From NCBI GenBank assembly GCA_007693435.1, contig REDO01000046.1, positions 1 to 64,000 on the forward strand: DNA of 64,000 bases, given 5' to 3'. A model generated the notes under the pieces. The model saw only the letters and a program-made list of their open reading frames with translations. It had not been told where the DNA came from and searched no databases. Numbering within the stretch: position 1 is the stretch's first letter; each line of letters starts with the position of its first letter. Both the position numbers and the translations under genes were made by a program. This document shows, in pieces, positions 1 to 64,000 of the stretch. The DNA comes from Salinarimonadaceae bacterium. GTDB taxonomy: Bacteria > Pseudomonadota > Alphaproteobacteria > Rhizobiales > Beijerinckiaceae.

Positions 1-278
1 GTCTCGTGCGGCAGCTTGCCCTTCTTGCGGATCGGCACGAAGCCGGCGGAGAGCTGGTGCGCCACGGCGCCGCCGAGAATGAACCCGCGCGCCTCGATGC
101 CGGCGATCTTGTCGACCTTGCCCCCGGCATAGGGCTGCACGAGCGCGTCCACCGACCGGCGGAAAGCGCGGGCGTCGCCGAGCAGCGTGGTGATGTCGCG
201 AAACATGATGCCGGGCTTGGGATAATCCGGAATCGTGCGGATCGCGGATTTCAGGATGATGTCGACGGGGGTTTCCAT
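1..278 (-). CDS. apt: Adenine phosphoribosyltransferase, N-terminal part (cut by window edge)
   Basis: Encodes the first 92 residues of a cytosolic purine-salvage enzyme that converts adenine and PRPP to AMP. The visible part carries the family sequences [24 protein letters not shown] and [11 protein letters not shown], the last being part of the flexible substrate loop. The PRPP-binding motif lies beyond the window. The start is the ATG at 278, preceded by a GAGGAG-like ribosome binding site. It lies 25 bases downstream of mtnP on the same strand, and MtnP releases adenine, the substrate of this enzyme, so the two probably form a salvage operon. Identification is secure; only the C-terminal half is unseen. 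Confidence 0.93.
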
Positions 279-303
279 CGGCTGTCTCTCTCCTCGGATC
301 GGG

Positions 304-1182
304 TCAGGCGCGGTTGAGGACGCGGCCCGCCACCGCGTCGAGCTTGGCGACGAGGGCGGGGTCGCGGACATGGGGCGCCGTCATGATCGCGACTTCGAGC
401 GCGTCATGCGAGCCGTGCGGGCAAGGCTCGCGCTCGGCCGGGAAGTCACGAGCGAGCCGCGCCACGAGCCGCGCGGCCTTCTCGGCGTTCTCGCGCACGA
501 CCTTGATGACGGCCGCGACGTCGACCGCGCCGTGATCGGGATGCCAGCAATCGTAATCGGTGACCATCGCCACGGTGGCGTAGGTGATCTCGGCCTCGCG
601 GGCGAGCTTGGCCTCTGGCATGTTCGTCATGCCGATCACGTCGTAGCCCATCCCCTTGTAGGTCATCGATTCGGCGTAGCTCGAAAATTGCGGCCCTTCC
701 ATGCAGACGTAGGTTCCATCGCGCACGTGATCGACGCGTTCGGCTTCCGCCGCTTGCGCGAGGCGCTCCTTGAGCCGCGCGCCGACCGGATGCGCCATCG
801 AGACATGCGCGACGCAGCCCGCGCCGAAGAACGAGGATTCGCGCTTGTGGGTGCGATCGACGAACTGGTCCACGAGCACGAAGAGGCCGGGGTGCAGCTC
901 CTCCCTGAACGAGCCGCAGGCGGAGAGCGACACGATGTCGGTGACGCCCGCGCGCTTCATCGCGTCGATATTGGCGCGGTAGTTGATGTCGGAGGGCGAC
1001 AGGCGGTGGCCGCGGCCGTGCCGGGGCAGAAAGACGACCTGCGTGTCGCCGATGCGTCCGAAGCGCAACGCGTCCGACGGCTCGCCCCAGGGCGAGGCGA
1101 CGCGCTCCTCGCGGATATCCTCCATGCCGGGCAGGTCATAGACGCCCGACCCGCCGATCACCCCGAGCACCGCCTTCGCCAT
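304..1182 (-). CDS. mtnP: S-methyl-5'-thioadenosine phosphorylase
   Basis: A 292-residue nucleoside phosphorylase that splits methylthioadenosine with phosphate into adenine and 5-methylthioribose-1-phosphate, in the polyamine and methionine salvage route. Visible family features are the N-terminal IGGSGVYD phosphate-binding segment, [15 protein letters not shown], the SLSACGSF strand, [11 protein letters not shown] and [15 protein letters not shown], which fit MtnP better than purine nucleoside phosphorylase. Length is typical. The ATG at 1182 has a good AAGGAGA site just upstream. It is followed by apt, which uses the adenine product. The upstream cytochrome operon is separated from it by a terminator. 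Confidence 0.93.
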
Positions 1183-1268
1183 TCCGGCTCTCCTTCGTCA
1201 GTCTTTTCCCGCACCCTTGATGCCCCGGCGAGTAGCCGCGTCGCAAGGCGCCGCGCGGTCATATCGAT

Positions 1269-1295
1269 GAAAAAAGGCCCCCGAAGGGGCCTTTC
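1269..1295 (-). terminator. Rho-independent terminator after the cytochrome bc1 operon
   Basis: On the minus strand an AAGGCCCC arm pairs with GGGGGCCTT across a TTC loop and is followed directly by a run of Ts. It lies about 50 bases past the cytochrome c1 stop codon and before mtnP, so it ends the petABC transcript. Confidence 0.85.
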
Positions 1296-1343
1296 GACGT
1301 TGCTGCCGGCGCATGCGCCGCGTTTCCGGGCGCGAAGCCGGAA

Positions 1344-2201
1344 TTACGCGTTCTGCTCGTTGAGACGGCCCCAGATCTTCTTCTTGGTGAAGTAGAGCAG
1401 ACCCGCGAAGACGATCAGAAACATCATCACCTGGAAGCCGATGCGCTTGCGCTCCTCGAGATGGGGCTCAGCCGTCCACATCAGGAAGGCGGTCACGTCC
1501 TTGGCGTATTGATCGACAGTCTCCGGAGCGGTCGGGCCGTCGGCGCCTTCCGGCGTATAGGAGATCTGGCCATCCTGAAGCACGTTCGGCATCGCGATGA
1601 TGTTGCCGGGGTAATATTCGTTGTAGTGACCGCCAGGCGGGACATCGAAGCCTTCCGGCGGATCGACGTAGCCCTTGAGAAGAGCGACGATGTAATCCAC
1701 GCCGTTCTCGTTGTAGAGCGTGAACGCGTCGGTGATGAACCAGGGGAAGCCGCGATAATAGGTGCGCGCCTTCGCCATGACCGAGAGGTCCGGCGGGGCC
1801 TTGCCGGCGTTCGCGGCGGCCGCCTGGGCGTAGTTCTCGAAGGGGTTCGGCCAGCGATCGGCGAGACGGGCGGGACGCTCGAACATCGCGCCCGAATCGT
1901 CGGGACCGTCCATGACCATGTATTCGGCCGCGAGCGCCTCGACCTGGCCGATCGAGAATTCCGGACCGCCCGGCTGCGCGAAGTTGCGGAAAGCGACCTT
2001 GTCGAGCCCGTGGCAGGCCGCGCAGGCCTCTCGGAACACCTTGAAGCCGCGCTGCACCTGGTCGCGGTCGAACCCGCCGAAGGGGCCGGAGAAGGACCAG
2101 TCGTAGCGCGGCGGCGAGATCGAGGGCGCGGCCAGCGCAACCCCCGCAGGACCCGCGAGGACGGCGGCGAGAGCACCGGCGATGATGAGGGTCTTCTTCA
2201 T
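1344..2201 (-). CDS. petC: Cytochrome c1 of the bc1 complex
   Basis: A 285-residue c-type haem subunit of ubiquinol:cytochrome c reductase that passes electrons from the Rieske centre to cytochrome c on the periplasmic side. It begins with a Sec signal peptide (residues 1-24, ending VALA). The haem-binding CAACH motif is at residues 60-64, and an MPNVLQ segment further on is a likely axial methionine region. A single C-terminal membrane helix (about 252-270) followed by KKKIWGR anchors it. The open frame continues far upstream through petB in another frame, but the ATG at 2201 with the signal peptide is the convincing start. It is a separate gene here, not fused to cytochrome b as in fbcH. 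Confidence 0.95.
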   Translation of the reverse strand: MKKTLIIAGALAAVLAGPAGVALAAPSISPPRYDWSFSGPFGGFDRDQVQRGFKVFREACAACHGLDKVAFRNFAQPGGPEFSIGQVEALAAEYMVMDGPDDSGAMFERPARLADRWPNPFENYAQAAAANAGKAPPDLSVMAKARTYYRGFPWFITDAFTLYNENGVDYIVALLKGYVDPPEGFDVPPGGHYNEYYPGNIIAMPNVLQDGQISYTPEGADGPTAPETVDQYAKDVTAFLMWTAEPHLEERKRIGFQVMMFLIVFAGLLYFTKKKIWGRLNEQNA

Positions 2202-2293
2202 TGTCAACGAACCCTGTTTCAAACTGTCCCGTCGGAACCGCGCCCCGCATGGACGCGGTCGATGGCCGGCGCCAGGGCGCCGGCGCTCATGTT

Positions 2294-3577
2294 TCACTCG
2301 GCCTGCGCCTTTGAGGCGGCGCCTGCGGGCGTTCCGGCCCCGCCCTTGCCTGCATCCTTGCCCAGAACCGATTCGGCGATCGAGTTCGGCAACGGCTTGG
2401 GCGTCTCGAAGATGCCGAGCAGCGGCAGCACGATCAGGAAATGCGCGAAATAGGCGAAGGTCAGGATCTGCGCGGCCACGACATAGCCGCCCTCGGCCGG
2501 CATGGCGCCGAGATAGCCCAGACCGATGCAGACCGCGACGAAGACCCAGAAGAACACCTTGTACATCGGGCGGTAGACGCCGGAGCGGACGCGCGAGGTG
2601 TCGAGCCACGGCAGGAACGCGAGGATCGCGATCGAGGCGAACATGGCGATGACGCCGAGCAGCGCGTTCGGGATGGCGCGCAGGATCGCGTAATACGGCA
2701 GAAAGTACCATTCCGGAACGATGTGGGCGGGCGTCACCGACGGGTTTGCCGGCACGTAGTTGTCGGCGTGGCCGAGATAGTTCGGCAGGTAGAAGACGAA
2801 CCAGGCCAGCACGATGAAGAAGAGCACGGCCGAGAAGGAGTCCTTCACGGTCATGTAGGGATGGAAGGGCACCGCGTCCTTGTCCGACTTGATCGGGATG
2901 CCGGTCGGATTGTTGTTGCCCGGAACGTGCAGCGCCCAGACGTGGAGCATGACCACGCCGAAGATCATGAAGGGCAGGAGGTAGTGCAGCGAGAAGAACC
3001 GGTTGAGGGTCGGGTTGCCGACCGAGTAGCCGCCCCAGAGGAAGGTGACGACGGTTTCGCCGACGACCGGGATGACCGAGAACAGGTTCGTGATGACGGT
3101 CGCGGCCCAGAAGGACATCTGGCCCCAGGGCAGCACGTAGCCCATGAAGGCGGTGGCCATCATCAGGAGCAGGATGATCACGCCGAGGATCCAGAGCACC
3201 TCGCGCGGGGCCTTGTAGGAGCCGTAATAGAGGCCGCGGAAGATGTGGATATAGACGGCTGCGAAGAAGAACGACGCGCCGTTGGCGTGCAGGTAGCGCA
3301 TCAGCCAGCCGTAATTCACGTCGCGCATGATGTGCTCGACGGAGGCGAAAGCCATGTCGGCATGCGGCGTGTAGTGCATCGCGAGCACGATGCCCGTGAC
3401 GATCTGGATGACCAGCAGCATCGTCAGGATGGCGCCGAAGGTCCACATATAGTTGAGATTGCGCGGCACCGGATAGGCCACGAAGGACGAATGCACCAGG
3501 CCGATGATCGGCAGGCGGCTTTCAAGCCACTTCGCGGCGGCGCTCTTGGGAACGTAGGTGGGAGTGTGCGTGCTCAT
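2294..3577 (-). CDS. petB: Cytochrome b of the bc1 complex
   Basis: A 427-residue, multi-helix membrane subunit that carries both b haems and forms the quinol-oxidising and quinone-reducing sites. The bis-histidine haem ligands lie in the second and fourth helices (segments around [27 protein letters not shown] and MLHVWALH). The Qo-site PEWY motif is present as [13 protein letters not shown]. The C-terminus ends in an Ala/Gly/Lys-rich tail of about 30 residues beyond the usual core. It is the middle gene of petA-petB-petC, 60 bases after petA and 92 bases before petC. Confidence 0.96.
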
Positions 3578-3637
3578 GTCTCTCGCCTGCTTTGACCTTT
3601 GGCTCGCCCCGGGGAGGAGCGTGCGATCGCGACGGCC

Positions 3638-4174
3638 TCAGCCTTCGCCGATGACGATGCGGGTGTCCTCGACGAAGGTGTATGGGGGAACCGGCAGGTT
3701 TATCGGCGCCGGGCCGCTGCGGATGCGGCCGGACGTATCGAAGACCGAGCCGTGGCAGGGGCAGAACCAGCCGCGATAGGCGCCCTGGAAGTCGAGCGGC
3801 ACGCAGCCGAGATGGGTGCAGTTGCCGTAGATGATCAGCCACTCGTCTTTTCCGGCGACGACGCGGTCCTCGTCGGCTTCCGGATCGGGCAGGCTGGCGA
3901 GCGTCACGTCGCGCGCGGCGGCGATTTCATCGGCCGTGCGATGGCGCACGAAAATCAGCTTGCCGCGCCAGAACAGCTTGACGATCTGTCCCTCGACGAT
4001 AGGCGAGAGGTCAAGTTCGACCGGCGCGCCGGCCGCGACGGTCGCGGCGTCGGGCGCCATCTGCGACACGAACGGCCAGGCGAGCGCGCCGACGCCGATC
4101 GCGCCGACCGCTCCGGTCGCGATGAAGAGAAAGTCACGCCTTGTCGGCTCTGCGGTCGTGGTGGTCTCGGCCAC
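3638..4174 (-). CDS. petA: Rieske iron-sulfur subunit of the bc1 complex
   Basis: A 178-residue [2Fe-2S] protein that takes electrons from quinol. The cluster ligands are visible in CTHLGC (residues 119-124) and CPCHGS (138-143). The N-terminus has a twin-arginine signal-anchor, TRRDFLF followed by a hydrophobic helix, as usual for Rieske subunits that keep it as membrane anchor. The frame is open to 4483, but the upstream part does not look like protein. I place the start at the GTG at 4174, with a GGGAGA site 8 bases before it, which gives the normal family length. First gene of the petABC operon. Confidence 0.94.
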   Translation of the reverse strand: MAETTTTAEPTRRDFLFIATGAVGAIGVGALAWPFVSQMAPDAATVAAGAPVELDLSPIVEGQIVKLFWRGKLIFVRHRTADEIAAARDVTLASLPDPEADEDRVVAGKDEWLIIYGNCTHLGCVPLDFQGAYRGWFCPCHGSVFDTSGRIRSGPAPINLPVPPYTFVEDTRIVIGEG

Positions 4175-4433
4175 TGCACTCTCCCGGCAAATTGTTTCCA
4201 AACACACGGCGGGCTTCGCCGGCTTACGGACGTCGACCCCGAGGGACCATCCGCCGCGCGGGAGCGCGGCATTCGCCATTCGAGCAAATGCACCAGCCCC
4301 CGTGCGCCGGCAATGCGACCCGGCGTCGCCACGCGCGCGGTCTTTGACACGCTCGCGCTTTCCTGTCCATAGCTCAGGTCGCTTGGCCCGGTCCAGATTT
4401 TCCGAATTCGAATTAAGCGGCGACCGCTCCGGC

Positions 4434-6266
<1,833 letters not shown>

Positions 6267-6345
6267 CGTTTTTGTCCTTCATCGGCTCTCGCCCGCGGGT
6301 TCGCAGGCTCTTGACGCAAATACTCCGGCGGCGGAAACACCCGCC

Positions 6346-6804
6346 ATGCGCCTTGTTCTTTTCCAGCCCGACATCCCGCAGAACACCGGTACGATGATCC
6401 GGCTCGCAGCCTGTCTCGGCGTCGCAGTCGATATCGTGGAGCCTGCGGGCTTCGACGTGTCCGACCGGAATTTCCGGCGATCCGGCATGGACTATCTGGA
6501 CCGCGTCGAGATCATTCGCCACCCCTCGTGGCGCGCTTTCGAGGAATGGCGGCGAGAAAAGCGCCTGCGCCTCGTGCTCGCGACCACGCGCGGCGCGACG
6601 CCCTACTTCGATTTCTCCTTCGGTCCGGGGGACGCGATCGTCATGGGGCGGGAATCGACAGGCGCTCCGGACTATTTGCACGAGGCGGCGCAAGCGCGGG
6701 TGCGCGTGCCGCTGCGCTCGGACATGCGTTCCCTGAACGTCGCCGTGAGCGCCGGGATGATCCTCGGCGAGGCGCTGCGTCAGATAAAGGGATTTCCGGA
6801 TTAG
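6346..6804 (+). CDS. trmL: tRNA (cytidine(34)-2'-O)-methyltransferase
   Basis: A 152-residue SpoU/SPOUT-class RNA methyltransferase expected to 2'-O-methylate the wobble base of certain leucine tRNAs with S-adenosylmethionine. The hallmarks are QPDIPQNTGTMIRLAACLG at the start, GRESTGAPD in the middle, and the knot-forming SLNVAVSAGMIL near the end. I use the ATG at 6346 because the family begins MRLVLFQPDIPQN; the frame is open further upstream without homology-like sequence. Length matches TrmL (about 150 residues). It points toward a tRNA-Val gene, which is on the other strand. Confidence 0.93.
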   Translation: MRLVLFQPDIPQNTGTMIRLAACLGVAVDIVEPAGFDVSDRNFRRSGMDYLDRVEIIRHPSWRAFEEWRREKRLRLVLATTRGATPYFDFSFGPGDAIVMGRESTGAPDYLHEAAQARVRVPLRSDMRSLNVAVSAGMILGEALRQIKGFPD

Positions 6805-6819
6805 TTCGGAGCGGGAAGA

Positions 6820-6894
6820 TGGTGGGCGCGACAGGGATTGAACCTGTGACCCTTCGCGTGTGAAGCGAATGCTCTCCCGCTGAGCTACGCGCCC
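6820..6894 (-). tRNA. tRNA-Val (anticodon CAC)
   Basis: Read on the minus strand it folds as a full cloverleaf: a 7-bp GGGCGCG/CGCGCCC acceptor stem, a GCTC/GAGC D arm, a TTCGC/GCGAA anticodon stem with loop TTCACAC (anticodon CAC, reading GTG) and an ACAGG/CCTGT T arm with loop TTCAATC. The discriminator is A and the CCA end is encoded, giving 75 bases. A good promoter sits immediately upstream. Confidence 0.95.
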
Positions 6895-6905
6895 TTGAGG
6901 CGGCG

Positions 6906-6934
6906 TTGTTATGTCGGCGGGGCTCCGGCGTCAA
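6906..6934 (-). promoter_or_regulatory. Sigma-70 type promoter of the tRNA-Val gene
   Basis: On the minus strand TTGACG (-35) is followed after exactly 17 bases by TAACAA (-10), with the tRNA 5' end 11 bases further on. The spacing and both boxes fit a housekeeping promoter. Confidence 0.75.
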
Positions 6935-7120
6935 GCTTCGTTTTGGCGGGCGATCGGGGGCGTCGACGTTTCGTTCACGCGATTCTGATATAGGGCGACA
7001 TTGTGGCGAATGGCGCTCCGGCGCATGATGCCACATGGGCAGCGCCGCCGCCGTCCGTTCCGGACGAGGCTTCAGTCGCCAGCCGGCAAATTTGGCCAAT
7101 AGAATTGTTGCGAGGACGCG

Positions 7121-7693
7121 ATGCGCTTGTTGATGAATTCTCTGATGGCCGCAGCGTTGGGAGTGCTGCTGCACGCCGGCGCCGCGCAGGCCTTTCCGAC
7201 CGGCTGGATCCACCCCGGCGACATGGATGCGCGCGGGTTCTCCATGGCGTCTTCCGTGCCGCGGCAGGAGGTGCGCTACGAGACGAACCTGCCCGCCGGC
7301 ACGATCGTCATCTCCAATTCCGAGCGCCGGCTCTACCTCGTCCTCGGCAACAACCGCGCCATCCGCTACGGCGTGGGCGTCGGCCGTCCCGGCTTCTCCT
7401 GGACCGGCACGAACACGATCACGATGAAGCGCGAATGGCCGGACTGGCGCCCGCCCGCATCGATGCGCCGCCGCCAGCCCGACCTGCCGACCTTCATGGC
7501 GGGCGGGCCCAACAATCCGCTGGGCGCGCGCGCCCTCTATATCGGCAGCACGCTCTACCGCATTCACGGCTCGAACGAGCCGCACACGATCGGCGATGCG
7601 GTCTCCTCAGGCTGCATCCGCATGACCAATCAGGACGTGGAGCATCTCTACGAGCGCGTCCGCGTCGGCGCCCGGGTCATCGTTCGGAACTGA
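7121..7693 (+). CDS. L,D-transpeptidase (YkuD domain), exported
   Basis: A 190-residue periplasmic protein with a Sec signal peptide (residues 1-22, ending AAQA). It carries a YkuD catalytic domain in the C-terminal two thirds. The active-site motif reads HGSNEP, then SSGCIRM, with Cys165 as the nucleophile. Such enzymes form 3-3 peptidoglycan cross-links or attach proteins to peptidoglycan; which of these cannot be told here. Length is typical of the small ErfK/YbiS-like group common in rhizobia. Its 3' end overlaps the convergent membrane-protein gene by 17 bases. Confidence 0.9.
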   Translation: MRLLMNSLMAAALGVLLHAGAAQAFPTGWIHPGDMDARGFSMASSVPRQEVRYETNLPAGTIVISNSERRLYLVLGNNRAIRYGVGVGRPGFSWTGTNTITMKREWPDWRPPASMRRRQPDLPTFMAGGPNNPLGARALYIGSTLYRIHGSNEPHTIGDAVSSGCIRMTNQDVEHLYERVRVGARVIVRN

Positions 7694-8186
7694 ACCTCCG
7701 CCCGTGCAGGAACGCCGCCCCGGCGATCGCGGCGACGATCGTCGGAGCCGGCCACGGCCAGAGATAGGACGGGCCGAAGACGACGATGTAGGCGGCCGCG
7801 ACGAAGGTCCGGTACGCGAGATAGCGGACGCCGTGCGCGTCCGGATGATCGAAGAAGGCCGCTATCTCGCCGGCGTTGAGCTGGATCGAGAAGCATAAGG
7901 CCAGCGCTCCGACAAAGCCGGGGGCGGCAAGGACGAGACTCCCGGCCGCGAGCCCGCCCCGGCCCAGGCGCGGCGCGAGAATCGCGCAGAGCGCCATCGC
8001 CACGAGCGCCGCGAGCGCCCCGGCCCCGCCGAACACGGCGACGAGCGCCTGCGTGCGTTCGTTGATCGGCTCCCCTCGCTCCAGAACGCGCAAGTAAGCC
8101 GCGATCGCGGCGAAGCCCCCGCAGAACGCGACGCCCGCCGCGAGGGCGAGCGGACGCGTCCGCCGCAGCGCCTCGCGCGCCCTCAT
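7677..8186 (-). CDS. Small multi-pass membrane protein, function unknown
   Basis: A 169-residue hydrophobic protein with about four to five predicted membrane helices: around residues 12-30, 45-63, 72-90, 118-138 and 142-158. I do not recognise a named family. The start ATG at 8186 overlaps the rpe stop codon as ATGA, so it is almost certainly translated with rpe. The frame continues upstream through rpe only as a shadow. No catalytic motif is visible. The basic C-terminus (GRRFSSER) suggests a cytoplasmic end. Confidence 0.7.
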
Positions 8187-8860
8187 CCGCGCGCAGCCTC
8201 GGCGGCGGAACGGATCGCGGCGATGTTCGAAGCATAGGCTCCTGCGCCGCCCTTGAAGGCGGCGGAGCCCGCGACGAGCACGTTCGCGCCGGCGGCCGCG
8301 ACGAGCGGCGCGGTCTGCGGCGTCACCCCGCCATCCACCTCGATCTCGATCGGACGGTCGCCGATCATCGCCTTCACCCGAGCGACCTTGCCGCAAACGC
8401 TCTCGATGAAGGCCTGGCCGCCGAAGCCCGGATTGACCGTCATCAGAAGCACCATGTCGACCATGTCGAGCAACGGCTCGACGGCGCTTTCGTGCGTGCC
8501 CGGATTGAGCGCGATCCCGGCCTTCTTGCCGAGCGCCCGGATCGCCTGCAGCGAGCGGTGGACATGCGGCCCGGCTTCGGCATGGACGCTGATCAGGTCG
8601 GCGCCCGCTTCCGCGAAGGCCTCGAGATAGGGGTCGGCCGGCGCGATCATCAGATGCACGTCGAAGAACTTGTCTGTCGCCGGCCGGATCGCCTTCACCA
8701 CGGCGGGGCCGAAGGTGATGTTGGGCACGAAATGCCCGTCCATCACGTCGATATGCACCCAGTCGCCGCCGGCCTCCATGACGCTCGCCACTTCCGCGCC
8801 GAGGCGCGCGAAATCGGCGGAGAGGATCGAAGGGGCGATGCGAAGCGGGAACGCTGACAT
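8183..8860 (-). CDS. rpe: Ribulose-phosphate 3-epimerase
   Basis: A 225-residue TIM-barrel metalloenzyme that interconverts ribulose-5-phosphate and xylulose-5-phosphate in the pentose phosphate or Calvin pathway. Family sequences are [13 protein letters not shown] at the start, the metal-binding [36 protein letters not shown] and EIEVDGGV, so the metal and phosphate-binding sites are all present. Length is typical. It is divergent from the MATE transporter gene and is followed by a small membrane-protein gene through an ATGA overlap. Confidence 0.95.
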
Positions 8861-9095
8861 GGGTAGGCACCGGTCTGTCGGGGGCGCGCGGAAGCCGCGC
8901 CTGCCTTTCGGGCGCTATCACGGAGCGCACGCTTCTGGCAACCGCCGGGAGCTACTTGCGGAGCGCTTGACGCCGCAGGCGCGCACGCCGACATAGCGTC
9001 CGGGGCCGGCGCCCCTTGGGAGATGGGTCCTGGACGCGGCGAAGAAGAACGACGGCGACGCGAATGCGCAGGCCCGCTTCGTCACGGGATCGACG

Positions 9096-10394
9096 TTGCG
9101 CCACGTCGTCGTGATGGCGGCGACGGGATCGGCGGGCGTGCTGGCGATCTTCTTCGTCGACTTCCTGTCGCTCGTCTACATCTCCTGGTTGGGTGACCCG
9201 ACCCTCACAGCGGGCGCCGGACTCGGCGCGATCGTCCTGTTCCTCGCCACCTCCGTGAATATCGGCCTGCTGATCGCCGTCGGCGCCCTCGTCTCGCGCG
9301 CGCTCGGCGCGGGACGGCGGGGCGAGGCGCGGCGCATCGCCGCGTCGTCTCTCGTCTGGTCAATGGCGACCGGCGCGCTTTGCGTAGCGATCATGCTGCC
9401 GCTTGCGCCGACCCTGCTCGCGCTTCTGGGCGCGCGCGGCGCGACGGCGGACGTCGCCATGCTCTATGTTTCGATCGTGCTGCCGACGAGCGTGGCGGTG
9501 GCGATCGGCATGGGATGCAGCGGCGTCCTGCGCGCGACAGCCGACGCGCGGCGCGCGATGAACCTCACGCTCTACGCGGCGGCGGGGGCGGCGATCCTCG
9601 ATCCGATTCTGATCTTCGGCCTCGATATGGGCGTCACCGGCGCGGCGATCGGAATGGCCGTCTCGCGGCTGATTTTCGCCGGTCTCGGCCTCTGGTACGT
9701 GATCGCCGTGCACGACATGATCGCGTGGCCGAGACGCGAGGACATGCTCGACCATTTTCGCCCGTACTTCGGCATCGCCGCGCCCGCGATCCTCGCCAAT
9801 CTCGCAACGCCGGTCGCGCTCATCTTCCTCGCGGCGGTGATCGGGCGTTTCGGCGACGAGGCGATCGCGGGAAACGCGGCGATCGAGCGCATCGTGCCGG
9901 TCGCCTTCGGCGGGCTGTTCGCGCTTTCGGGCGCGGTGGGGCCGATCATCGGGCAGAACCGGGGCGCCGGGCGCTTCGACCGCCTGCGCGCCATCCTGCG
10001 CGACAGCCTTCTCGTCAGCGCAGTATACGTGGGCGTCGTCTGGATCGGACTGGCCCTCGGGCGCAACGGCGTCGCGGCGCTGTTCGGCGCCTCGGGCGAG
10101 ACGCGGGACCTGATCGTCTTCTTCTGCCTCGTCTGCGGCCCGATCTGGTTCTTCAACGGCCTGCTCTTCGTCGCGAACGCCTCGTTCAACAATCTCGGCT
10201 TCCCGCTCTACTCGACCGCGTTCAACTGGGGACGGGCGACGATCGGCACGGCGCCGCTGGCGCTTCTGGGCGCGCATTTCGCCGGCCCGCAAGGCGCCAT
10301 CCTTGGGGCAGGCGTCGGCTCGGCCGCCTTCGGCGCGGCGGCGCTGCTCGTGGCCTTCGCGACGCTGCGCCGGTTGGAGCGCGAGCTGGCTTGA
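9096..10394 (+). CDS. MATE-family efflux transporter
   Basis: A transporter of about 432 residues with two halves of six predicted membrane helices, typical of the MATE (MatE/MatE) fold, which exports cationic compounds using an Na+ or H+ gradient. The substrate is unknown. The start is unusual. The coordinates begin at the first accepted start codon in frame, a TTG at 9096, but family-like sequence (ARFVTGSTLRHVVVM) begins upstream. The frame is open back to a TAG at 8994 without any ATG, GTG or TTG. A CTG at 9030 with GGGAGA six bases before it is the best true start, adding 22 residues. Confidence 0.85.
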   Translation: MRHVVVMAATGSAGVLAIFFVDFLSLVYISWLGDPTLTAGAGLGAIVLFLATSVNIGLLIAVGALVSRALGAGRRGEARRIAASSLVWSMATGALCVAIMLPLAPTLLALLGARGATADVAMLYVSIVLPTSVAVAIGMGCSGVLRATADARRAMNLTLYAAAGAAILDPILIFGLDMGVTGAAIGMAVSRLIFAGLGLWYVIAVHDMIAWPRREDMLDHFRPYFGIAAPAILANLATPVALIFLAAVIGRFGDEAIAGNAAIERIVPVAFGGLFALSGAVGPIIGQNRGAGRFDRLRAILRDSLLVSAVYVGVVWIGLALGRNGVAALFGASGETRDLIVFFCLVCGPIWFFNGLLFVANASFNNLGFPLYSTAFNWGRATIGTAPLALLGAHFAGPQGAILGAGVGSAAFGAAALLVAFATLRRLERELA

Positions 10395-10461
10395 GACGGC
10401 TTTGCCATCCTTCACGTCGAACCCTATGCTCAAGGTCGGGCGGAGCGAACGGAAGGCGGCC

Positions 10462-11187
10462 ATGCTGAACTTCATCGAGATCATGCGCACGGCGCAGGGC
10501 GGCGACGCGATCGCCAACATGGCCGGGCGCTTCGGGCTGAGTCCCGAGCAGACGACGAAGGCCGTCGCCGCGCTGTTGCCGGCGTTCGCGATCGGCTTCC
10601 AGCAGGCGGCGGCGCGTCCCGACCAACTGGCGCCGTTCGCCGAAACCATGCGCCGGGGCGTCTACGAGCCGTTCTTCGAAAGCGCCGCGAAGGCCTTCAC
10701 GGCGGACGCGGCCAAACGTGGCGAGGAAGCGCTCGCGGCCCTGTTCGGCTCGCCCGAGCTTGCGCGCAGCCTCGCCGAACAGGGCGCGGCGCTGGCCGGG
10801 CTCTCGCAGGATACGATGAAGCAGATGATGCCCTTCGTCGCCTCGACGCTGATGGGGGGTATGGCGAAATCGATGACGGAATCCATGGCTTCGCCCCCGC
10901 AGGCCCCCGATTTCATGCGGGCCTTCGCGGCCTTCACCCCCGGCGCGCCGCCCTCCACGCCTCCCAAGTCGCAAACGCCCGACAACCCTTATGAGGCGTT
11001 CTTCTCCGCCATGCTCGGCGTGAAGCCGGAAGCCCCGCCGCGTTCAGACGCGGAGAAGGCCGTGGAACAGGCCTTCGACAACTGGAATACGATGCTGGCT
11101 ATCGGCCGGAACGTTCAGGACGCGCAGATGCAGGCCATGCGCGCCTTCTTCGAAAACGCGGCGAAAAACCTCGAGCGCAAGGACTGA
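10462..11187 (+). CDS. DUF937-family protein with phasin-like C-terminus
   Basis: A 241-residue soluble, helix-rich protein. The N-terminal 55 residues (MLNFIEIMRTAQGGDAIANM...) look like a DUF937 repeat. The middle is Ala- and Met-rich. The last 50 residues form an amphipathic helix (FDNWNTMLAIGRNVQ, then MRAFFENAAKN) that resembles phasins, which coat polyhydroxyalkanoate granules. That resemblance is my inference. The ATG at 10462 follows GGAAGG closely, and it lies 67 bases after the MATE gene on the same strand. It ends nine bases before the convergent mutS gene. Function is unproven. Confidence 0.72.
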   Translation: MLNFIEIMRTAQGGDAIANMAGRFGLSPEQTTKAVAALLPAFAIGFQQAAARPDQLAPFAETMRRGVYEPFFESAAKAFTADAAKRGEEALAALFGSPELARSLAEQGAALAGLSQDTMKQMMPFVASTLMGGMAKSMTESMASPPQAPDFMRAFAAFTPGAPPSTPPKSQTPDNPYEAFFSAMLGVKPEAPPRSDAEKAVEQAFDNWNTMLAIGRNVQDAQMQAMRAFFENAAKNLERKD

Positions 11188-11196
11188 ACGCCCGGA

Positions 11197-13935
11197 TCAA
11201 TCCTCGCGCGCCGCGCGTTTGAGCGCATAGAGCGCGTCGAGGGCCTCGCGCGGGCTCATCTCGTCGGGATCGATGGAGGCGAGCGTCTCGCGCAATGCAT
11301 CCGCCGCCGGCGCGGAGGGCGCAGGCGGCGCGGGGCGCGCGGCGACGGCGAAGAGAGGCAGGTCGTCGAGACTCGCGGCGGCCGGCCCCTCCCGATCCGA
11401 GCGTTCGAGCGCTTCGAGGATCGCCCGCGCCCGGTCGATCACGACGCCCGGAAGGCCCGCGAGCTTGGCGACCTGAATGCCGTAGGAGCGATCGGCGGCG
11501 CCCGGCGCGACCTCGTGCAGGAACACCACCTCCCCGTTCCATTCCGCCACCTTGAGCGTCGCGTTCGAGACCCGCTCCAGCCGCTCGCACAGGCGCGTCA
11601 GCTCGTGGAAATGCGTGGCGAAGAGCGCCCGGCAGCGGTTCACGTCATGCAAATGCTCGATCGCCGCCCAGGCGATGGAGAGCCCGTCGAAAGTCGCGGT
11701 GCCGCGCCCGATCTCGTCGAGGATGACGAGCGAGCGGCCCGTCGCCTGATTGAGGATCGCCGCCGTCTCGACCATCTCGACCATGAAGGTCGAGCGCCCG
11801 CGCGCCAGATCGTCGGCGGCGCCGACGCGGGAGAACAGACGGTCGACGACGCCGATACGCGCGCGCCTCGCCGGCACATAGGCGCCCATCTGGGCGAGCA
11901 CGACGATCAGCGCGTTCTGGCGCAGATAGGTCGACTTGCCGCCCATGTTCGGGCCGGTGATCAGGGTGATGCGCCCGGCTTCCTCGCCGGAGAGATCGGA
12001 ATCGTTGGCGATGAAGGGCTCGCCCGCCTTCTTCAGCGCGGCCTCGACGACGGGATGGCGCCCGCCTTCGACGGCGAAAGCGAGCGAGGCGTCGACGAGC
12101 GGGCGCGTCCAGCCTAGTTCCTGCGCGAGTTCAGCGAGCGCGGCGGCGACGTCGAGCGCCGCCAGCGCCTCGGCGAGCGCGCTGATGTCCGACGCGCGCG
12201 CGACCACGTCTCCGGCGAGCAGGTCGAACGCCGCGCTCTCGATCGCCCGCGCGCGCTCGGCCGCGCCGGCGATGCGGGCCTCCAGCTCGCCGAGCTCGAC
12301 CGTCGTGAAGCGCATCGCGTCGGACATGGTCTGGCGATGAATGAAGGTCTCGCGCATCCCGTTGCGCAGCCAGTCCTCCCCGATCGCGGCGGGAACCTCG
12401 ACGAAGAAGCCGAGCATGTTGTTGTGCTTGATGCGCAGCGTCCGGCAGCCGGTCTGCTCGGCGTAGCGCCCCTGAAGACCGGCGATGAACCTGCGCGAAT
12501 CGCTTTGCAGTTCGCGCGCCTCGTCGAGCGCGGGATCATGGCCGGCGCGGATGAAGCCGGCGTCTCGGCGCGAGAGCGGCAGTTGGTCGGCAAGCGCCCG
12601 CCCCAGCGTCTCTTCGAGGTCCGGATCGACGTGATCGAGCGCCGCCCGCGCGTCGGCGATCTCGGGCGGCAGGCCGGCGGCGGGCGCGGCGTCGAGCAGG
12701 GCGGCGATGGCGCGAGCCGCCGCGAGCCCGTCGCGGATCGCGGCGAGGTCGCGCGGCCCGCCACGCTGGAGCGCGATCCGCGACAGGGCGCGCGTGACGT
12801 CCGGCGCGCCCGCAAGCGCCGCGCGCAGGCGCTCGCGCAGCAGCGCGTCATCCTCGAAGCAGGCGAGCGCGTCATGACGGCGGGCGATCAGCGCGACATC
12901 GGTCGAAGGCCCCGCGAGGCGCTCGGCGAGGAGCCGCCCGCCTCCGGGCGTCACGGTGCGATCGATGGCGGCGAGTAGCGAGCCGGCGCGATCGCCCGAG
13001 AGCGTGCGCGTCAGCTCCAGATTGGCCCGCGTCGCCGCATCGACGACGAGCGTGTCGCCTGCGCTCTCGCGCCGGGGCGGCTGGAGCGCGGGGCGCGAAT
13101 CGAGCTGGGTGCGCGCGACATAGGCGAGCGCCGTTCCGGCGGCGGCGATCTCGGCGCGGGTGAAGTCCCCGAAGGCGTCGAGCGTCGCGACGCCGAGATA
13201 ATCGCGCATCCGCCGCTCGGCCGAAGCCGCGTCGAGGCCGTCGCGCGGGAGCGGGCAGAGCGGGATGCGCGTCTCGCGCCAGAAGTCCTTCAGCGCCGGA
13301 TCGTCGAGGGCGACGTCGGGCAGCACGATCTCGCGCGGCTCGATGCGGGCGATCTCCGCCGGCAGGCCGGCGGCGTCGGTCTGCGCCAGCGTGAAACGCC
13401 CCGTCGAGATATCGACGCAGGCCAAGCCGTAGAGAAACCCCTCCTCCCCTTCCCGGCGCCGGCTGATCGCGAGGAGGACGCTCGCGCGGCCGGGCTCCAG
13501 CAGGTTCTCCTCGGTGATCGTGCCGGGCGTGACGAGGCGCACCACGTCGCGGCGCACCACCGATTTCGCCCCGCGCTTGCGCGCCTCCGCCGGGTCCTCC
13601 AACTGCTCGCAGACGGCGACGCGGTGGCCGAGCCCGATCAGGCGCTGGAGGTAGTCGTCGGCGCGCTCCACCGGCACGCCGCACATGGGGATGTCCTCGC
13701 CCCGATGCTTTCCGCGCTTGGTCAGCACGATGCCCAGCGCGCGCGAGGCGATCTCGGCGTCCTCGAAGAACAGCTCGTAGAAATCGCCCATCCGGTAGAA
13801 CAGCAGGCTGTCGGGATTGGCGGCTTTTATCTCGACATATTGCGCCATCATCGGCGTGACGCGATCGGCCTCGACGGCGCGCTTGCGCGGAGGCTCTGCG
13901 GCAGTCTGCGGCGATGCGGCGGCGGCGGCTTTCAT
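11197..13935 (-). CDS. mutS: DNA mismatch repair protein MutS
   Basis: A 912-residue mismatch recognition ATPase. The N-terminal mismatch-binding domain contains the Phe-X-Glu wedge in [11 protein letters not shown] (about residue 48). Connector, lever and clamp domains follow. The C-terminal ATPase has Walker [10 protein letters not shown], the STFMVEM segment, Walker [16 protein letters not shown] and FATHFHELT, with a helix-turn-helix dimerisation region at the end. Length is slightly above E. coli MutS (853), mainly from an N-terminal tail of about 25 residues and an Ala/Pro-rich insert near the C-terminus. It is transcribed alone. Confidence 0.97.
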
Positions 13936-14011
13936 GCCACTCTTCTAGCAAAGCGTTGCGCGCCTTTCAGCGCGAAAGCGCGACTTGTGCGTGGACAACT
14001 CGCGCGCCTTG

Positions 14012-14245
14012 CTAGGCGTCGGTGACCCTGGCGACGATCCGGCGCGTCAGAGGCGCGACGAAGAGCACGACGGGGAAAGCGACGGCCCACGAGCCGAGCC
14101 AGGCCGTGATCCAGGTGAAGAGGAAGCCGTCGACGAAGCCGATGGACCGGAATGTCGTGAGCCCGGAAACGATGAAGGACATCATGCCCGAGAGCAGGAG
14201 CCCGAACAGGATCGGCGCGAATCGTTTGGGCAGTTTGCGCGACAC
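14012..14245 (-). CDS. DUF2798-type small membrane protein
   Basis: A 77-residue protein with two predicted membrane helices, FGLLLSGMMSFIVSGL and a second ending WAVAFPVVLFVAP, and a basic start (SRKLPKRF) and end (TRRIVARV). This is the layout of DUF2798 proteins; their function is not known. I use the GTG at 14245 because it has GGAGG seven bases upstream and gives the family length. The longer frame to 14347 adds only Arg/Pro-rich sequence with no hydrophobic character. Confidence 0.7.
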   Translation of the reverse strand: MSRKLPKRFAPILFGLLLSGMMSFIVSGLTTFRSIGFVDGFLFTWITAWLGSWAVAFPVVLFVAPLTRRIVARVTDA

Positions 14246-14399
14246 GGCGGACCTCCGATGTTTCGGAACGCTTGCGCCCGCGCTCGAGGCTGGGCATGAA
14301 AGGCGTATGCGCAGGCGCGGAGGCGCGTCCGGCCTCGCGCGACTCATTGGATGCCGCAGGCTCGTTTCGCAAGCGGAAATATTCGCGCAGGGGTATGCC

Positions 14400-15116
14400 T
14401 TGACCGCACCGCTCGCCTATCTCGTCACCCCGTTGGCCGGGGCCGACGCTCTCGACGACGCATTCGCGCACGCCCTGCGCGAGGCGGTCTCGGCCGCTCC
14501 CTTCGCCGTCGTGCGCCTGACGCTGCCCGCCGCCGACGAGCGCACGCTCGTCAAGCGTCTCAAGGCGTTTTGCCCGATTGTGCAGGAGGCGGGCGGCGCC
14601 GCGATCCTCGACGTCGCCGGCCCGCCCGCCGAACTTGCGGCGCTCGATCTCGCCGCGACCGTCATGCGCGGCGGCGCGGACGGCGTGCATGTGCGCGACA
14701 TTGCGCAGGCGCGTTCGCTCCTCGAGCGCCTGCGCGGCGAACGCGCGGTGGGGCTCGGCAATCCGCGCAGCCGGCACGATTGCATGGAGGCCGGCGAGGC
14801 GGGGCTCGACTATCTCTCCTTCGGCGAGCCCAGACTTGACGGCTCCCTGCCCACGCGCGAGGCGACGCTCGAACGCGCCCAATGGTGGGCGGAGATCTTC
14901 GAGACGCCCTGCTCGGTCTATGTCCCGACGATCGACGACGTTGCGGAGGCGGTCGCAACGCGCGCGGAGTTCATCGCGGCAGGCGAGGCGGTGTTCGGGA
15001 GCCCCGAAGGCCCGGCGCGGGGAGCGAAGGCGCTCTCCGAGGCGCTCTCCGAGGCGATCGCCCAGGCTGCTGCGGCGCCGGTTCCGGGCGCCCAAGCGGG
15101 CGGCGGATCGACATGA
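14400..15116 (+). CDS. Thiamine-phosphate synthase-like protein (degenerate ThiE family)
   Basis: A 238-residue protein with the TMP/TenI barrel layout: YLVTPL at the start, a middle DGVHVRD corresponding to the DGVHLGQ-type loop, and GLDYLSFGEP matching the ADYIGVGP strand of ThiE. Several usual ThiE sequences are altered. The H-T-x-E segment is replaced by NPRSRHDCMEAG, and the T-x-TK phosphate segment is not seen, so I doubt it makes thiamine phosphate. The start is a TTG at 14400 with AGGGG six bases upstream. Its stop overlaps the Sel1-repeat gene as ATGA, so the two are translationally coupled. Confidence 0.72.
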   Translation: MTAPLAYLVTPLAGADALDDAFAHALREAVSAAPFAVVRLTLPAADERTLVKRLKAFCPIVQEAGGAAILDVAGPPAELAALDLAATVMRGGADGVHVRDIAQARSLLERLRGERAVGLGNPRSRHDCMEAGEAGLDYLSFGEPRLDGSLPTREATLERAQWWAEIFETPCSVYVPTIDDVAEAVATRAEFIAAGEAVFGSPEGPARGAKALSEALSEAIAQAAAAPVPGAQAGGGST

Positions 15117-16174
15117 CGCGCGGCGCGCGGATACGCCCGATCTCGCCGATGACGCTCGCGGCGATTGTCTGGCTCGGCATCCTCTTCGCGACGCAGCCGG
15201 CGGCGCAGGAGGCCGGTTCGACGCCGGGCTCCGAGATCATGCAGCCTCCCGCGACGACGCCGGAGGCGACGTCCGAAGTGCTCGACGATTCGCTGCCGAT
15301 GCCGACCGAGGAGCCGGCGCCCGAAGACGGCGAGACGGCCGAGACGGGAGACCGCGCCTACGGAGCCTATCAGCGCGGCCTGTTCATCACGGCCTTTTTG
15401 CGCGCATCCGATCGGCTCGACGTCGATCCCACCGACGCGGCCGCGATGACGCTCATCGGCGAGTTGCACGCGCAGGGGCTGGGCCTGCCGCAGGATTTCG
15501 AGCGCGCGGCCCACTGGTATCGCCTCGCCGCGCGCAACGGCGATCCCCACGCTTCCTTCGCGCTCGGGACCTTCGCGCTCGAAGGGCGCGGCATGGAGCG
15601 CGATCCGCAGGCGGCGCGGGCGCATTTCGAGGCGGCGGCGGCGAAGGGCCATCCGGCGGGTTCTTTCAATCTGGCGTTGATCCTTCTGGAGACGGGCGAA
15701 GAAGAGGACGCGCCGCGCGTAGCCGAACTCATGGCGCACGCAGCTGCGGCGGAAATCCCGGAGGCGCAGCACGGGCTCGGGGTCCTCTACATGCGCGGCT
15801 ACGGCGTCGAGCGGGACGAGGCGCGCGCCGCAGCCCTGTTCTTCCGATCGGCCCGAAACGGATATCCTACGGGGATGGTCGAATACGCCATCGCCCTGTT
15901 CAACGGCGTCGGCGTCAACGTCGACGAGGCGCGGGCGGCGGAATATTTCCGTCTGGCGGCGTTTCGCGGATCGGCCGTGGCGCAGAACCGGCTGGCGCGG
16001 CTTTACGCCGTCGGACGGGGCGTCGAGCAGGACGAGATCGAGGCGGCCGCCTGGCACATCCTCGCCTCCGCTCAGGGGCTCGAGGACGAATGGCTCGACG
16101 AACGTCTGCGCACGCTCGGCGAGGACGCTTCGGCGCGCGCCGAGGCGCTGGCGCGCTCGCGCATGTCGCCCTGA
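15113..16174 (+). CDS. Sel1-repeat protein, membrane-anchored or exported
   Basis: A 353-residue protein with an N-terminal hydrophobic segment (about residues 12-28, ending AAQ) that may be a signal peptide or anchor. A Pro/Glu/Thr-rich acidic stretch (about 32-85) follows. Then come at least five Sel1-like repeats from about residue 105 to 320, with the recurring pattern A-x3-G-x-x-Y/F...G-V-x-x-D-x-x-x-A. Sel1 repeats are protein-protein interaction scaffolds; partners are unknown. Its ATG overlaps the stop of the ThiE-like gene. The convergent CDP-alcohol transferase gene ends 19 bases beyond. Confidence 0.82.
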   Translation: MTRGARIRPISPMTLAAIVWLGILFATQPAAQEAGSTPGSEIMQPPATTPEATSEVLDDSLPMPTEEPAPEDGETAETGDRAYGAYQRGLFITAFLRASDRLDVDPTDAAAMTLIGELHAQGLGLPQDFERAAHWYRLAARNGDPHASFALGTFALEGRGMERDPQAARAHFEAAAAKGHPAGSFNLALILLETGEEEDAPRVAELMAHAAAAEIPEAQHGLGVLYMRGYGVERDEARAAALFFRSARNGYPTGMVEYAIALFNGVGVNVDEARAAEYFRLAAFRGSAVAQNRLARLYAVGRGVEQDEIEAAAWHILASAQGLEDEWLDERLRTLGEDASARAEALARSRMSP

Positions 16175-16193
16175 TCGCCGCCAGCGCTATTGG

Positions 16194-16856
16194 TCAGCGC
16201 TCTTGGCCGGCCTTCCCTTCTTCCTCGGGTCCTTCTTCTTCCTCCGGTTCGTCGACGAACACCCGCCATGCGAGCACGATCCGCGAGAGCGTCGTCATCA
16301 CGACGAGGCCGGTGAAGAAATAGGCGATGACCGCGAAATACGCGGGAAAGAGGATCATCGCGGCGAAGGCGAGGATCGTCTCGGTTCCCTCGGCCAGGCC
16401 GATGGTGAAGTAGATCGACTTCACGCCCCGCCGGCTCGTCTCCATGCCCCGCTTCGCCGCGACCGCCGCAAAGGCGAGGAAGCTCGCGCCGTTGATGTAG
16501 AAGGCGAAGAGCAGGACGGCCGCCGCGATCGCGTTCGCGTCGGGATCGCGCAGGGCGAAGGCGAGCGGGATAGCGCCGTAAAAGATGAAGTCGAAAACGA
16601 TATCGAGAAAGCCGCCGCGATCGCTGATCCGCGAGGCGCGCGCCGCCGCGCCGTCGAGCCCGTCGCAGATTCGGCTCGCGGCCAGCGCGGCGAGCGCCAG
16701 CCAATCCGCCTCCCAGACGATCGCGGCGGCGCAGACAAGCGCGAAGAGGAGCCCCGCGAGCGTGATCTGATCCGGCCCCACGCCGGCGCGCGCGAGCGCC
16801 CGCCCGACTGGAGCGGTAAGCGGATCGATCAACCGGCGCATCAAACCATCGAGCAT
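16194..16856 (-). CDS. CDP-alcohol phosphatidyltransferase family membrane enzyme
   Basis: A 220-residue integral membrane enzyme with six predicted helices. The family active-site motif D-G-x2-A-R-x7-G-x3-D-x3-D is intact, beginning DGAAARAS and ending FLDIVFD (about residues 63-84). Such enzymes transfer a phosphatidyl group from CDP-diacylglycerol to an alcohol; the acceptor cannot be assigned. The ATG at 16856 follows AAGGTGA. The frame is open a little further to 16901, but that part has no homology-like character. The last 15 residues are Glu-rich. Divergent from apaG across 85 bases. Confidence 0.85.
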   Translation of the reverse strand: MLDGLMRRLIDPLTAPVGRALARAGVGPDQITLAGLLFALVCAAAIVWEADWLALAALAASRICDGLDGAAARASRISDRGGFLDIVFDFIFYGAIPLAFALRDPDANAIAAAVLLFAFYINGASFLAFAAVAAKRGMETSRRGVKSIYFTIGLAEGTETILAFAAMILFPAYFAVIAYFFTGLVVMTTLSRIVLAWRVFVDEPEEEEGPEEEGKAGQER

Positions 16857-16941
16857 CGTCACCTTAGCGCGTTGACAAGGATTCGGGGCCCGGCTTACCA
16901 CTTCGCCACAACGCTGTCGCCGGGGCTACGGAGCAACGCAA

Positions 16942-17334
16942 ATGTATACGGCCGTGAGCAACGGCGTCCGGGTCACCGTCACGCCGCGATACCTCGAGGA
17001 GGAATCGCGGCCGCAGGCAGGACATTACTTCTTCGCCTACACCGTCGAGATCACGAATATGGCGCCCGAGCGCGCGAAGCTCCTGCGTCGCTACTGGCGG
17101 ATCACCGACGGTCACGGGCGTGTCCAGGAGGTGCGCGGCGCGGGCGTCGTTGGCGAACAGCCCGATCTCGGCCCCGGCGAGAGCTTCACCTACACGAGCG
17201 GCTGTCCGCTCGAAACGCCCAGTGGCCTGATGGAGGGCCATTACGAAATGCAGCGGGCGAGCGGCGATGTCTTCATCGCCGACATTCCGGCCTTCTCGCT
17301 CGATATGCCCGATCCCAAGCGCGCGCTGCACTGA
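16942..17334 (+). CDS. apaG: ApaG domain protein
   Basis: A 130-residue beta-sandwich protein of the ApaG/F-box-associated fold. The family sequences RVTVTPRYLEEES, FFAYTVEITN, LLRRYWRITDG, VRGAGVVGEQPDLGPGESFTYTSG and MEGHYEM are all present. ApaG is linked in enteric bacteria to cobalt/magnesium-related phenotypes, but its molecular role is unsettled. Length equals the family norm. The gene stands alone between two genes on the other strand; the downstream convergent one ends only ten bases away. Confidence 0.93.
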   Translation: MYTAVSNGVRVTVTPRYLEEESRPQAGHYFFAYTVEITNMAPERAKLLRRYWRITDGHGRVQEVRGAGVVGEQPDLGPGESFTYTSGCPLETPSGLMEGHYEMQRASGDVFIADIPAFSLDMPDPKRALH

Positions 17335-17344
17335 GCGCGGCGCG

Positions 17345-18313
17345 TCAGGGGCGCCCCCCGCCGGGATCGGCGGGCTCGACATATCGGCGCGAAAAGCGCT
17401 TCACGATCAGCGGCATCATGTAGATCGGGAACTGAGCGAGCGCGAAGAACAGGAAGGTCGTCTGCGGCGTCGCCGCCCCGAGCGCCGCGATCAGCAGGCC
17501 GATATTGCGCTGGCCGGCTCCGTAGCCGAGCACGAAGCGGTCGGCGGGATCGAGCGGACGCAGCAGCGCCATCGACGCCGCTATGCCGGCGAAGGCGATT
17601 CCGAACGCGATCGCGAGATAGGCCGCGACCCGCACGGGCGTTTCGACGATCGCGAGGAGCACGCCGTCCATCGCCGCGATGGCGAAGAGGAAATAGAACA
17701 CGACGCCCAGCCCGTCGAACGCCGATTTGTTCTCGCGGATGCGCTTCTCGCCCATCACCGCCCGCAAGACGGTCGCCGCGACCACGGCGCCGCCGATCAG
17801 GAGCGTCATGCGAAGCGCGAGCGCCGATGCGTCGATCGGCACGGGAACCTGCGCCATTAAGGTCGCCACGAAAGGCGCGTAGATCGGCGCGAACGCGGTC
17901 GTGGCCAGAACGACGGCGAGCAACATCGTCGGCGGCAGGCCGAGCAGCATCGCGACCGCCGGCGACGACATGATCGGCGGCGCAGCCGCCATCAGCGCAA
18001 GACCGAGCACCAGCCCCGGATCGAGCGATTCGCGCCCGAGAACCGCGAGCAGCGTCGAGATGAGGACGAGCGGGGCCGCGATGCTCCAGACGAGCGCGAA
18101 GACAAGCCGGCCGGGACGGCGCAGGCAGGCGGCGAGCGCCGTCAGATCGACGCGCGCGAAGGTCGCGGCGAGGAAGAAGAAGACGCAGACCCCGAGCATG
18201 GGCCGCGCGGCCGCCGCGAATTGCGGCAGCATCAGCCCCAGCAGGATGCTGATCGCGAATCCTTGCGTTCCGTAGCGGCCGATGAAGGCGAGGCCCGAGG
18301 CGATGAAGGACAT
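17345..18313 (-). CDS. BASS-family (bile acid:Na+ symporter-like) transporter
   Basis: A 322-residue membrane protein with nine to ten predicted helices and the internal two-fold layout of the bile acid:sodium symporter family. The broken-helix regions AAAPPIMSSPAVAMLLG and GYGAGQRNIGLLIAALG match the crossing points that bind sodium in this fold. The substrate is unknown; bacterial members carry various organic acids. The ATG at 18313 gives a normal N-terminus with the first helix at about residue 20. It is divergent from the FAD oxidoreductase gene, 137 bases between starts, which hints at shared regulation. Confidence 0.82.
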   Translation of the reverse strand: MSFIASGLAFIGRYGTQGFAISILLGLMLPQFAAAARPMLGVCVFFFLAATFARVDLTALAACLRRPGRLVFALVWSIAAPLVLISTLLAVLGRESLDPGLVLGLALMAAAPPIMSSPAVAMLLGLPPTMLLAVVLATTAFAPIYAPFVATLMAQVPVPIDASALALRMTLLIGGAVVAATVLRAVMGEKRIRENKSAFDGLGVVFYFLFAIAAMDGVLLAIVETPVRVAAYLAIAFGIAFAGIAASMALLRPLDPADRFVLGYGAGQRNIGLLIAALGAATPQTTFLFFALAQFPIYMMPLIVKRFSRRYVEPADPGGGRP

Positions 18314-18450
18314 GGCGGCGGTGATTCCAGTGGTCGGCGGGGCTCTGGGAAAGCCCGCCGGGCGGCGGCGCGAATTCGGCGCTTGGTTCGGACCCGGACA
18401 GTCAATATCTGTGGAGCATCTGCTTGAACAGCGCCAGGATTCGCAATCTC

Positions 18451-19692
18451 ATGAACGCCGATGTCATCGTCCTCGGAGCCGGAATGATCGGCGTGTCGAT
18501 CGCGCTGCATCTGCAGCGGCGGGGGCGCGACGTCGTGCTCCTCGACAGGCGCGGCGCGGGCGAGGAGACGAGCTACGGCAACGCCGGCATCGTCGAGCGC
18601 GCGAGCGTGACGCCCTACCCCTTCCCCCGCGACCTCGCCTCGCTCGTGAAATACGGCCTCAACCGCTCGACGCAGGTGCGCTACGACCCCTTCTTCCTGC
18701 CGAGGATCGCTCCCTGGCTGTTCAGCTACTGGCGCGCCTCCTCGCCTGCTCGGCTCGCGGAGGCGAGGCAAGCGATGAAGCCGCTGATCGAGGCCTGCGT
18801 CGACGAGCACGCCGACCTGATCGCGGAGGCGGGCGCTGCGCCGCTGATACGCCGCAACGGCTGGATCAAGGCGGTGCGCTCGCAAAAGAGCCTCGATGCG
18901 GAAGCCGCGAACGCGGAGGAGTTGAAGGCGCACGGGATCGCGTTCGAAATCCTCGACCGCGCGGCGCTCGCCGCCCGAGAGCCGCATCTGGGCGAGACGC
19001 TCATCGGCGGCGTGCATTTCACCGATCCGCCGACCTCGCCCGATCCGGGCGGCCTGACGAAGGCTTACGCGGATCTGTTCGTGCGCAAGGGCGGGCGCTT
19101 CGTGGAGGGCGACGCACGCACGCTCGCCAAGGCGCCTCAAGGCTGGCGCGCATCCGCCGCCGACGGCTCGGAAATCTCGGCGCGCGAGGCGGTGATCGCT
19201 TTGGGGCCGTGGTCGAACGACGTATATGAAGCGTTCGGCTACCGCATGCCTTTGGCGGTCAAACGCGGCTACCACATGCATTACCGCGCGCGCGGCAACG
19301 CCGTCCTCTCGCATCCGGTCCTCGACGTGGACACGGGCGTCGTGCTCGCGCCAATGTCGCGCGGCGTGCGCATGACGACAGGCGTCGAATTCGCCGCGCG
19401 CGACGCGCCCGCGAACACGATCCAGATCGGCCGCTGCGAGCCCTTCGCGCGCGAGATCTTCCCGCTCGGCGAGCGCATCGAGACGACGCCGTGGCTCGGA
19501 TGCAGGCCATGCCTGCCGGACATGCGCCCGGTGATCGGTCCGGCGCCGCGCCATCCCGGCCTCTGGTTCGCTTTCGGCCACAACCACCACGGCTTCACGC
19601 TGGGCCCGGTCACCGGGCGACTTCTCGCGCAGATGATGACGGGCGCGCCGACTCTGACCGATCCGACGCCCTATCGCGCGGACCGGTTCTGA
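18451..19692 (+). CDS. FAD-dependent D-amino-acid dehydrogenase/amine oxidoreductase (DadA-like)
   Basis: A 413-residue DAO-superfamily flavoenzyme. The ADP-binding GxGxxG motif is GAGMIG (residues 9-14), and the C-terminal FAD segment includes ARPVIGPAP-like MRPVIGPAP and GHNHHGFTLGPVTG. The closest type is the DadA-like group that oxidises D-amino acids to keto acids. Substrate specificity is not visible, so sarcosine or glycine-type oxidases remain possible. The frame opens at a TTG at 18424, but I prefer the ATG at 18451 because family proteins begin directly with the Rossmann strand. Divergent to a BASS transporter. Confidence 0.8.
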   Translation: MNADVIVLGAGMIGVSIALHLQRRGRDVVLLDRRGAGEETSYGNAGIVERASVTPYPFPRDLASLVKYGLNRSTQVRYDPFFLPRIAPWLFSYWRASSPARLAEARQAMKPLIEACVDEHADLIAEAGAAPLIRRNGWIKAVRSQKSLDAEAANAEELKAHGIAFEILDRAALAAREPHLGETLIGGVHFTDPPTSPDPGGLTKAYADLFVRKGGRFVEGDARTLAKAPQGWRASAADGSEISAREAVIALGPWSNDVYEAFGYRMPLAVKRGYHMHYRARGNAVLSHPVLDVDTGVVLAPMSRGVRMTTGVEFAARDAPANTIQIGRCEPFAREIFPLGERIETTPWLGCRPCLPDMRPVIGPAPRHPGLWFAFGHNHHGFTLGPVTGRLLAQMMTGAPTLTDPTPYRADRF

Positions 19693-19771
19693 TCGGCGCA
19701 GTTTCAGCCGCGCGCTTGAACGCTCCGCCGGCCTCGCGCAAGGTGTCGACGGATCAGGCAGAGAGGCGACG

Positions 19772-20722
19772 ATGACCGAAACCGACGAGAGCTACCGCTC
19801 GCTCTTCATCAGCGCCAGCGACGGGCTGCGTCTGCACGCGCGCGATTACGGGCCGATCGCCGGCGCGCTCACGCCCGTCGTGTGCCTGCCCGGACTGACG
19901 CGCAACGCCATCGATTTCCACGATCTGGCGCTCGCTTTCTCGCAAGGAGAGCGGCCGCGCCGCACGCTCGCGGTCGATTATCGCGGGCGTGGACTCTCCG
20001 ATCGAGACAGCGACTGGCGTCGCTACGACTTGCAGGTCGAGCTCGACGATCTCCTCCAGGTTCTCGCGGCGACGAACATCCCGGAGGCCGTCTTCGTCGG
20101 AGCGTCGCGCGGCGGGCTGATCACGATGGCGCTCGCGGCCGTGCGCCCTGCGGCGATCAGGGCCGTCGTCCTCAACGACATCGGCCCCGTGATCGAGCCG
20201 CAGGGGCTGATGCGCATCCGCGGCTATGTCGGCAAGATGCCGAAACCCCGCAACTTCGACGACGCGATCGCCATCCTCAAGACCGTCTCGGATCGCCAGT
20301 TTCCCGCGCTTGACGATGAGGGCTGGCGCAAAATAGCGGAAGGCGTCTGGCATAGCCGCAACGGCAAGCTTGAGCTCTCCTACGACCCGGCCCTGATGAA
20401 GGGCCTCACGCTACTGGATTTAGAAAAGCCGCTTCCGACGCTCTGGCCGCTCTTCGACGCGCTGAAGCATGCGCCGACGCTCGCGATCAGGGGCGCCCAT
20501 TCCGACCTTCTGAGCGGGTCGACGCTGGCGGCGATGGCCAAACGCCACCCGCGCTTCGAAAGCCTGACCGTCGAGGGTCAGGGCCACACGCCGCTTCTCG
20601 ACGGCGTTGTCGCCGAGCGCATCGTCGCCTTCGTTGACGCGCGCGAAATATCGGGCCGGAGGCAAGCCGTCCCCGAGCCCGCCATGCCGCGCGCCGACGC
20701 TCCGTTGATCGGCGGCGCTTGA
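19772..20722 (+). CDS. Alpha/beta hydrolase
   Basis: A 316-residue hydrolase-fold protein. The oxyanion region is CLPGLTRN, and the nucleophile elbow is VGASRGG with Ser112. DYRGRGLSD is the strand-3 signature, and the catalytic His is in GQGHTPLL near residue 270. The acid residue is probably the Asp in IRGAHSDLL. The fold is certain; the substrate is not, although the RGRGLSDRD pattern is typical of esterase/epoxide hydrolase-like members. The last 30 residues are Pro/Ala-rich. Its stop abuts the convergent SDR gene with no gap. Confidence 0.86.
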   Translation: MTETDESYRSLFISASDGLRLHARDYGPIAGALTPVVCLPGLTRNAIDFHDLALAFSQGERPRRTLAVDYRGRGLSDRDSDWRRYDLQVELDDLLQVLAATNIPEAVFVGASRGGLITMALAAVRPAAIRAVVLNDIGPVIEPQGLMRIRGYVGKMPKPRNFDDAIAILKTVSDRQFPALDDEGWRKIAEGVWHSRNGKLELSYDPALMKGLTLLDLEKPLPTLWPLFDALKHAPTLAIRGAHSDLLSGSTLAAMAKRHPRFESLTVEGQGHTPLLDGVVAERIVAFVDAREISGRRQAVPEPAMPRADAPLIGGA

Positions 20723-21582
20723 TCAGCCGCCGGCGACGATCGCCGCGAGGCCCTCGCGATAGGTCGGGAAAGCCAGGTCGACGCCGAGCTCTTCGCGGAT
20801 GCGCGCGTTCGAAGCGCGCTTGCACGAGGCGTAGAAATCCCGCGCCATAGGCGACATGTCGGCCTCCTCGAAGGGGGTTTCACGGGGCGCCGGCACGCCC
20901 ATGAGCTCGGCGGCATAGGCCACCACGTCCTGCGGCGGCGCAGGCTCGTCGTCGCAGACGTTGTAGATCGCCCCGGCGCATGGACGCGCGAGCGAAGCGT
21001 CGAGCGTGCGCGCGATGTCTTCGACATGAATGCGGTTGAAAACCTGCCCCGGCTTGACGATGCGCCGGGCGACGCCGCGTCGCAGCTGTTCGACGGCGCC
21101 GCGCCCCGGCCCGTAGATGCCGGCGAGCCGGAAGATCTGGACCGCCTTGCCCGCGCGCGCGCCGAGCGCGAGCCATTCCCGCTCCGCCGCGATCCGCGCC
21201 GCCGCGCGCGGACTGCTCGCCTCCGTGGGCGTCGCCTCGTCGACCAGGCCGCCCGCATGGTCGCCATAGACGCCGATCGTGGAGAGATAGCCGATCCAGG
21301 AGAGTCGCGGCGAAGCGGCGATCTCTTGCCCGAAGGCGGCCAGGACCGGATCGCCGTCGTCGCCCGGCGGGATCGAGACGAGCAGGGCGTCGGCCGCCGC
21401 GACGTCATCGGCGATCCGGGAATCGGCGCTCGCGCCGTCGAAGATGCGCCCTGCAACGCCCATGCGCGACAGGCGATCGACTCCCTCCTGCGAGCGCGCG
21501 GTGCCCGTGACGCTCGCAAACCGCGTCCGGCGCGTGTCGATGAAGTGGCGCAGGCTGTAGCCGGCGCCGAAGCAGAACAGGT

Positions 21583-21586
<4 letters not shown>
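20723..21586 (-). CDS. Atypical SDR, NAD(P)-dependent epimerase-like (YeeZ type)
   Basis: A 287-residue Rossmann-fold protein starting FCFGAGYSLRHF, a nucleotide-binding loop of the GxGY type seen in the YeeZ-like atypical SDRs. It shares YLSTIGVYGDH and RLAGIYGPGRG with extended SDRs, but I see no YxxxK catalytic pair at the expected place, where SSPRAAARIAAE occurs instead. Enzymatic activity is therefore uncertain. The ATG at 21586 follows GGAGAGC and overlaps the queG stop by four bases, so it belongs to a GST-queG-SDR operon. Confidence 0.83.
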
Positions 21587-22830
<1,244 letters not shown>

Positions 22831-23523
22831 GGCGCATCGCCCAAATAATCGACGCAGGAAAGATGGGCCGCCGCGGCGAGATCCGCGAGTGTCAGATCGT
22901 CGCCGGCGAGCCATTTCCGCTTCGCGATCAGATAACCCACATAGCGCATGTGGTATCGCACATTCGCCCGCGCGGCGCGGATCGCGTTCATGTCGGGAGG
23001 TCCGCCGCCCGCGCTCACGGGAACGAAACGCTTGTAGACCTTCTCATTGACGAGGTAGCCGGTCACCTCGTCGTGGAATTTTCCGGAAAACCATGCGAGA
23101 AGGCGACGAACCTCGATCCGCGCGGCGAGATCGCGGGGCATGAGCCGGTTCTCGCCAGCCTGATCGCCGAGGGCCTCGTCGAGATATTCGACGATGGTTC
23201 CGGCGCCCGGAATGATCAGCCCGTCGGGCATGACGAGCACCGGCGTCTGACCCGACGGATCGAGGGCGAGGAAGGTTTCTCGTCGCTCCCACGGCCGCTC
23301 TTCGACGAAGTCCAGCGCGACGCCCATCTCGGCGCATACGAGCCGGACGAAGCGTGAATGGGGGCAGAGCGGATAGTGGTGGAGAATGGCCATGGAATGT
23401 GGGAACGCCCTTAAAACAGGGCCAGATTAAGGCTTTAAAAACTTAATTCCGGGTAACCAACGGCGCCGTTCAATCTCGCGATCGTCGCGATTCGGACCAT
23501 AGCGGCAGGCGAGCGACTGCGCG

Positions 23524-24330
23524 ATGACTTTGACCGACATCCTTCAGGCGGTGTTCCTCGGGGTTCTGGAGGGCGCGACGGAGTTCATTCCCGTTTCTTC
23601 GACGGGGCATCTCCTCCTGCTTCAGGCGGTGTTCGGGCTCGACAGCGAGGCCGACAAGACCTTCGCCATCCTCATCCAGTTCGGCGCGATTCTCGCGCTG
23701 CTCAGCGTCTACTTCGCCCGCATCCTCGACATCACGCTCTCGCTGCCGCACGACCCGGCGGCGCGGCGTTTCGTGATCGGCCTCGTGATCGCCTTCCTGC
23801 CGGCGGCGTTCCTCGGCGTGCTCCTGCGCGACTTCATCGTCGGCGTCCTGTTCGATCCGCACGTCGTGTGCACCACGCTGATCCTCGGCGGCATCGTCCT
23901 GCTGATCGTCGATCGCGCGAACCTGCCGCAGGAACAGACCGACGCGACGCGCTTTCCGCTGCCGATGTATCTCAAGATCGGCGTCTTTCAGTGCCTGGCC
24001 ATGATCCCCGGCGTGTCGCGCTCGGGCGCGACCATCGTCGGCGCCATGCTGATGGGCGCGGACAGGCGCGCCGCCGCCGAATTCTCTTTCTTCCTCGCCA
24101 TGCCGACGATGGCCGGCGCCTTCGTCTGGGAGCTTGGTCAGAGTTACGGCCAACTGGCGACCGACGACGTCACGTTGATCGTGATCGGATTCATCTCGGC
24201 CTTCGTCGCGGGCGTCTTCGTGGTGCGCAGCCTGCTGTCCTTCGTGGCCCGGCGCGGCTTCGCCTTCTTCGGCTGGTGGCGCATCATGGTCGGGACGCTC
24301 GGCTTTATCGGCCTTTTCACCTTCGCCTGA
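23524..24330 (+). CDS. uppP: Undecaprenyl-diphosphatase
   Basis: A 268-residue membrane enzyme (BacA/UppP family) that dephosphorylates undecaprenyl pyrophosphate, recycling the lipid carrier for peptidoglycan and other polymers. The two catalytic segments are intact: GVLEGATEFIPVSSTGH near the N-terminus and PGVSRSGATIVG near residue 160. Eight membrane helices are expected and length is typical. The 130-base spacer to the divergent GST gene is AT-rich for this genome and probably holds both promoters. The 3' end overlaps convergent lpxB by 14 bases. Its substrate is the diphosphate that UppS (34.5 kb) makes. Confidence 0.95.
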   Translation: MTLTDILQAVFLGVLEGATEFIPVSSTGHLLLLQAVFGLDSEADKTFAILIQFGAILALLSVYFARILDITLSLPHDPAARRFVIGLVIAFLPAAFLGVLLRDFIVGVLFDPHVVCTTLILGGIVLLIVDRANLPQEQTDATRFPLPMYLKIGVFQCLAMIPGVSRSGATIVGAMLMGADRRAAAEFSFFLAMPTMAGAFVWELGQSYGQLATDDVTLIVIGFISAFVAGVFVVRSLLSFVARRGFAFFGWWRIMVGTLGFIGLFTFA

Positions 24331-25492
24331 GGAGCGCCGTCTCCGCGACGATCCGGGCGGAGCGTCCGCTGGGGCTCTCCTCGCCGATGCTCATCACCGC
24401 ATCGAGCCGCGCGAATGCCTCGACCTGCGCGGCGCGCTCCGCGCCCTCCCCCGTGATCTGCGCCAGCGCGGCGGCGAGCTTTTCCGGCTCGCAATCCTCC
24501 TGGATGAATTCCCGGATCGGCTTCTCACCCATCACGAGATTGGCGAGCACGATGGTGTCGACGGTGACGAGGCGGCGTAGCATGAGCTCGAGCCTTCCAA
24601 CCCGGTAGGCGACGACCATGGGCACGCCTGACAGCGCGAGCTCAAGCGTCACCGTGCCCGACGCCGCGAGCGCCGCATGCGCCCGGCGGAAGGCGGCGAA
24701 CTTCTCCTCCTCGCCGCGCACGATCTTCGGAACGAGCGGCCAAGAGGCCGTGAGCGCGGTGATCTCGTCGGCGAGATGCGGCACGGCGGGAAGGGTGAGC
24801 GCGATCTCGCCGGGATAGCTGTCGCGCAAGCGCCCCAGCGCCTCGCCGAACGGCTCGGAAAGGCGCGTGATCTCCGAGCGCCGGCTGCCCGGAAGCACCA
24901 GCAATTCTAGCGGCCCGTCGCCGAGCGCGCGGCGCTCCCCGGACGCGGGACGCAACATGTCGAGCCGCTCGATCAGCGGATGCCCGACATAGGTGCATGG
25001 CGGCCCGCCGAGCCGCTCGTGCGCCGCGGGCTCGAAGGGAAGGAGCGCGAGCACGTGGTCGACGTAGGATCGCATCGCCTTCGCCCGCCCGGGCCGCCAG
25101 GCCCAGACGCTCGGGGAGACGTAGTTCACGATCGGAATGGCGGGCGCGCGCCTGCGCACGCGCTTGGCGACGGCGTGGGTGAAGTCCGGGCTGTCGATGA
25201 TCACGACGACATCGGGGGCCTGCGCGACGACGTCGGCGACCGTCTGGTAGACGCGCGAGACGACGCGCGGCAGCTGCGCGATCACGGCGGCGATCCCCAT
25301 CAGGGAAATGTCGCTCATGGGAAACAGGCTCGCGAGCCCCTCCTGCGCCATCCGCTCCCCGCCGACGCCGGAAACAACGACTTCCCGTCCGCCCGCGCCG
25401 GCGCGCAGGGCGCGCATCAGACCGGCGCCGAGCTGATCGCCCGATTCCTCGCCCGCGACGAGATAGACCCGGAACGGCTTGTCCTCATTCAT
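24317..25492 (-). CDS. lpxB: Lipid-A-disaccharide synthase
   Basis: A 391-residue GT-B glycosyltransferase that joins UDP-2,3-diacylglucosamine and lipid X to form the lipid A disaccharide, at the inner face of the inner membrane. Family sequences are VAGEESGDQLGAGLMRAL at the start, IDSPDFTHAVAKRVRR, YVSPSVWAWRPGRAKAM, LPFEP, LVLPGSRRSEI and ALAASGTVTLELAL. It is the last gene of the lpxD-fabZ-lpxA-lpxI-lpxB run, with its start overlapping the lpxI stop by four bases. Confidence 0.96.
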   Translation of the reverse strand: MNEDKPFRVYLVAGEESGDQLGAGLMRALRAGAGGREVVVSGVGGERMAQEGLASLFPMSDISLMGIAAVIAQLPRVVSRVYQTVADVVAQAPDVVVIIDSPDFTHAVAKRVRRRAPAIPIVNYVSPSVWAWRPGRAKAMRSYVDHVLALLPFEPAAHERLGGPPCTYVGHPLIERLDMLRPASGERRALGDGPLELLVLPGSRRSEITRLSEPFGEALGRLRDSYPGEIALTLPAVPHLADEITALTASWPLVPKIVRGEEEKFAAFRRAHAALAASGTVTLELALSGVPMVVAYRVGRLELMLRRLVTVDTIVLANLVMGEKPIREFIQEDCEPEKLAAALAQITGEGAERAAQVEAFARLDAVMSIGEESPSGRSARIVAETALLRRR

Positions 25493-26355
25493 GAATCACG
25501 CCTCGCAGCCGGTTCGATCCCGACAAGGAATATCCCGAGCCGGTCCGCCTCGGAGATCGTCGCCTCGCGCTCGACGATGATGGTCTGACCGGCGCCGACG
25601 GCGACGCCCGCGAGGCCGGCGGCCGCGGCCTTGCGCATCGTGCGCGGGCCGATGGTCGGCAGGTCGACACGCCGCTCCTGCCCCTGTTTGGCCGACTTCA
25701 CGAGGATCGCCCCGGTTTCTCGCCTCCGCGAGAAAATGAACCCGCCTCGCAGCGATCCGACCCGGGCGAGCATGCGGTCGGTGCCCTCCGCGCCCTCGAT
25801 GGCGACGACGCGTTCCCCCTGCACGACGAGCGCCTGGCCGATGTCGAAGGGAGACAGATCGGCGAGGCAGGCGAAGCCGACGGCTATAGCCGCGCGCGCC
25901 TCGTCGTCGGGCGCGACAGCGCCGAGCGTCCCCGGCGGCGCGATCAGGTCCGGGGCGATCTCGTGCGCGCCCACGACCCTGTACCCGCGCTCCTCGATCG
26001 TCTCGACGACCGCGCGCAGGAGGTGGTCATCGCCGCGCGCCATCAGCCGGCTCAGTTCGCTGCGATTGCGCAGCGCCGAGAGCGCGCCGAGGAACGCGGC
26101 CGGGCTCGGACGCGTCACGGCGCCGGCGAGCACCACCGCCGCGGGTTTCCAGCGCTCGAGCAGCGCCAGCCCGCCGGCCACGTCGAGAAGATCGATCGCC
26201 GCGTCCGCGCGCATGCGCACGCCCCTGTCCGCGAAGCCCCGGAATGCGATGACGCGGCGCTGGCGGCCGGAGCGGTCGAGGGCTTCGATGAGGATCGTCG
26301 GCAGGCCGCCGCCGCCGGCGAGCACGACGACGGGACCCTCGGCCGGCGCCGCCAT
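25489..26355 (-). CDS. lpxI: UDP-2,3-diacylglucosamine pyrophosphatase LpxI (DUF1009)
   Basis: A 288-residue protein that hydrolyses UDP-2,3-diacylglucosamine to lipid X, the step done by LpxH in enteric bacteria; alphaproteobacteria commonly use LpxI. Visible features are the N-terminal VVLAGGGGLPTILIEAL, the FLGALSALRNRSELSRLMARGDDHLLRAVV-type middle region, and the C-terminal domain with a KSAKQGQ-type catalytic patch followed by VDLPTIGPRTM. The ATG at 26355 lies two bases after the lpxA stop, and its stop overlaps lpxB by four bases. Context between lpxA and lpxB makes the assignment strong. Confidence 0.93.
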   Translation of the reverse strand: MAAPAEGPVVVLAGGGGLPTILIEALDRSGRQRRVIAFRGFADRGVRMRADAAIDLLDVAGGLALLERWKPAAVVLAGAVTRPSPAAFLGALSALRNRSELSRLMARGDDHLLRAVVETIEERGYRVVGAHEIAPDLIAPPGTLGAVAPDDEARAAIAVGFACLADLSPFDIGQALVVQGERVVAIEGAEGTDRMLARVGSLRGGFIFSRRRETGAILVKSAKQGQERRVDLPTIGPRTMRKAAAAGLAGVAVGAGQTIIVEREATISEADRLGIFLVGIEPAARRDS

Positions 26356-26357
26356 GC

Positions 26358-27164
26358 TCAGTCGCCCATCGCTTCGCGCGGCGTCAGGATCGAACGGTCG
26401 CCGCCTTCGCGGATGAAGTCGAGGATCTCGCGGACCGTGGCGTGATCGGGGTGATCCGCCTCGACGTCCTCCATGCGCTCCTTGAGCGTGCCTTCGTCGG
26501 CGAATAGCAGCCGGTAGGCCCGGCGCAGCTCGTGAATGCTCTCGCGCGAGAACCCGCGCCGGCGCAGGCCGACGATGTTGAGCCCGGCGAGCGCCCCCCG
26601 GTTGCCGACGGCCATGCCGTAGGGGATGACGTCCTTCTCGATGGCCGACATGCCGCCGATGAAGGCGTGGGGGCCGATGCGCACGAACTGGTGGATGCCG
26701 ACGCCGCCGCCGAGAATGGCGAAATCGCCGATATGGCAGTGGCCGGCCAGCATGACGGTGTTCGAAAGCACGACGCTGTTGCCGATGCGGCAATCATGGG
26801 CGACATGGGCATAGGCGAGAATGAAACAGCGGTCGCCGATCGTCGTGAGGAAATCTCCCGCCTTCGTGCCCGCGTGGATCGTCACGCTCTCGCGGATGAT
26901 GCAATCGTCGCCGACGACGACGCGGGTCGGCTCGCCCGCGTATTTCAGGTCCTGGGGCTGGTGCCCGATGGCCGCGAAGGGATAGATTTTCGCCCGTGCG
27001 CCGATCGTGGTGTCGCCGGTGACGACCACGTGGCTGAGAAGCTCGCAACCGTCTCCGAGCACGACATGCGGGCCGATGAGGCAGAACGGCCCGATCCTGA
27101 CGCCTGCGCCGAGTTTCGCGCCGGGCTCGACGATCGCGGTCGGATGGATCTCCGGTGCGCTCAT
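26358..27164 (-). CDS. lpxA: UDP-N-acetylglucosamine acyltransferase
   Basis: A 268-residue left-handed beta-helix enzyme for the first step of lipid A synthesis, acylating UDP-GlcNAc from acyl-ACP. Hexapeptide repeats fill residues 5-190 ([14 protein letters not shown] onward). The catalytic histidine region is [12 protein letters not shown], and [15 protein letters not shown] marks the start of the helical C-terminal domain. The ATG at 27164 overlaps the fabZ stop as ATGA. The longer open frame upstream is inside fabZ and not used. Confidence 0.96.
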
Positions 27165-27628
27165 GAAGGGAAGACCAGCATGGCGGAAACCTCGGCCTCG
27201 GCGACGTTCTGTCCGTCGACCTTGGCCTCGCCGCGATACCACCACATGTTCCGGCGCTGCGCGATCTTCGTCATGTGGAACTCGACGACATCGCCCGGGA
27301 CGACCGGGCGGCGGAATTTCGCCTTGTCGATCGTCATGAAATACACCTCTTTCGGCGGGTTGCTGTCGGTGAGCTTGCTGGCGACGCAGATCGCTCCCGC
27401 CGTCTGGGCCATGCCCTCGATCAGCAGCACGCCCGGGTAGATCGGACGCGAGGGGAAATGACCGGCGAATTGCGGTTCGTTGAACGACACGTTCTTGATC
27501 CCGACGCAGGAATTATCGTGGTCGATGTCGCGTATCTTGTCGATGAGCAGGAAAGGATAGCGGTGCGGAAGATAGCTCAGGACCTTCATGATGTCCGCAC
27601 TCGTCAGCGTGTCAGCTTCCTCCGACAT
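27161..27628 (-). CDS. fabZ: 3-hydroxyacyl-ACP dehydratase
   Basis: A 155-residue hotdog-fold enzyme of fatty-acid elongation. The catalytic His is in [13 protein letters not shown], and the catalytic Glu is in [21 protein letters not shown]-like [15 protein letters not shown] is the family signature. FabZ competes with LpxA and LpxD for hydroxyacyl-ACP, and the genes are commonly side by side, as here between lpxD (44 bases upstream) and lpxA (overlapping). Confidence 0.96.
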
Positions 27629-27672
27629 ACCCTGCGCTCCTCAATCCGGCGACTTCTTCGCGCCCTTTTTCG

Positions 27673-28752
27673 TCAAGCGCCGTCATCATCGGGAGACGGC
27701 ATGTCGTCTTTGGCGGTTTTCCTGCGCGATGCAAGCGTTTTGAGCGTCGTCATCTCGCGGAACCACTCGCGCACGGGCCGGGCGGGCGTGCCGCCCCAGC
27801 GCGCTCCTGCGGGAACGTCGCTGTTGACGTCGCTCGACGCCGCGATCTGCGCGCCGGCGCCGAGGCGCACATGGCCTATCACGCCGACCTGCCCGCCGAT
27901 AACGACGAAGTCGTCGAGCCGCGTCGAGCCGGAAATTCCGGTCTGGGAGACGATGACGCAGTGGCGGCCGATGGTGACGTTGTGTCCGATCTGCACGAGA
28001 TTGTCGATTTTCGTGCCCTCGCCGATGACCGTGTCGCGACTGGCGCCCCGGTCTATCGTGGTGTTGGCCCCGATTTCGACGTCGTCCTGGATGATGACCC
28101 GGCCGACCTGCGGCACCTTGCGATGCCCGCCCGGCCCCATGGCGAAACCGAAGCCGTCCTGGCCGATGCGTGCGCCCGGATGCACGATGATCCGGTTTCC
28201 CAGCATGGCGTTGAGCACGCTGGCGCCCGGGCCGATCGAGCAGTCGCGGCCGATCCGGACATGCGGCCCGATCACGGCGCCTGCGGCGATAACGGCGCCC
28301 GCGCCGATCTCCGCATGCGGTCCGATCACCGCGCCCGGATCGACGATCACGCCGTGTTCGAGACGCGCGGAGGGATGAACGATCGCGCCGGGCGATACGC
28401 CGCTCGCCCCGAAGGCGGAGCCGGGGCGCATGGCTTCGGGATACAGTCGGGCGAGGACGGAAGCGTAGACGTCGTACGGCCTGTCGAGAACGAAGACGCA
28501 GGCCCCCTCGGGCGCGCGGGCGGCATAGCGCCGGGCGACGAGGACGACGCCGGCCTGGGTCGCCGCCAGCGCGTCGGTATATTTCGGGTTGTCCATATAG
28601 GACGCGTCCGAAGGACCGGCGGTTTCGAGCGGCGCGGCTCCGGTGAACGCGCGCTCCGGATCGAAGCCTTCAGGAATCGGCCGGGAAGCGAGTTCGGCGA
28701 TCTCGCGGAGCGAGATCGCCGAACGAATGGGGAAGAAATCGGGATCGGCCAT
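27673..28752 (-). CDS. lpxD: UDP-3-O-(3-hydroxyacyl)glucosamine N-acyltransferase
   Basis: A 359-residue trimeric enzyme that adds the N-linked acyl chain in lipid A synthesis. The N-terminal uridine-binding domain (about 1-105) includes PKYTDAL and [10 protein letters not shown]. The hexapeptide beta-helix covers about 110-310 with many [LIV]G-x4 units, and the catalytic His is in the [14 protein letters not shown] segment. A charged C-terminal tail ([13 protein letters not shown]) is typical. It lies 51 bases after bamA, with a perfect hairpin in the gap. Confidence 0.95.
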
Positions 28753-28766
28753 GGCGCGCCCATATT

Positions 28767-28789
28767 GCGGCGCGCGTTCAGCGCGCCGC
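28767..28789. other. Perfect hairpin between bamA and lpxD
   Basis: Two exactly complementary 9-base arms, GCGGCGCGC and GCGCGCCGC, flank the loop GTTCA. No T-run follows on the minus strand, so it is not a normal terminator. It may stabilise or differentially process the bamA-lpxD transcript. Confidence 0.5.
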
Positions 28790-28803
28790 TCGGGGGTAAG
28801 GCG

Positions 28804-31110
28804 TCAGAAAGAGGTGCCGCCGGAGAAGCGGAACGCCTGCAGCACGTCGCCCCTCGCCTTGGAGGTCGCCACCGCATAGTCGAAGCGGATCGGACCGAGC
28901 GGCGAGCGCCAGATCAGACCGGCGCCGACAGACGAGCGGATCTTGCTCGAATTGTTGACGCTGATCGTCTGCACCACGCCCGTCGCCGGATCGCGGAAGG
29001 TGCGCACGCCGTCATAGCCGAACAATGTGCCGGCATCGGCGAAGAGCGCCCCGCGGATGCCGATGGCGCGCGGAAGGATCGGGATGTCGAACTGCAATTC
29101 CAGCGAGCCGCCGAAATAGGTCGTGCCGCCCAAGGCGTCGCGAGTGACCGCGTCGCGCGGACCGATGCCGCCGTTCTCGAAGCCGCGCACAAGGGACGGA
29201 CCCATGGCGAAGTGGTCATTGATCCGCAGGTTCCGGCGACCGAAACCGCTGATATGACCGCCCTGCAGGCGGGCGATGCCGACCACGTCCTCGAAAAGCT
29301 CGTGGTAGTAGCGCGCGTCGCCTGTGACGCGCAAGAACCGCGAGTCGCCGCCAAGGCCCGCCACTTCCGTCGTGACGGAGGCCGAGACGCCCTGTCGGGG
29401 ATCCTGGATGTTGTCGAGCGTGTTGTAGGCGAAGGTCAGGCCGACGAGCGAAGTGAGCGTCTTGCCTTCGGCCTCGAGCAGAGCGCGCGACGCAACCGGA
29501 CGGAAATTGGCCGGAATACGCAGGCGCTGCTCGTAGAGCGAATAGCGCGCCGTGACCGAGAACTCCTCCGTCAGCGGAACCGTGAAGCGCACGGCGCCGC
29601 CGGCGGTGCGGTTCTCGTAGCGGGAGAACGTCGTCTGGTCGGTGAACTTCGAGAAGATGTCCACGCCGGCCGCGAGGCGGTAGCCGAGGAAATACGGCTC
29701 CGTGAACGAGAAGTCGAAACCGCGCGACTTCTGGCCGAACTGGCCCGCGATGCGCACGGCCTGGCCACGACCGAGGAAGTTCTCCTCCGACAGCGACACT
29801 TCGCCGATGAAGCCTTCAGCCGTCGAATAACCGCCGGAAATGCCGAACGAACCAGTCGCCTTGTCCACGACATCGACGTTCACGACGACGCGGTCGGGCG
29901 ACATGCTCGGCTCGTTGGAGATCTGCACGTTCTCGAAGAAGCCGAGATTGCGCAGACGCCGCTCGGCGCGATCGATCAGAACGCGGTTGTAGGGGTCGCC
30001 TTCGCCGAGATCGAGCTCGCGGCGGATGACCTCGTCGCGGGTGCGCGTGTTGCCGCGGATGTTGATCCGCTCGATATAGACGCGCGGCCCTTCCTCGATG
30101 ACGTAGTTGATGTCGACCAAGCCTTCAGCCATGTTGCGCACGCCCACGGGGCGCGCCTGCGCGAAGGGGTGGCCGCGGCGCGAGGCCTCGGTGGTGAGTT
30201 CGAGGAGCGTGCGCTCGACCTCGGTCGAATCGTAGGTGCGGCCCGAGCGCGTCACGACACGGCGCTGAAGATCGGCGGCGTCGATCCCGGGGATGCGCGA
30301 TTCGACGTTGACGGAGCCGATCTGGTAGCGCGGCCCCTCTTCGATCGCGATCGTGATGACGTACCCGGCCCGCGAATCGTCGAATACGACGTCGGAGGAG
30401 AGGATCCGCGCGTCCGCGAAGCCGCGACGCTGGTAATAACGCTGGATCTGGCCGAGATCGGAGGCCAGCCGGTCGGGATCGTAGACGTCCATGTTGTTCA
30501 GGATCGTCATGATGCCCGACACGTCGGAGGCCATCACGTCGCGCAGGCGGCGGTCGGAAACCGAGTTGTTGCCGACGAAGTTGATCGCCTTGATGCCGGT
30601 GCGCGCGCCCTCGTCGATCGAGAACACGACATCGACGCGGCCGTTCGGCAGATCGACGATGCGCGGCGTGACGCCGGCGAGCGCGCGGCCGGAGCGGCGA
30701 TAGGCCTCGCGGATGCGCCGCGCGTCCTCTTCGACGGTCGCGGGATTGTATGCGGTGTTGGCGCGCGTCTGCAATTCGGGGCGCAGTCGGTCGCCCTGAA
30801 GGCGGCGGTTCCCCTCGAAGGCGACGCGGTTGATGATCTGGTTCTCGGAGACGCGAACGATGATCGAGCCGCCCGAACGGGTCACCCGCACGTCGCGGAA
30901 AAGGCCGGTGGCGACGAGGTTGCGCCTGGCTTCGTCCGGGTTCGCGCCGATCACGTAAGAGCGGATCGTATCTGAATCGACGCCGCGATTACCCTCGACG
31001 ATGACCTGCTGGGCGAAGGCTTCCGAAACGGTGAGCGCGGCGAAGGCCGCCACAAACGCGATCGTCGCCTTCAGCGCCGTGAATGTCCGGCGGGTCTTTT
31101 TCATCGACAT
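28804..31110 (-). CDS. bamA: Outer-membrane protein assembly factor BamA
   Basis: A 768-residue Omp85 protein. It has a signal peptide (residues 1-33, ending AFA), five POTRA domains (about 34-420) and a C-terminal beta-barrel. The barrel contains the conserved VRGFENGGIGPRD lid motif, and the last residue is the outer-membrane Phe (FSGGTSF). It inserts beta-barrel proteins into the outer membrane. Its partner BamD is encoded at 43.3 kb in the same orientation. It follows rseP after 190 bases, which likely include a separate promoter. The alternative start six bases in (MKK) is equally possible. Confidence 0.97.
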   Translation of the reverse strand: MSMKKTRRTFTALKATIAFVAAFAALTVSEAFAQQVIVEGNRGVDSDTIRSYVIGANPDEARRNLVATGLFRDVRVTRSGGSIIVRVSENQIINRVAFEGNRRLQGDRLRPELQTRANTAYNPATVEEDARRIREAYRRSGRALAGVTPRIVDLPNGRVDVVFSIDEGARTGIKAINFVGNNSVSDRRLRDVMASDVSGIMTILNNMDVYDPDRLASDLGQIQRYYQRRGFADARILSSDVVFDDSRAGYVITIAIEEGPRYQIGSVNVESRIPGIDAADLQRRVVTRSGRTYDSTEVERTLLELTTEASRRGHPFAQARPVGVRNMAEGLVDINYVIEEGPRVYIERINIRGNTRTRDEVIRRELDLGEGDPYNRVLIDRAERRLRNLGFFENVQISNEPSMSPDRVVVNVDVVDKATGSFGISGGYSTAEGFIGEVSLSEENFLGRGQAVRIAGQFGQKSRGFDFSFTEPYFLGYRLAAGVDIFSKFTDQTTFSRYENRTAGGAVRFTVPLTEEFSVTARYSLYEQRLRIPANFRPVASRALLEAEGKTLTSLVGLTFAYNTLDNIQDPRQGVSASVTTEVAGLGGDSRFLRVTGDARYYHELFEDVVGIARLQGGHISGFGRRNLRINDHFAMGPSLVRGFENGGIGPRDAVTRDALGGTTYFGGSLELQFDIPILPRAIGIRGALFADAGTLFGYDGVRTFRDPATGVVQTISVNNSSKIRSSVGAGLIWRSPLGPIRFDYAVATSKARGDVLQAFRFSGGTSF

Positions 31111-31300
31111 TTATCAGCCCGTCTCGTTCTGGTGCGCCGCGGGTCGGCCCCGTAGCCGGATGGTTCGCGCGTCGCCATCCAACCGTTCTGGTCTGTCTAC
31201 GCTTCTACCTAAGTTGCGCCCCGTTGCAACAGCCGAAGTCTCGTCCCTGTGGGGATTTTTGCGACCCGTGGCGTTCGTGTCACGCCAGATGCGTTGCATT

Positions 31301-32446
31301 TTAAGCAGTTAGGTTAACGATGTCGTTCCAGGTGACGAACAGCATCAGCATCAGCATCAGGGCGAGCCCGATGCGGAATCCGATCTCCTGCGCCTCGTCG
31401 CTCAGCGGTCTGCCCCGCACGGCCTCCACCGCGTAGAACATGAGATGGCCCCCGTCGAGCATCGGGATCGGGAACAGGTTGATGAAGCCGATCGACACCG
31501 AGAGCAGCGCCGTCAGGCTGATCAGCCCGATCAGGCCGCTGTAGTTGGCGACGTCGCCGGAGACCTGCGCGATGCGGATCGGCCCTGAAAGCTGATCCGC
31601 GGATTCGCGGCCTGTCACGAGTTTTCCGAGGTAGTCGAGCGTCCGCTCGATCACGAAATACGTCTCGTAGACCCCCTGCCCCAGGGCCTCGACGGGCCCA
31701 TATCTGATCGTGCGGATCGCATCGGCGTCGTTGGCGGCCTGCAGGCCGAGCAGGCCGACGCGGTGGCGACCGAAAGGCGTCTCCTGCTCGGTGCGAATCG
31801 GCGTGGCGACCAGCGTCACCTGCGCGCCGTCGCGTTCGACCGTGAAGGCGAGCGTGTCTCCCGCCGAGGAGGAGACCAGCCGCTGCAGATCGGAGAATCC
31901 GTCGATCGCGCGTCCGTCGATGGCGAGCACGAGGTCGCCCGGCTGGAATCCGGCCGACTCGGCGGCGCTGCCCTCGATCACCGCCTGCACGCGCGGTTCG
32001 AGAACCTGTTTTCCGTTGAAATAGGCCAGCCCGGCGAAGATCGCGATGGCCATCAGGAAATTCGCCGCAGGCCCGGCTGCGACGATGGCCGCGCGCTGTC
32101 CGACCGACTTGTGGTGGAAACTCTCGGATCGCTCCGTCTCGCTCATCCGGGCGAGTTCTTCGGTGTCGGGCGTGCTCGTGACGTTGAGGTCGCCGGCGAA
32201 TTTCACGTAGCCGCCGAGCGGGATGACGCAGACCTTCCAGCGCGTGCCGCGCTTGTCGGTCCAACCCAGGAGCTCCGGCCCGAAGCCGATCGAAAAGACC
32301 TGAACGCCGACGCCGCACCAGCGCCCGACGAGAAAATGTCCCATCTCATGGACGAAGATCACCACCGCCAGCACGAGAAGGAAAGGCGGCAGGTAGACGA
32401 CCAGGAGGTCGTAGGTCGAGCCCACCATTACGCCGAAGATTTCCAT
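31301..32446 (-). CDS. rseP: Site-2 protease RseP
   Basis: A 381-residue intramembrane zinc metalloprotease. The zinc motif HEMGH is in the first membrane helix (about residue 31), a PDZ domain (QPGDLVLAIDGRAI) occupies the middle, and the second catalytic motif is NLFPIPMLDGGHLMF near the C-terminus. It cleaves membrane-bound substrates such as anti-sigma factors and signal-peptide remnants. The length with a single PDZ domain fits the alphaproteobacterial form, shorter than two-PDZ E. coli RseP (450). It lies in the dxr-rseP-bamA order usual for proteobacteria. Confidence 0.95.
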   Translation of the reverse strand: MEIFGVMVGSTYDLLVVYLPPFLLVLAVVIFVHEMGHFLVGRWCGVGVQVFSIGFGPELLGWTDKRGTRWKVCVIPLGGYVKFAGDLNVTSTPDTEELARMSETERSESFHHKSVGQRAAIVAAGPAANFLMAIAIFAGLAYFNGKQVLEPRVQAVIEGSAAESAGFQPGDLVLAIDGRAIDGFSDLQRLVSSSAGDTLAFTVERDGAQVTLVATPIRTEQETPFGRHRVGLLGLQAANDADAIRTIRYGPVEALGQGVYETYFVIERTLDYLGKLVTGRESADQLSGPIRIAQVSGDVANYSGLIGLISLTALLSVSIGFINLFPIPMLDGGHLMFYAVEAVRGRPLSDEAQEIGFRIGLALMLMLMLFVTWNDIVNLTA

Positions 32447-32468
32447 GACCCGCTCCCGTTACCCTCGT

Positions 32469-33650
32469 TCAGGAGGCGCGCGCCCGCGCGCTCTCCACCA
32501 TCTTCCGCGCCACGTTACGCGCCTGCGCGTCCAGCGCCAGCGCCGTCTCGATGTCGGCCGGCGGCGACCGCCATTCGCCGACCATATGCTCGCAAGCCTG
32601 CTCGACGGTTACCGCGATGAGAGAAAACCCGATCTCGCCTGCGATGAAAGCGGCGACCGCCACCTCGTTCGCCGCGTTGAGGACCGTCGGCTCCGCGCCG
32701 CCCCGCTCCAGCGCCCCGATCGCGAGCGCGAGACAGGGAAAACGCTCAAGATCCGGCTGCTCGAAACTGAGCGCGCCGATAGCGGCGAGATCGAGGCGCG
32801 GGGCGTCGAAATCGAGCCTTCCCGTCGCCGGCGCGAGCGCGTTGATGATCGGCACGCGCATATCAGGCGCGCCGAGCCCCGCCGTGATCGAGCCGTCGCG
32901 CCAGTAGACCAGCCCGTGCACGATGGATTGGGGATGCACGACGACGTGCAGCCGGTCGGCGCCGACGCCGAACAGGTGGCCGGCCTCGATCAGTTCGAGC
33001 CCCTTGTTCATCAGGGTGGCCGAATCGATCGTGATCTTGGCGCCCATCGACCAGTTGGGGTGCTTCAGCGCCTGCGCCGGCGTCGCGGCGGCGATGGCCT
33101 GCGCGTTCCATGTGCGGAACGGGCCGCCCGAGGCGGTGAGCGTCAGCGAGACGACATCCTCGATGCGGCCGGCGGCGAGCGCCTGACGCAGGGCGTTGTG
33201 CTCCGAATCGACGGGAAGGATCGGCACGCCGAGCGCGCGCGCGCGCGCCATGAAGGCGTCGCCGGCGCTCACGAGGCACTCCTTGTTGGCGAGCGCGATC
33301 GCCCGGCCGGGCTTCATGGCGTCGAAGGTGGGCTTGAGGCCGGCGGCGCCCGATATGGCGGCGAGCACAACGTCCGCGTCGCGCGCGACCGCTTCCGCCA
33401 CGGCTTCCGGCCCCGCGCCGCAAGCGATTCCCGAGCCCGACAGAGCCTCGCGCAGCGCCGCGTGCCTGGAGGCGTCCGACAGCGCCGCGAAGCGCGCGCC
33501 GCTCTCGCGGGCCGCCTGCGCGAGCGCCTGCGCGTCGCGCCCGCCGACGAGCGCCGACACGGTGAAGGCGTCGCGGTGGCGCGCCACGACGTCGAGCGTC
33601 GAGCGCCCTACGGAGCCTGTCGCCCCGAGAATGGTGATTGCGCGGCTCAT
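32469..33650 (-). CDS. dxr: 1-deoxy-D-xylulose 5-phosphate reductoisomerase
   Basis: A 393-residue NADPH enzyme for the first committed step of the MEP isoprenoid pathway, which feeds UppS and the squalene/carotenoid genes at the right end of the window. Visible are the NADPH loop ILGATGSVGRSTLDVV, ALANKECLVSAGD, the metal-site region ILPVDSEHNA, LTASGGPFR and PNWSMGAKITIDSATLMNKG. I use the ATG at 33650; a GTG two codons earlier is an alternative. It lies 25 bases after cdsA and 22 before rseP. Confidence 0.95.
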   Translation of the reverse strand: MSRAITILGATGSVGRSTLDVVARHRDAFTVSALVGGRDAQALAQAARESGARFAALSDASRHAALREALSGSGIACGAGPEAVAEAVARDADVVLAAISGAAGLKPTFDAMKPGRAIALANKECLVSAGDAFMARARALGVPILPVDSEHNALRQALAAGRIEDVVSLTLTASGGPFRTWNAQAIAAATPAQALKHPNWSMGAKITIDSATLMNKGLELIEAGHLFGVGADRLHVVVHPQSIVHGLVYWRDGSITAGLGAPDMRVPIINALAPATGRLDFDAPRLDLAAIGALSFEQPDLERFPCLALAIGALERGGAEPTVLNAANEVAVAAFIAGEIGFSLIAVTVEQACEHMVGEWRSPPADIETALALDAQARNVARKMVESARARAS

Positions 33651-33675
33651 CGACACGCCGTTCCAGCTTCTGTCC

Positions 33676-34554
33676 TCAAGGCGCCCCGCTCCCGATACCG
33701 AAGGGCGCGGCGCCAAGCATCATCACGCCGACCAGCAGGCAGACTGCGAAGAAGGCGTCGAGCCGGTCCATCACGCCCCCGTGGCCGGGGATGAGGTGGC
33801 TCGAATCCTTGACGTCGAAATGGCGCTTGAGAGCCGATTCGGCCAGATCCCCGATCTGCCCGGCGACCGAGGCCATCGCGGAGAGGGCGGCGAGCGCGCC
33901 GAATCCGATCGCCGGTCCCGCGCCGAAAAGGCGGGCGACAAGCCCGATGCAGACGCCGGCGACCACCGCCGCCGCCAGACCGCCTACCGCTCCCGACCAG
34001 GTCTTGCCGGGGCTGACGCGGGGCCAGAGCTTCGGGCCGCCGAGCGCGCGCCCGGTGAAATACGCCGCGACGTCCGAACCCCAGACCACGGCGAAGATCC
34101 AGAGAATCGCGAAGGCGCCGAGCGCGGGATCGTCGCGCACAATGATCGGAACCACGACGATGACCGCCGCGACGGCGTAGCCGGCGCCGGCCCAGATCCG
34201 GTCGCGCTTCGTCATGCTGATCATCACGACGAGCGCCCCGCCCGTCACCACGACCGCGACGAGCGCCACGGGCGGCCACCCGGTCAGATGGGCGAGGACG
34301 AAAGTCGTCAGCGCGAGCCCGCCCGCCACGACGCTGGGGATGCGCCGCTCGATCCAGACCATGGCGATCCATTCGAACAGCACCGCGATGGCGGCCGCGA
34401 GCCAGAACAGCGCGAAGACGGGGCCGCCCGCCCAGGTCGCCGCGAGCGCGACGGTCACCATCACCACGGCCGAGAGCACGCGTATGCCGGTCTCCGAACG
34501 CAGGAGCGCGCGGGCGGAGCTGCGCGTCTCCGCCGGCGGCGGCGTCTCGTCCAT
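33676..34554 (-). CDS. cdsA: Phosphatidate cytidylyltransferase
   Basis: A 292-residue membrane enzyme that makes CDP-diacylglycerol, precursor of all phospholipids and substrate for the CDP-alcohol transferase encoded at 16 kb. The CTP-transferase signature is intact at the C-terminus: SALKRHFDVKDSSHLIPGHGG. About eight membrane helices precede it. The first 25 residues are charged and variable. Its ATG shares one base with the uppS stop codon, so translation is coupled. Confidence 0.94.
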   Translation of the reverse strand: MDETPPPAETRSSARALLRSETGIRVLSAVVMVTVALAATWAGGPVFALFWLAAAIAVLFEWIAMVWIERRIPSVVAGGLALTTFVLAHLTGWPPVALVAVVVTGGALVVMISMTKRDRIWAGAGYAVAAVIVVVPIIVRDDPALGAFAILWIFAVVWGSDVAAYFTGRALGGPKLWPRVSPGKTWSGAVGGLAAAVVAGVCIGLVARLFGAGPAIGFGALAALSAMASVAGQIGDLAESALKRHFDVKDSSHLIPGHGGVMDRLDAFFAVCLLVGVMMLGAAPFGIGSGAP

Positions 34555-35363
34555 CAGGAGGCCTCGCCGGAGCCGAGACCGCCGAACCTGCGCTCGCGGC
34601 GCGCGTATTCGGCAAGCGCGGCGTCGAAGACGGAGCGGTCGAAATCAGGCCAGAGTTCCGGCGTGAAGACGAGTTCGGCGTAAGCCGACTGCCAGGTGAG
34701 GAAGTTCGAGACGCGCTGTTCGCCGGATGTGCGGATCACGAGATCGGGATCAGGGATGCCGATGGTGTCAAGCGCCTGCGCCATGCGCTCGGGCGTGATG
34801 TCCTGTGGCGCGAGTTCGCCCGCCAGCACGCGCTCGGCCAGCCTGCGCGCGGCCCGCGCGATCTCCTGGCGGCCACCGTAATTGAAGGCGACGACGAGGG
34901 TGAGGCGCGCGTTGTCGCGGGTGCGCTCTTCCGCTTCGTCGAGCACGGATCGGATGTCGTCCGACAGGCCCTCGCGCTCGCCGATGATGCGGATGCGCAC
35001 GCCCGCCTCGTGCAGGCGGGCGAGGTCCGAGCGCACGAAGCGCTTGAGCAGCCCCATCAAATCGGAGACCTCCTGATGGGGGCGGCTCCAGTTCTCGGCC
35101 GAGAAGGAATAGATGGTGAGGAACTCGATCCCGGATTCGATGGCGAGCCGCACGCAGCGCCGCACCGCCTCGACCCCCTGCCGGTGCCCCTCGATGCGCG
35201 GCAGCCCGCGACGCGCCGCCCAGCGGCCGTTGCCGTCCATAATGACGGCGATGTGACGCGGACGAGCGCAAGCGCGCGCTGCGTCGGCGTCGCCGCGCGT
35301 CGCCTCCCCTATCGGCGCATCATGCGCGACGGCGAGAGCCGAGGCGCCGGTATCCACTGGCAT
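34554..35363 (-). CDS. uppS: Undecaprenyl diphosphate synthase (cis-prenyltransferase)
   Basis: A 269-residue enzyme that elongates farnesyl diphosphate to undecaprenyl diphosphate, the cell-wall lipid carrier. The catalytic Asp is in [10 protein letters not shown], followed by [17 protein letters not shown] and the C-terminal [15 protein letters not shown] are family signatures. An N-terminal extension of about 40 Ala/Arg-rich residues precedes the conserved domain. I chose the ATG at 35363, preceded by GGAGA. Farnesyl diphosphate is also the substrate of the HpnC/HpnD route at the right edge. Confidence 0.94.
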
Positions 35364-35417
35364 CGAGCCGCGTCTCCGCTTATCCGCCGGGCGCGCCCGG
35401 CCGACCATGCCGGTCTC

Positions 35418-35978
35418 TTAGACCTGCATGATTTCCTTTTCCTTAGCGGCCACCACCGAGTCGATCTCGGCGACATGCTCGTCCGTGACCTTCTGGACGA
35501 GATCGGCCTGCCGCTTCTCGTCATCCTGCCCCATCAGCCCGTCCTTTTCGAGCTTCTTGAGCGTGTCTAGTCCGTCGCGACGCACGTGGCGGACGGCGAT
35601 GCGCGCGTCTTCCGCGTATTTGTTGGCGACCTTGACCATCTCCTTGCGGCGCTGCTCGTTCATCTCGGGGATGCGCAGCCGGATGACCTGTCCCTCGGTC
35701 TGCGGATTGAGGCCGAGATCGCTTTCGCGAATCGCCTTCTCGACGGCGCCGACCAAGCCTCGGTCCCAGACCTGCACTGAAAGGAGACGCGGCTCGGGCA
35801 CGCTCACGGTCGCGACCTGGTTGATCGGCATCGCCGCGCCGTAGGCGTCGACCTGGATCGGATCGAGCAGGGCGGTGGAGGCGCGCCCGGTGCGCAGGCC
35901 ACCGAGATCGTTCTTGAGAGAGCTCACAGCTCCCTGCATCCGACGCTTGAGGTCGTCGAGGTTGAACTCCGCGCTCAT
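35418..35978 (-). CDS. frr: Ribosome recycling factor
   Basis: A 186-residue translation factor that, with EF-G, splits ribosomes after termination. Family sequences: [59 protein letters not shown] and RHVRRDGLD. Length is exactly typical. It follows pyrH after 54 bases and precedes uppS, the order conserved through proteobacteria. Confidence 0.97.
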
Positions 35979-36032
35979 CGTTCCCCTTTCTGAGAATTCC
36001 AGCTTCAGGATGTGGCCAAAGCGCCGTTTACA

Positions 36033-36749
36033 TCAAGGCGCGACGACCGTCGAGGGCGCGGAGCCGTCGAGGATCGCCGTGATCGAGGACGGCGCGTGCA
36101 GGCTGCCCACGATGATCGGCAGGCGCCCGTCGCGGGCAAGCGCGAAAGCGGCCGTGTCCATCACCTTGAGATCGCGCGCGATCGCTTCGTCATGCGTGAG
36201 GCGCTCGTAGCGCTCGGCGGAGGGATCCTTCTTCGGATCGGCGGAATACACGCCGTCGACCTGCGTCGCCTTGAGCACCGCGTCGCAGCGCAGCTCGGCC
36301 GCGCGCAGCACCGCCGAGGTGTCGGTCGTGAAGAACGGGTTGCCCGTGCCACCGGCAAGCACCACGACCTGCCCCTTGGCGAGATAGTGCAGGGCCGGCT
36401 GGCGGGCGTAGGTCTCGCAGATCGTCGGCATCGACACCGCCGACATGGTGCGCGCCGAAACGCCCGCCGCGTTAAGAGCCGTCTCGAGGGCGAGGGAATT
36501 CATCACCGTGGCGAGCATGCCCATCGAATCGGCGGTGGGCCGGTCGATCCAGCCGGCGGCGCTCATGCGCGCGCCGCGAATGATATTGCCGCCCCCGATG
36601 ACGAGCGCGATCTCGAAGCCGGCATGGGTCGCCCGGGCGATATCCTCGGCGAGATTGGAGAGCACCTGCGCGTCGAGCCAGAAGCCGTCGGGCGCCTGCA
36701 ACGCCTCTCCCGACAACTTCACGAGGATGCGTCGGAAGGACATCGTCAT
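36033..36749 (-). CDS. pyrH: UMP kinase
   Basis: A 238-residue amino-acid-kinase-fold enzyme phosphorylating UMP to UDP. Family sequences: RILVKLSGEAL, IGGGNIIRG, DSMGMLATVMNSLAL, VVLAGGTGNPFFTTDT and ATQVDGVYSADPKKDP. Two starts, ATG 36749 and ATG 36743, are possible; the first has GGAG seven bases upstream. It is separated from tsf by a terminator-like hairpin, so transcription may partly reinitiate here. Confidence 0.96.
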   Translation of the reverse strand: MTMSFRRILVKLSGEALQAPDGFWLDAQVLSNLAEDIARATHAGFEIALVIGGGNIIRGARMSAAGWIDRPTADSMGMLATVMNSLALETALNAAGVSARTMSAVSMPTICETYARQPALHYLAKGQVVVLAGGTGNPFFTTDTSAVLRAAELRCDAVLKATQVDGVYSADPKKDPSAERYERLTHDEAIARDLKVMDTAAFALARDGRLPIIVGSLHAPSSITAILDGSAPSTVVAP

Positions 36750-36842
36750 CGGAGCACTCCGGGTTTTGGAACGGCGCGGGCGCGCCATAACTTCCCGATA
36801 AGCGCGCGCGCCGCAAGGCCCGGTGGCGAAAAATCAGCGTCA

Positions 36843-36876
36843 AACGAAAACGGGCGCCGCGAATGCGACGCCCGTT
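36843..36876 (-). terminator. Terminator-like hairpin between tsf and pyrH
   Basis: On the minus strand ACGGGCGTCGC pairs with GCGGCGCCCGT (one G-U) around an ATTC loop and is followed by TTTCGTTT. It sits about 30 bases past the tsf stop and probably lowers read-through from the abundant rpsB-tsf message into pyrH-frr. Confidence 0.7.
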
Positions 36877-36907
36877 CCCGAAACGCGTCATCCGTCGAGG
36901 CCGACGG

Positions 36908-37834
36908 TCAGCCCTTGGCGCCGGCCTGCGCGGCGACTTCGGCGGCGAAATCCGTCTCTTCCTTCTCGATGCCTTCGCCGAGCGCGAAGCGCACGAAGCC
37001 GGTGATCGCGACGGGCGCGCCGGCCTTGCCCTCAGCTTCCTTCAGGACCTGCGCGACGGTCTTGGAGGAATCGTGGACGAAGGGCTGGTCGAGCAGAGTG
37101 ACTTCCTTGAGGAAGGACTTCACGCCGCTCTCGACGATCTTGGCCATGACATGATCGGGCTTGCCGGCGTTCTTCTCGCGAAGAATCGCGGATTCGCGCT
37201 CGATCGTGGCCGCGTCGACGCCCGAGGCGTCGATCGCGAGCGGGTTGACGGCGGCGACGTGCATCGCGACCTGACGACCGAGAGTCGCGAGGAATTCCTT
37301 GTCGCCCTTCGATTCCATGACGACGAGCACGCCGATCTTGCCGAGCCCCTCGCCGACCGAGTTGTGCAGGTAGGAGGCGACGACGCCGTCATTGGCGGCG
37401 AGCTTGACGACTCGGCGCAGCGTCATGTTCTCGCCGATCGTGGCGATCGATTCTTTGACCTTATCGCCGACCGTCACGGATGAGCCGGCGAAGGGGGCCT
37501 TCTCGAGAGCCTCGAGCCGGCCATCCGTGCCGAGCGCGGCCTTGGCGGCTTCGCGCACCAGCTCCTGGAACTGCTCGTTGCGGGCGACGAAGTCCGTCTC
37601 GGAGTTGATCTCCACGACGGCGGCCTGCGAACCCTCGGCCGCGATGGCGACGAGACCCTCGGCGGCGACTCGGCCGGCCTTCTTGGCGGCCTTGGCGAGC
37701 CCCTTGGTGCGCAGCCAGTCGATTGCGGCCTCGATGTCGCCGTTCGTCTCGGTCAGCGCGTTCTTGCAGTCCATCATGCCTGCGCCGGTCTTCTCGCGCA
37801 GTTCCTTCACCAGAGCGGCGGAGATATTCGCCAT
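36908..37834 (-). CDS. tsf: Elongation factor Ts
   Basis: A 308-residue guanine nucleotide exchange factor for EF-Tu. The N-terminal UBA-like domain carries [16 protein letters not shown], and the core has [13 protein letters not shown], both needed for EF-Tu binding. Two dimerisation subdomains follow and the end is short. The ATG at 37834 is preceded by AGGAAAGGA; the longer frame to 37855 adds only seven residues. It follows rpsB across a spacer with two hairpins. Confidence 0.97.
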
Positions 37835-37860
37835 GGCTCGTCCTTTCCTGATCAAAGGGG

Positions 37861-37944
37861 AGCCCGGCGCAACCTGTGAAGGAGGCCGGGCTGAAAATCG
37901 AATCGCGTATGCGCTTTGAACGGCGCCGCAATCATGCGACGCCG
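37861..37944. other. Two hairpins in the rpsB-tsf spacer
   Basis: The 123-base spacer holds two inverted repeats. One is AGCCCGGC...GCCGGGCT (37861-37868 with 37885-37892), close to the tsf ribosome binding site. The other is ACGGCGCCGCA...TGCGACGCCGT (37920-37930 with 37934-37944), just past the rpsB stop. Neither has a T-run on the minus strand. They may act as an attenuator or processing signal setting the S2 to EF-Ts ratio. Confidence 0.5.
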
Positions 37945-37957
37945 TGATGACGGAGGT

Positions 37958-39028
37958 TCAGACGGCGGCCGCTTCGATGAGCCCGCGAGCCTGCGCGACC
38001 CAGCCGTTCTGCGAGATCTTGCCGTTCAGCTTGAGCTGGGCGTCGATGCGCGCGACATCCTCGTCGGTCATGGCGGCGATCTGCCAATAGTGGAAGATGC
38101 CGGCCTCGGTGAGGGTGGCCTCGAGCTCGGGGCCGACGCCCGTGAGCTTGCTGAGGTCATCGGGCGCGCCGCGCGGAGCCGCGAGCAGCTCGAAGGCGTC
38201 GCCTTGCGTCGATTCGACGAGGGAAACCTCCTCGACGACCGCAGACTCGGCGGGGGCCTCGGCGGGGGCCTCGGCGGCGACGGGGAGTTCCTCGACGACC
38301 GGAGCGGCTGAGGCGCCGATATCGACGCCGATATCGCCCTGGCCACGCGAGATGCCGTCAAGCGCGGCGCGCGCGATCAGGTCGCAATACAGCGCGATCG
38401 CGCGGGCGGCGTCGTCATTGGCCGGAACGGGATAGGTGATGCCGTCGGGATCGCAGTTCGTGTCGATCACGGCCGCGACCGGAATGCCGAGGCGGCGGGC
38501 CTCCTGGATGGCCAGCTGCTCCTTGTTCGTGTCGATCACGAAGATCAGGTCGGGCAGCCCGCCCATGTCCTTGATGCCGCCGAGCGCGCGCTCGAGCTTG
38601 TCCTTCTCGCGGGCGAGCATCAGGCGCTCTTTCTTGGTCAGGCCCTGGCCGCCGCCTTCGAGGATCTCGTCGACCTTGCGCAGACGCGAGATCGAGCCGG
38701 AAATCGTCTTCCAGTTGGTCAGCATGCCGCCGAGCCAGCGGGCGTTCACGAAATACTGCGCCGAGCGCCGGGCGGCGTCGGAAACGGCGTCCTGCGCCTG
38801 ACGCTTCGTGCCGACGATCAGCACGCGGCCGCCCTTGGCGACCGTGTCGCTCACGGCCTGCAACGCGCGGTGCAGCAGCGGCACCGTCTGCGCGAGGTCG
38901 ATGATGTGGATGTTGTTGCGGGTGCCGAAGATGAAGGGGAGCATCTTCGGGTTCCAGCGGTGGGACTGGTGGCCGAAATGCGCGCCAGCTTCGAGAAGCT
39001 GTCGCATCGAAAAATCGGGAAGCGCCAT
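37958..39028 (-). CDS. rpsB: 30S ribosomal protein S2 with C-terminal helix-hairpin-helix-like extension
   Basis: A 356-residue protein. Residues 1-235 are a complete S2 ([66 protein letters not shown]). About 240-285 is an Ala/Pro/Glu linker with a short repeated APAE element. About 288-350 is a separate domain starting [17 protein letters not shown] and containing [11 protein letters not shown], which looks like the helix-hairpin-helix-type module also found at the end of NuoE in many alphaproteobacteria. E. coli S2 is 241 residues, so the addition is about 115. First gene of the rpsB-tsf unit. Confidence 0.96.
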
Positions 39029-39066
39029 GTGTCTACTACTCCGGTTAGGCCTCCGCGGAGCGGTCA

Positions 39067-39086
39067 GCCGCCCCTGAAGGGGTCGG
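39067..39086. other. Hairpin in the rpsB 5' leader
   Basis: GCCGCCCC and GGGGTCGGC (one bulged base) enclose TGAA, about 40 bases before the rpsB start and downstream of its promoter. There is no T-run. It could be part of a leader through which S2 limits its own synthesis, as known in principle for rpsB mRNAs; this is inference. Confidence 0.4.
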
Positions 39087-39141
39087 CCACCGGGCGAACC
39101 TCGTCTTTCGACGGGAAGGCTCCGCGTGTGGGATGGGCGGG

Positions 39142-39170
39142 CGTATACGTGCTGACGGGCGGAAAAGCAA
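39142..39170 (-). promoter_or_regulatory. Promoter of rpsB-tsf
   Basis: On the minus strand TTGCTT is followed after exactly 17 bases by TATACG, about 115 bases before the rpsB start codon. Box sequence and spacing fit a housekeeping sigma-70 promoter in an otherwise very GC-rich spacer. Confidence 0.65.
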
Positions 39171-39220
39171 GGGGAAGCAACGCCGCGCCACCTGCGCCCC
39201 GCATGCGCCCCGGCCGCGCG

Positions 39221-40300
39221 TCAGCCTTCGAGCTTCTCGGCGCCGAGCAATTCGATCCCGAAACCCGACAGACCGATGAACGAACGGTTCGAGGTCGAGA
39301 GGTTGCGGATCGAGACGACGCCGAGATCGCGCAGGATCTGCGCGCCGAGGCCAACCTCGCGCCAGGTGCGGGTGCGCTCGGCCTCCGCGCCGGTCACGTC
39401 CTCCTTGAAGGCGCTCACCGGGACGCCGGCGGCGCCGTCGCGCAGATAGACGAGAACGCCGCGGCCTTCCTGCGCGATCCGCGCCAGCGCGGCGTCGATG
39501 CTCGCCCCACCCTCGAAGATGTCGGTGACGACATTGGCGCGGTGAAGCCGCGCCAGCACGTTCGCGCCGTCGCCGACCGCGCCGCGCACGAGCGCGAAAT
39601 GCTGCACTTCGTCGAAGGGGGTCGAATAGGCGTAGCCGGTCATCTCGCCGTATTTCGTTTCGACCTTGAACGCGCCGAGCCTTTCCACAAGCCGCTCGCG
39701 CGCCTGCCGGTAGGCGATGAGATCGGCCACCGACAGGTGCTTGAGCCCGTGCTTCTCGGCGAAGGCGACGATCTGCTCGCCCTTCATGACCGTGCCGTCG
39801 TCATTGGCGAGTTCGCAGATCACGCCGACGGTCGGAAGGTTGGCGAGCTTGCACAGATCGACGGCCGCCTCGGTATGGCCCGAGCGCATCAGCACGCCGC
39901 CGTCACGGGCGATGAGCGGGAAAATGTGACCCGGGCGCACGAAATCGTCGGCGCCCATATTTCCGTTGGCCAGCGCGCGCACCGTATTGCAGCGCTGCTC
40001 GGCCGAGATGCCGGTGGTGAGCCCGTGGCGCACGTCGACGGAGACGGTGAAGGCGGTGCCGAGCGGCGCGTCGTTGGAGGCCACCATCGGATCGAGCCGC
40101 AGGCGGCGCGCCTCGGCGCCCGTGATCGGCGCGCAGACGATGCCGCAGGTGTTGCGGATGATGAAGGCCATTTTTTCAGGCGTGCAATGGATGGCGGCGA
40201 CGACCAGATCGCCTTCGTTCTCGCGGTCGTCGTCATCCGTGACGATGATGATCTCGCCGGCGGCGAAGGCTTCGATGGCTTGGGTGACCGTGTCTGGCAT
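39221..40300 (-). CDS. ribB: 3,4-dihydroxy-2-butanone 4-phosphate synthase with degenerate GTP cyclohydrolase II domain (RibBX type)
   Basis: A 359-residue riboflavin enzyme. The N-terminal domain (1-205) is complete DHBP synthase: DDDDRENEGDL (22-32), RPGHIFPL and HTEAAVDL carry the catalytic and metal residues that turn ribulose-5-phosphate into DHBP. The C-terminal domain has the GTP cyclohydrolase II outline (ARIAQEGRGVLVYLR, GLGAQILRDLGV) but no cysteine after residue 162, so the three zinc ligands are missing, and the catalytic loop is shortened. It should not hydrolyse GTP. This matches the RibBX variant known in proteobacteria, so a separate RibA must exist elsewhere. Confidence 0.92.
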   Translation of the reverse strand: MPDTVTQAIEAFAAGEIIIVTDDDDRENEGDLVVAAIHCTPEKMAFIIRNTCGIVCAPITGAEARRLRLDPMVASNDAPLGTAFTVSVDVRHGLTTGISAEQRCNTVRALANGNMGADDFVRPGHIFPLIARDGGVLMRSGHTEAAVDLCKLANLPTVGVICELANDDGTVMKGEQIVAFAEKHGLKHLSVADLIAYRQARERLVERLGAFKVETKYGEMTGYAYSTPFDEVQHFALVRGAVGDGANVLARLHRANVVTDIFEGGASIDAALARIAQEGRGVLVYLRDGAAGVPVSAFKEDVTGAEAERTRTWREVGLGAQILRDLGVVSIRNLSTSNRSFIGLSGFGIELLGAEKLEG

Positions 40301-40363
40301 CTTTGTCCTGCTCTTTCCTTTGGCCGATCCGCCTTTGGCCGATCCGGGCCAGGCGCCGCGCGC

Positions 40364-41461
40364 TCAGCGCCGCTCGCCCATCTGGCCGCGATGCCTGAGA
40401 TAGTGATCGGCGATGACGCACGCCATCATGGCCTCTCCCACAGGCACCGCGCGAATGCCGACGCAAGGGTCGTGACGGCCCTTGGTGAGGATGTCGGCGG
40501 CCTCGTTGTCGCGGGTCACCGTGGCGCGCGGGGTGAGGATCGAGGAGGTCGGTTTGACCGCGAACCGCGCCACGACCGGCTGGCCCGTCGAGAGCCCGCC
40601 CAGAACGCCGCCAGCGTTGTTGGAGGAGAAGACCGGCCGTCCGTCGGAGCCGGGCCGCATCTCGTCGGCGTTCTCCTCGCCGGTCAGTTCCGCCGAGGCG
40701 AAGCCCGCCCCGATCTCGACGCCCTTCACCGCGTTGATCGACATCAGCGCCGCCGCGAGGTCGCCGTCGAGCTTGCCGTAAACCGGCGCGCCCAGCCCCA
40801 CCGGCACGCCCTCGGCGACGATCTCGATCACGGCGCCGATGGAGGAGCCCGACTTGCGTATGCCGTCGAGATAGTCGGCGAAAAGCTCGGCCGCCTTCGC
40901 ATCGGGGCAGAAGAAGGGATTCCGCCTCGCCTCCTCCCAATCCCAGGCGTCGCGATCGATCTTGTGGGGGCCCATCTGCACGAGCGCGCCGCGCACCACG
41001 AGGCCGGGGACGATCTTGCGCGCGATCGCGCCGGCGGCGACGCGGGCCGCCGTCTCGCGCGCCGAGGAGCGCCCGCCCCCGCGATAGTCGCGCACGCCGT
41101 ATTTGGCGTCATAGGTGAAATCGGCGTGCCCGGGACGATACTTGTCGCGGATCTCGGAATAGTCCTTCGAGCGCTGGTCGACATTCTCGATCATCAGCGC
41201 GATCGGCGTTCCCGTCGTCACCTGCCCGCCCGTGCGGTCATCCTCGAAGACGCCAGAGAGAATTCGCACGGAATCGGGCTCGCGGCGTTGCGTGGTGAAG
41301 CGCGACTGGCCGGGCCGGCGCCGGTCAAGCTCCGCCTGGATCTCCTCCACTGTCAGCGGGATGAGCGGCGGGCAGCCGTCGACGACGCAGCCGAGCGCCG
41401 GGCCGTGGCTCTCGCCGAAAGTCGTGACGCGGAAAAGATGGCCGAAGGTATTGTGGGACAT
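40364..41461 (-). CDS. aroC: Chorismate synthase
   Basis: A 365-residue FMNH2-dependent lyase for the last step of the shikimate pathway. Family signatures are all present: [69 protein letters not shown] and [17 protein letters not shown]. The ATG at 41461 begins the usual [17 protein letters not shown]; a GTG two codons earlier is possible. It stands between recN (98 bases) and ribB (63 bases) on the same strand. Confidence 0.96.
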
Positions 41462-41559
41462 GAGCACCGCCGAGTGTGGTCAGCCGGCTGTTTAGAACAT
41501 GTTCCGGAAGGAGCAAACCGCTTTCGCGCAGAGGAACGCTTGCAAGAAGGACGCGGGCG

Positions 41560-43239
41560 TCAGACCCCCTGTGTGGCGGCCTCAAGCAGCTTCAGGGCCG
41601 CGGCGCGCGCCTCCTGCGTGATCGTGGCGCCCGCGAGCATGCGCGCGATCTCCTCTCGACGCGGCGCGTCCAGGAGCGGCGACACCCGCGTCGCGACACG
41701 CTCGTCGCCGGGTATCGGCTCCTTGGCGATGAGGAAATGCCGGCCCGCGCGGGCGGCGACCTGCGGCGCGTGGGTCACGGCCATGACCTGCGTCGCGCGC
41801 GCGAGCCGGGCGAGGCGCTGGCCGATCGCGTCCGCCACGGCGCCGCCGACGCCGGTGTCGATTTCGTCGAAGACGAGGGTCGGCGCGGAGCCGCGATCGG
41901 CCAGCACCACCTTCATCGCCAGCATGAAGCGCGACAATTCGCCTCCCGACGCGACCTTCATCATCGGCCCCGGACGCGTCCCCGGATTGGTCTGCGCCCA
42001 GAATTCGACCCGGTCGAAACCGCTCGAATCGCGGCTCTCCTCATCAACCTCGATCTGCGTGATGAAGCGCGCGCGCTCCAGCTTGAGGGGCGGAAGCTCC
42101 TCCTGCACGGCGGCGTCGAGCGCGGCCGCGGCCTTCGCCCGCGCCGCGCTGAGTGCGCGCGCCGCCTCGCGATAGGCGGCGTCGGCCGCCGCGAGCGCCT
42201 TCTCCAGCTCCGCGAGCGCCTCCTCGCCGGCGTCGATTTCGGCGACATCCGCCGCGAAACGGTCGCGCAGGGCGCTCAGATCGTCGGGGGCGACGTCGTA
42301 TTTCCGGCCCGCCGCGCGCAGGGCGAATAGCCGCTCCTCGGCGCTTTCAAGCTCGCGCGGATCGAATTCGGCGCGGCGCTGGGCCTCCTCGATCACGGCC
42401 TGCGCCTCGTCGAAAGCGACGAGCAGCGCATCGAGAGCTTTCACGGGCGGTTCGACGAGGGCCGGCGCCTGATCGACGCGCCGCTCCAGACGGCGCAGGG
42501 CCGCGGAGATCGAGGGAACGGGCGAGGCCTGTCCGCTAAGGGCGTCGAGCGCGTCGGAAAGCTCTGTCGCGACTTTCTCCGCCTGCATCATCGTCTGGCG
42601 ACGCTCGGCCAGCTCCGCCTCTTCGCCGGCCATGGGCGCGAGCGTTCCCAGTTCCTCGACCGCGTGACGAAGGTAATCCGCGTCGCGACGCGCGCGCTCG
42701 ACGCGGGCGCGATGGGCTTCGAGCGCCTTGCGGGCGTCGCGGGCGCCGCCGGCCGCAGCCTCGACCTTCGCAACGAGACCGCCATGGCCGCCGAAAGCGT
42801 CGAGAATGGCGCGATGCGTCGCCGGATCGATCATCGCCCGATCGTCGTGCTGGCCGTGGATCTCCACGAGACGGGCGCCGAGCGCGCGAAGGGCCTGAAC
42901 GCTGACGGGCTGGTCGTTGACGAAGGCGCGCGTGCGCCCGTCCGCCATCTGCATGCGCCGCAGAATCAGGTCGCCGTCGACGTCGATCTCGAATTCCCTC
43001 GCGACCCGCCGCGCGGCATGGTCGGGCGCGACGTCGAACACCGCCGTCACCTGCCCCTGCGATTCGCCGTGACGCACCAGCGAACCGTCGCCGCGCCCGC
43101 CGAGCGCGAGCGCGAAGGCGTCGAGAAGGATGGATTTTCCCGCGCCGGTCTCGCCGGTCAAAACGCTCAGGCCCCGGTCGAACTGCAGCTCGAGCCGGTC
43201 GATCAGGACGATGTCGCGGATCGAGAGCTGGGCCAGCAT
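41560..43239 (-). CDS. recN: DNA repair ATPase RecN
   Basis: A 559-residue SMC-like protein acting in double-strand break repair. The N-terminal half-ATPase has Walker A GETGAGKSILLDAF (about residues 30-43) and the QHDDRAMIDP segment. A long, Ala/Glu-rich coiled coil (about 155-370) separates it from the C-terminal half with the signature VASGGELSRFMLAMK, Walker B VFDEIDTGVGG and the H-loop AVTHAPQVAA. Length is typical. It starts 17 bases after the bamD stop; bamD-recN adjacency is conserved in alphaproteobacteria. Confidence 0.95.
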   Translation of the reverse strand: MLAQLSIRDIVLIDRLELQFDRGLSVLTGETGAGKSILLDAFALALGGRGDGSLVRHGESQGQVTAVFDVAPDHAARRVAREFEIDVDGDLILRRMQMADGRTRAFVNDQPVSVQALRALGARLVEIHGQHDDRAMIDPATHRAILDAFGGHGGLVAKVEAAAGGARDARKALEAHRARVERARRDADYLRHAVEELGTLAPMAGEEAELAERRQTMMQAEKVATELSDALDALSGQASPVPSISAALRRLERRVDQAPALVEPPVKALDALLVAFDEAQAVIEEAQRRAEFDPRELESAEERLFALRAAGRKYDVAPDDLSALRDRFAADVAEIDAGEEALAELEKALAAADAAYREAARALSAARAKAAAALDAAVQEELPPLKLERARFITQIEVDEESRDSSGFDRVEFWAQTNPGTRPGPMMKVASGGELSRFMLAMKVVLADRGSAPTLVFDEIDTGVGGAVADAIGQRLARLARATQVMAVTHAPQVAARAGRHFLIAKEPIPGDERVATRVSPLLDAPRREEIARMLAGATITQEARAAALKLLEAATQGV

Positions 43240-43255
43240 CGGGCGGGCGACGCGA

Positions 43256-44146
43256 TCAGATGCCGACCGCGCGCACGAAGTCCACGAAGGCGCGGCTGAT
43301 CCACGAGCCCCGGTTCTCGCGCGGCTCGAGACCGCCGGTCTGGAGGAGGGCGTAGGCGTCGCGGTACCAGGGGCTGTCGGGGAAATTGTGCCCGAGGACG
43401 GCCGCCGCCGTCTGCGCCTCGTCGACGATGCCCATCGCGTAATAGGCCTCCGTCAGGCGCGAGAGCGCCTCCTCGACGTGCCGCGTGCGCTGGTAATGCG
43501 CGACGACGTTGCGGAAGCGGTTGATCGCGCCGGTATAGTTCCGGCGCTCCAGATAGAAGCGCCCGACCTGCATCTCCGCCCCGGCGAGCTGGTCGTACGC
43601 CATATTGAGCTTGGCGCGCGCATCGGCGACGTATTCCGAACGCGGATAACGTTCGATCACCGCCTCGAGCTCGACGATGGCGCGCGCCGTGCGGTCCTGA
43701 TCGCGCGCGATGTCCGGGATCTGATCGAAATACGATACGCCGATAATGTATTGCGCATACGCCGCCTCGGGCGTGTCGGGATGCCGGCGCAAATACGTCT
43801 GGGCGCTCGAGATCGCGTCGTCGAAGGCGCGGGACTCGTATTGGGAATAGGCCTTCATGACGAGGGCGCGGCGCGCCCATTGCGAGGAGGGATACTCCCG
43901 CTCGAGGCGTCCGAACGTCTCAACCGCGCCGTTGGAATCGCCCGAGCGCAGTTGCGCGAGGCCCTCGTTGTAGAGCGCCGGCGCAGGCGTCTGTTCAACG
44001 AGCTCCATCTCGTACCTCTCGGCGCGATCAAAGGGGTTCAGCGCGCTGACCGTGTCGCAGGCCGCGAGACCGGCGCCAATTCCGACGACGAGCAACGTGC
44101 GAGCGGCGCCCACCTTCGCGCTCATAAACGCATTCGCGAAAGACAT
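43256..44146 (-). CDS. bamD: Outer-membrane protein assembly lipoprotein BamD
   Basis: A 296-residue lipoprotein. The signal peptide ends in a lipobox, GLAAC, making Cys30 the lipidated residue. Tetratricopeptide repeats follow, containing YNEGLAQLRSGDSNGAVETF, EYPSSQWARRALVMKAYSQYE and RYPRSEYVADARAKL. BamD is the essential partner of BamA (28.8-31.1 kb) in outer-membrane insertion of porins. An internal ATG (MSAKVG, residue 8) is an alternative start that still leaves a good signal peptide. It lies between lpxC and recN. Confidence 0.94.
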   Translation of the reverse strand: MSFANAFMSAKVGAARTLLVVGIGAGLAACDTVSALNPFDRAERYEMELVEQTPAPALYNEGLAQLRSGDSNGAVETFGRLEREYPSSQWARRALVMKAYSQYESRAFDDAISSAQTYLRRHPDTPEAAYAQYIIGVSYFDQIPDIARDQDRTARAIVELEAVIERYPRSEYVADARAKLNMAYDQLAGAEMQVGRFYLERRNYTGAINRFRNVVAHYQRTRHVEEALSRLTEAYYAMGIVDEAQTAAAVLGHNFPDSPWYRDAYALLQTGGLEPRENRGSWISRAFVDFVRAVGI

Positions 44147-44284
44147 GCCCCGTGAAACCTCCGAAAAAGAAAACCGCCCCCGACGCGGCGCCGCCGTGGC
44201 TGTTTACCTCACGCCGGACGCAGACGCAAAGGCTGATCGACGCATTGGCCCATAGTGAGGCCGCGCGAACCCGGCAAGGCGATT

Positions 44285-45223
44285 TCAGCCGAGGCTGGAG
44301 CCCAGCGCCCTGGCCGCAACGGCGGCGGCGACGCCGGCTTCGCGGCGCGGGGCGGCCTCGACGATCTCATAGTTCGCACGGTCCGAAAACAGAGCTTCGA
44401 GGACGGCGAAATTGAGGCGATGACCGCCGCAATAGGCGCGGTAGGCGCCGAGCAGGGGATAACCGGCGAGCGCGAGATCGCCGACCGCGTCGAGCAGCTT
44501 GTGGCGGACGAACTCATCCGCGAAGCGCAGCCCTTCGGGATTGACCACGGCCTCGTCCGAGACGGCGACGGTGTTGTCGAGCGAGGCGCCGAGCGCGAAG
44601 CCGGCCTTCCACAGGCGCTCGACGTCGTTCATGAAGCCGAAGGTCCGCGCCCGCGCGACTTCGCGGCGGAAGACGTCCGGCCGCAATTCGCAGACGCGGC
44701 GCTGGCGGCCGATCACGGCGTTGGGAAAATCGATCTCCACGTCGAGGCGCAGGGGACCGTCGTGCGGAGCCAGCTCGACGAAGGCCCGCCCGGCGGCGGC
44801 GCGCACCGCGCGGCGCACGCGCAGGTGACGGCGCGGCGCGTCGCAGGCGACGAGCCCGGCGGCGTCGATCGCCTCGACGAAAGGAGCGGCGCTGCCGTCA
44901 AGGATGGGAAGCTCGGAACCGTCCACCTCGACGAGCGCGTTGTCGACGCCGAGGCCGGCGAGCGCAGCCATGAGATGTTCGATGGTCGCGACGGCGCCGG
45001 AGTCACGGTCGCCGACCACGGTGCAAAGCTCGGTCGCGGCGACATTGACGTGCCGGGCGTCGATCAGGCGGTCGATGCCGCTGGGAAGGCCGGTGCGAAG
45101 GAAGACGACGCCGTGATCCGCGTCCGCCGGATGAATCACCATCCTCACGCTATCGCCGGAATGAACGCCGATGCCGGATACGGCGGCAGGTGAAGCGAGC
45201 GTGAACTGGTTCGTATGCTTCAT
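44285..45223 (-). CDS. lpxC: UDP-3-O-acyl-N-acetylglucosamine deacetylase
   Basis: A 312-residue zinc amidase that catalyses the committed step of lipid A synthesis. Zinc ligands and catalytic residues are visible: TIEHLMAALAGLGVDNA (first His), LDGSAAPF, and RHKLLDAVGDLAL with the second His and Asp. The ATG at 45223 begins KHTNQFTL, with a second ATG three codons earlier also possible. It sits alone between ftsZ (316-base spacer) and bamD (138 bases), so it probably has its own promoter in the long spacer. Confidence 0.95.
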   Translation of the reverse strand: MKHTNQFTLASPAAVSGIGVHSGDSVRMVIHPADADHGVVFLRTGLPSGIDRLIDARHVNVAATELCTVVGDRDSGAVATIEHLMAALAGLGVDNALVEVDGSELPILDGSAAPFVEAIDAAGLVACDAPRRHLRVRRAVRAAAGRAFVELAPHDGPLRLDVEIDFPNAVIGRQRRVCELRPDVFRREVARARTFGFMNDVERLWKAGFALGASLDNTVAVSDEAVVNPEGLRFADEFVRHKLLDAVGDLALAGYPLLGAYRAYCGGHRLNFAVLEALFSDRANYEIVEAAPRREAGVAAAVAARALGSSLG

Positions 45224-45345
45224 TCGATCCATCCCGGCCGAAGGGGCGGTCCCAGAGAAATTGATCTCCAGTCGCCGAAACTTCGTCCGTATCCTGATGC
45301 CCCCGTACAGCTTTCGATCAGAATGATCGCGCCACACGCCCTGTT

Positions 45346-45353
45346 TTAACCAT
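45346..45353 (+). promoter_or_regulatory. Candidate CtrA half-site upstream of lpxC
   Basis: The 8-mer TTAACCAT, the known half-site of the cell-cycle regulator CtrA, occurs exactly once in this spacer, inside TGTTTTAACCATTGG. Such an AT-rich word is uncommon in this genome. CtrA binding is inference from the motif only. Confidence 0.35.
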
Positions 45354-45470
45354 TGGGGCACCATAATCGTGGCGCCCGTCCCGGCCAAATCACGCTTTCT
45401 TTCGGTCTGTTACAAAACACCGAAAATGCGCGCAATCGGCAAGCATCTGAAATCGCTGGACTTTATGACG

Positions 45471-45499
45471 AACGCCCCGAAGTTGAACTCCGGGGCGTC
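45471..45499 (-). terminator. Terminator-like hairpin after ftsZ
   Basis: Arms ACGCCCCG and CGGGGCGT, with additional AGTT/AACT pairing inside, lie about 40 bases past the ftsZ stop. Only a weak T-rich tail follows, so termination may be partial or factor-assisted. Confidence 0.55.
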
Positions 45500-45539
45500 C
45501 TTGCTTCGTGACACGCGCGTCGCCAATCGGCGGCGCGAC

Positions 45540-47450
45540 TCAGGTCGCCTGGCGACGCAGGAAGGCCGGGATTTCCAGCTGCTCGTCGTCGAGGCCGCGC
45601 GCCGCCGGAGCCGCCGGGGCCGCCGGCACCGGGCGCCCGTGCGGATCGAGATTGCCGTGGGCCGGACGGTAGGCCTGCGGCGCCTGAGGACGCTTGGCGT
45701 ATTCCGCATGGCCCGGCGACATCGCGGGCGCCGCCGGACGGACCGGCGCCGGAGCGGCGGCCCGCGGAGCCGGCTCGGCCATGGACTCGGGCCTCGCCAT
45801 CGGCTCGGGCCTGTGCTCGGACCTGTGCTCGGTCCTGGGATCGGTCCTGGGATCGGACACGGGTCCGGGCTGTGCGGTCGGCTCGCGACGGCCGAAGCCG
45901 ACGGTCGCAAGGCGCTGGAGCAGGCTGACGCGACGGCCGTCGCTTTCGGCGCGCTCCTGATGCGCGCGGATCTCGGCCTGAGCCGGGATCGGCAGTTCAT
46001 CGACGCGGGGCATTCTGGGCGCACGAACGGCGCGCTCGGCCTGCGGCGGCAGGAAGGGCGCATCGGGCGACGCATCCGCGACCGACGGCGCTTCGGCCAC
46101 CGGCGCGGGGCCGGCGAAGACCGGAGCTGGAGCCGGAGCAGGCGTCGCGGCCTCGACCGGAGCGGCCGAAGGAGCGGCGCGCAGCGCGGGCGCCTGGATC
46201 GGAGCCGGCGCGCCGGGCTGGGGCGCCGGAGCAGGGGCGGCCTCGGAGACGGGGGCCGTCTCGGTCGGCGCTGCGGTCTGAACCGGGCGAAGCGCCTGCT
46301 CCTGCGGGTTCGGGGCGGCATTGACGGGCTTCGCCGGCTCGCGAACCAGCGCCGCGGGCTGTTCGACGAGCGAGCGCTGCGCCGCCGCCTGGGCGGCGCG
46401 GGCGCGGGCTTCGGCCCGCAGACGCTCGGCGACTTCGGCGATGCGCTGTTCGGTCGCGGTGACCTCGGCGGCGTCGATCATCGTCTCATGGTCGATGCCC
46501 GTCGCGACGACGGAGACGCGAATCACGCCCTCCAGGCTTTCGTCGAAGGTCGCGCCGAGGATGATGTTGGCTTCGCAATCGACTTCTTCGCGGATACGGG
46601 TCGCGGCCTCATCGACTTCGTAGAGCGTCAGGTCGGGGCCGCCGGTGATCGAAATCAGGAGACCGCGCGCGCCGCGCATCGACACGTCGTCGAGCAGTGG
46701 GTTGGCGATCGCGGCGGCGGCGGCCGTCATGGCGCGGCCTTCGCCGGTAGCCTCGCCGGTGCCCATCATCGCCTTGCCCATCCCGCGCATGATGGCGCGC
46801 ACGTCGGCGAAGTCGAGGTTGATGAGGCCTTCCTTGACCATCAGGTCGGTGATGCAGGCCACGCCCGAATAGAGCACCTGGTCGGCCATCGCGAACGCGT
46901 CGGCGAAGGTCGTTTTCTCGTTTGCGACCCGGAACAGGTTCTGGTTGGGAATGACGATCAGCGTATCGACCGCCTGCTGCAGTTCGAGGATGCCCGCCTC
47001 GGCGAGGCGCATGCGCCGCGCGCCTTCGAACTGGAAGGGCTTGGTGACGACGCCGACGGTCAGAATGCCCATCTCGCGCGCAGCGCGGGCGATGACGGGG
47101 GCCGCGCCCGTGCCGGTCCCGCCGCCCATGCCGGCGGTGATGAAGGCCATGTGCGCGCCTGCGAGCTGGTCGCGGATCTCGTCGATCACCTCCTCGGCGG
47201 CGGCGCAGCCCACTTCGGGCTGCGATCCGGCGCCGAGACCTTCGGTCACGGCGACGCCCATCTGCACGATGCGCTGCGCTTTCGACGAGGTCAGCGCCTG
47301 CGCGTCGGTGTTGGCCACGACGAAATCGACGCCCTGAAGCCCCGATTCGATCATGTTGTTGACCGCGTTACCGCCAGCGCCGCCGACGCCGAAGACGGTG
47401 ATGTGCGGCTTCAGTTCCCGGATGTCCGGAGCTTGCAGACTGATTGCCAT
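45540..47450 (-). CDS. ftsZ: Cell division protein FtsZ
   Basis: A 636-residue tubulin-like GTPase that forms the Z-ring. The core (about 12-318) holds [15 protein letters not shown], the tubulin signature [10 protein letters not shown] (109-118) and [10 protein letters not shown] roughly 300-residue Pro/Ala-rich linker follows, with an embedded ordered-looking island [17 protein letters not shown] (480s-490s) and a short degenerate DPRT/EHRS repeat (532-548). The end, [10 protein letters not shown], is the conserved peptide that binds FtsA and other partners. The linker is longer than in most bacteria. The ATG at 47450 gives the usual MAISLQ-type start. Confidence 0.97.
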
Positions 47451-47568
47451 GACTTTTGCCCTTTCGGCGCTCTTGCCCATTCGGCCGCAAGCGGCCTTTC
47501 CCGAGTTCCGGCGCTTTCGCGCCGCGTTGTTGACCGCCGGCCCCGCCGGGCCGCCGAATTCCTTGCCT

Positions 47569-48894
47569 TCAAAAACTCTCGCGCAGCCAGCGACCCACCC
47601 GCGAGAGGTAGCCGTCGGAGCCCGCGCTCCCGAAACGCCCGCCGTCGCGCATGTCGAAATACTCCTCGTGCGCGATCTGCGGATAGACGAGCAGGCCGGC
47701 CGCAGTCGCGAAGGCAGGACCCTTCGCGGCCTCGGGCAGACCCTTGATTCCGAGCGGGCGGCCGATTCTCACCTGCCCCTCCAGAATGCGGCCCGCCTGT
47801 TCGAGCAGACCGTTGAGCTGGCTTGCCCCGCCCGTCAGGACGAGGCGACGCCCCGGACGCGCGGCGAATCCCACCGCCGCCAGCCGGTCGCGCGCGAGTT
47901 CGAGGATCTCCTCGATCCGCGGCTTGACGATGCGCACGAGCTTCGATTTCGGCATGTGGACGGTCGCGGCGCGATCGTCCTCGTCCAGATGGGGGACCGC
48001 GAAGAGATCGCGCTCGTCTGCGGGGCTCGACACGGCGGAGCCGTGCAGTATCTTGAGACGCTCGGCGGCGACGATGCGCGTCGAAAGGCCGCGCGCGATG
48101 TCCATGGTGACATGGTGACCGCCCACGGCGAACGAATCGACGTGAACGAGATGTCCGCCCTCGAAAACGGAGATGCCCGTGGTTCCGCCGCCGCAATCGA
48201 TCACGATCGCGCCCATGTCGATTTCGTCGTCCGCGAGAACCGCGAGGCCGGCCGAATAAGGCGAGGCGACGACGGCCTCGACGCCCAGATGGCAGCGCTC
48301 GACGGCCAGCATGAGGTTGCGCGTGGCGGCTGCGGCCGCCGTCACGACATGGAGTTCGACGCCCAGCGTTTCGCCCATCATCCCGGTGGGATCGGCGATA
48401 TCGGCCAGCCCGTCGAGGACGTAGCCGGTGGGCGTGGCGTGGAGCGCTATGCGGTCGGGATCGACGCCGTCGGTCGCCGCCAGGCGCAGCACCCGCTGGA
48501 GTTCCGCTTCGCCGACGGGGCCGCCGCGAACGGGCGTGGTGGCCTCGAAATGCTGGGAGCCGAGCCGCGCGCCCGACAGGCTGAGAATGACGGAGCGGAT
48601 TTCGACCTTCGCCATGCGCTCGGCCGCGTGGACGGCGTGACGGATCGCGGTCTCCGCCGCGTCGAGATCGACGACGGCGCCGCCCTTGAGCCCCTGCGAT
48701 CGATGATGCCCGATCCCGACGACGCGCACGACGTGGCTGCGCCGGCGCAGGGTCTCGACGCCTTCCCATGGCTGGAGTTCGGCGACGATGCAGGCGATCT
48801 TCGTCGTGCCGATATCGAGGATCGACAGGGTCGCGCCCCTGCGGGCCGAAAGCGGCTTGAGCCGCGGAGTCATGCTGGCGTGGAGGGCGGTCAC
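47569..48894 (-). CDS. ftsA: Cell division protein FtsA
   Basis: A 441-residue actin-like ATPase that tethers FtsZ to the membrane. Family sequences: [70 protein letters not shown] and [13 protein letters not shown]. The C-terminal amphipathic helix ([13 protein letters not shown]) is present. I place the start at the GTG at 48894, which has GGGAGG seven bases upstream and overlaps the ftsQ stop by four bases (GTGA). Much longer open frame upstream is a shadow of ftsQ. Confidence 0.96.
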
Positions 48895-49970
48895 GTGCGC
48901 ACCTCCCGGCCACGGACGGGCTTTTTTTCGAGCGCCGCAGCGCGCGCGGCCCAGGCCTCTTCGGTGAGCCGCACGACGACGCGGTCGCTCATGCGCAGGT
49001 CGATGGCGATCACGTCCTTCTCGAGCAGGCCGTGGGCTTCCTCGATGACGACGAGGCGGCGCAGCGCGCCGACCGGGTCGGATTCCGGCAACCGCACGTC
49101 CATGCCGTTGTCGAGAGTGAGCGTCCAGCGCCGCTCGGCGACGAGCGTGCCCGCCCGGATGCGCTGCATCAACGGACCGGCGGAATTGATGAGCGCGAAA
49201 TACTCCCTCATTCGCCGGTTGGCGCCCTCGCCCACGACGTGCGGGAGGGTGACGTAGCGCGGATCGGGCCGGAACATGTCGATCACCGCCCCATCCTCGG
49301 AAATGACGTAGAGCTCGCCGTCGACCTGCCACAGGGCGAAGGGCTCGCGCTCAACGATCGAAACCACGACGCCATCCGGATAGAGCTTGCGCACGGATGC
49401 GCTCTGAACGAGCGGCAGGGCCTCAAGCCCCTCGCGGGCGATGGCGACGTCGAGGAAAGGCAGCGCCACGATCGGCGAGATCCCGGCGGCCGCGAGGATT
49501 TCCCGTTCGCGCAGCTGCGCGAAACCGGAAATCGTCACTTCCTTGATGCCGAAGCCGAGGAGCCGCGCGGCGACGTGATGCGCGGGCCCGTGCTCCTCGA
49601 AGAAGGCCTCGATCTGGCCGCCGGCGCTCATCCCGGCGACGGCGACGGCGAGAAAGAACCCGGCGAGCAGACCCGATCCGGCGAATCGCGGCACCTTGCG
49701 CGCCAGCCGGTCGATCCCGTTGCGCGGGCGGCGCTGTTCGGGGCTGCGGCGGAAGGGCTTGCCGCCCATGGCGAGCGCGCCGAGGGAGACGGAGGATTTG
49801 GCGGAAAACGTCGAGTTCGTCCGGGGGGCTGCTCCGGGAGCATGTACGCCGCCCGAATCACGAGAGGCCGCCGAGCGGCCGCGGATGGGCTGGCCGGCGC
49901 CCGCACGCGCGGCCGCTGCCCCGGAAAATCCGGAGCTCAGCGGTTCAGCGAAGCGTCCTCCACCATCCAT
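48891..49970 (-). CDS. ftsQ: Cell division protein FtsQ
   Basis: A 359-residue bitopic inner-membrane protein of the divisome that links FtsA/FtsK with FtsL/FtsB. A variable cytoplasmic N-terminus of about 95 Ala/Arg/Pro-rich residues precedes one membrane helix ([20 protein letters not shown]). A POTRA domain ([22 protein letters not shown]) and the beta domain ([27 protein letters not shown]) follow in the periplasm. The start overlaps ddl by 34 bases; later ATGs (for example MGGKPF) would shorten the variable tail only. Confidence 0.93.
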
Positions 49971-50857
49971 GTCACCAACTCACCGAACGAGTAGCCCTCA
50001 TGGGCTGCGATTTCGGGCACCAGACTCGTCTCGGTCATGCCGGGCTGCGTGTTGACTTCGAGAGCGACGAGTTCCCCGGTTCCGCCGGGGCGATCGTCGT
50101 ATCGAAAATCGGTGCGGCTGACGCCGCGACACCCGAGAGATTGATGCGCCGTTAACGCCAAATGTTGAATGTGTTGGTAAATATTCGGTTTAATTTCTGC
50201 CGGAAGGACGTGGATTGACCCACCTTTCGCGTACTTGGCGTCGAAGTCGTAGAAATCCCCGGTCGCGGGCTTGATCTCGATCACGCCGAGCGCCTTCTCG
50301 CCCATCACCGCACAGGTCAGTTCGCGGCCCGCGACATAAGGCTCGGCAAGCACTTCGTCGCCATAGGCCCAGTCGTCGCCGTTGAGCTGTTGAGGGGGGT
50401 GGGCGCGCTCGTCGCGCACGATGATGACGCCGAAGGACGAGCCCTCCGCGATCGGCTTGACGACATATGGCGGCGGCAGGACGTGGCCGCGCGCGACCTC
50501 GAAGCGGTTAACGATTCGCCCGCCCGGAACCGGCACGCCGGCGGCGCGCATGACGTGCTTGGCGAGCGCCTTGTCCATCGCCAGCGCCGAGGCTAGGACG
50601 CCGGAATGCGTATACGGGATGCGCAGGAATTCCAGCACGCCCTGGATCTTGCCGTCCTCGCCCATCGGCCCGTGCAGGGCGTTGAAGGCGACGTCGGGGC
50701 GAAGCGCCGCGAGTTCGGTCACGACGGAGGGCGTCACGTCGAGGCGGGTGACGCGGTAGCCCTCGCCCTCCAGCGCCTGGGCGCAGGCCGCTCCGCTGCG
50801 CAGGCTGACCTCGCGCTCGGACGACCAGCCGCCCATCAGCACCGCCACATGCTTCAT
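49937..50857 (-). CDS. ddl: D-alanine--D-alanine ligase
   Basis: A 306-residue ATP-grasp enzyme that makes the D-Ala-D-Ala end of the peptidoglycan stem peptide. Family sequences: [78 protein letters not shown] and [17 protein letters not shown]. First gene of the ddl-ftsQ-ftsA-ftsZ unit, with a 167-base spacer and the gltA terminator upstream. The murB/murC genes that often precede ddl are absent here. Confidence 0.96.
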
Positions 50858-50961
50858 CGTAATTCTCCCTTGCGGAGCGACCGGCGGGCCGCGTCCGGCG
50901 CGATCCGGCGACGTTTCGTTAACGATGCGGCGCCGAGCGTTTCACGAGGGTAAACGCCTCG

Positions 50962-51000
50962 TAAAAAAACGAAGGGCCGCCCGGCGGGGGGCGGCCCTCG
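50962..51000 (-). terminator. Rho-independent terminator after gltA
   Basis: On the minus strand AGGGCCGCCC pairs with GGGCGGCCCT and is followed by TCGTTTTTTT. It lies about 25 bases past the gltA stop, so gltA transcription ends before ddl. Confidence 0.88.
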
Positions 51001-51024
51001 AAATCCGAAGCGGCTCGGGCGGCC

Positions 51025-52317
51025 TCAGCCGCGCTGGGCGATCGGCGTGTAGTCGCGCTCGGCGGCGCCGATATAGAGCTGGCGCGGACGGCCGATGCGC
51101 TGGGACGGATCCTCGACCATCTCCTTCCACTGGGCGATCCAGCCGACCGTGCGCGCGAGCGCGAAGAGCACGGTGAACATGGTCGTGGGGAAGCCCATCG
51201 CCTTCAGCGTGATGCCCGAATAGAAATCGATGTTGGGATAGAGCTTCTTCTCGATGAAATATTCGTCGCGAAGCGCGATCTGTTCGAGCTCCATGGCGAT
51301 CTCGAGGAGCGGATCGTCCTTGACGCCGAGTTCGTTGAGCACCTCGTGCGTGGTCTTCTGCATGATGCGGGCGCGCGGGTCGTAGTTCTTGTAGACCCGG
51401 TGGCCGAAGCCCATCAGCCGGAACGGGTCGTTCTTGTCCTTGGCCTTTGCGACGTATTCCGAGACGCGATCCGGCGTGCCGATCTCCTCGAGCATCTTCA
51501 GCGCCGCCTCGTTCGCGCCGCCATGGGCGGGGCCCCAGAGGCAGGCGATGCCCGCGGAAATGCAGGCGAACGGGTTGGCGCCCGAGGAGCCCGCGAGGCG
51601 AACCGTCGAGGTCGAGGCGTTTTGCTCGTGATCGGCGTGCAGGATGAAGATGCGGTCGAGGGCGCGCGAGAGGATCGGATTGACCTCATAATCCTCGCAG
51701 GGCACGGCAAAGCACATGCGCAGGAAGTTCGATGCGTAATCGAGTTCGTTCTTCGGATAGACGAAGGGCTGGCCGATCGAGTACTTGAAAGCCATCGCGG
51801 CAAGCGTCGGCATCTTCGCGATCATGCGCATCGAGGCGATCATGCGCTGCTGCGGATCGGAGATGTCGGTCGAGTCATGATAGAAGGCCGAAAGGGCGCC
51901 CGTGACGGCGACCATGATCGCCATCGGATGCGCGTCGCGGCGAAAGCCGAGGAAGAAGCGGTTCATCTGGTCGTGCACCATCGTGTGGCGCGTGACGCGA
52001 TAATCGAAATCCGCCTTCTGCGAGGCCGTCGGCAACTCGCCGTAAAGCAGCAGGTAGCACGTCTCTAGGAAGTCGCCGTGCTCGGCGAGCTGCTCGATCG
52101 GATAGCCGCGATAGAGCAGAATGCCCTCATCGCCGTCGATGTAGGTGATGCTGGATTCGCAGCTGGCCGTGGAGGTGAAGCCCGGATCGTAGGTGAAGGC
52201 GCCCGTCTGGCCGTAGAGTTTCGAGATGTCGATGACGCTCGGGCCGATCGTTCCCGCCTTGACGGGGAGCGCGACGTCCTTGCCGTCGAAGTTGAGCGTG
52301 CTTTCCTTGCCATCCAT
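51025..52317 (-). CDS. gltA: Citrate synthase
   Basis: A 430-residue hexameric-type (type II) citrate synthase of the TCA cycle. Visible are [32 protein letters not shown] and the catalytic residues: the His of [11 protein letters not shown], the His of [15 protein letters not shown], and the Asp in the C-terminal NIDFYSGI. Length fits the proteobacterial NADH-sensitive group. It has its own strong terminator. In many rhizobia gltA lies next to lpxB or gltX; here gltX is the upstream neighbour, 224 bases away. Confidence 0.96.
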
Positions 52318-52478
52318 GATCCTGGCCCTTTCGTTATTGAGCGCGCGTCTGGAGAAAAAGCGCCCGGCCCGCGAGGCCGGCTGCTTTTCCCCCTGTCGCG
52401 CGCCGATGAAGAGGTCGCGACTGCGTATCCGATCCCCCGGCCATATTCAAGCCGGCGGCCCCGCGCGTGGGCCCTTGC

Positions 52479-52515
52479 GCCTTGTGGGCGGGGCTTTGGG
52501 CCTTGTGGGCGGGGG
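52479..52515. repeat. Short tandem direct repeat in the gltX-gltA spacer
   Basis: GCCTTGTGGGCGGGG occurs twice, 21 bases apart (starting at 52479 and 52500), between the gltX stop and the gltA start. It is a local duplication with no obvious function; it is not palindromic. Confidence 0.5.
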
Positions 52516-52541
52516 CGTGCCGCAACGTCGGGAGGCGGGCC

Positions 52542-53972
52542 TCAACCCGCCTCGATCGCCTGGTCGGCGAGACGCGCGAGGCATTCCTCGCGGCCGAGCA
52601 CCACCATCACGTCGAACAGCCCCGGCGAGGTCGCCTTGCCGGTCAGCGCGGCTCGAAGCGGCTGGGCGATCTGGCCGAGCTTGACCTGCGTCTCCTCCGC
52701 ATAGGCGCGCACCGCCGCTTCGGTCGCCTCGGCCGTCCATTCGGAGAGCGCGGCGAGGCGCGGCGACGCGGCCGCAATGCGCGCGCGCGCCTCGGAATCG
52801 AGAATCTTCGCCGCCTTCTCGTCCAGCGCGAGCGGGCGCGGCGCGTAGAGGTAGGAGGCGGAATCGAGGAGTTCGACGAGGTTCTTGGCGCGCTCCTTCA
52901 GCCCCGGCATCGCGGCCAGGAAGCACGCGCGCAGCGCCTCGTCGAGCGGCGCGGAGAGGCCGCGCTGGGCGCCGATCTCCGGCAGGATCGTCTCCAGCGC
53001 GTCGAGCAGGCGCGCGTCGCTCGCCTGGCGCATGTAATGCCCGTTGACGTTCTCGAGCTTGGCGAAATCGAAGCGCGCCGGCGAGCGGCCGATCTGCGGC
53101 AGATCGAAGGTCTCGACCATCTCCTGCGTCGAGAAGATCTCCTGATCGCCGTGGCTCCAGCCGAGCCGGACGAGGTAATTTCGCAAAGCCTCCGGCAGAT
53201 AGCCCATGGCGCGGTAGGAATCGACGCCCAGCGCCCCGTGGCGCTTCGAGAGCTTGGCGCCGTCGGAGCCGTGGATCAGCGGAATGTGGGCCATCACGGG
53301 CACGTCCCAGCCGAGCGCCTCGTAGATCTGCGTCTGGCGGGCGGCGTTGGTGAGATGGTCGTCGCCGCGAATGACGTGGGTGACGCCCATGTCGTGATCA
53401 TCGACGACGACGGCGAGCATGTAGGTCGGGTTGCCGTCGGAGCGCAGGAGCACGAGATCGTCGAGGTTCTCGTTCTGCCAGACGACGCGGCCCTGCACCT
53501 GATCCTCGACCACTGTCTCGCCGTCGAGCGGCGCCTTGAGGCGCACCACGGGCTTCACGCCGGCGGGCGCTTCGGAGGGATCACGATCGCGCCAGCGGCC
53601 ATCGTAGCGCATGGGGCGGCCCTCCGCGCGGGCGCGCTCGCGCATCTCGGTCAGCTCGTCCTGCGACGCGTAGCAGTGATAGGCCTTGCCGGCGGCGAGC
53701 ATCTGCTGCGCGACCTCGCGGTGGCGCTCGGCGCGGGCGAACTGGTGGACCACGTCGCCCGTCCAGTCGATGCCCAGCCAGGAGAGCCCGTCGAGGATCG
53801 CGGCGATGGCCTCGTCCGTCGAGCGCTCGCGGTCGGTATCCTCGATGCGCAGCAGCATCACGCCGCCGAAGCGCTTTGCGTAGAGCCAGTTGAACAGGGC
53901 CGTGCGCGCGCCGCCGATATGGAGAAAGCCCGTGGGCGAAGGAGCGAAGCGGGTGACGACCTTGTTCGACAT
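52542..53972 (-). CDS. gltX: Glutamate--tRNA ligase
   Basis: A 476-residue class I aminoacyl-tRNA synthetase. The HIGH-type motif is [13 protein letters not shown] near the N-terminus, and the KMSKS-type motif is AKLSKRHGA near residue 247. [25 protein letters not shown] and [21 protein letters not shown] are conserved. Alphaproteobacteria often have two GltX paralogues, one charging tRNA-Gln with Glu; which type this is cannot be settled here. It is 109 bases after the ABC-F gene. Confidence 0.95.
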
Positions 53973-54081
53973 GGATGACGGCTCTCGGCTGGGTTGACGG
54001 CGGCTCAGGCGGATCGCGTCTTCGCTCCCGCCGCGCCCGTCTAGAGCAAAACGGGCCGGGATGGAACGGGCGCGGCGCGCC

Positions 54082-55953
54082 TCACTCCTCCAGCGCCGCC
54101 CCGATCTTGAGCCATTCTTCTTCTGCGCGGGCGAGCGCGCCCGCCGCCTCGCCGCGCATGCGCGACAATTCGGCCGCCTTCTGCGGATCGCGCCGGAAGG
54201 CCTCGCCGTCGCCGATGGCCGCGTCGATTTTGGCGAGGAGGCCGGTGAACTTCTCGATCCGCGCTTCGACCACGCCGAGCTTCTGGCGCAGGGGCGCCTG
54301 CTTCGCGCGCTTCTCGGCGGCGGATTTGCGATCGTCGTCGCGCGAATTCCTGTCGTCGCGATCAGCCTCGCCCTCGTCGCGCCGAGGGGCGATTGAGCCG
54401 GTGAGGACGAGTTTGCGGTAATCGTCCATGTCGCCGTCGAAGGGCGCCACCCTGCCGTCGCCGATCAGCCAGAGCCGGTCGGCGCAGGCCTCGACGAGGA
54501 ATCGGTCGTGGCTGACGATGATGACGGCGCCGGTGAACGCGTTGATCGCCTCGACGAGCGCCTGCCGGCTGTCGATGTCGAGATGGTTCGTCGGCTCGTC
54601 GAGGATGAGAAGATGCGGACCCTCGAAGGCCGCGAGCCCCATCAGCAAGCGCGCCTTTTCGCCGCCGGAGAGCTTGGAGATCTTCGTTTCAGCTTTCGCG
54701 CCGGGAAAGCCGAAGCGGGCGCAGCGCGAGCGGATGCGCGCCTCCGGCTGGCCCGCCATGCGCTCGGCGACGTGGTCGTAGGGCGTCGCCTCAAGCCGCA
54801 ATTCGTCGAGTTGATGCTGGGCGAAATAGGCGACTTTCATCCGCGAGGAGGCCTTCATCTCCCCCTTCATCGGCGCGAGCCGCCCGCCGATCAGCTTGCA
54901 GAAGGTCGACTTGCCGTTGCCGTTCGAGCCCAGCAGCGCGATGCGGTCGTCGGGCAGGATTGAGAGGTTGATGCGGTCGAGAACCGGCGTCTCGCCGTAA
55001 CCTGCCGCGGCGCCCTCCAGGGCGATGAGCGGGGGCGCGAGCTCCTTTGCGGGGCTCGGCAGGTCGAAAGCGAGCGTATGCTCGTCGGTGATCGTGGCGA
55101 TCGCCTCCATCTTCTCCAGCCGCTTGAGGCGAGACTGGGCCTGCCGTGCCTTCGTCGCCTTGGCGCGGAACCGGTCGACGAAGCTCTGGAGATGCTTGCG
55201 TTCGAGATCCTGCTTGGCCGCCGCCTTGGAGGCGAGCATCTGCTTCTCCGCCCGCTGGCGGGCAAACGACGTGTAGCCGCCGCGATAGATCGTGAGCTTG
55301 CCCTGGTCGAGATGCAGGATGTGATCGACGCAGGTGTCGAGCAGATCCCGGTCGTGGCTGATGATGAGGACCGTGTGCGGATAGCGCGCGAGGTAATCGT
55401 AGAGCCAGATCGTGCCTTCGATGTCGAGATAGTTCGTCGGCTCGTCGAGGAGCAGAAGATCGGGTTCGGAGAAGAGCACGGCGGCGAGCGCGACGCGCAT
55501 CCGCCAGCCGCCCGAGAAATCCGAGCAGGGGCGAGCCTGCGCCTGCGTGTCGAAACCGAGCCCGTGCAGGATCGCCGCCGCCCGCGCCGGCGCCGAATGG
55601 GCGCCGATATCCGTAAGCCGCGTCTCGATTTCGGCCCGGCGCATGCCGTCCGCCCCCTCCGCCTCGGCCATAAGCCGCGAGCGCTCGAGATCGGCGGCGA
55701 GCACCACCTCGATCAGGCTCTCGGGGCCGCCGGGCGCCTCCTGCGCGACGGTGCCGATGCGCCGGCCCTTGGGCATGCCGACGATCCCGCCCTCGGGCGA
55801 TATCTCGCCGAGCAGGATGCGAAACAGCGTCGTCTTGCCCGAGCCGTTGCGCCCGACGATGCCAACCCGCGCCCCGTCGGGGATTGCGAATGAGGCCTCA
55901 TCGAGCAGAACGCGGGCGCCGATGCGGTAAGTGAGATCGTTGACGTGAAGCAT
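54082..55953 (-). CDS. ABC-F family ATPase (Uup/YheS-like)
   Basis: A 623-residue soluble protein with two ABC domains and no membrane helices, the hallmark of ABC-F translation factors that act on the ribosome. Domain 1 has Walker [10 protein letters not shown], signature [12 protein letters not shown] and [12 protein letters not shown]; domain 2 has [21 protein letters not shown] and [12 protein letters not shown]. The linker between them (about 235-310) is charged and coiled, and the C-terminal 100 residues form another coiled coil. Whether it is a YheS-, Uup- or EttA-like member is not certain. The start at 55953 ([12 protein letters not shown]) matches the family; the open frame extends upstream. 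Confidence 0.92.
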
Positions 55954-56101
55954 GAGGGCGTTGTGAAGCGCGCCGGCGTCTTTTTCAAGCGGCGTTCCGG
56001 CGCCGAAATTTAGCCGGATTTCAGCCACGCCCCCGCCAGACTGGGCAGCGATTCAGGATTCGTCGCCAATCAGGTGATTCGCCAAGGTAAATCACGAAAC
56101 C

Positions 56102-56347
56102 ATGTTCCCCCGGTTCAAGAGCGCCCTTCATTCCCGCTTCTGCTCGTCCTGTCCGTTCCTCGCCACGTTCGCGCTGGTGACGGGGATTGCGGCGGCGCTC
56201 GCCGTGGCCGGCCTGCCCCTCGCATCCTCGCCTGCCAAGCCCCTTCCGACCTTCGAAACGTGGCTCGAAACGACCGCCCCCGGCCATGGCGCCGACTTCG
56301 CCGCAACGATGCGGGGCGGCCTTCCGGTTGAAATTATCCTCCGTTAG
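56102..56347 (+). CDS. Possible small membrane-anchored protein
   Basis: An 81-residue open frame with one hydrophobic segment (ATFALVTGIAAALAVAGLPLA) after a basic N-terminus that contains two Cys, then a soluble tail. It fills the divergent gap between the ABC-F gene and the oxidoreductase gene. The upstream site (AAGG, 13 bases away) is weak and I recognise no family, so it may be non-coding. Confidence 0.3.
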   Translation: MFPRFKSALHSRFCSSCPFLATFALVTGIAAALAVAGLPLASSPAKPLPTFETWLETTAPGHGADFAATMRGGLPVEIILR

Positions 56348-56409
56348 GCGCATGAAGGCCGCGCGTCGCCGAGGTCGCGGCGCGTGTGGACAATGTCCGG
56401 AAAGCAGTC

Positions 56410-57411
56410 ATGTCAGCCAAGGCTAACCCGCCGCGCGTTGCGGTGATCGGATGCGGGGCCTGGGGCCGCAACATCGTGCGTTGCTTCGCCAATCTCGGCG
56501 CGCTCGAAGCGATAGCCGACAACAACGGCGGCAATGTCGCGCCGCTCGTCGACGCCCATGGCTGCCGCGTGCTCGACGCCGACGGGGTCATCGCGGATCC
56601 CGCGATCGAGGCGATCGCCATCGCCACGCCCCCCTCAAGCCATATGGATCTCGCGCTTCGCGCCATCGCCGCCGGCAAGCACGTCCTCATCGAAAAGCCC
56701 ACCACGCTCGATTACGGACAGACCGTGCGCATCGTCGAGGCGGCCCGCGCGGCGGGGCGCGTGATGATGACGGGGCATATCCTCCAGTTCCACCCGGGCT
56801 ACCTCAAACTTCGGGAAATCGTGCGCTCGGGCGCGCTCGGCGCGGTGCGGCGCATCAACGCGAACCGCCTCAATCTCGGCGCCGTGCGCCGGGAGGAGAG
56901 CGCCCTGTGGTGCCTCGCGCCCCACGACGTGTCGATGGCGCTCGGCCTCGTCGACGGCGCGCCGATATCGGTCGAGGCCTTCGGCGAGGGGCTCCTGCGG
57001 CCCGATATCGCCGACGCCGTGACGATGCGCCTGAGGTTCCCGAAGGGCGAGCAGGCGATGATCCACGTCTCCTGGCTGCATCCTTACAAGGAGCACCGCC
57101 TGAGCGTGATCGGCTCGACCGCGATGGCCGTGTTCGACGACGTGCAGCCGTGGGAGACGAAGGTGCAGCTCTATCCGCACCGGGTCTCGCTCGACGGCGA
57201 CGCGCCGCAGGTGACGCGCGGCGAGCCGGTCCCAGTCGCGATCGAACCGGGCGAGCCGCTTCTCGCCGAATGCGCGCATTTCCTGGAGCGCATCCGCGAC
57301 GGCGCGGAGCCCGCCACCGGGCCGATCGAATCGCTTGCCGTAATGGATGTGCTGACGCGCGCCGAGCGGGCCATGAACCTCGGGACGGAGCATCTGTCCG
57401 CAGCGCAATAG
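56410..57411 (+). CDS. Gfo/Idh/MocA-family NAD(P)-dependent oxidoreductase
   Basis: A 333-residue sugar-dehydrogenase-like enzyme. The Rossmann loop is VIGCGAWGRN (GxGxxG at residues 14-19), and the family EKP motif is in LIEKPTTLDY (about residue 93). The C-terminal half forms the open beta-sheet domain; the HDVSMALGL segment corresponds to the H-D catalytic region. The substrate is unknown; related genes often sit in nucleotide-sugar or surface-polysaccharide loci, but no such genes are visible here. I use the ATG at 56410, with GGAAAG seven bases upstream, rather than the earlier in-frame codon at 56386. Confidence 0.86.
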   Translation: MSAKANPPRVAVIGCGAWGRNIVRCFANLGALEAIADNNGGNVAPLVDAHGCRVLDADGVIADPAIEAIAIATPPSSHMDLALRAIAAGKHVLIEKPTTLDYGQTVRIVEAARAAGRVMMTGHILQFHPGYLKLREIVRSGALGAVRRINANRLNLGAVRREESALWCLAPHDVSMALGLVDGAPISVEAFGEGLLRPDIADAVTMRLRFPKGEQAMIHVSWLHPYKEHRLSVIGSTAMAVFDDVQPWETKVQLYPHRVSLDGDAPQVTRGEPVPVAIEPGEPLLAECAHFLERIRDGAEPATGPIESLAVMDVLTRAERAMNLGTEHLSAAQ

Positions 57412-57427
57412 GCGCCGGTCCCGGCCG

Positions 57428-57895
57428 TCAGTGGCCGCCCTGCGACATCCGCGCGTCGCGCGGCGCGTTGAGGATCTCGTCGAGGCTTTCGGCGATGTGG
57501 CGCGCCTCGTCGTCGCGCAGGCGCAGCAGGAACGGCGGCAGCGAACCCGCCTGCAGCGCGATCACGGCGTGCCCTTCTTCGTCGAGGCCGATATCGATCG
57601 TCGACGAGGTGACGTCGACGAGTTCTCCCTCGATCTCCTCGCCCTCCTCGACTTCGTCGGCGAGCTGGCGCACCAGCTCTTCCGCAAGCTCATCCTCGTC
57701 GAAAGCGTCGCCCCCGAGCTCGGCGTCGAGCCCCTCGTCAACGCTTTCGTCGTCCAGCACTTCAAGCAGCCGCGAGAGGGCGACGACGAGAGTCTTCGCC
57801 GCGCCGGCGTCCATGAGGACCGCGGTAGCCTGATCGTCCTTTTGGAAGGACAGTTGGATCTTGCCGTCTTCGACGGAGAGAGAGATTCCGGCCAT
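57428..57895 (-). CDS. Very acidic hypothetical protein
   Basis: A 155-residue protein I do not recognise. Residues 1-45 look like beta-strands (SLSVEDGKIQLSF, TAVLMDAGAAKTLVVALSRLLEVL). Residues 47-92 are almost continuous Asp/Glu (DDESVDEGLDAEL, EEGEEIEGEL). Residues 93-145 look folded again, ending with a helix, RDDEARHIAESLDEIL. No signal peptide or membrane helix is seen. It is convergent with the oxidoreductase (16 bases apart) and divergent from the crtN operon (245 bases). Codon composition is like its neighbours. Confidence 0.72.
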   Translation of the reverse strand: MAGISLSVEDGKIQLSFQKDDQATAVLMDAGAAKTLVVALSRLLEVLDDESVDEGLDAELGGDAFDEDELAEELVRQLADEVEEGEEIEGELVDVTSSTIDIGLDEEGHAVIALQAGSLPPFLLRLRDDEARHIAESLDEILNAPRDARMSQGGH

Positions 57896-58140
57896 GCCTG
57901 TCTTTCGCACGAATGCAGGTATATGGGAACGGCGTCGCAGCATTTCGACCCCGCTTCGCGCGCAGCGCCTAGGCACGAGGCCGCGCGTGCTCTAACGTCG
58001 CGCCGCGCGGGCCGAAATTTCGCGGCTTTCGTGAACTTTCGGGGTTGTGGTGATCTTTATGGGATGCGCGCGCGTATCTCGGCGGAGTCCGGCTCGGTGA
58101 CGCGACAGACGATCAGGCCGGTTTTCGACGAGAGAGCATA

Positions 58141-59730
58141 ATGAAAAATCCGGACGGCCATTTCCCGCCCAGCGCACTGCGCGAAGACAGCTCCAACGAT
58201 CTCGAGGAAGGCCATGGCGAACGCGTAGCGATAATCGGCGCGGGTCCGGGCGGCCTCGCCGCCGCTATGCTGCTCGCCCGCGCCGGCCTGCGCGTCACCG
58301 TTTACGAGCGCGACGCTGTCGTTGGCGGACGCACCCGCACCATGACCGCACCGGGCGGTTACCGCTTCGATATCGGGCCGACGTTCTTCCTCTATCCGCG
58401 CGTGCTGAACGAGATCTTCGAGGCATGCGGCGAGCGGCTGGAAGATCATGTCGAACTGCGCAAGCTGGACCCGCAATACCACGTGATTTTCGAAGGCGGC
58501 GGCGAAGTGCGCGCGACGCCTGATCTCAAGCGCCTCGCGACCGAGATCGCACGGTTCGCGCCGGCGGATGCGGCCAATATCGAACGCTTCTTCGCCGACA
58601 ACCGCCGCAAGCTCGAACTCTTCCGCCCGATTCTGGAGCGTCCCTTCGGCAGCCGTAGGGACGTGCTCAGCCCCGCCATGTGGCAGGCGCTGCCGATGTT
58701 GAGGCCGTTGTCGAGCGTCGACAAGGACCTGCGGCGCTACTTCGCCGACGCGCGCACCCGTCTCGCCTTCTCCTTCCAGTCGAAATATCTGGGCATGTCG
58801 CCCTTCCAGTGCCCGAGCCTTTTCACGATCCTGTCCTTCCTCGAATACGAGCACGGCGTGTTCCATCCCATGGGCGGCTGCGGAGCGGTGTCCGAGGCGA
58901 TGGCTGCGGCCGCGCGCAGGCTCGGCGCCGACATCCGGCTTAGCGCGGACGTTCAGCGCGTCGTCTACGAGGGCGATCGCGCCGTCGGCGTCGAAGTCGG
59001 CGGCGAGTTCCACCGCACGGACGCCGTCGTCGTCAACGGCGATTTCGGCCACGCGGCGCGCAAGCTGATCCCCGAGCGGCATCGCCCGCGCTGGCGCGAC
59101 GCGAAGATCGACAAGGCGCGCATCTCCTGCTCGACCTTCATGATGTATCTGGGAATCGAGGGCGACGTCGGCGACCTCGAGCATCACACGATCGTTCTCG
59201 CCAAGGACTACGAGCGCAATATCCGCGACATTTCCGAAAACCGCATCCCGAAGGATTTCTCCTTCTACGTCCAGCATCCGGGCCGCACGGACCCCTCGAT
59301 GGCGCCTGCCGGCCACACCAGCCTCTACGTGCTCGTGCCCGTGCCGAACCTGCGCTCGGGGACCGACTGGACATCGTTCGCGCCGCAATTCCGGGCGCTG
59401 ACGCTGGAGCGGCTGAAGTCGCTCGGTCTCTCCGATCTCGAAAGCCGCATCCGCTACGAGCGCGTGATCACGCCGGCGGGCTGGCGCGACGATTTCGGCG
59501 TCAACGAGGGCGCGACCTTCAATCTTGCGCACGACCTGCGCCAGATGCTCTATTTCCGCCCGCACAACCGCTTCGGCGGAGGCGTCTATCTCGTCGGCGG
59601 CGGCACGCATCCGGGCTCGGGCCTGCCGGTGATCTACGAAGGCGCCCGCATCAGCGCGAAGCTGGTGCTGGACGACCTCGCCGAGCGGCGCGGTCGCGTT
59701 AAGCGAATAGCGAGGGCGGCGGCGGAATGA
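58141..59730 (+). CDS. crtN: CrtN-type C30 carotenoid desaturase
   Basis: A 529-residue CrtI/CrtN-family flavoprotein. An N-terminal tail of about 27 residues precedes the FAD-binding GAGPGG motif (33-38) and VVGGRTRTMTAPGGYRFDIGP. The C-terminal carotene-desaturase signature is NEGATFNLAHDLRQM, followed by YLVGGGTHPGSGLP. The neighbours (hpnC, acyltransferase, glycosyltransferase) suggest it dehydrogenates a C30 backbone derived from squalene, as in Methylobacterium, and not phytoene. First gene of the operon; its stop overlaps the DUF2141 gene as ATGA. Which of the two desaturases does which step is inference. Confidence 0.87.
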   Translation: MKNPDGHFPPSALREDSSNDLEEGHGERVAIIGAGPGGLAAAMLLARAGLRVTVYERDAVVGGRTRTMTAPGGYRFDIGPTFFLYPRVLNEIFEACGERLEDHVELRKLDPQYHVIFEGGGEVRATPDLKRLATEIARFAPADAANIERFFADNRRKLELFRPILERPFGSRRDVLSPAMWQALPMLRPLSSVDKDLRRYFADARTRLAFSFQSKYLGMSPFQCPSLFTILSFLEYEHGVFHPMGGCGAVSEAMAAAARRLGADIRLSADVQRVVYEGDRAVGVEVGGEFHRTDAVVVNGDFGHAARKLIPERHRPRWRDAKIDKARISCSTFMMYLGIEGDVGDLEHHTIVLAKDYERNIRDISENRIPKDFSFYVQHPGRTDPSMAPAGHTSLYVLVPVPNLRSGTDWTSFAPQFRALTLERLKSLGLSDLESRIRYERVITPAGWRDDFGVNEGATFNLAHDLRQMLYFRPHNRFGGGVYLVGGGTHPGSGLPVIYEGARISAKLVLDDLAERRGRVKRIARAAAE

Positions 59731-60170
59731 GACATGTCACGGCGATACGCGTCGCTTGCCTCGCCATCGGACTGATCGTCGCAGGCGCCGCCTCGGCGCA
59801 GAACGTGACGCTGACGGTGCGGGTGAGCGACGTCGAATCGAACGAGGGTCAGGTCTATGTCGGCCTTTGCGACCGTGGCCTGGCGGAGAGCGAATGCCTC
59901 GGCGGGCGCTTCCAGCCGGCGCGCCGGGGCGAGATGACCTTCGTCTTCGAGAACATTCCGGCCGGCGTCTACGCGGTCGCCGCCTATCACGACGTGAACG
60001 GGAACGGCGTGCTGGACACGAATTTTCTCGGCATTCCTCGCGAGCCTTACGGGTTCTCCAACGACGCCGGCCGCCGGGGGCCGCCCAATTTCAACAGCGC
60101 TCAGGTTCCCGTGAACCCGCCGCGCGCGACGATCAACGTCCGCCTCGACCGCTTTCGGTTCGGGGGCTGA
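59727..60170 (+). CDS. Exported DUF2141 protein in the carotenoid operon
   Basis: A 147-residue protein with a clear signal peptide (residues 1-25, ending ASA). The mature domain is a small beta-sandwich of the DUF2141 type, with EGQVYVGLCD, IPAGVYAVAAYHDVNGNGVLDTNFLGIPREPYGFSN and a C-terminal strand pair. The D-x-N-x-N-G-x-L-D pattern looks like a calcium-binding loop, although this is inference. It is translationally coupled to crtN by an ATGA overlap and followed 27 bases later by the second desaturase. DUF2141 has no assigned function; its place in the operon suggests a periplasmic or outer-membrane role linked to the pigment. Confidence 0.88.
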   Translation: MRHVTAIRVACLAIGLIVAGAASAQNVTLTVRVSDVESNEGQVYVGLCDRGLAESECLGGRFQPARRGEMTFVFENIPAGVYAVAAYHDVNGNGVLDTNFLGIPREPYGFSNDAGRRGPPNFNSAQVPVNPPRATINVRLDRFRFGG

Positions 60171-60197
60171 TACAGTGAGACGAATGAGGAGCGCGTC

Positions 60198-61733
60198 GTG
60201 AGTGGTTCGACGAAGAAGGTCGCCGTCATCGGCGGTGGTCTGGGCGGTCTGGCGGCGGCCTGCGTGCTCGGAGCGCGGGGGCACGAGGTGACCCTGTTCG
60301 ACAAGAACGACTGGGTCGGCGGCAAGGCGGCGGTGTTCTCCGAGGGCGGCTTCCGCTTCGACATGGGCCCGACGATCCTGACCGTGCCGCGGGTGCTGGA
60401 GCGCATCTTCGCCGAGGCGGACCGCGACATGTCCGACTATCTCGACCTGCGCCGCCTCGATCCGCAATGGCGCTGCTTCTTCGAGGGCGGGGCGAGCGTC
60501 GATCTCGTCGAGAACGTCGACGCCATGGCCGCCGACATGGACCGCTTCGCGCCGGGAGTCGGCGCCGGCGAGGGCTACAAGAAGTTCCAGCGCATGTCCG
60601 AGCACCTGCACGGCGTCTCCGAGCGCTTCTTCTTCTGGAAGGCGGTCGAGGATCTGTTCGACACGATCAACGTGCGCGCCAACCTCAATCCCACGACGCT
60701 GCGCGATGTGATGAGCCTGCGCATGGGCCAGACCGTCGCCGGCACGATCCGTTCCCACGTCAAGGACGAGCGCCTGTCGCAGATGCTCGACCACTTCACG
60801 CAATATGTCGGCTCGAACCCCTACGGCTCGCCGGCGGTGCTGTGCGCCATCGCGCATATGCAGTCGGCCGACGGCGTCTGGTACCCGATGGGCGGCACGC
60901 GCTCCGTCGCGGAGGCGCTGGCGAAGCTCGCCGGCGAGCTCGGCGCGAAGCTGCGCCCCTCCACCGACATCGTCGGGCTGGACATCCGCAACGGCCGCGT
61001 CGGCGGCGTCAGGACGGCCTCGGGCGACACCGAGACCTTCGAGGCCGTCGTCTCGAACATGGATTCGATCCGCACCTATCGCGAACTCGTCGGCGGCGAG
61101 ACGGGCGCGCGCTACGACCGCAAGGGCTTCGAGCCGGCCTGCTCGGGCGTCGTGCTCTATCTCGGCCTGAACAAGCGCTACGACCACATCCTGCACCACG
61201 ACTTCGTCTTCTCGCGCGATGCGCATGAGGAGTTCGACTACATCTACAAGCGCGGCGAGCCGGCGCCCGATCCGACCGCCTATCTCTGCGCGCCCTCTTT
61301 CACCGATCCGTCGGTGGCGCCGGAAGGCGGCGAGGCGCTCTATGTGCTCGTCCACACGCCGTATCTGCGCCCGCACCATGATTGGTCGAAGATGTTTCCG
61401 ACCTATCGCCAGACCATCCTCGACAAGCTCAAGCGCACCGCCGGCATGGAGGATATCGAGGAGCGCATCGTCGTCGAGCGCCACCTCACGCCGCAGGATA
61501 TCCACGAGCGCTACAAGGTGCTCAACGGCGCGATCTACGGGCTGGCGAGCCACGGCCGCTTCCTCGGCGCCTTCAAGCCGGGCAACCGCTCGCGCGACGT
61601 GCAGGGTCTTTATCTCGCGGGCGGCGCGGCCCATCCGGGGCCGGGCATGCCGATGGTCATGATGTCCGGCTGGATCGCGGCCGACGCGCTCGATCAGGAC
61701 GCCCGCGGCGACGGGCTCAAGCGCGCCTCGTGA
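60198..61733 (+). CDS. Second CrtN/CrtP-type carotenoid desaturase or oxygenase
   Basis: A 511-residue CrtI-family flavoprotein. FAD motif GGGLGG (12-17), WVGGKAAVFSEGGFRFDMGPT, and the C-terminal YLAGGAAHPGPGMPMVMMSGW are clear. It is only distantly alike to the CrtN upstream, so it probably performs a different step, either further dehydrogenation or terminal methyl oxidation as CrtP (CrtNb) does for 4,4'-diaponeurosporene. The end feature that separates oxygenases from desaturases cannot be judged by eye. The start is a GTG at 60198 with GAGGAG seven bases upstream. Confidence 0.85.
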   Translation: MSGSTKKVAVIGGGLGGLAAACVLGARGHEVTLFDKNDWVGGKAAVFSEGGFRFDMGPTILTVPRVLERIFAEADRDMSDYLDLRRLDPQWRCFFEGGASVDLVENVDAMAADMDRFAPGVGAGEGYKKFQRMSEHLHGVSERFFFWKAVEDLFDTINVRANLNPTTLRDVMSLRMGQTVAGTIRSHVKDERLSQMLDHFTQYVGSNPYGSPAVLCAIAHMQSADGVWYPMGGTRSVAEALAKLAGELGAKLRPSTDIVGLDIRNGRVGGVRTASGDTETFEAVVSNMDSIRTYRELVGGETGARYDRKGFEPACSGVVLYLGLNKRYDHILHHDFVFSRDAHEEFDYIYKRGEPAPDPTAYLCAPSFTDPSVAPEGGEALYVLVHTPYLRPHHDWSKMFPTYRQTILDKLKRTAGMEDIEERIVVERHLTPQDIHERYKVLNGAIYGLASHGRFLGAFKPGNRSRDVQGLYLAGGAAHPGPGMPMVMMSGWIAADALDQDARGDGLKRAS

Positions 61734-61749
61734 CCGGGGCCAATGGGGG

Positions 61750-62616
61750 ATGAAACCGGGGGTGGAAGTGGGCAAGGACACGACACGCGCAGCGACGCTG
61801 GAGCGCATCGCCGCACGGCTCCCGGCGGGCGAGCGTCCGACGCTGCGCCGAAAGGCGCGCGTTTTCGGCTTCTTCTCCCGCTATTTCCATCGCTATTTCC
61901 GCCGCCACATGAACGCGCTCCGACTCGCCCGCTGGGGCGAGCCCGTCATTCCCGAAGGCGCGGGGCCGATCGTTCTCTACACAACCCACCCGGCCTGGTG
62001 GGACGCGGCGGTCTATATCCTGCTCGCCGACAAGCATTTCGCGAATTTCGCGAATTTCGCGCCGATCGACGCCGAGATGCTGAAGAAATACGGCTTCTTC
62101 GGGCGCATGGGCGCTTACGGCGTCGATCTGGAGAGCCCGCGCGGCGCCGCCGACTTCCTCGCCGCGAGCGCCGATATCCTCGCCCGCGAGGACAGCGCGA
62201 TTTGGGTCGCCGCGCAGGGGCGCTTCATGGACGTTCGCGCCCGCCCGCTCGACCTGCGGCCGGGGATCGCGCGCCTCGCCGAGCTCGCGCCGCACGCGGT
62301 CTTCATCCCGCTCGCCATCGAATACGCGTTCTGGGAGCAGCGCGGCGGTGAGGCTTTCGTCGCCTATGGCGAGCCGATACGTGGCGAGGATCTCGCCGCG
62401 ATGGAGCGCGAGGATCGGCGTCTCCATCTCGAGAACAAGCTCACGGCGATCGCCGACCGGCTCAGCGCGGACGTGATCTCCCGCGAACCGGAGCGTTTCG
62501 TCTCCCTGCTCGAAGGCGAGGCCGGCGTCGGCGGCGTGTTCGACCTCTTCAAGCGCCTCGTCGCGATGTTGCGCGGCAAGCGCTATGATCCAGCACACGG
62601 AAAGCGCGATTCATGA
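61750..62616 (+). CDS. PlsC-like acyltransferase of the carotenoid operon
   Basis: A 288-residue protein of the lysophospholipid acyltransferase superfamily. The catalytic HX4D motif is HPAWWD (residues 80-85), with a basic, aromatic stretch before it (FFSRYFHRYFRRHM) and the substrate-site segment WVAAQGRFMDVR, where E/PEGTR would stand in PlsC. In this operon the probable role is to acylate a glycosylated carotenoid, as CrtO does in staphyloxanthin synthesis, though the proteins are not alike in sequence. A 9-base tandem repeat encodes NFANFA (about residues 97-103). Its stop overlaps the glycosyltransferase start. Confidence 0.82.
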   Translation: MKPGVEVGKDTTRAATLERIAARLPAGERPTLRRKARVFGFFSRYFHRYFRRHMNALRLARWGEPVIPEGAGPIVLYTTHPAWWDAAVYILLADKHFANFANFAPIDAEMLKKYGFFGRMGAYGVDLESPRGAADFLAASADILAREDSAIWVAAQGRFMDVRARPLDLRPGIARLAELAPHAVFIPLAIEYAFWEQRGGEAFVAYGEPIRGEDLAAMEREDRRLHLENKLTAIADRLSADVISREPERFVSLLEGEAGVGGVFDLFKRLVAMLRGKRYDPAHGKRDS

Positions 62617-63731
62617 CCCTTCTGGCCACTATCGCGTTCTGGCTCGCCGCCTTCGCCGCTGTCATGGGGGCGATGAACCTGCTCCTCATGCGCACGCCGC
62701 GCAACCGCGCGGTCGCTGACGGAACGCTGGTCTCGATCCTTATCCCCGCCCGCAACGAGGAGGCCAATATCCGCACTGCGCTGGAAAGCGCCGTGTCGAG
62801 CCTCGGCGTTCCGATCGAGATCGTCGTCATGGACGACGGCTCGACCGACGCGACGGCGGCGATCGTCGCGGAATTCGCCGCGCGCGATCCGCGCGTGCGC
62901 CTCGAGCAGGCCCCGTCCCTGCCCGCCGGCTGGACCGGCAAGGTCCATGCCTGCCAGCGCCTCGCGGACGCCGCGCGCGGGACGCATCTGCTCTTCATCG
63001 ACGCCGACGTGCGCCTCTCCCCCGATTGCGCCGCGAGCCTCGCCGCCCATGTTCAGGCGAAGGGCCTCGCCATGGCGAGCGGCGTGCCGCGCCAGATCAC
63101 GCGCAGTTTCGGCGAAATCCTCACCGTGCCGATGATCAACTTCCTGATGCTCGGCTACCTGCCGGTGCTCGGCATGCGGCTTTCCCCCCTGCCCGGCTTC
63201 GGCGCGGCATGCGGTCAGCTCGTCATGGTCGAGCGCGGCGCCTATGACGCGATCGGCGGGCACGGCGCGATCCGCGACAGGCTGCACGACGGCATCCAGC
63301 TCGCCCGCCGCTTCCGCAGCGAGGGCCGCATGACCGACGTGGTCGCCGGCCACGACCTCGCCTCCTGCCGCATGTATCGCGATTTCGACGAGGCCTGGGA
63401 CGGCTTCATCAAGAACGCGCATGAGGGCATGGCGACGCCGGCGCAATTGCCGGTCTGGACGGTGTTGCTCGGCGGCGGCCACGTGCTGCCGTTCCTGCTC
63501 GCCCCGTTCGCGCTGTTCGGGCTCGCGCCCGCGACGACGGTGTTCGGCGCGATCGCGCTCTCGCTGGCCCTGCGCGCCGCGATCACTTTGCGCACGCGCG
63601 AAAGCCTTCTCGCAATCCCCCTGCACCCCTTCAGCGTCGTCGTCGCGCTGGCGATCCAGTGGTCCTCGCTCATGCGCGCGCGGCGCGGCCGGCCGGCCGG
63701 CTGGAAGGGGCGCGTCTATCCGGCGGAGTGA
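62613..63731 (+). CDS. Family-2 glycosyltransferase (CrtQ-like)
   Basis: A 372-residue membrane glycosyltransferase: one N-terminal helix (residues 3-25), a GT-A domain with SILIPARNEEANI, VVMDDGSTDATAAI and the metal-binding DADV motif, and two or three C-terminal helices (about 275-350). The overall layout matches CrtQ, which transfers a sugar to the carboxyl of a C30 carotenoid acid in staphyloxanthin-type pathways. The sugar is unknown. The ATG overlaps the acyltransferase stop (ATGA), with GGAAAG upstream, and hpnC starts four bases after the stop. Confidence 0.86.
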   Translation: MTLLATIAFWLAAFAAVMGAMNLLLMRTPRNRAVADGTLVSILIPARNEEANIRTALESAVSSLGVPIEIVVMDDGSTDATAAIVAEFAARDPRVRLEQAPSLPAGWTGKVHACQRLADAARGTHLLFIDADVRLSPDCAASLAAHVQAKGLAMASGVPRQITRSFGEILTVPMINFLMLGYLPVLGMRLSPLPGFGAACGQLVMVERGAYDAIGGHGAIRDRLHDGIQLARRFRSEGRMTDVVAGHDLASCRMYRDFDEAWDGFIKNAHEGMATPAQLPVWTVLLGGGHVLPFLLAPFALFGLAPATTVFGAIALSLALRAAITLRTRESLLAIPLHPFSVVVALAIQWSSLMRARRGRPAGWKGRVYPAE

Positions 63732-63735
63732 GGCG

Positions 63736-64000
63736 ATGGGCCGGAGCGCCGCTCTGGAGGCAGACGCGCCGGCCGCGGGCAAGACGCATCGCGACGAGGA
63801 TTTCCCCGTCGCCAGCCTGTTCATCGCGAAGCCTCTGCGCGGCGCGGTCCTCGCCTTTTACCGCTATGTGCGCGCCGCCGACGATGTAGCCGATGACGGG
63901 CGCCTCTCGCCCGACGAAAAGCTCGGCCGGCTCGACGCGATGGAGCGCGCGCTTCTCGACGAGGGCACGCACGATCCGCTCGCCTCGGCGCTTCGGCGCG
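63736..64000 (+). CDS. hpnC: HpnC, squalene synthase component (5' part, cut by window edge)
   Basis: The first 88 residues of a trans-isoprenyl diphosphate synthase of the squalene/phytoene synthase type. DEDFPVAS near residue 21 is typical of HpnC, and the first aspartate-rich motif AADDVADD (47-54) binds the diphosphate through Mg2+. HpnC converts presqualene diphosphate, made by HpnD, to hydroxysqualene, which HpnE reduces to squalene. hpnD and hpnE are expected just beyond the window. CrtM/CrtB-type synthases are the alternative, but the FPVAS segment favours HpnC. It is the sixth gene of the operon. Confidence 0.85.
   Translation, partial: MGRSAALEADAPAAGKTHRDEDFPVASLFIAKPLRGAVLAFYRYVRAADDVADDGRLSPDEKLGRLDAMERALLDEGTHDPLASALRR

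Follow-up and report, generated by a model that had tools for sequence, protein, structure and literature searches.

Acylated glycosides of C30 carotenoids form a pigment class that has reportedly been known chemically since the 1970s, the work said to include that of Kleinig et al. 1979 on Pseudomonas rhodos. The staphyloxanthin pathway comprises CrtM, CrtN, CrtP, AldH, CrtQ and CrtO (gene roles according to PMC10448405). In Methylobacterium extorquens, the glycosyltransferase (GT), acyltransferase (AT) and crtP cassette was tested by deletion, and glycosyl and acyl transfer were shown (Mo et al. 2023, PMC10448405). The C30 genes of strain AM1 are given there as META1p3663 (GT), 3664 (AT), 3665 (crtP) and 3670 (crtN); a CrtO probe is reported to have found no homologue in M. 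extorquens, and the aldehyde dehydrogenase step is likewise described as being without an assigned gene. The genes hpnC and hpnD were reported in a single reading frame in a hopanoid study of subdivision 2 Acidobacteria, and the fusion is also named there for some Actinobacteria and Rhodospirillum centenum (PMC5462960). In Sphingomonadales, an uncharacterized DUF2141 gene adjoins crtG (PMC5989583; also PMC9241875).

We analyzed a 64-kb window, the whole stretch of 64,000 nucleotides from the start of a contig assigned to a Salinarimonadaceae bacterium. It ends in a same-strand run of five complete genes followed by the beginning of a sixth, and the contig, which extends to 66834, carries the rest of hpnCD, hpnE and the start of ispH (Table 1). 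The tight same-strand packing claimed in the earlier note, with intergenic gaps of 27 bases or less, is borne out by the coordinates, suggesting a single operon presumably transcribed as one unit. The two flavoproteins and the GT2 protein were placed by both Pfam and NCBIfam, DUF2141 by Pfam alone. The operon is a further member, with a variant layout, of the known C30 pigment pathway, and its odd features are the fused squalene-making enzyme and the secreted partner protein DUF2141.

Table 1. Predicted genes of the C30 carotenoid operon (contig positions)
Feature	Coordinates	Strand	Product	Spacing	Basis
crtN-type C30 desaturase	58141..59730	+	529 aa		crtI_fam match, tree position
DUF2141 gene	59727..60170	+	147 aa	ATGA overlap with crtN	PF09912
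crtP-type flavoprotein (putative C30 terminal oxidase)	60198..61733	+	511 aa, GTG start	gap of 27 after DUF2141	
HX4D acyltransferase	61750..62616	+	288 aa	gap of 16 after crtP	motif and synteny
GT2 glycosyltransferase	62613..63731	+	372 aa	ATGA overlap (4 bases) with acyltransferase	PF00535
hpnC-hpnD fusion, 5' part	63736..64000 (gene ends at 65415)	+	559 aa	gap of 4 after GT2	
hpnE	65415-66662 (outside the window)			overlaps hpnCD	
ispH	from 66659, cut by contig end at 66834			overlaps hpnE	

Very probably, the genes together form a complete operon that directs the synthesis of an acylated C30 carotenoid glycoside via squalene, with activities and product predicted from gene content. The HpnD half of HpnCD would convert two FPP to presqualene diphosphate, the HpnC half would turn this into hydroxysqualene, and HpnE would yield squalene by removing the hydroxyl group. 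CrtN would desaturate squalene towards the diapolycopene chromophore and CrtP would oxidize terminal methyl groups; the acid may be completed by CrtP itself or by an aldehyde dehydrogenase encoded elsewhere in the genome. The GT2 protein would glycosylate the carboxyl end, the added sugar would receive a fatty acid from the HX4D acyltransferase, and IspH at the operon end would support precursor supply. The expected product type is 4-(acyl-glucosyl)-4,4'-diapolycopene-dioic acid, predicted to be a pink C30 carotenoid, and the operon would be a single-run gene set spanning the route between FPP and the completed acylated glycoside of a chemically known pigment class.

The squalene-derived, glycosylated and acylated C30 pathway proposed in the earlier note is supported by hpnD and hpnE inside the operon, by the C30-clade desaturases, by gene content and packing, and by the host genome, where no C40 synthase was recognized. 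Against it count the absence of AldH among the Pfam and NCBIfam matches from 58141 to the contig end, the HpnC, HpnD and HpnE scores below cut-off, the long CrtN-CrtI branches and the acyltransferase without a family match. The likeness to staphyloxanthin, also proposed earlier, holds for the logic (desaturation, oxidation, glycosylation, acylation) and not for the parts, because the genes for tailoring correspond to those of the Methylobacterium pathway as described by Mo et al. (PMC10448405); here HpnCDE squalene takes the place of CrtM, the operon lacks AldH and its acyltransferase is of the type seen in Methylobacterium. With M. extorquens AM1, as described, the operon shares the enzyme set, the grouping of GT, AT and crtP, and squalene from HpnCDE. 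There, hpnCDE are in a separate locus with shc and crtN is apart from crtP by locus number, whereas here one run includes hpnCDE, with hpnC fused to hpnD, and the host genome gave no cyclase match.

The sixth gene had been read as hpnC, which is correct for its first half; hpnC alone did not stand, since the open frame continues without a stop through an HpnD half (559 codons). Extension to the right also revealed hpnE, so that the predicted downstream hpnD and hpnE are both present, in the gene order hpnC-hpnD-hpnE of the HpnC/HpnD/HpnE squalene route. The scores fall slightly short of the NCBIfam equivalog cut-offs (HpnC half, 233.8 bits against 250.45; HpnD half, 257.5 against 278.6; HpnE, 258.5 against 283.05), indicating divergent proteins for which these models are nevertheless the best matches, and we claim HpnCDE-like working rather than equivalog status. 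The IspH fragment reached 52.7 bits on TIGR00216. Residues D49, D50, D53, D166 and D170 of the HpnC half and D327, D331, D445 and D449 of the HpnD half are invariant in 32 fused proteins and correspond, read by eye, to both Asp-rich motifs of each synthase half.

Fused proteins from nine genomes, one from each, could be aligned over their full length and have linkers of similar length, and a scan with their alignment provided a set of 80 loci, kept among the matches listed. The join between hpnC and hpnD is stop-free in 75 of the 80, a count that is not a frequency of fusion, all loci having been retrieved with fused-protein queries; together with the nine alignable proteins it rules out an assembly error. 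The fusion is not a novelty either, being already in print for Acidobacteria (PMC5462960), where it was reported in the context of hopanoids; the clade found here has most of its members in C30 carotenoid operons. In the PDB, HpnC and CrtM are present as single domains, and no chain gave a match across both HpnCD halves. The predicted model (pLDDT 92, pTM 0.90) suggests that the halves may be packed in a fixed arrangement.

The acyltransferase had zero family matches in Pfam or NCBIfam. Its identification as an HX4D enzyme in the earlier note was confirmed by the motif H-P-A-W-W-D, read by eye, and by 60% identity and synteny with the M. gregans acyltransferase, which adjoins GT2 and crtP in that genome. 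The GT2 protein (PF00535, 81.6 bits) is 55% identical and syntenic to that of M. gregans, and the crtP-acyltransferase-GT2 cassette was detected here, in M. gregans and in six genomes of the same family. The order crtN-crtP-acyltransferase-GT2-hpnC-hpnD on one strand recurs in 59 of the 80 loci kept among the matches listed, counted by order and strand and not by intergenic gaps; with this recurrence, the conserved gene order is not chance. The arrangement is common to bacteria such as Roseococcus and Microvirga, with a methyltransferase located inside the operon in several Microvirga.

The same C30 core could receive other tailoring (diglucosyl ester, unacylated glycoside or methyl ester), and the acyltransferase could then act on another lipid; we consider this possible but on balance unlikely. 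A record named Roseococcus thiosulfatophilus RB-3 has the homologous operon, and a review describes a C30 carotenedioate and its diglucosyl ester as taking part in light transfer in R. thiosulfatophilus (PMC12654162); M. extorquens PA1 has GT and AT genes yet different C30 carotenoids, according to Mo et al. (PMC10448405), and the Microvirga methyltransferase would fit a methyl ester. However, the M. extorquens GT and AT deletions are reported to have led to masses of unglycosylated and unacylated acid (PMC10448405), the acyltransferase and GT2 genes overlap in the window and are both kept between crtP and hpnC in those 59 loci, and the operon of the window is without a methyltransferase.

The acylated C30 glycoside as the fate of squalene is also consistent with the rest of the host genome. 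Three SQS_PSY matches were detected, the two halves of hpnCD and a third protein (C50), with 133.6 bits on HpnD, 47 or less on CrtB models and, by eye, no DDxxD motif. The one-step dehydrosqualene synthase CrtM is not among these HpnC-like, HpnD-like and DDxxD-less proteins, in agreement with the earlier claim of an HpnC squalene route in its place. A hopanoid operon, with an HpnB-like GT2 and squalene going to hopanoids, appears highly improbable: HpnB is the top NCBIfam match of GT2 (126.6 bits, cut-off 379), hpnCDE belong to hopanoid synthesis in other settings, and a squalene-hopene cyclase is also present in 5 of 6 tested operon-bearing genomes of Roseomonadaceae type, but no cyclase matched in the host genome or in 8 of 9 tested fusion-bearing relatives of the same family, the ninth, a Microvirga (G408), having one. 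No rival use of squalene was found in the host assembly; it is 97% complete, so these absences fall short of proof. A PSI-BLAST table appears to give one cyclase match in Salinarimonas and four in Microvirga (PMC12583986), and with G408 this means that the cyclase is rare, not absent, in these genera. Where a genome has a single squalene source and no cyclase is detected, C30 carotenoids could be studied without hopanoids.

CrtN (505.7 bits) and the CrtP-type flavoprotein (409.4 bits) exceed the cut-off of NCBIfam crtI_fam and are the only two CrtI-family proteins above the curated cut-off in the host genome, both in the operon. In the desaturase tree, CrtN groups with the CrtN proteins of C30 operons (support 100) and not with CrtI or CrtD, and CrtP is inside the C30-operon CrtP clade (support 97-99), apart from both. 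The CrtN clade is joined to CrtI (99) by long branches; two long rows (L132, L208) were flagged, Staphylococcus CrtN/CrtP and M. extorquens were left out, and M. gregans represented its genus. The two CrtN/CrtP-type desaturases named in the earlier note were recovered, and clustering with C40 CrtI/CrtD, the outcome set beforehand as the refuting one, was seen for neither. Both clades hold M. gregans proteins (81% identity for CrtP, 68% for CrtN), which with the matching cassette bears out a related C30 pathway in Methylobacterium. A C40 pathway, in which the flavoproteins would be a CrtI and a CrtD that use phytoene and HpnCDE would simply lie close by, would agree with the broad crtI_fam matches but is very hard to sustain against the separate clades, the gene order that ties them to hpnCD at 59 of the 80 loci among the matches listed and the profile search, which recognized no CrtB in the host genome.

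The DUF2141 protein (PF09912, 99.7 bits; gathering cut-off 24.4) has an N-terminal hydrophobic stretch resembling a signal peptide by eye, followed by a beta-sandwich (AlphaFold2 model, pLDDT 90, pTM 0.81). Statistics link this uncharacterized secreted family to C30 carotenoid genes: among 199 same-family genomes, DUF2141 was found in 20 of 23 with a C30 CrtP and in 5 of 176 without. It adjoins crtN in 16 of those 20 (16 of the 25 DUF2141-bearing genomes), and the five genomes without C30 CrtP carry a more divergent protein, 25-29% identical to that of the window, with no desaturase match in the 4 to 7 kb retrieved to either side. DUF2141 is not an obligatory operon part: of the 80 loci among the matches listed, 8 have it in the flanking sequence retrieved, which reached 10 kb at most and was often shorter. 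It is carried by 14 of 35 genomes tested; of the 26 among these that we count as Roseomonadaceae type (Roseomonadaceae and Acetobacteraceae records, an uncultured Craurococcus and a Frigidibacter MAG), 7 have it and 19 lack it.

Foldseek with the DUF2141 model gave no match under E 0.001, and no PDB sequence relatives were found up to E 1. The best VIA-align matches were a secretin pilot protein (2yjl, Z 8.0) and 4q1z (7.9), then adhesins and starch-binding domains, and from such scattered fold matches no function follows. The position beside a carotenoid gene resembles the Sphingomonadales crtG loci as described, with C40 carotenoids there and C30 here. DUF2141 may be a secreted beta-sandwich accessory protein for handling the finished polar carotenoid. 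More specifically, and quite speculatively, it could act in the periplasm as a carrier of polar carotenoids or as a factor placing them in the membrane, which would take the glycosylated C30 (beside crtG, C40) carotenoid and help it to cross or leave the inner membrane; this role, unlikely as it is at present, would be the first function for the DUF2141 family. An ABC exporter adjoins DUF2141 in some Methylobacterium-type loci.

The operon in the window belongs to the squalene-route C30 carotenoid pathway proposed in the earlier note, in a compact layout, and is of a kind already known; the useful aspects are the operon layout, the clade of fused HpnC-HpnD proteins and DUF2141. From 58141 to the window end the plus strand holds the starts of six genes (crtN, DUF2141, crtP for a second flavoprotein, an HX4D acyltransferase, a GT2 glycosyltransferase and hpnC); two neighbouring pairs overlap by 4 bases, and the other three are separated by 27, 16 and 4 bases. 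On the complete contig (66,834 bases) the last of them proved to be an hpnC-hpnD fusion (hpnCD), whose two halves resemble HpnC (233.8 bits) and HpnD (257.5 bits), in that order, both slightly under the NCBIfam cut-offs. It is followed by hpnE and then by the precursor-pathway gene ispH, which seems to be the next gene of the operon.

Coordinates of the features discussed, in the numbering of the contig or, where an L number is given, of the fetched locus
Feature	Position	Strand	Remark
hpnC-hpnD fused gene	63736-65415	+	stop-free frame across both halves
hpnE	65415-66662	+	after hpnCD
ispH, 5' part	66659-66834	+	beyond the window; start inside hpnE end (ATGA); contig stops within gene
Gene of unknown function	57428-57976	-	divergent from crtN; relative also upstream of crtN in L056 and L057
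tRNA-Val (cac)	6820-6894	-	sole RNA gene in the window (ARAGORN; Rfam, gathering scores)
Fused HpnCD, Microvirga puerhi (G408)	L064:537-2192		R-D of second motif lost in the HpnD half (by reading)
Methyltransferase gene, Microvirga	L062:13648-14736		between crtN/DUF2141 and crtP
Methyltransferase gene, Microvirga	L066:3283-4356		between crtN/DUF2141 and crtP
ABC ATPase and ABC-2 permease, Methylobacterium gregans	L162:12725-15009		after crtN-DUF2141; Pfam
ABC ATPase and ABC-2 permease, G472	L175:7422-9586		after crtN-DUF2141; by reading

The desaturase tree of 86 proteins, built by a quick method and with long branches for CrtP of Rhodospirillales bacterium TMPK1 and for one CrtD row (L208), separated four groups with support 97 to 100: CrtD, CrtI, and the CrtP and CrtN of C30 operons, the CrtI and CrtD labels being based on the crtI_fam score. 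Both desaturases of the window were placed within the C30 groups, with M. gregans and Microvirga proteins. A CrtB-like match adjoins the CrtI gene in several CrtI-labelled rows, and the neighbour in M. gregans scored 356.8 bits on a CrtB model, below that model's cut-off of 500.

The family defined by the genome tool (199 genomes) includes Microvirga and, we infer, Salinarimonas, two genera that NCBI assigns to different families of Hyphomicrobiales. The fused-protein query had a match in 139 of these genomes, and in 11 the match covered the greater part of the protein within a single open frame: the window's genome, two of its own genus, three of genus g139, which is probably Salinarimonas and includes G349, G378 and G312, four of genus g150, which is Microvirga and includes G408, G358 and G441, and one of genus g145, with undetermined bases within the HpnC half. 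The genus of the window would then be closely related to Salinarimonas. A locus scan queried with nine aligned fused proteins confirmed at least 239 candidates; among the best 80 loci, 75 were stop-free across the HpnC/HpnD join and 59 carried crtN, crtP, acyltransferase, GT2, hpnC and hpnD in order. Some of the remaining fused loci are interrupted by contig ends, and in four (L112, L114, L124, L131) the 10 kb upstream contained no match to a crt gene. The fusion as such has been published (PMC5462960).

In the tree of 71 concatenated HpnC and HpnD proteins, drawn with no outgroup, a single clade of 33 fused rows (support 100/99) covers Hyphomicrobiales and Acetobacterales, and takes in L131 and the M. 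puerhi locus L064, which a contig end truncates. The fusion from TMPK1 is the next to join, the unfused HpnC and HpnD of M. gregans and of other relatives are placed outside, and additional fusions were found in Niveispirillum/Oleisolibacter/AAP38 and in G422. Because one fused clade spans both orders with unfused relatives elsewhere, the sequence comparison suggests that the operon was transferred between orders or lost in many lines.

Squalene-hopene cyclase was not found in 10 of the 17 genomes tested (G000, the window's genome; G325, G360, G312, G378, G349, G454, G358, G441, G488) and was present in seven (G408, G484, G485, G486, G487, G489, G490). A published PSI-BLAST table (PMC12583986) seems to list one cyclase hit for Salinarimonas and four for Microvirga, versus 3 and 45 hits for the first-listed protein, so the cyclase would be rare, not absent, in these genera. 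In G485, G486, G487, G489 and G490 the fused protein is the sole HpnC/HpnD pair seen, the other matches there resembling CrtB or a short paralogue, so that in these genomes it may serve hopanoids as well as carotenoids. M. puerhi has a second, unfused HpnD close to the cyclase gene, and the HpnD half of its fusion looks decayed from its motif.

The GT2-acyltransferase-crtP order in M. gregans is that of the window. According to Mo et al. 2023 (PMC10448405), deletions of the glycosyltransferase and acyltransferase in M. extorquens gave masses of unglycosylated and unacylated acids, and complementation restored the product; both steps are thus experimentally anchored for M. extorquens, while the sequence comparison here is with M. 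gregans. The methyltransferase gene inserted in several Microvirga is a candidate source of methyl esters of C30 carotenoids; a comparable uncharacterised activity has been proposed for M. extorquens PA1 (PMC10448405).

DUF2141 was detected in 25 of the 199 family genomes and C30 CrtP (E 1e-140 or better) in 23. They occur together in 20, CrtP alone in G174, G272 and G326, and DUF2141 alone in G310, G335, G337, G346 and G419. The association is significant by genome (Fisher p = 6e-20, inflated by related genomes) and by genus (p = 1e-5; 7/7 vs 4/36). DUF2141 adjoins crtN in 16 of the 25 genomes, 14 on the same strand and two on the opposite (G373, G363); no desaturase match was present in the fetched flanks of G441, G454 and G433, and in G389 DUF2141 is close to a contig end. 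TMPK1 (L213, L132) has two DUF2141 genes, each neighbouring C30-type carotenoid genes: one directly before a crtN homologue and the other inside the crtP-hpnCD locus. The Roseomonadaceae-type genomes (Roseomonadaceae and Acetobacteraceae records, an uncultured Craurococcus and a Frigidibacter MAG) lack DUF2141 in 19 of 26 cases, which argues against a general role. The DUF2141 model is a confident beta-sandwich, with no informative structural neighbours. An ABC pair, a possible pigment exporter, follows crtN-DUF2141 in two of the four loci listed gene by gene; none was seen by eye in L176 and L178. The operon of the MAG labelled Frigidibacter (L145) is very near that of Falsiroseomonas tokyonensis in the trees, by recent transfer or binning error.
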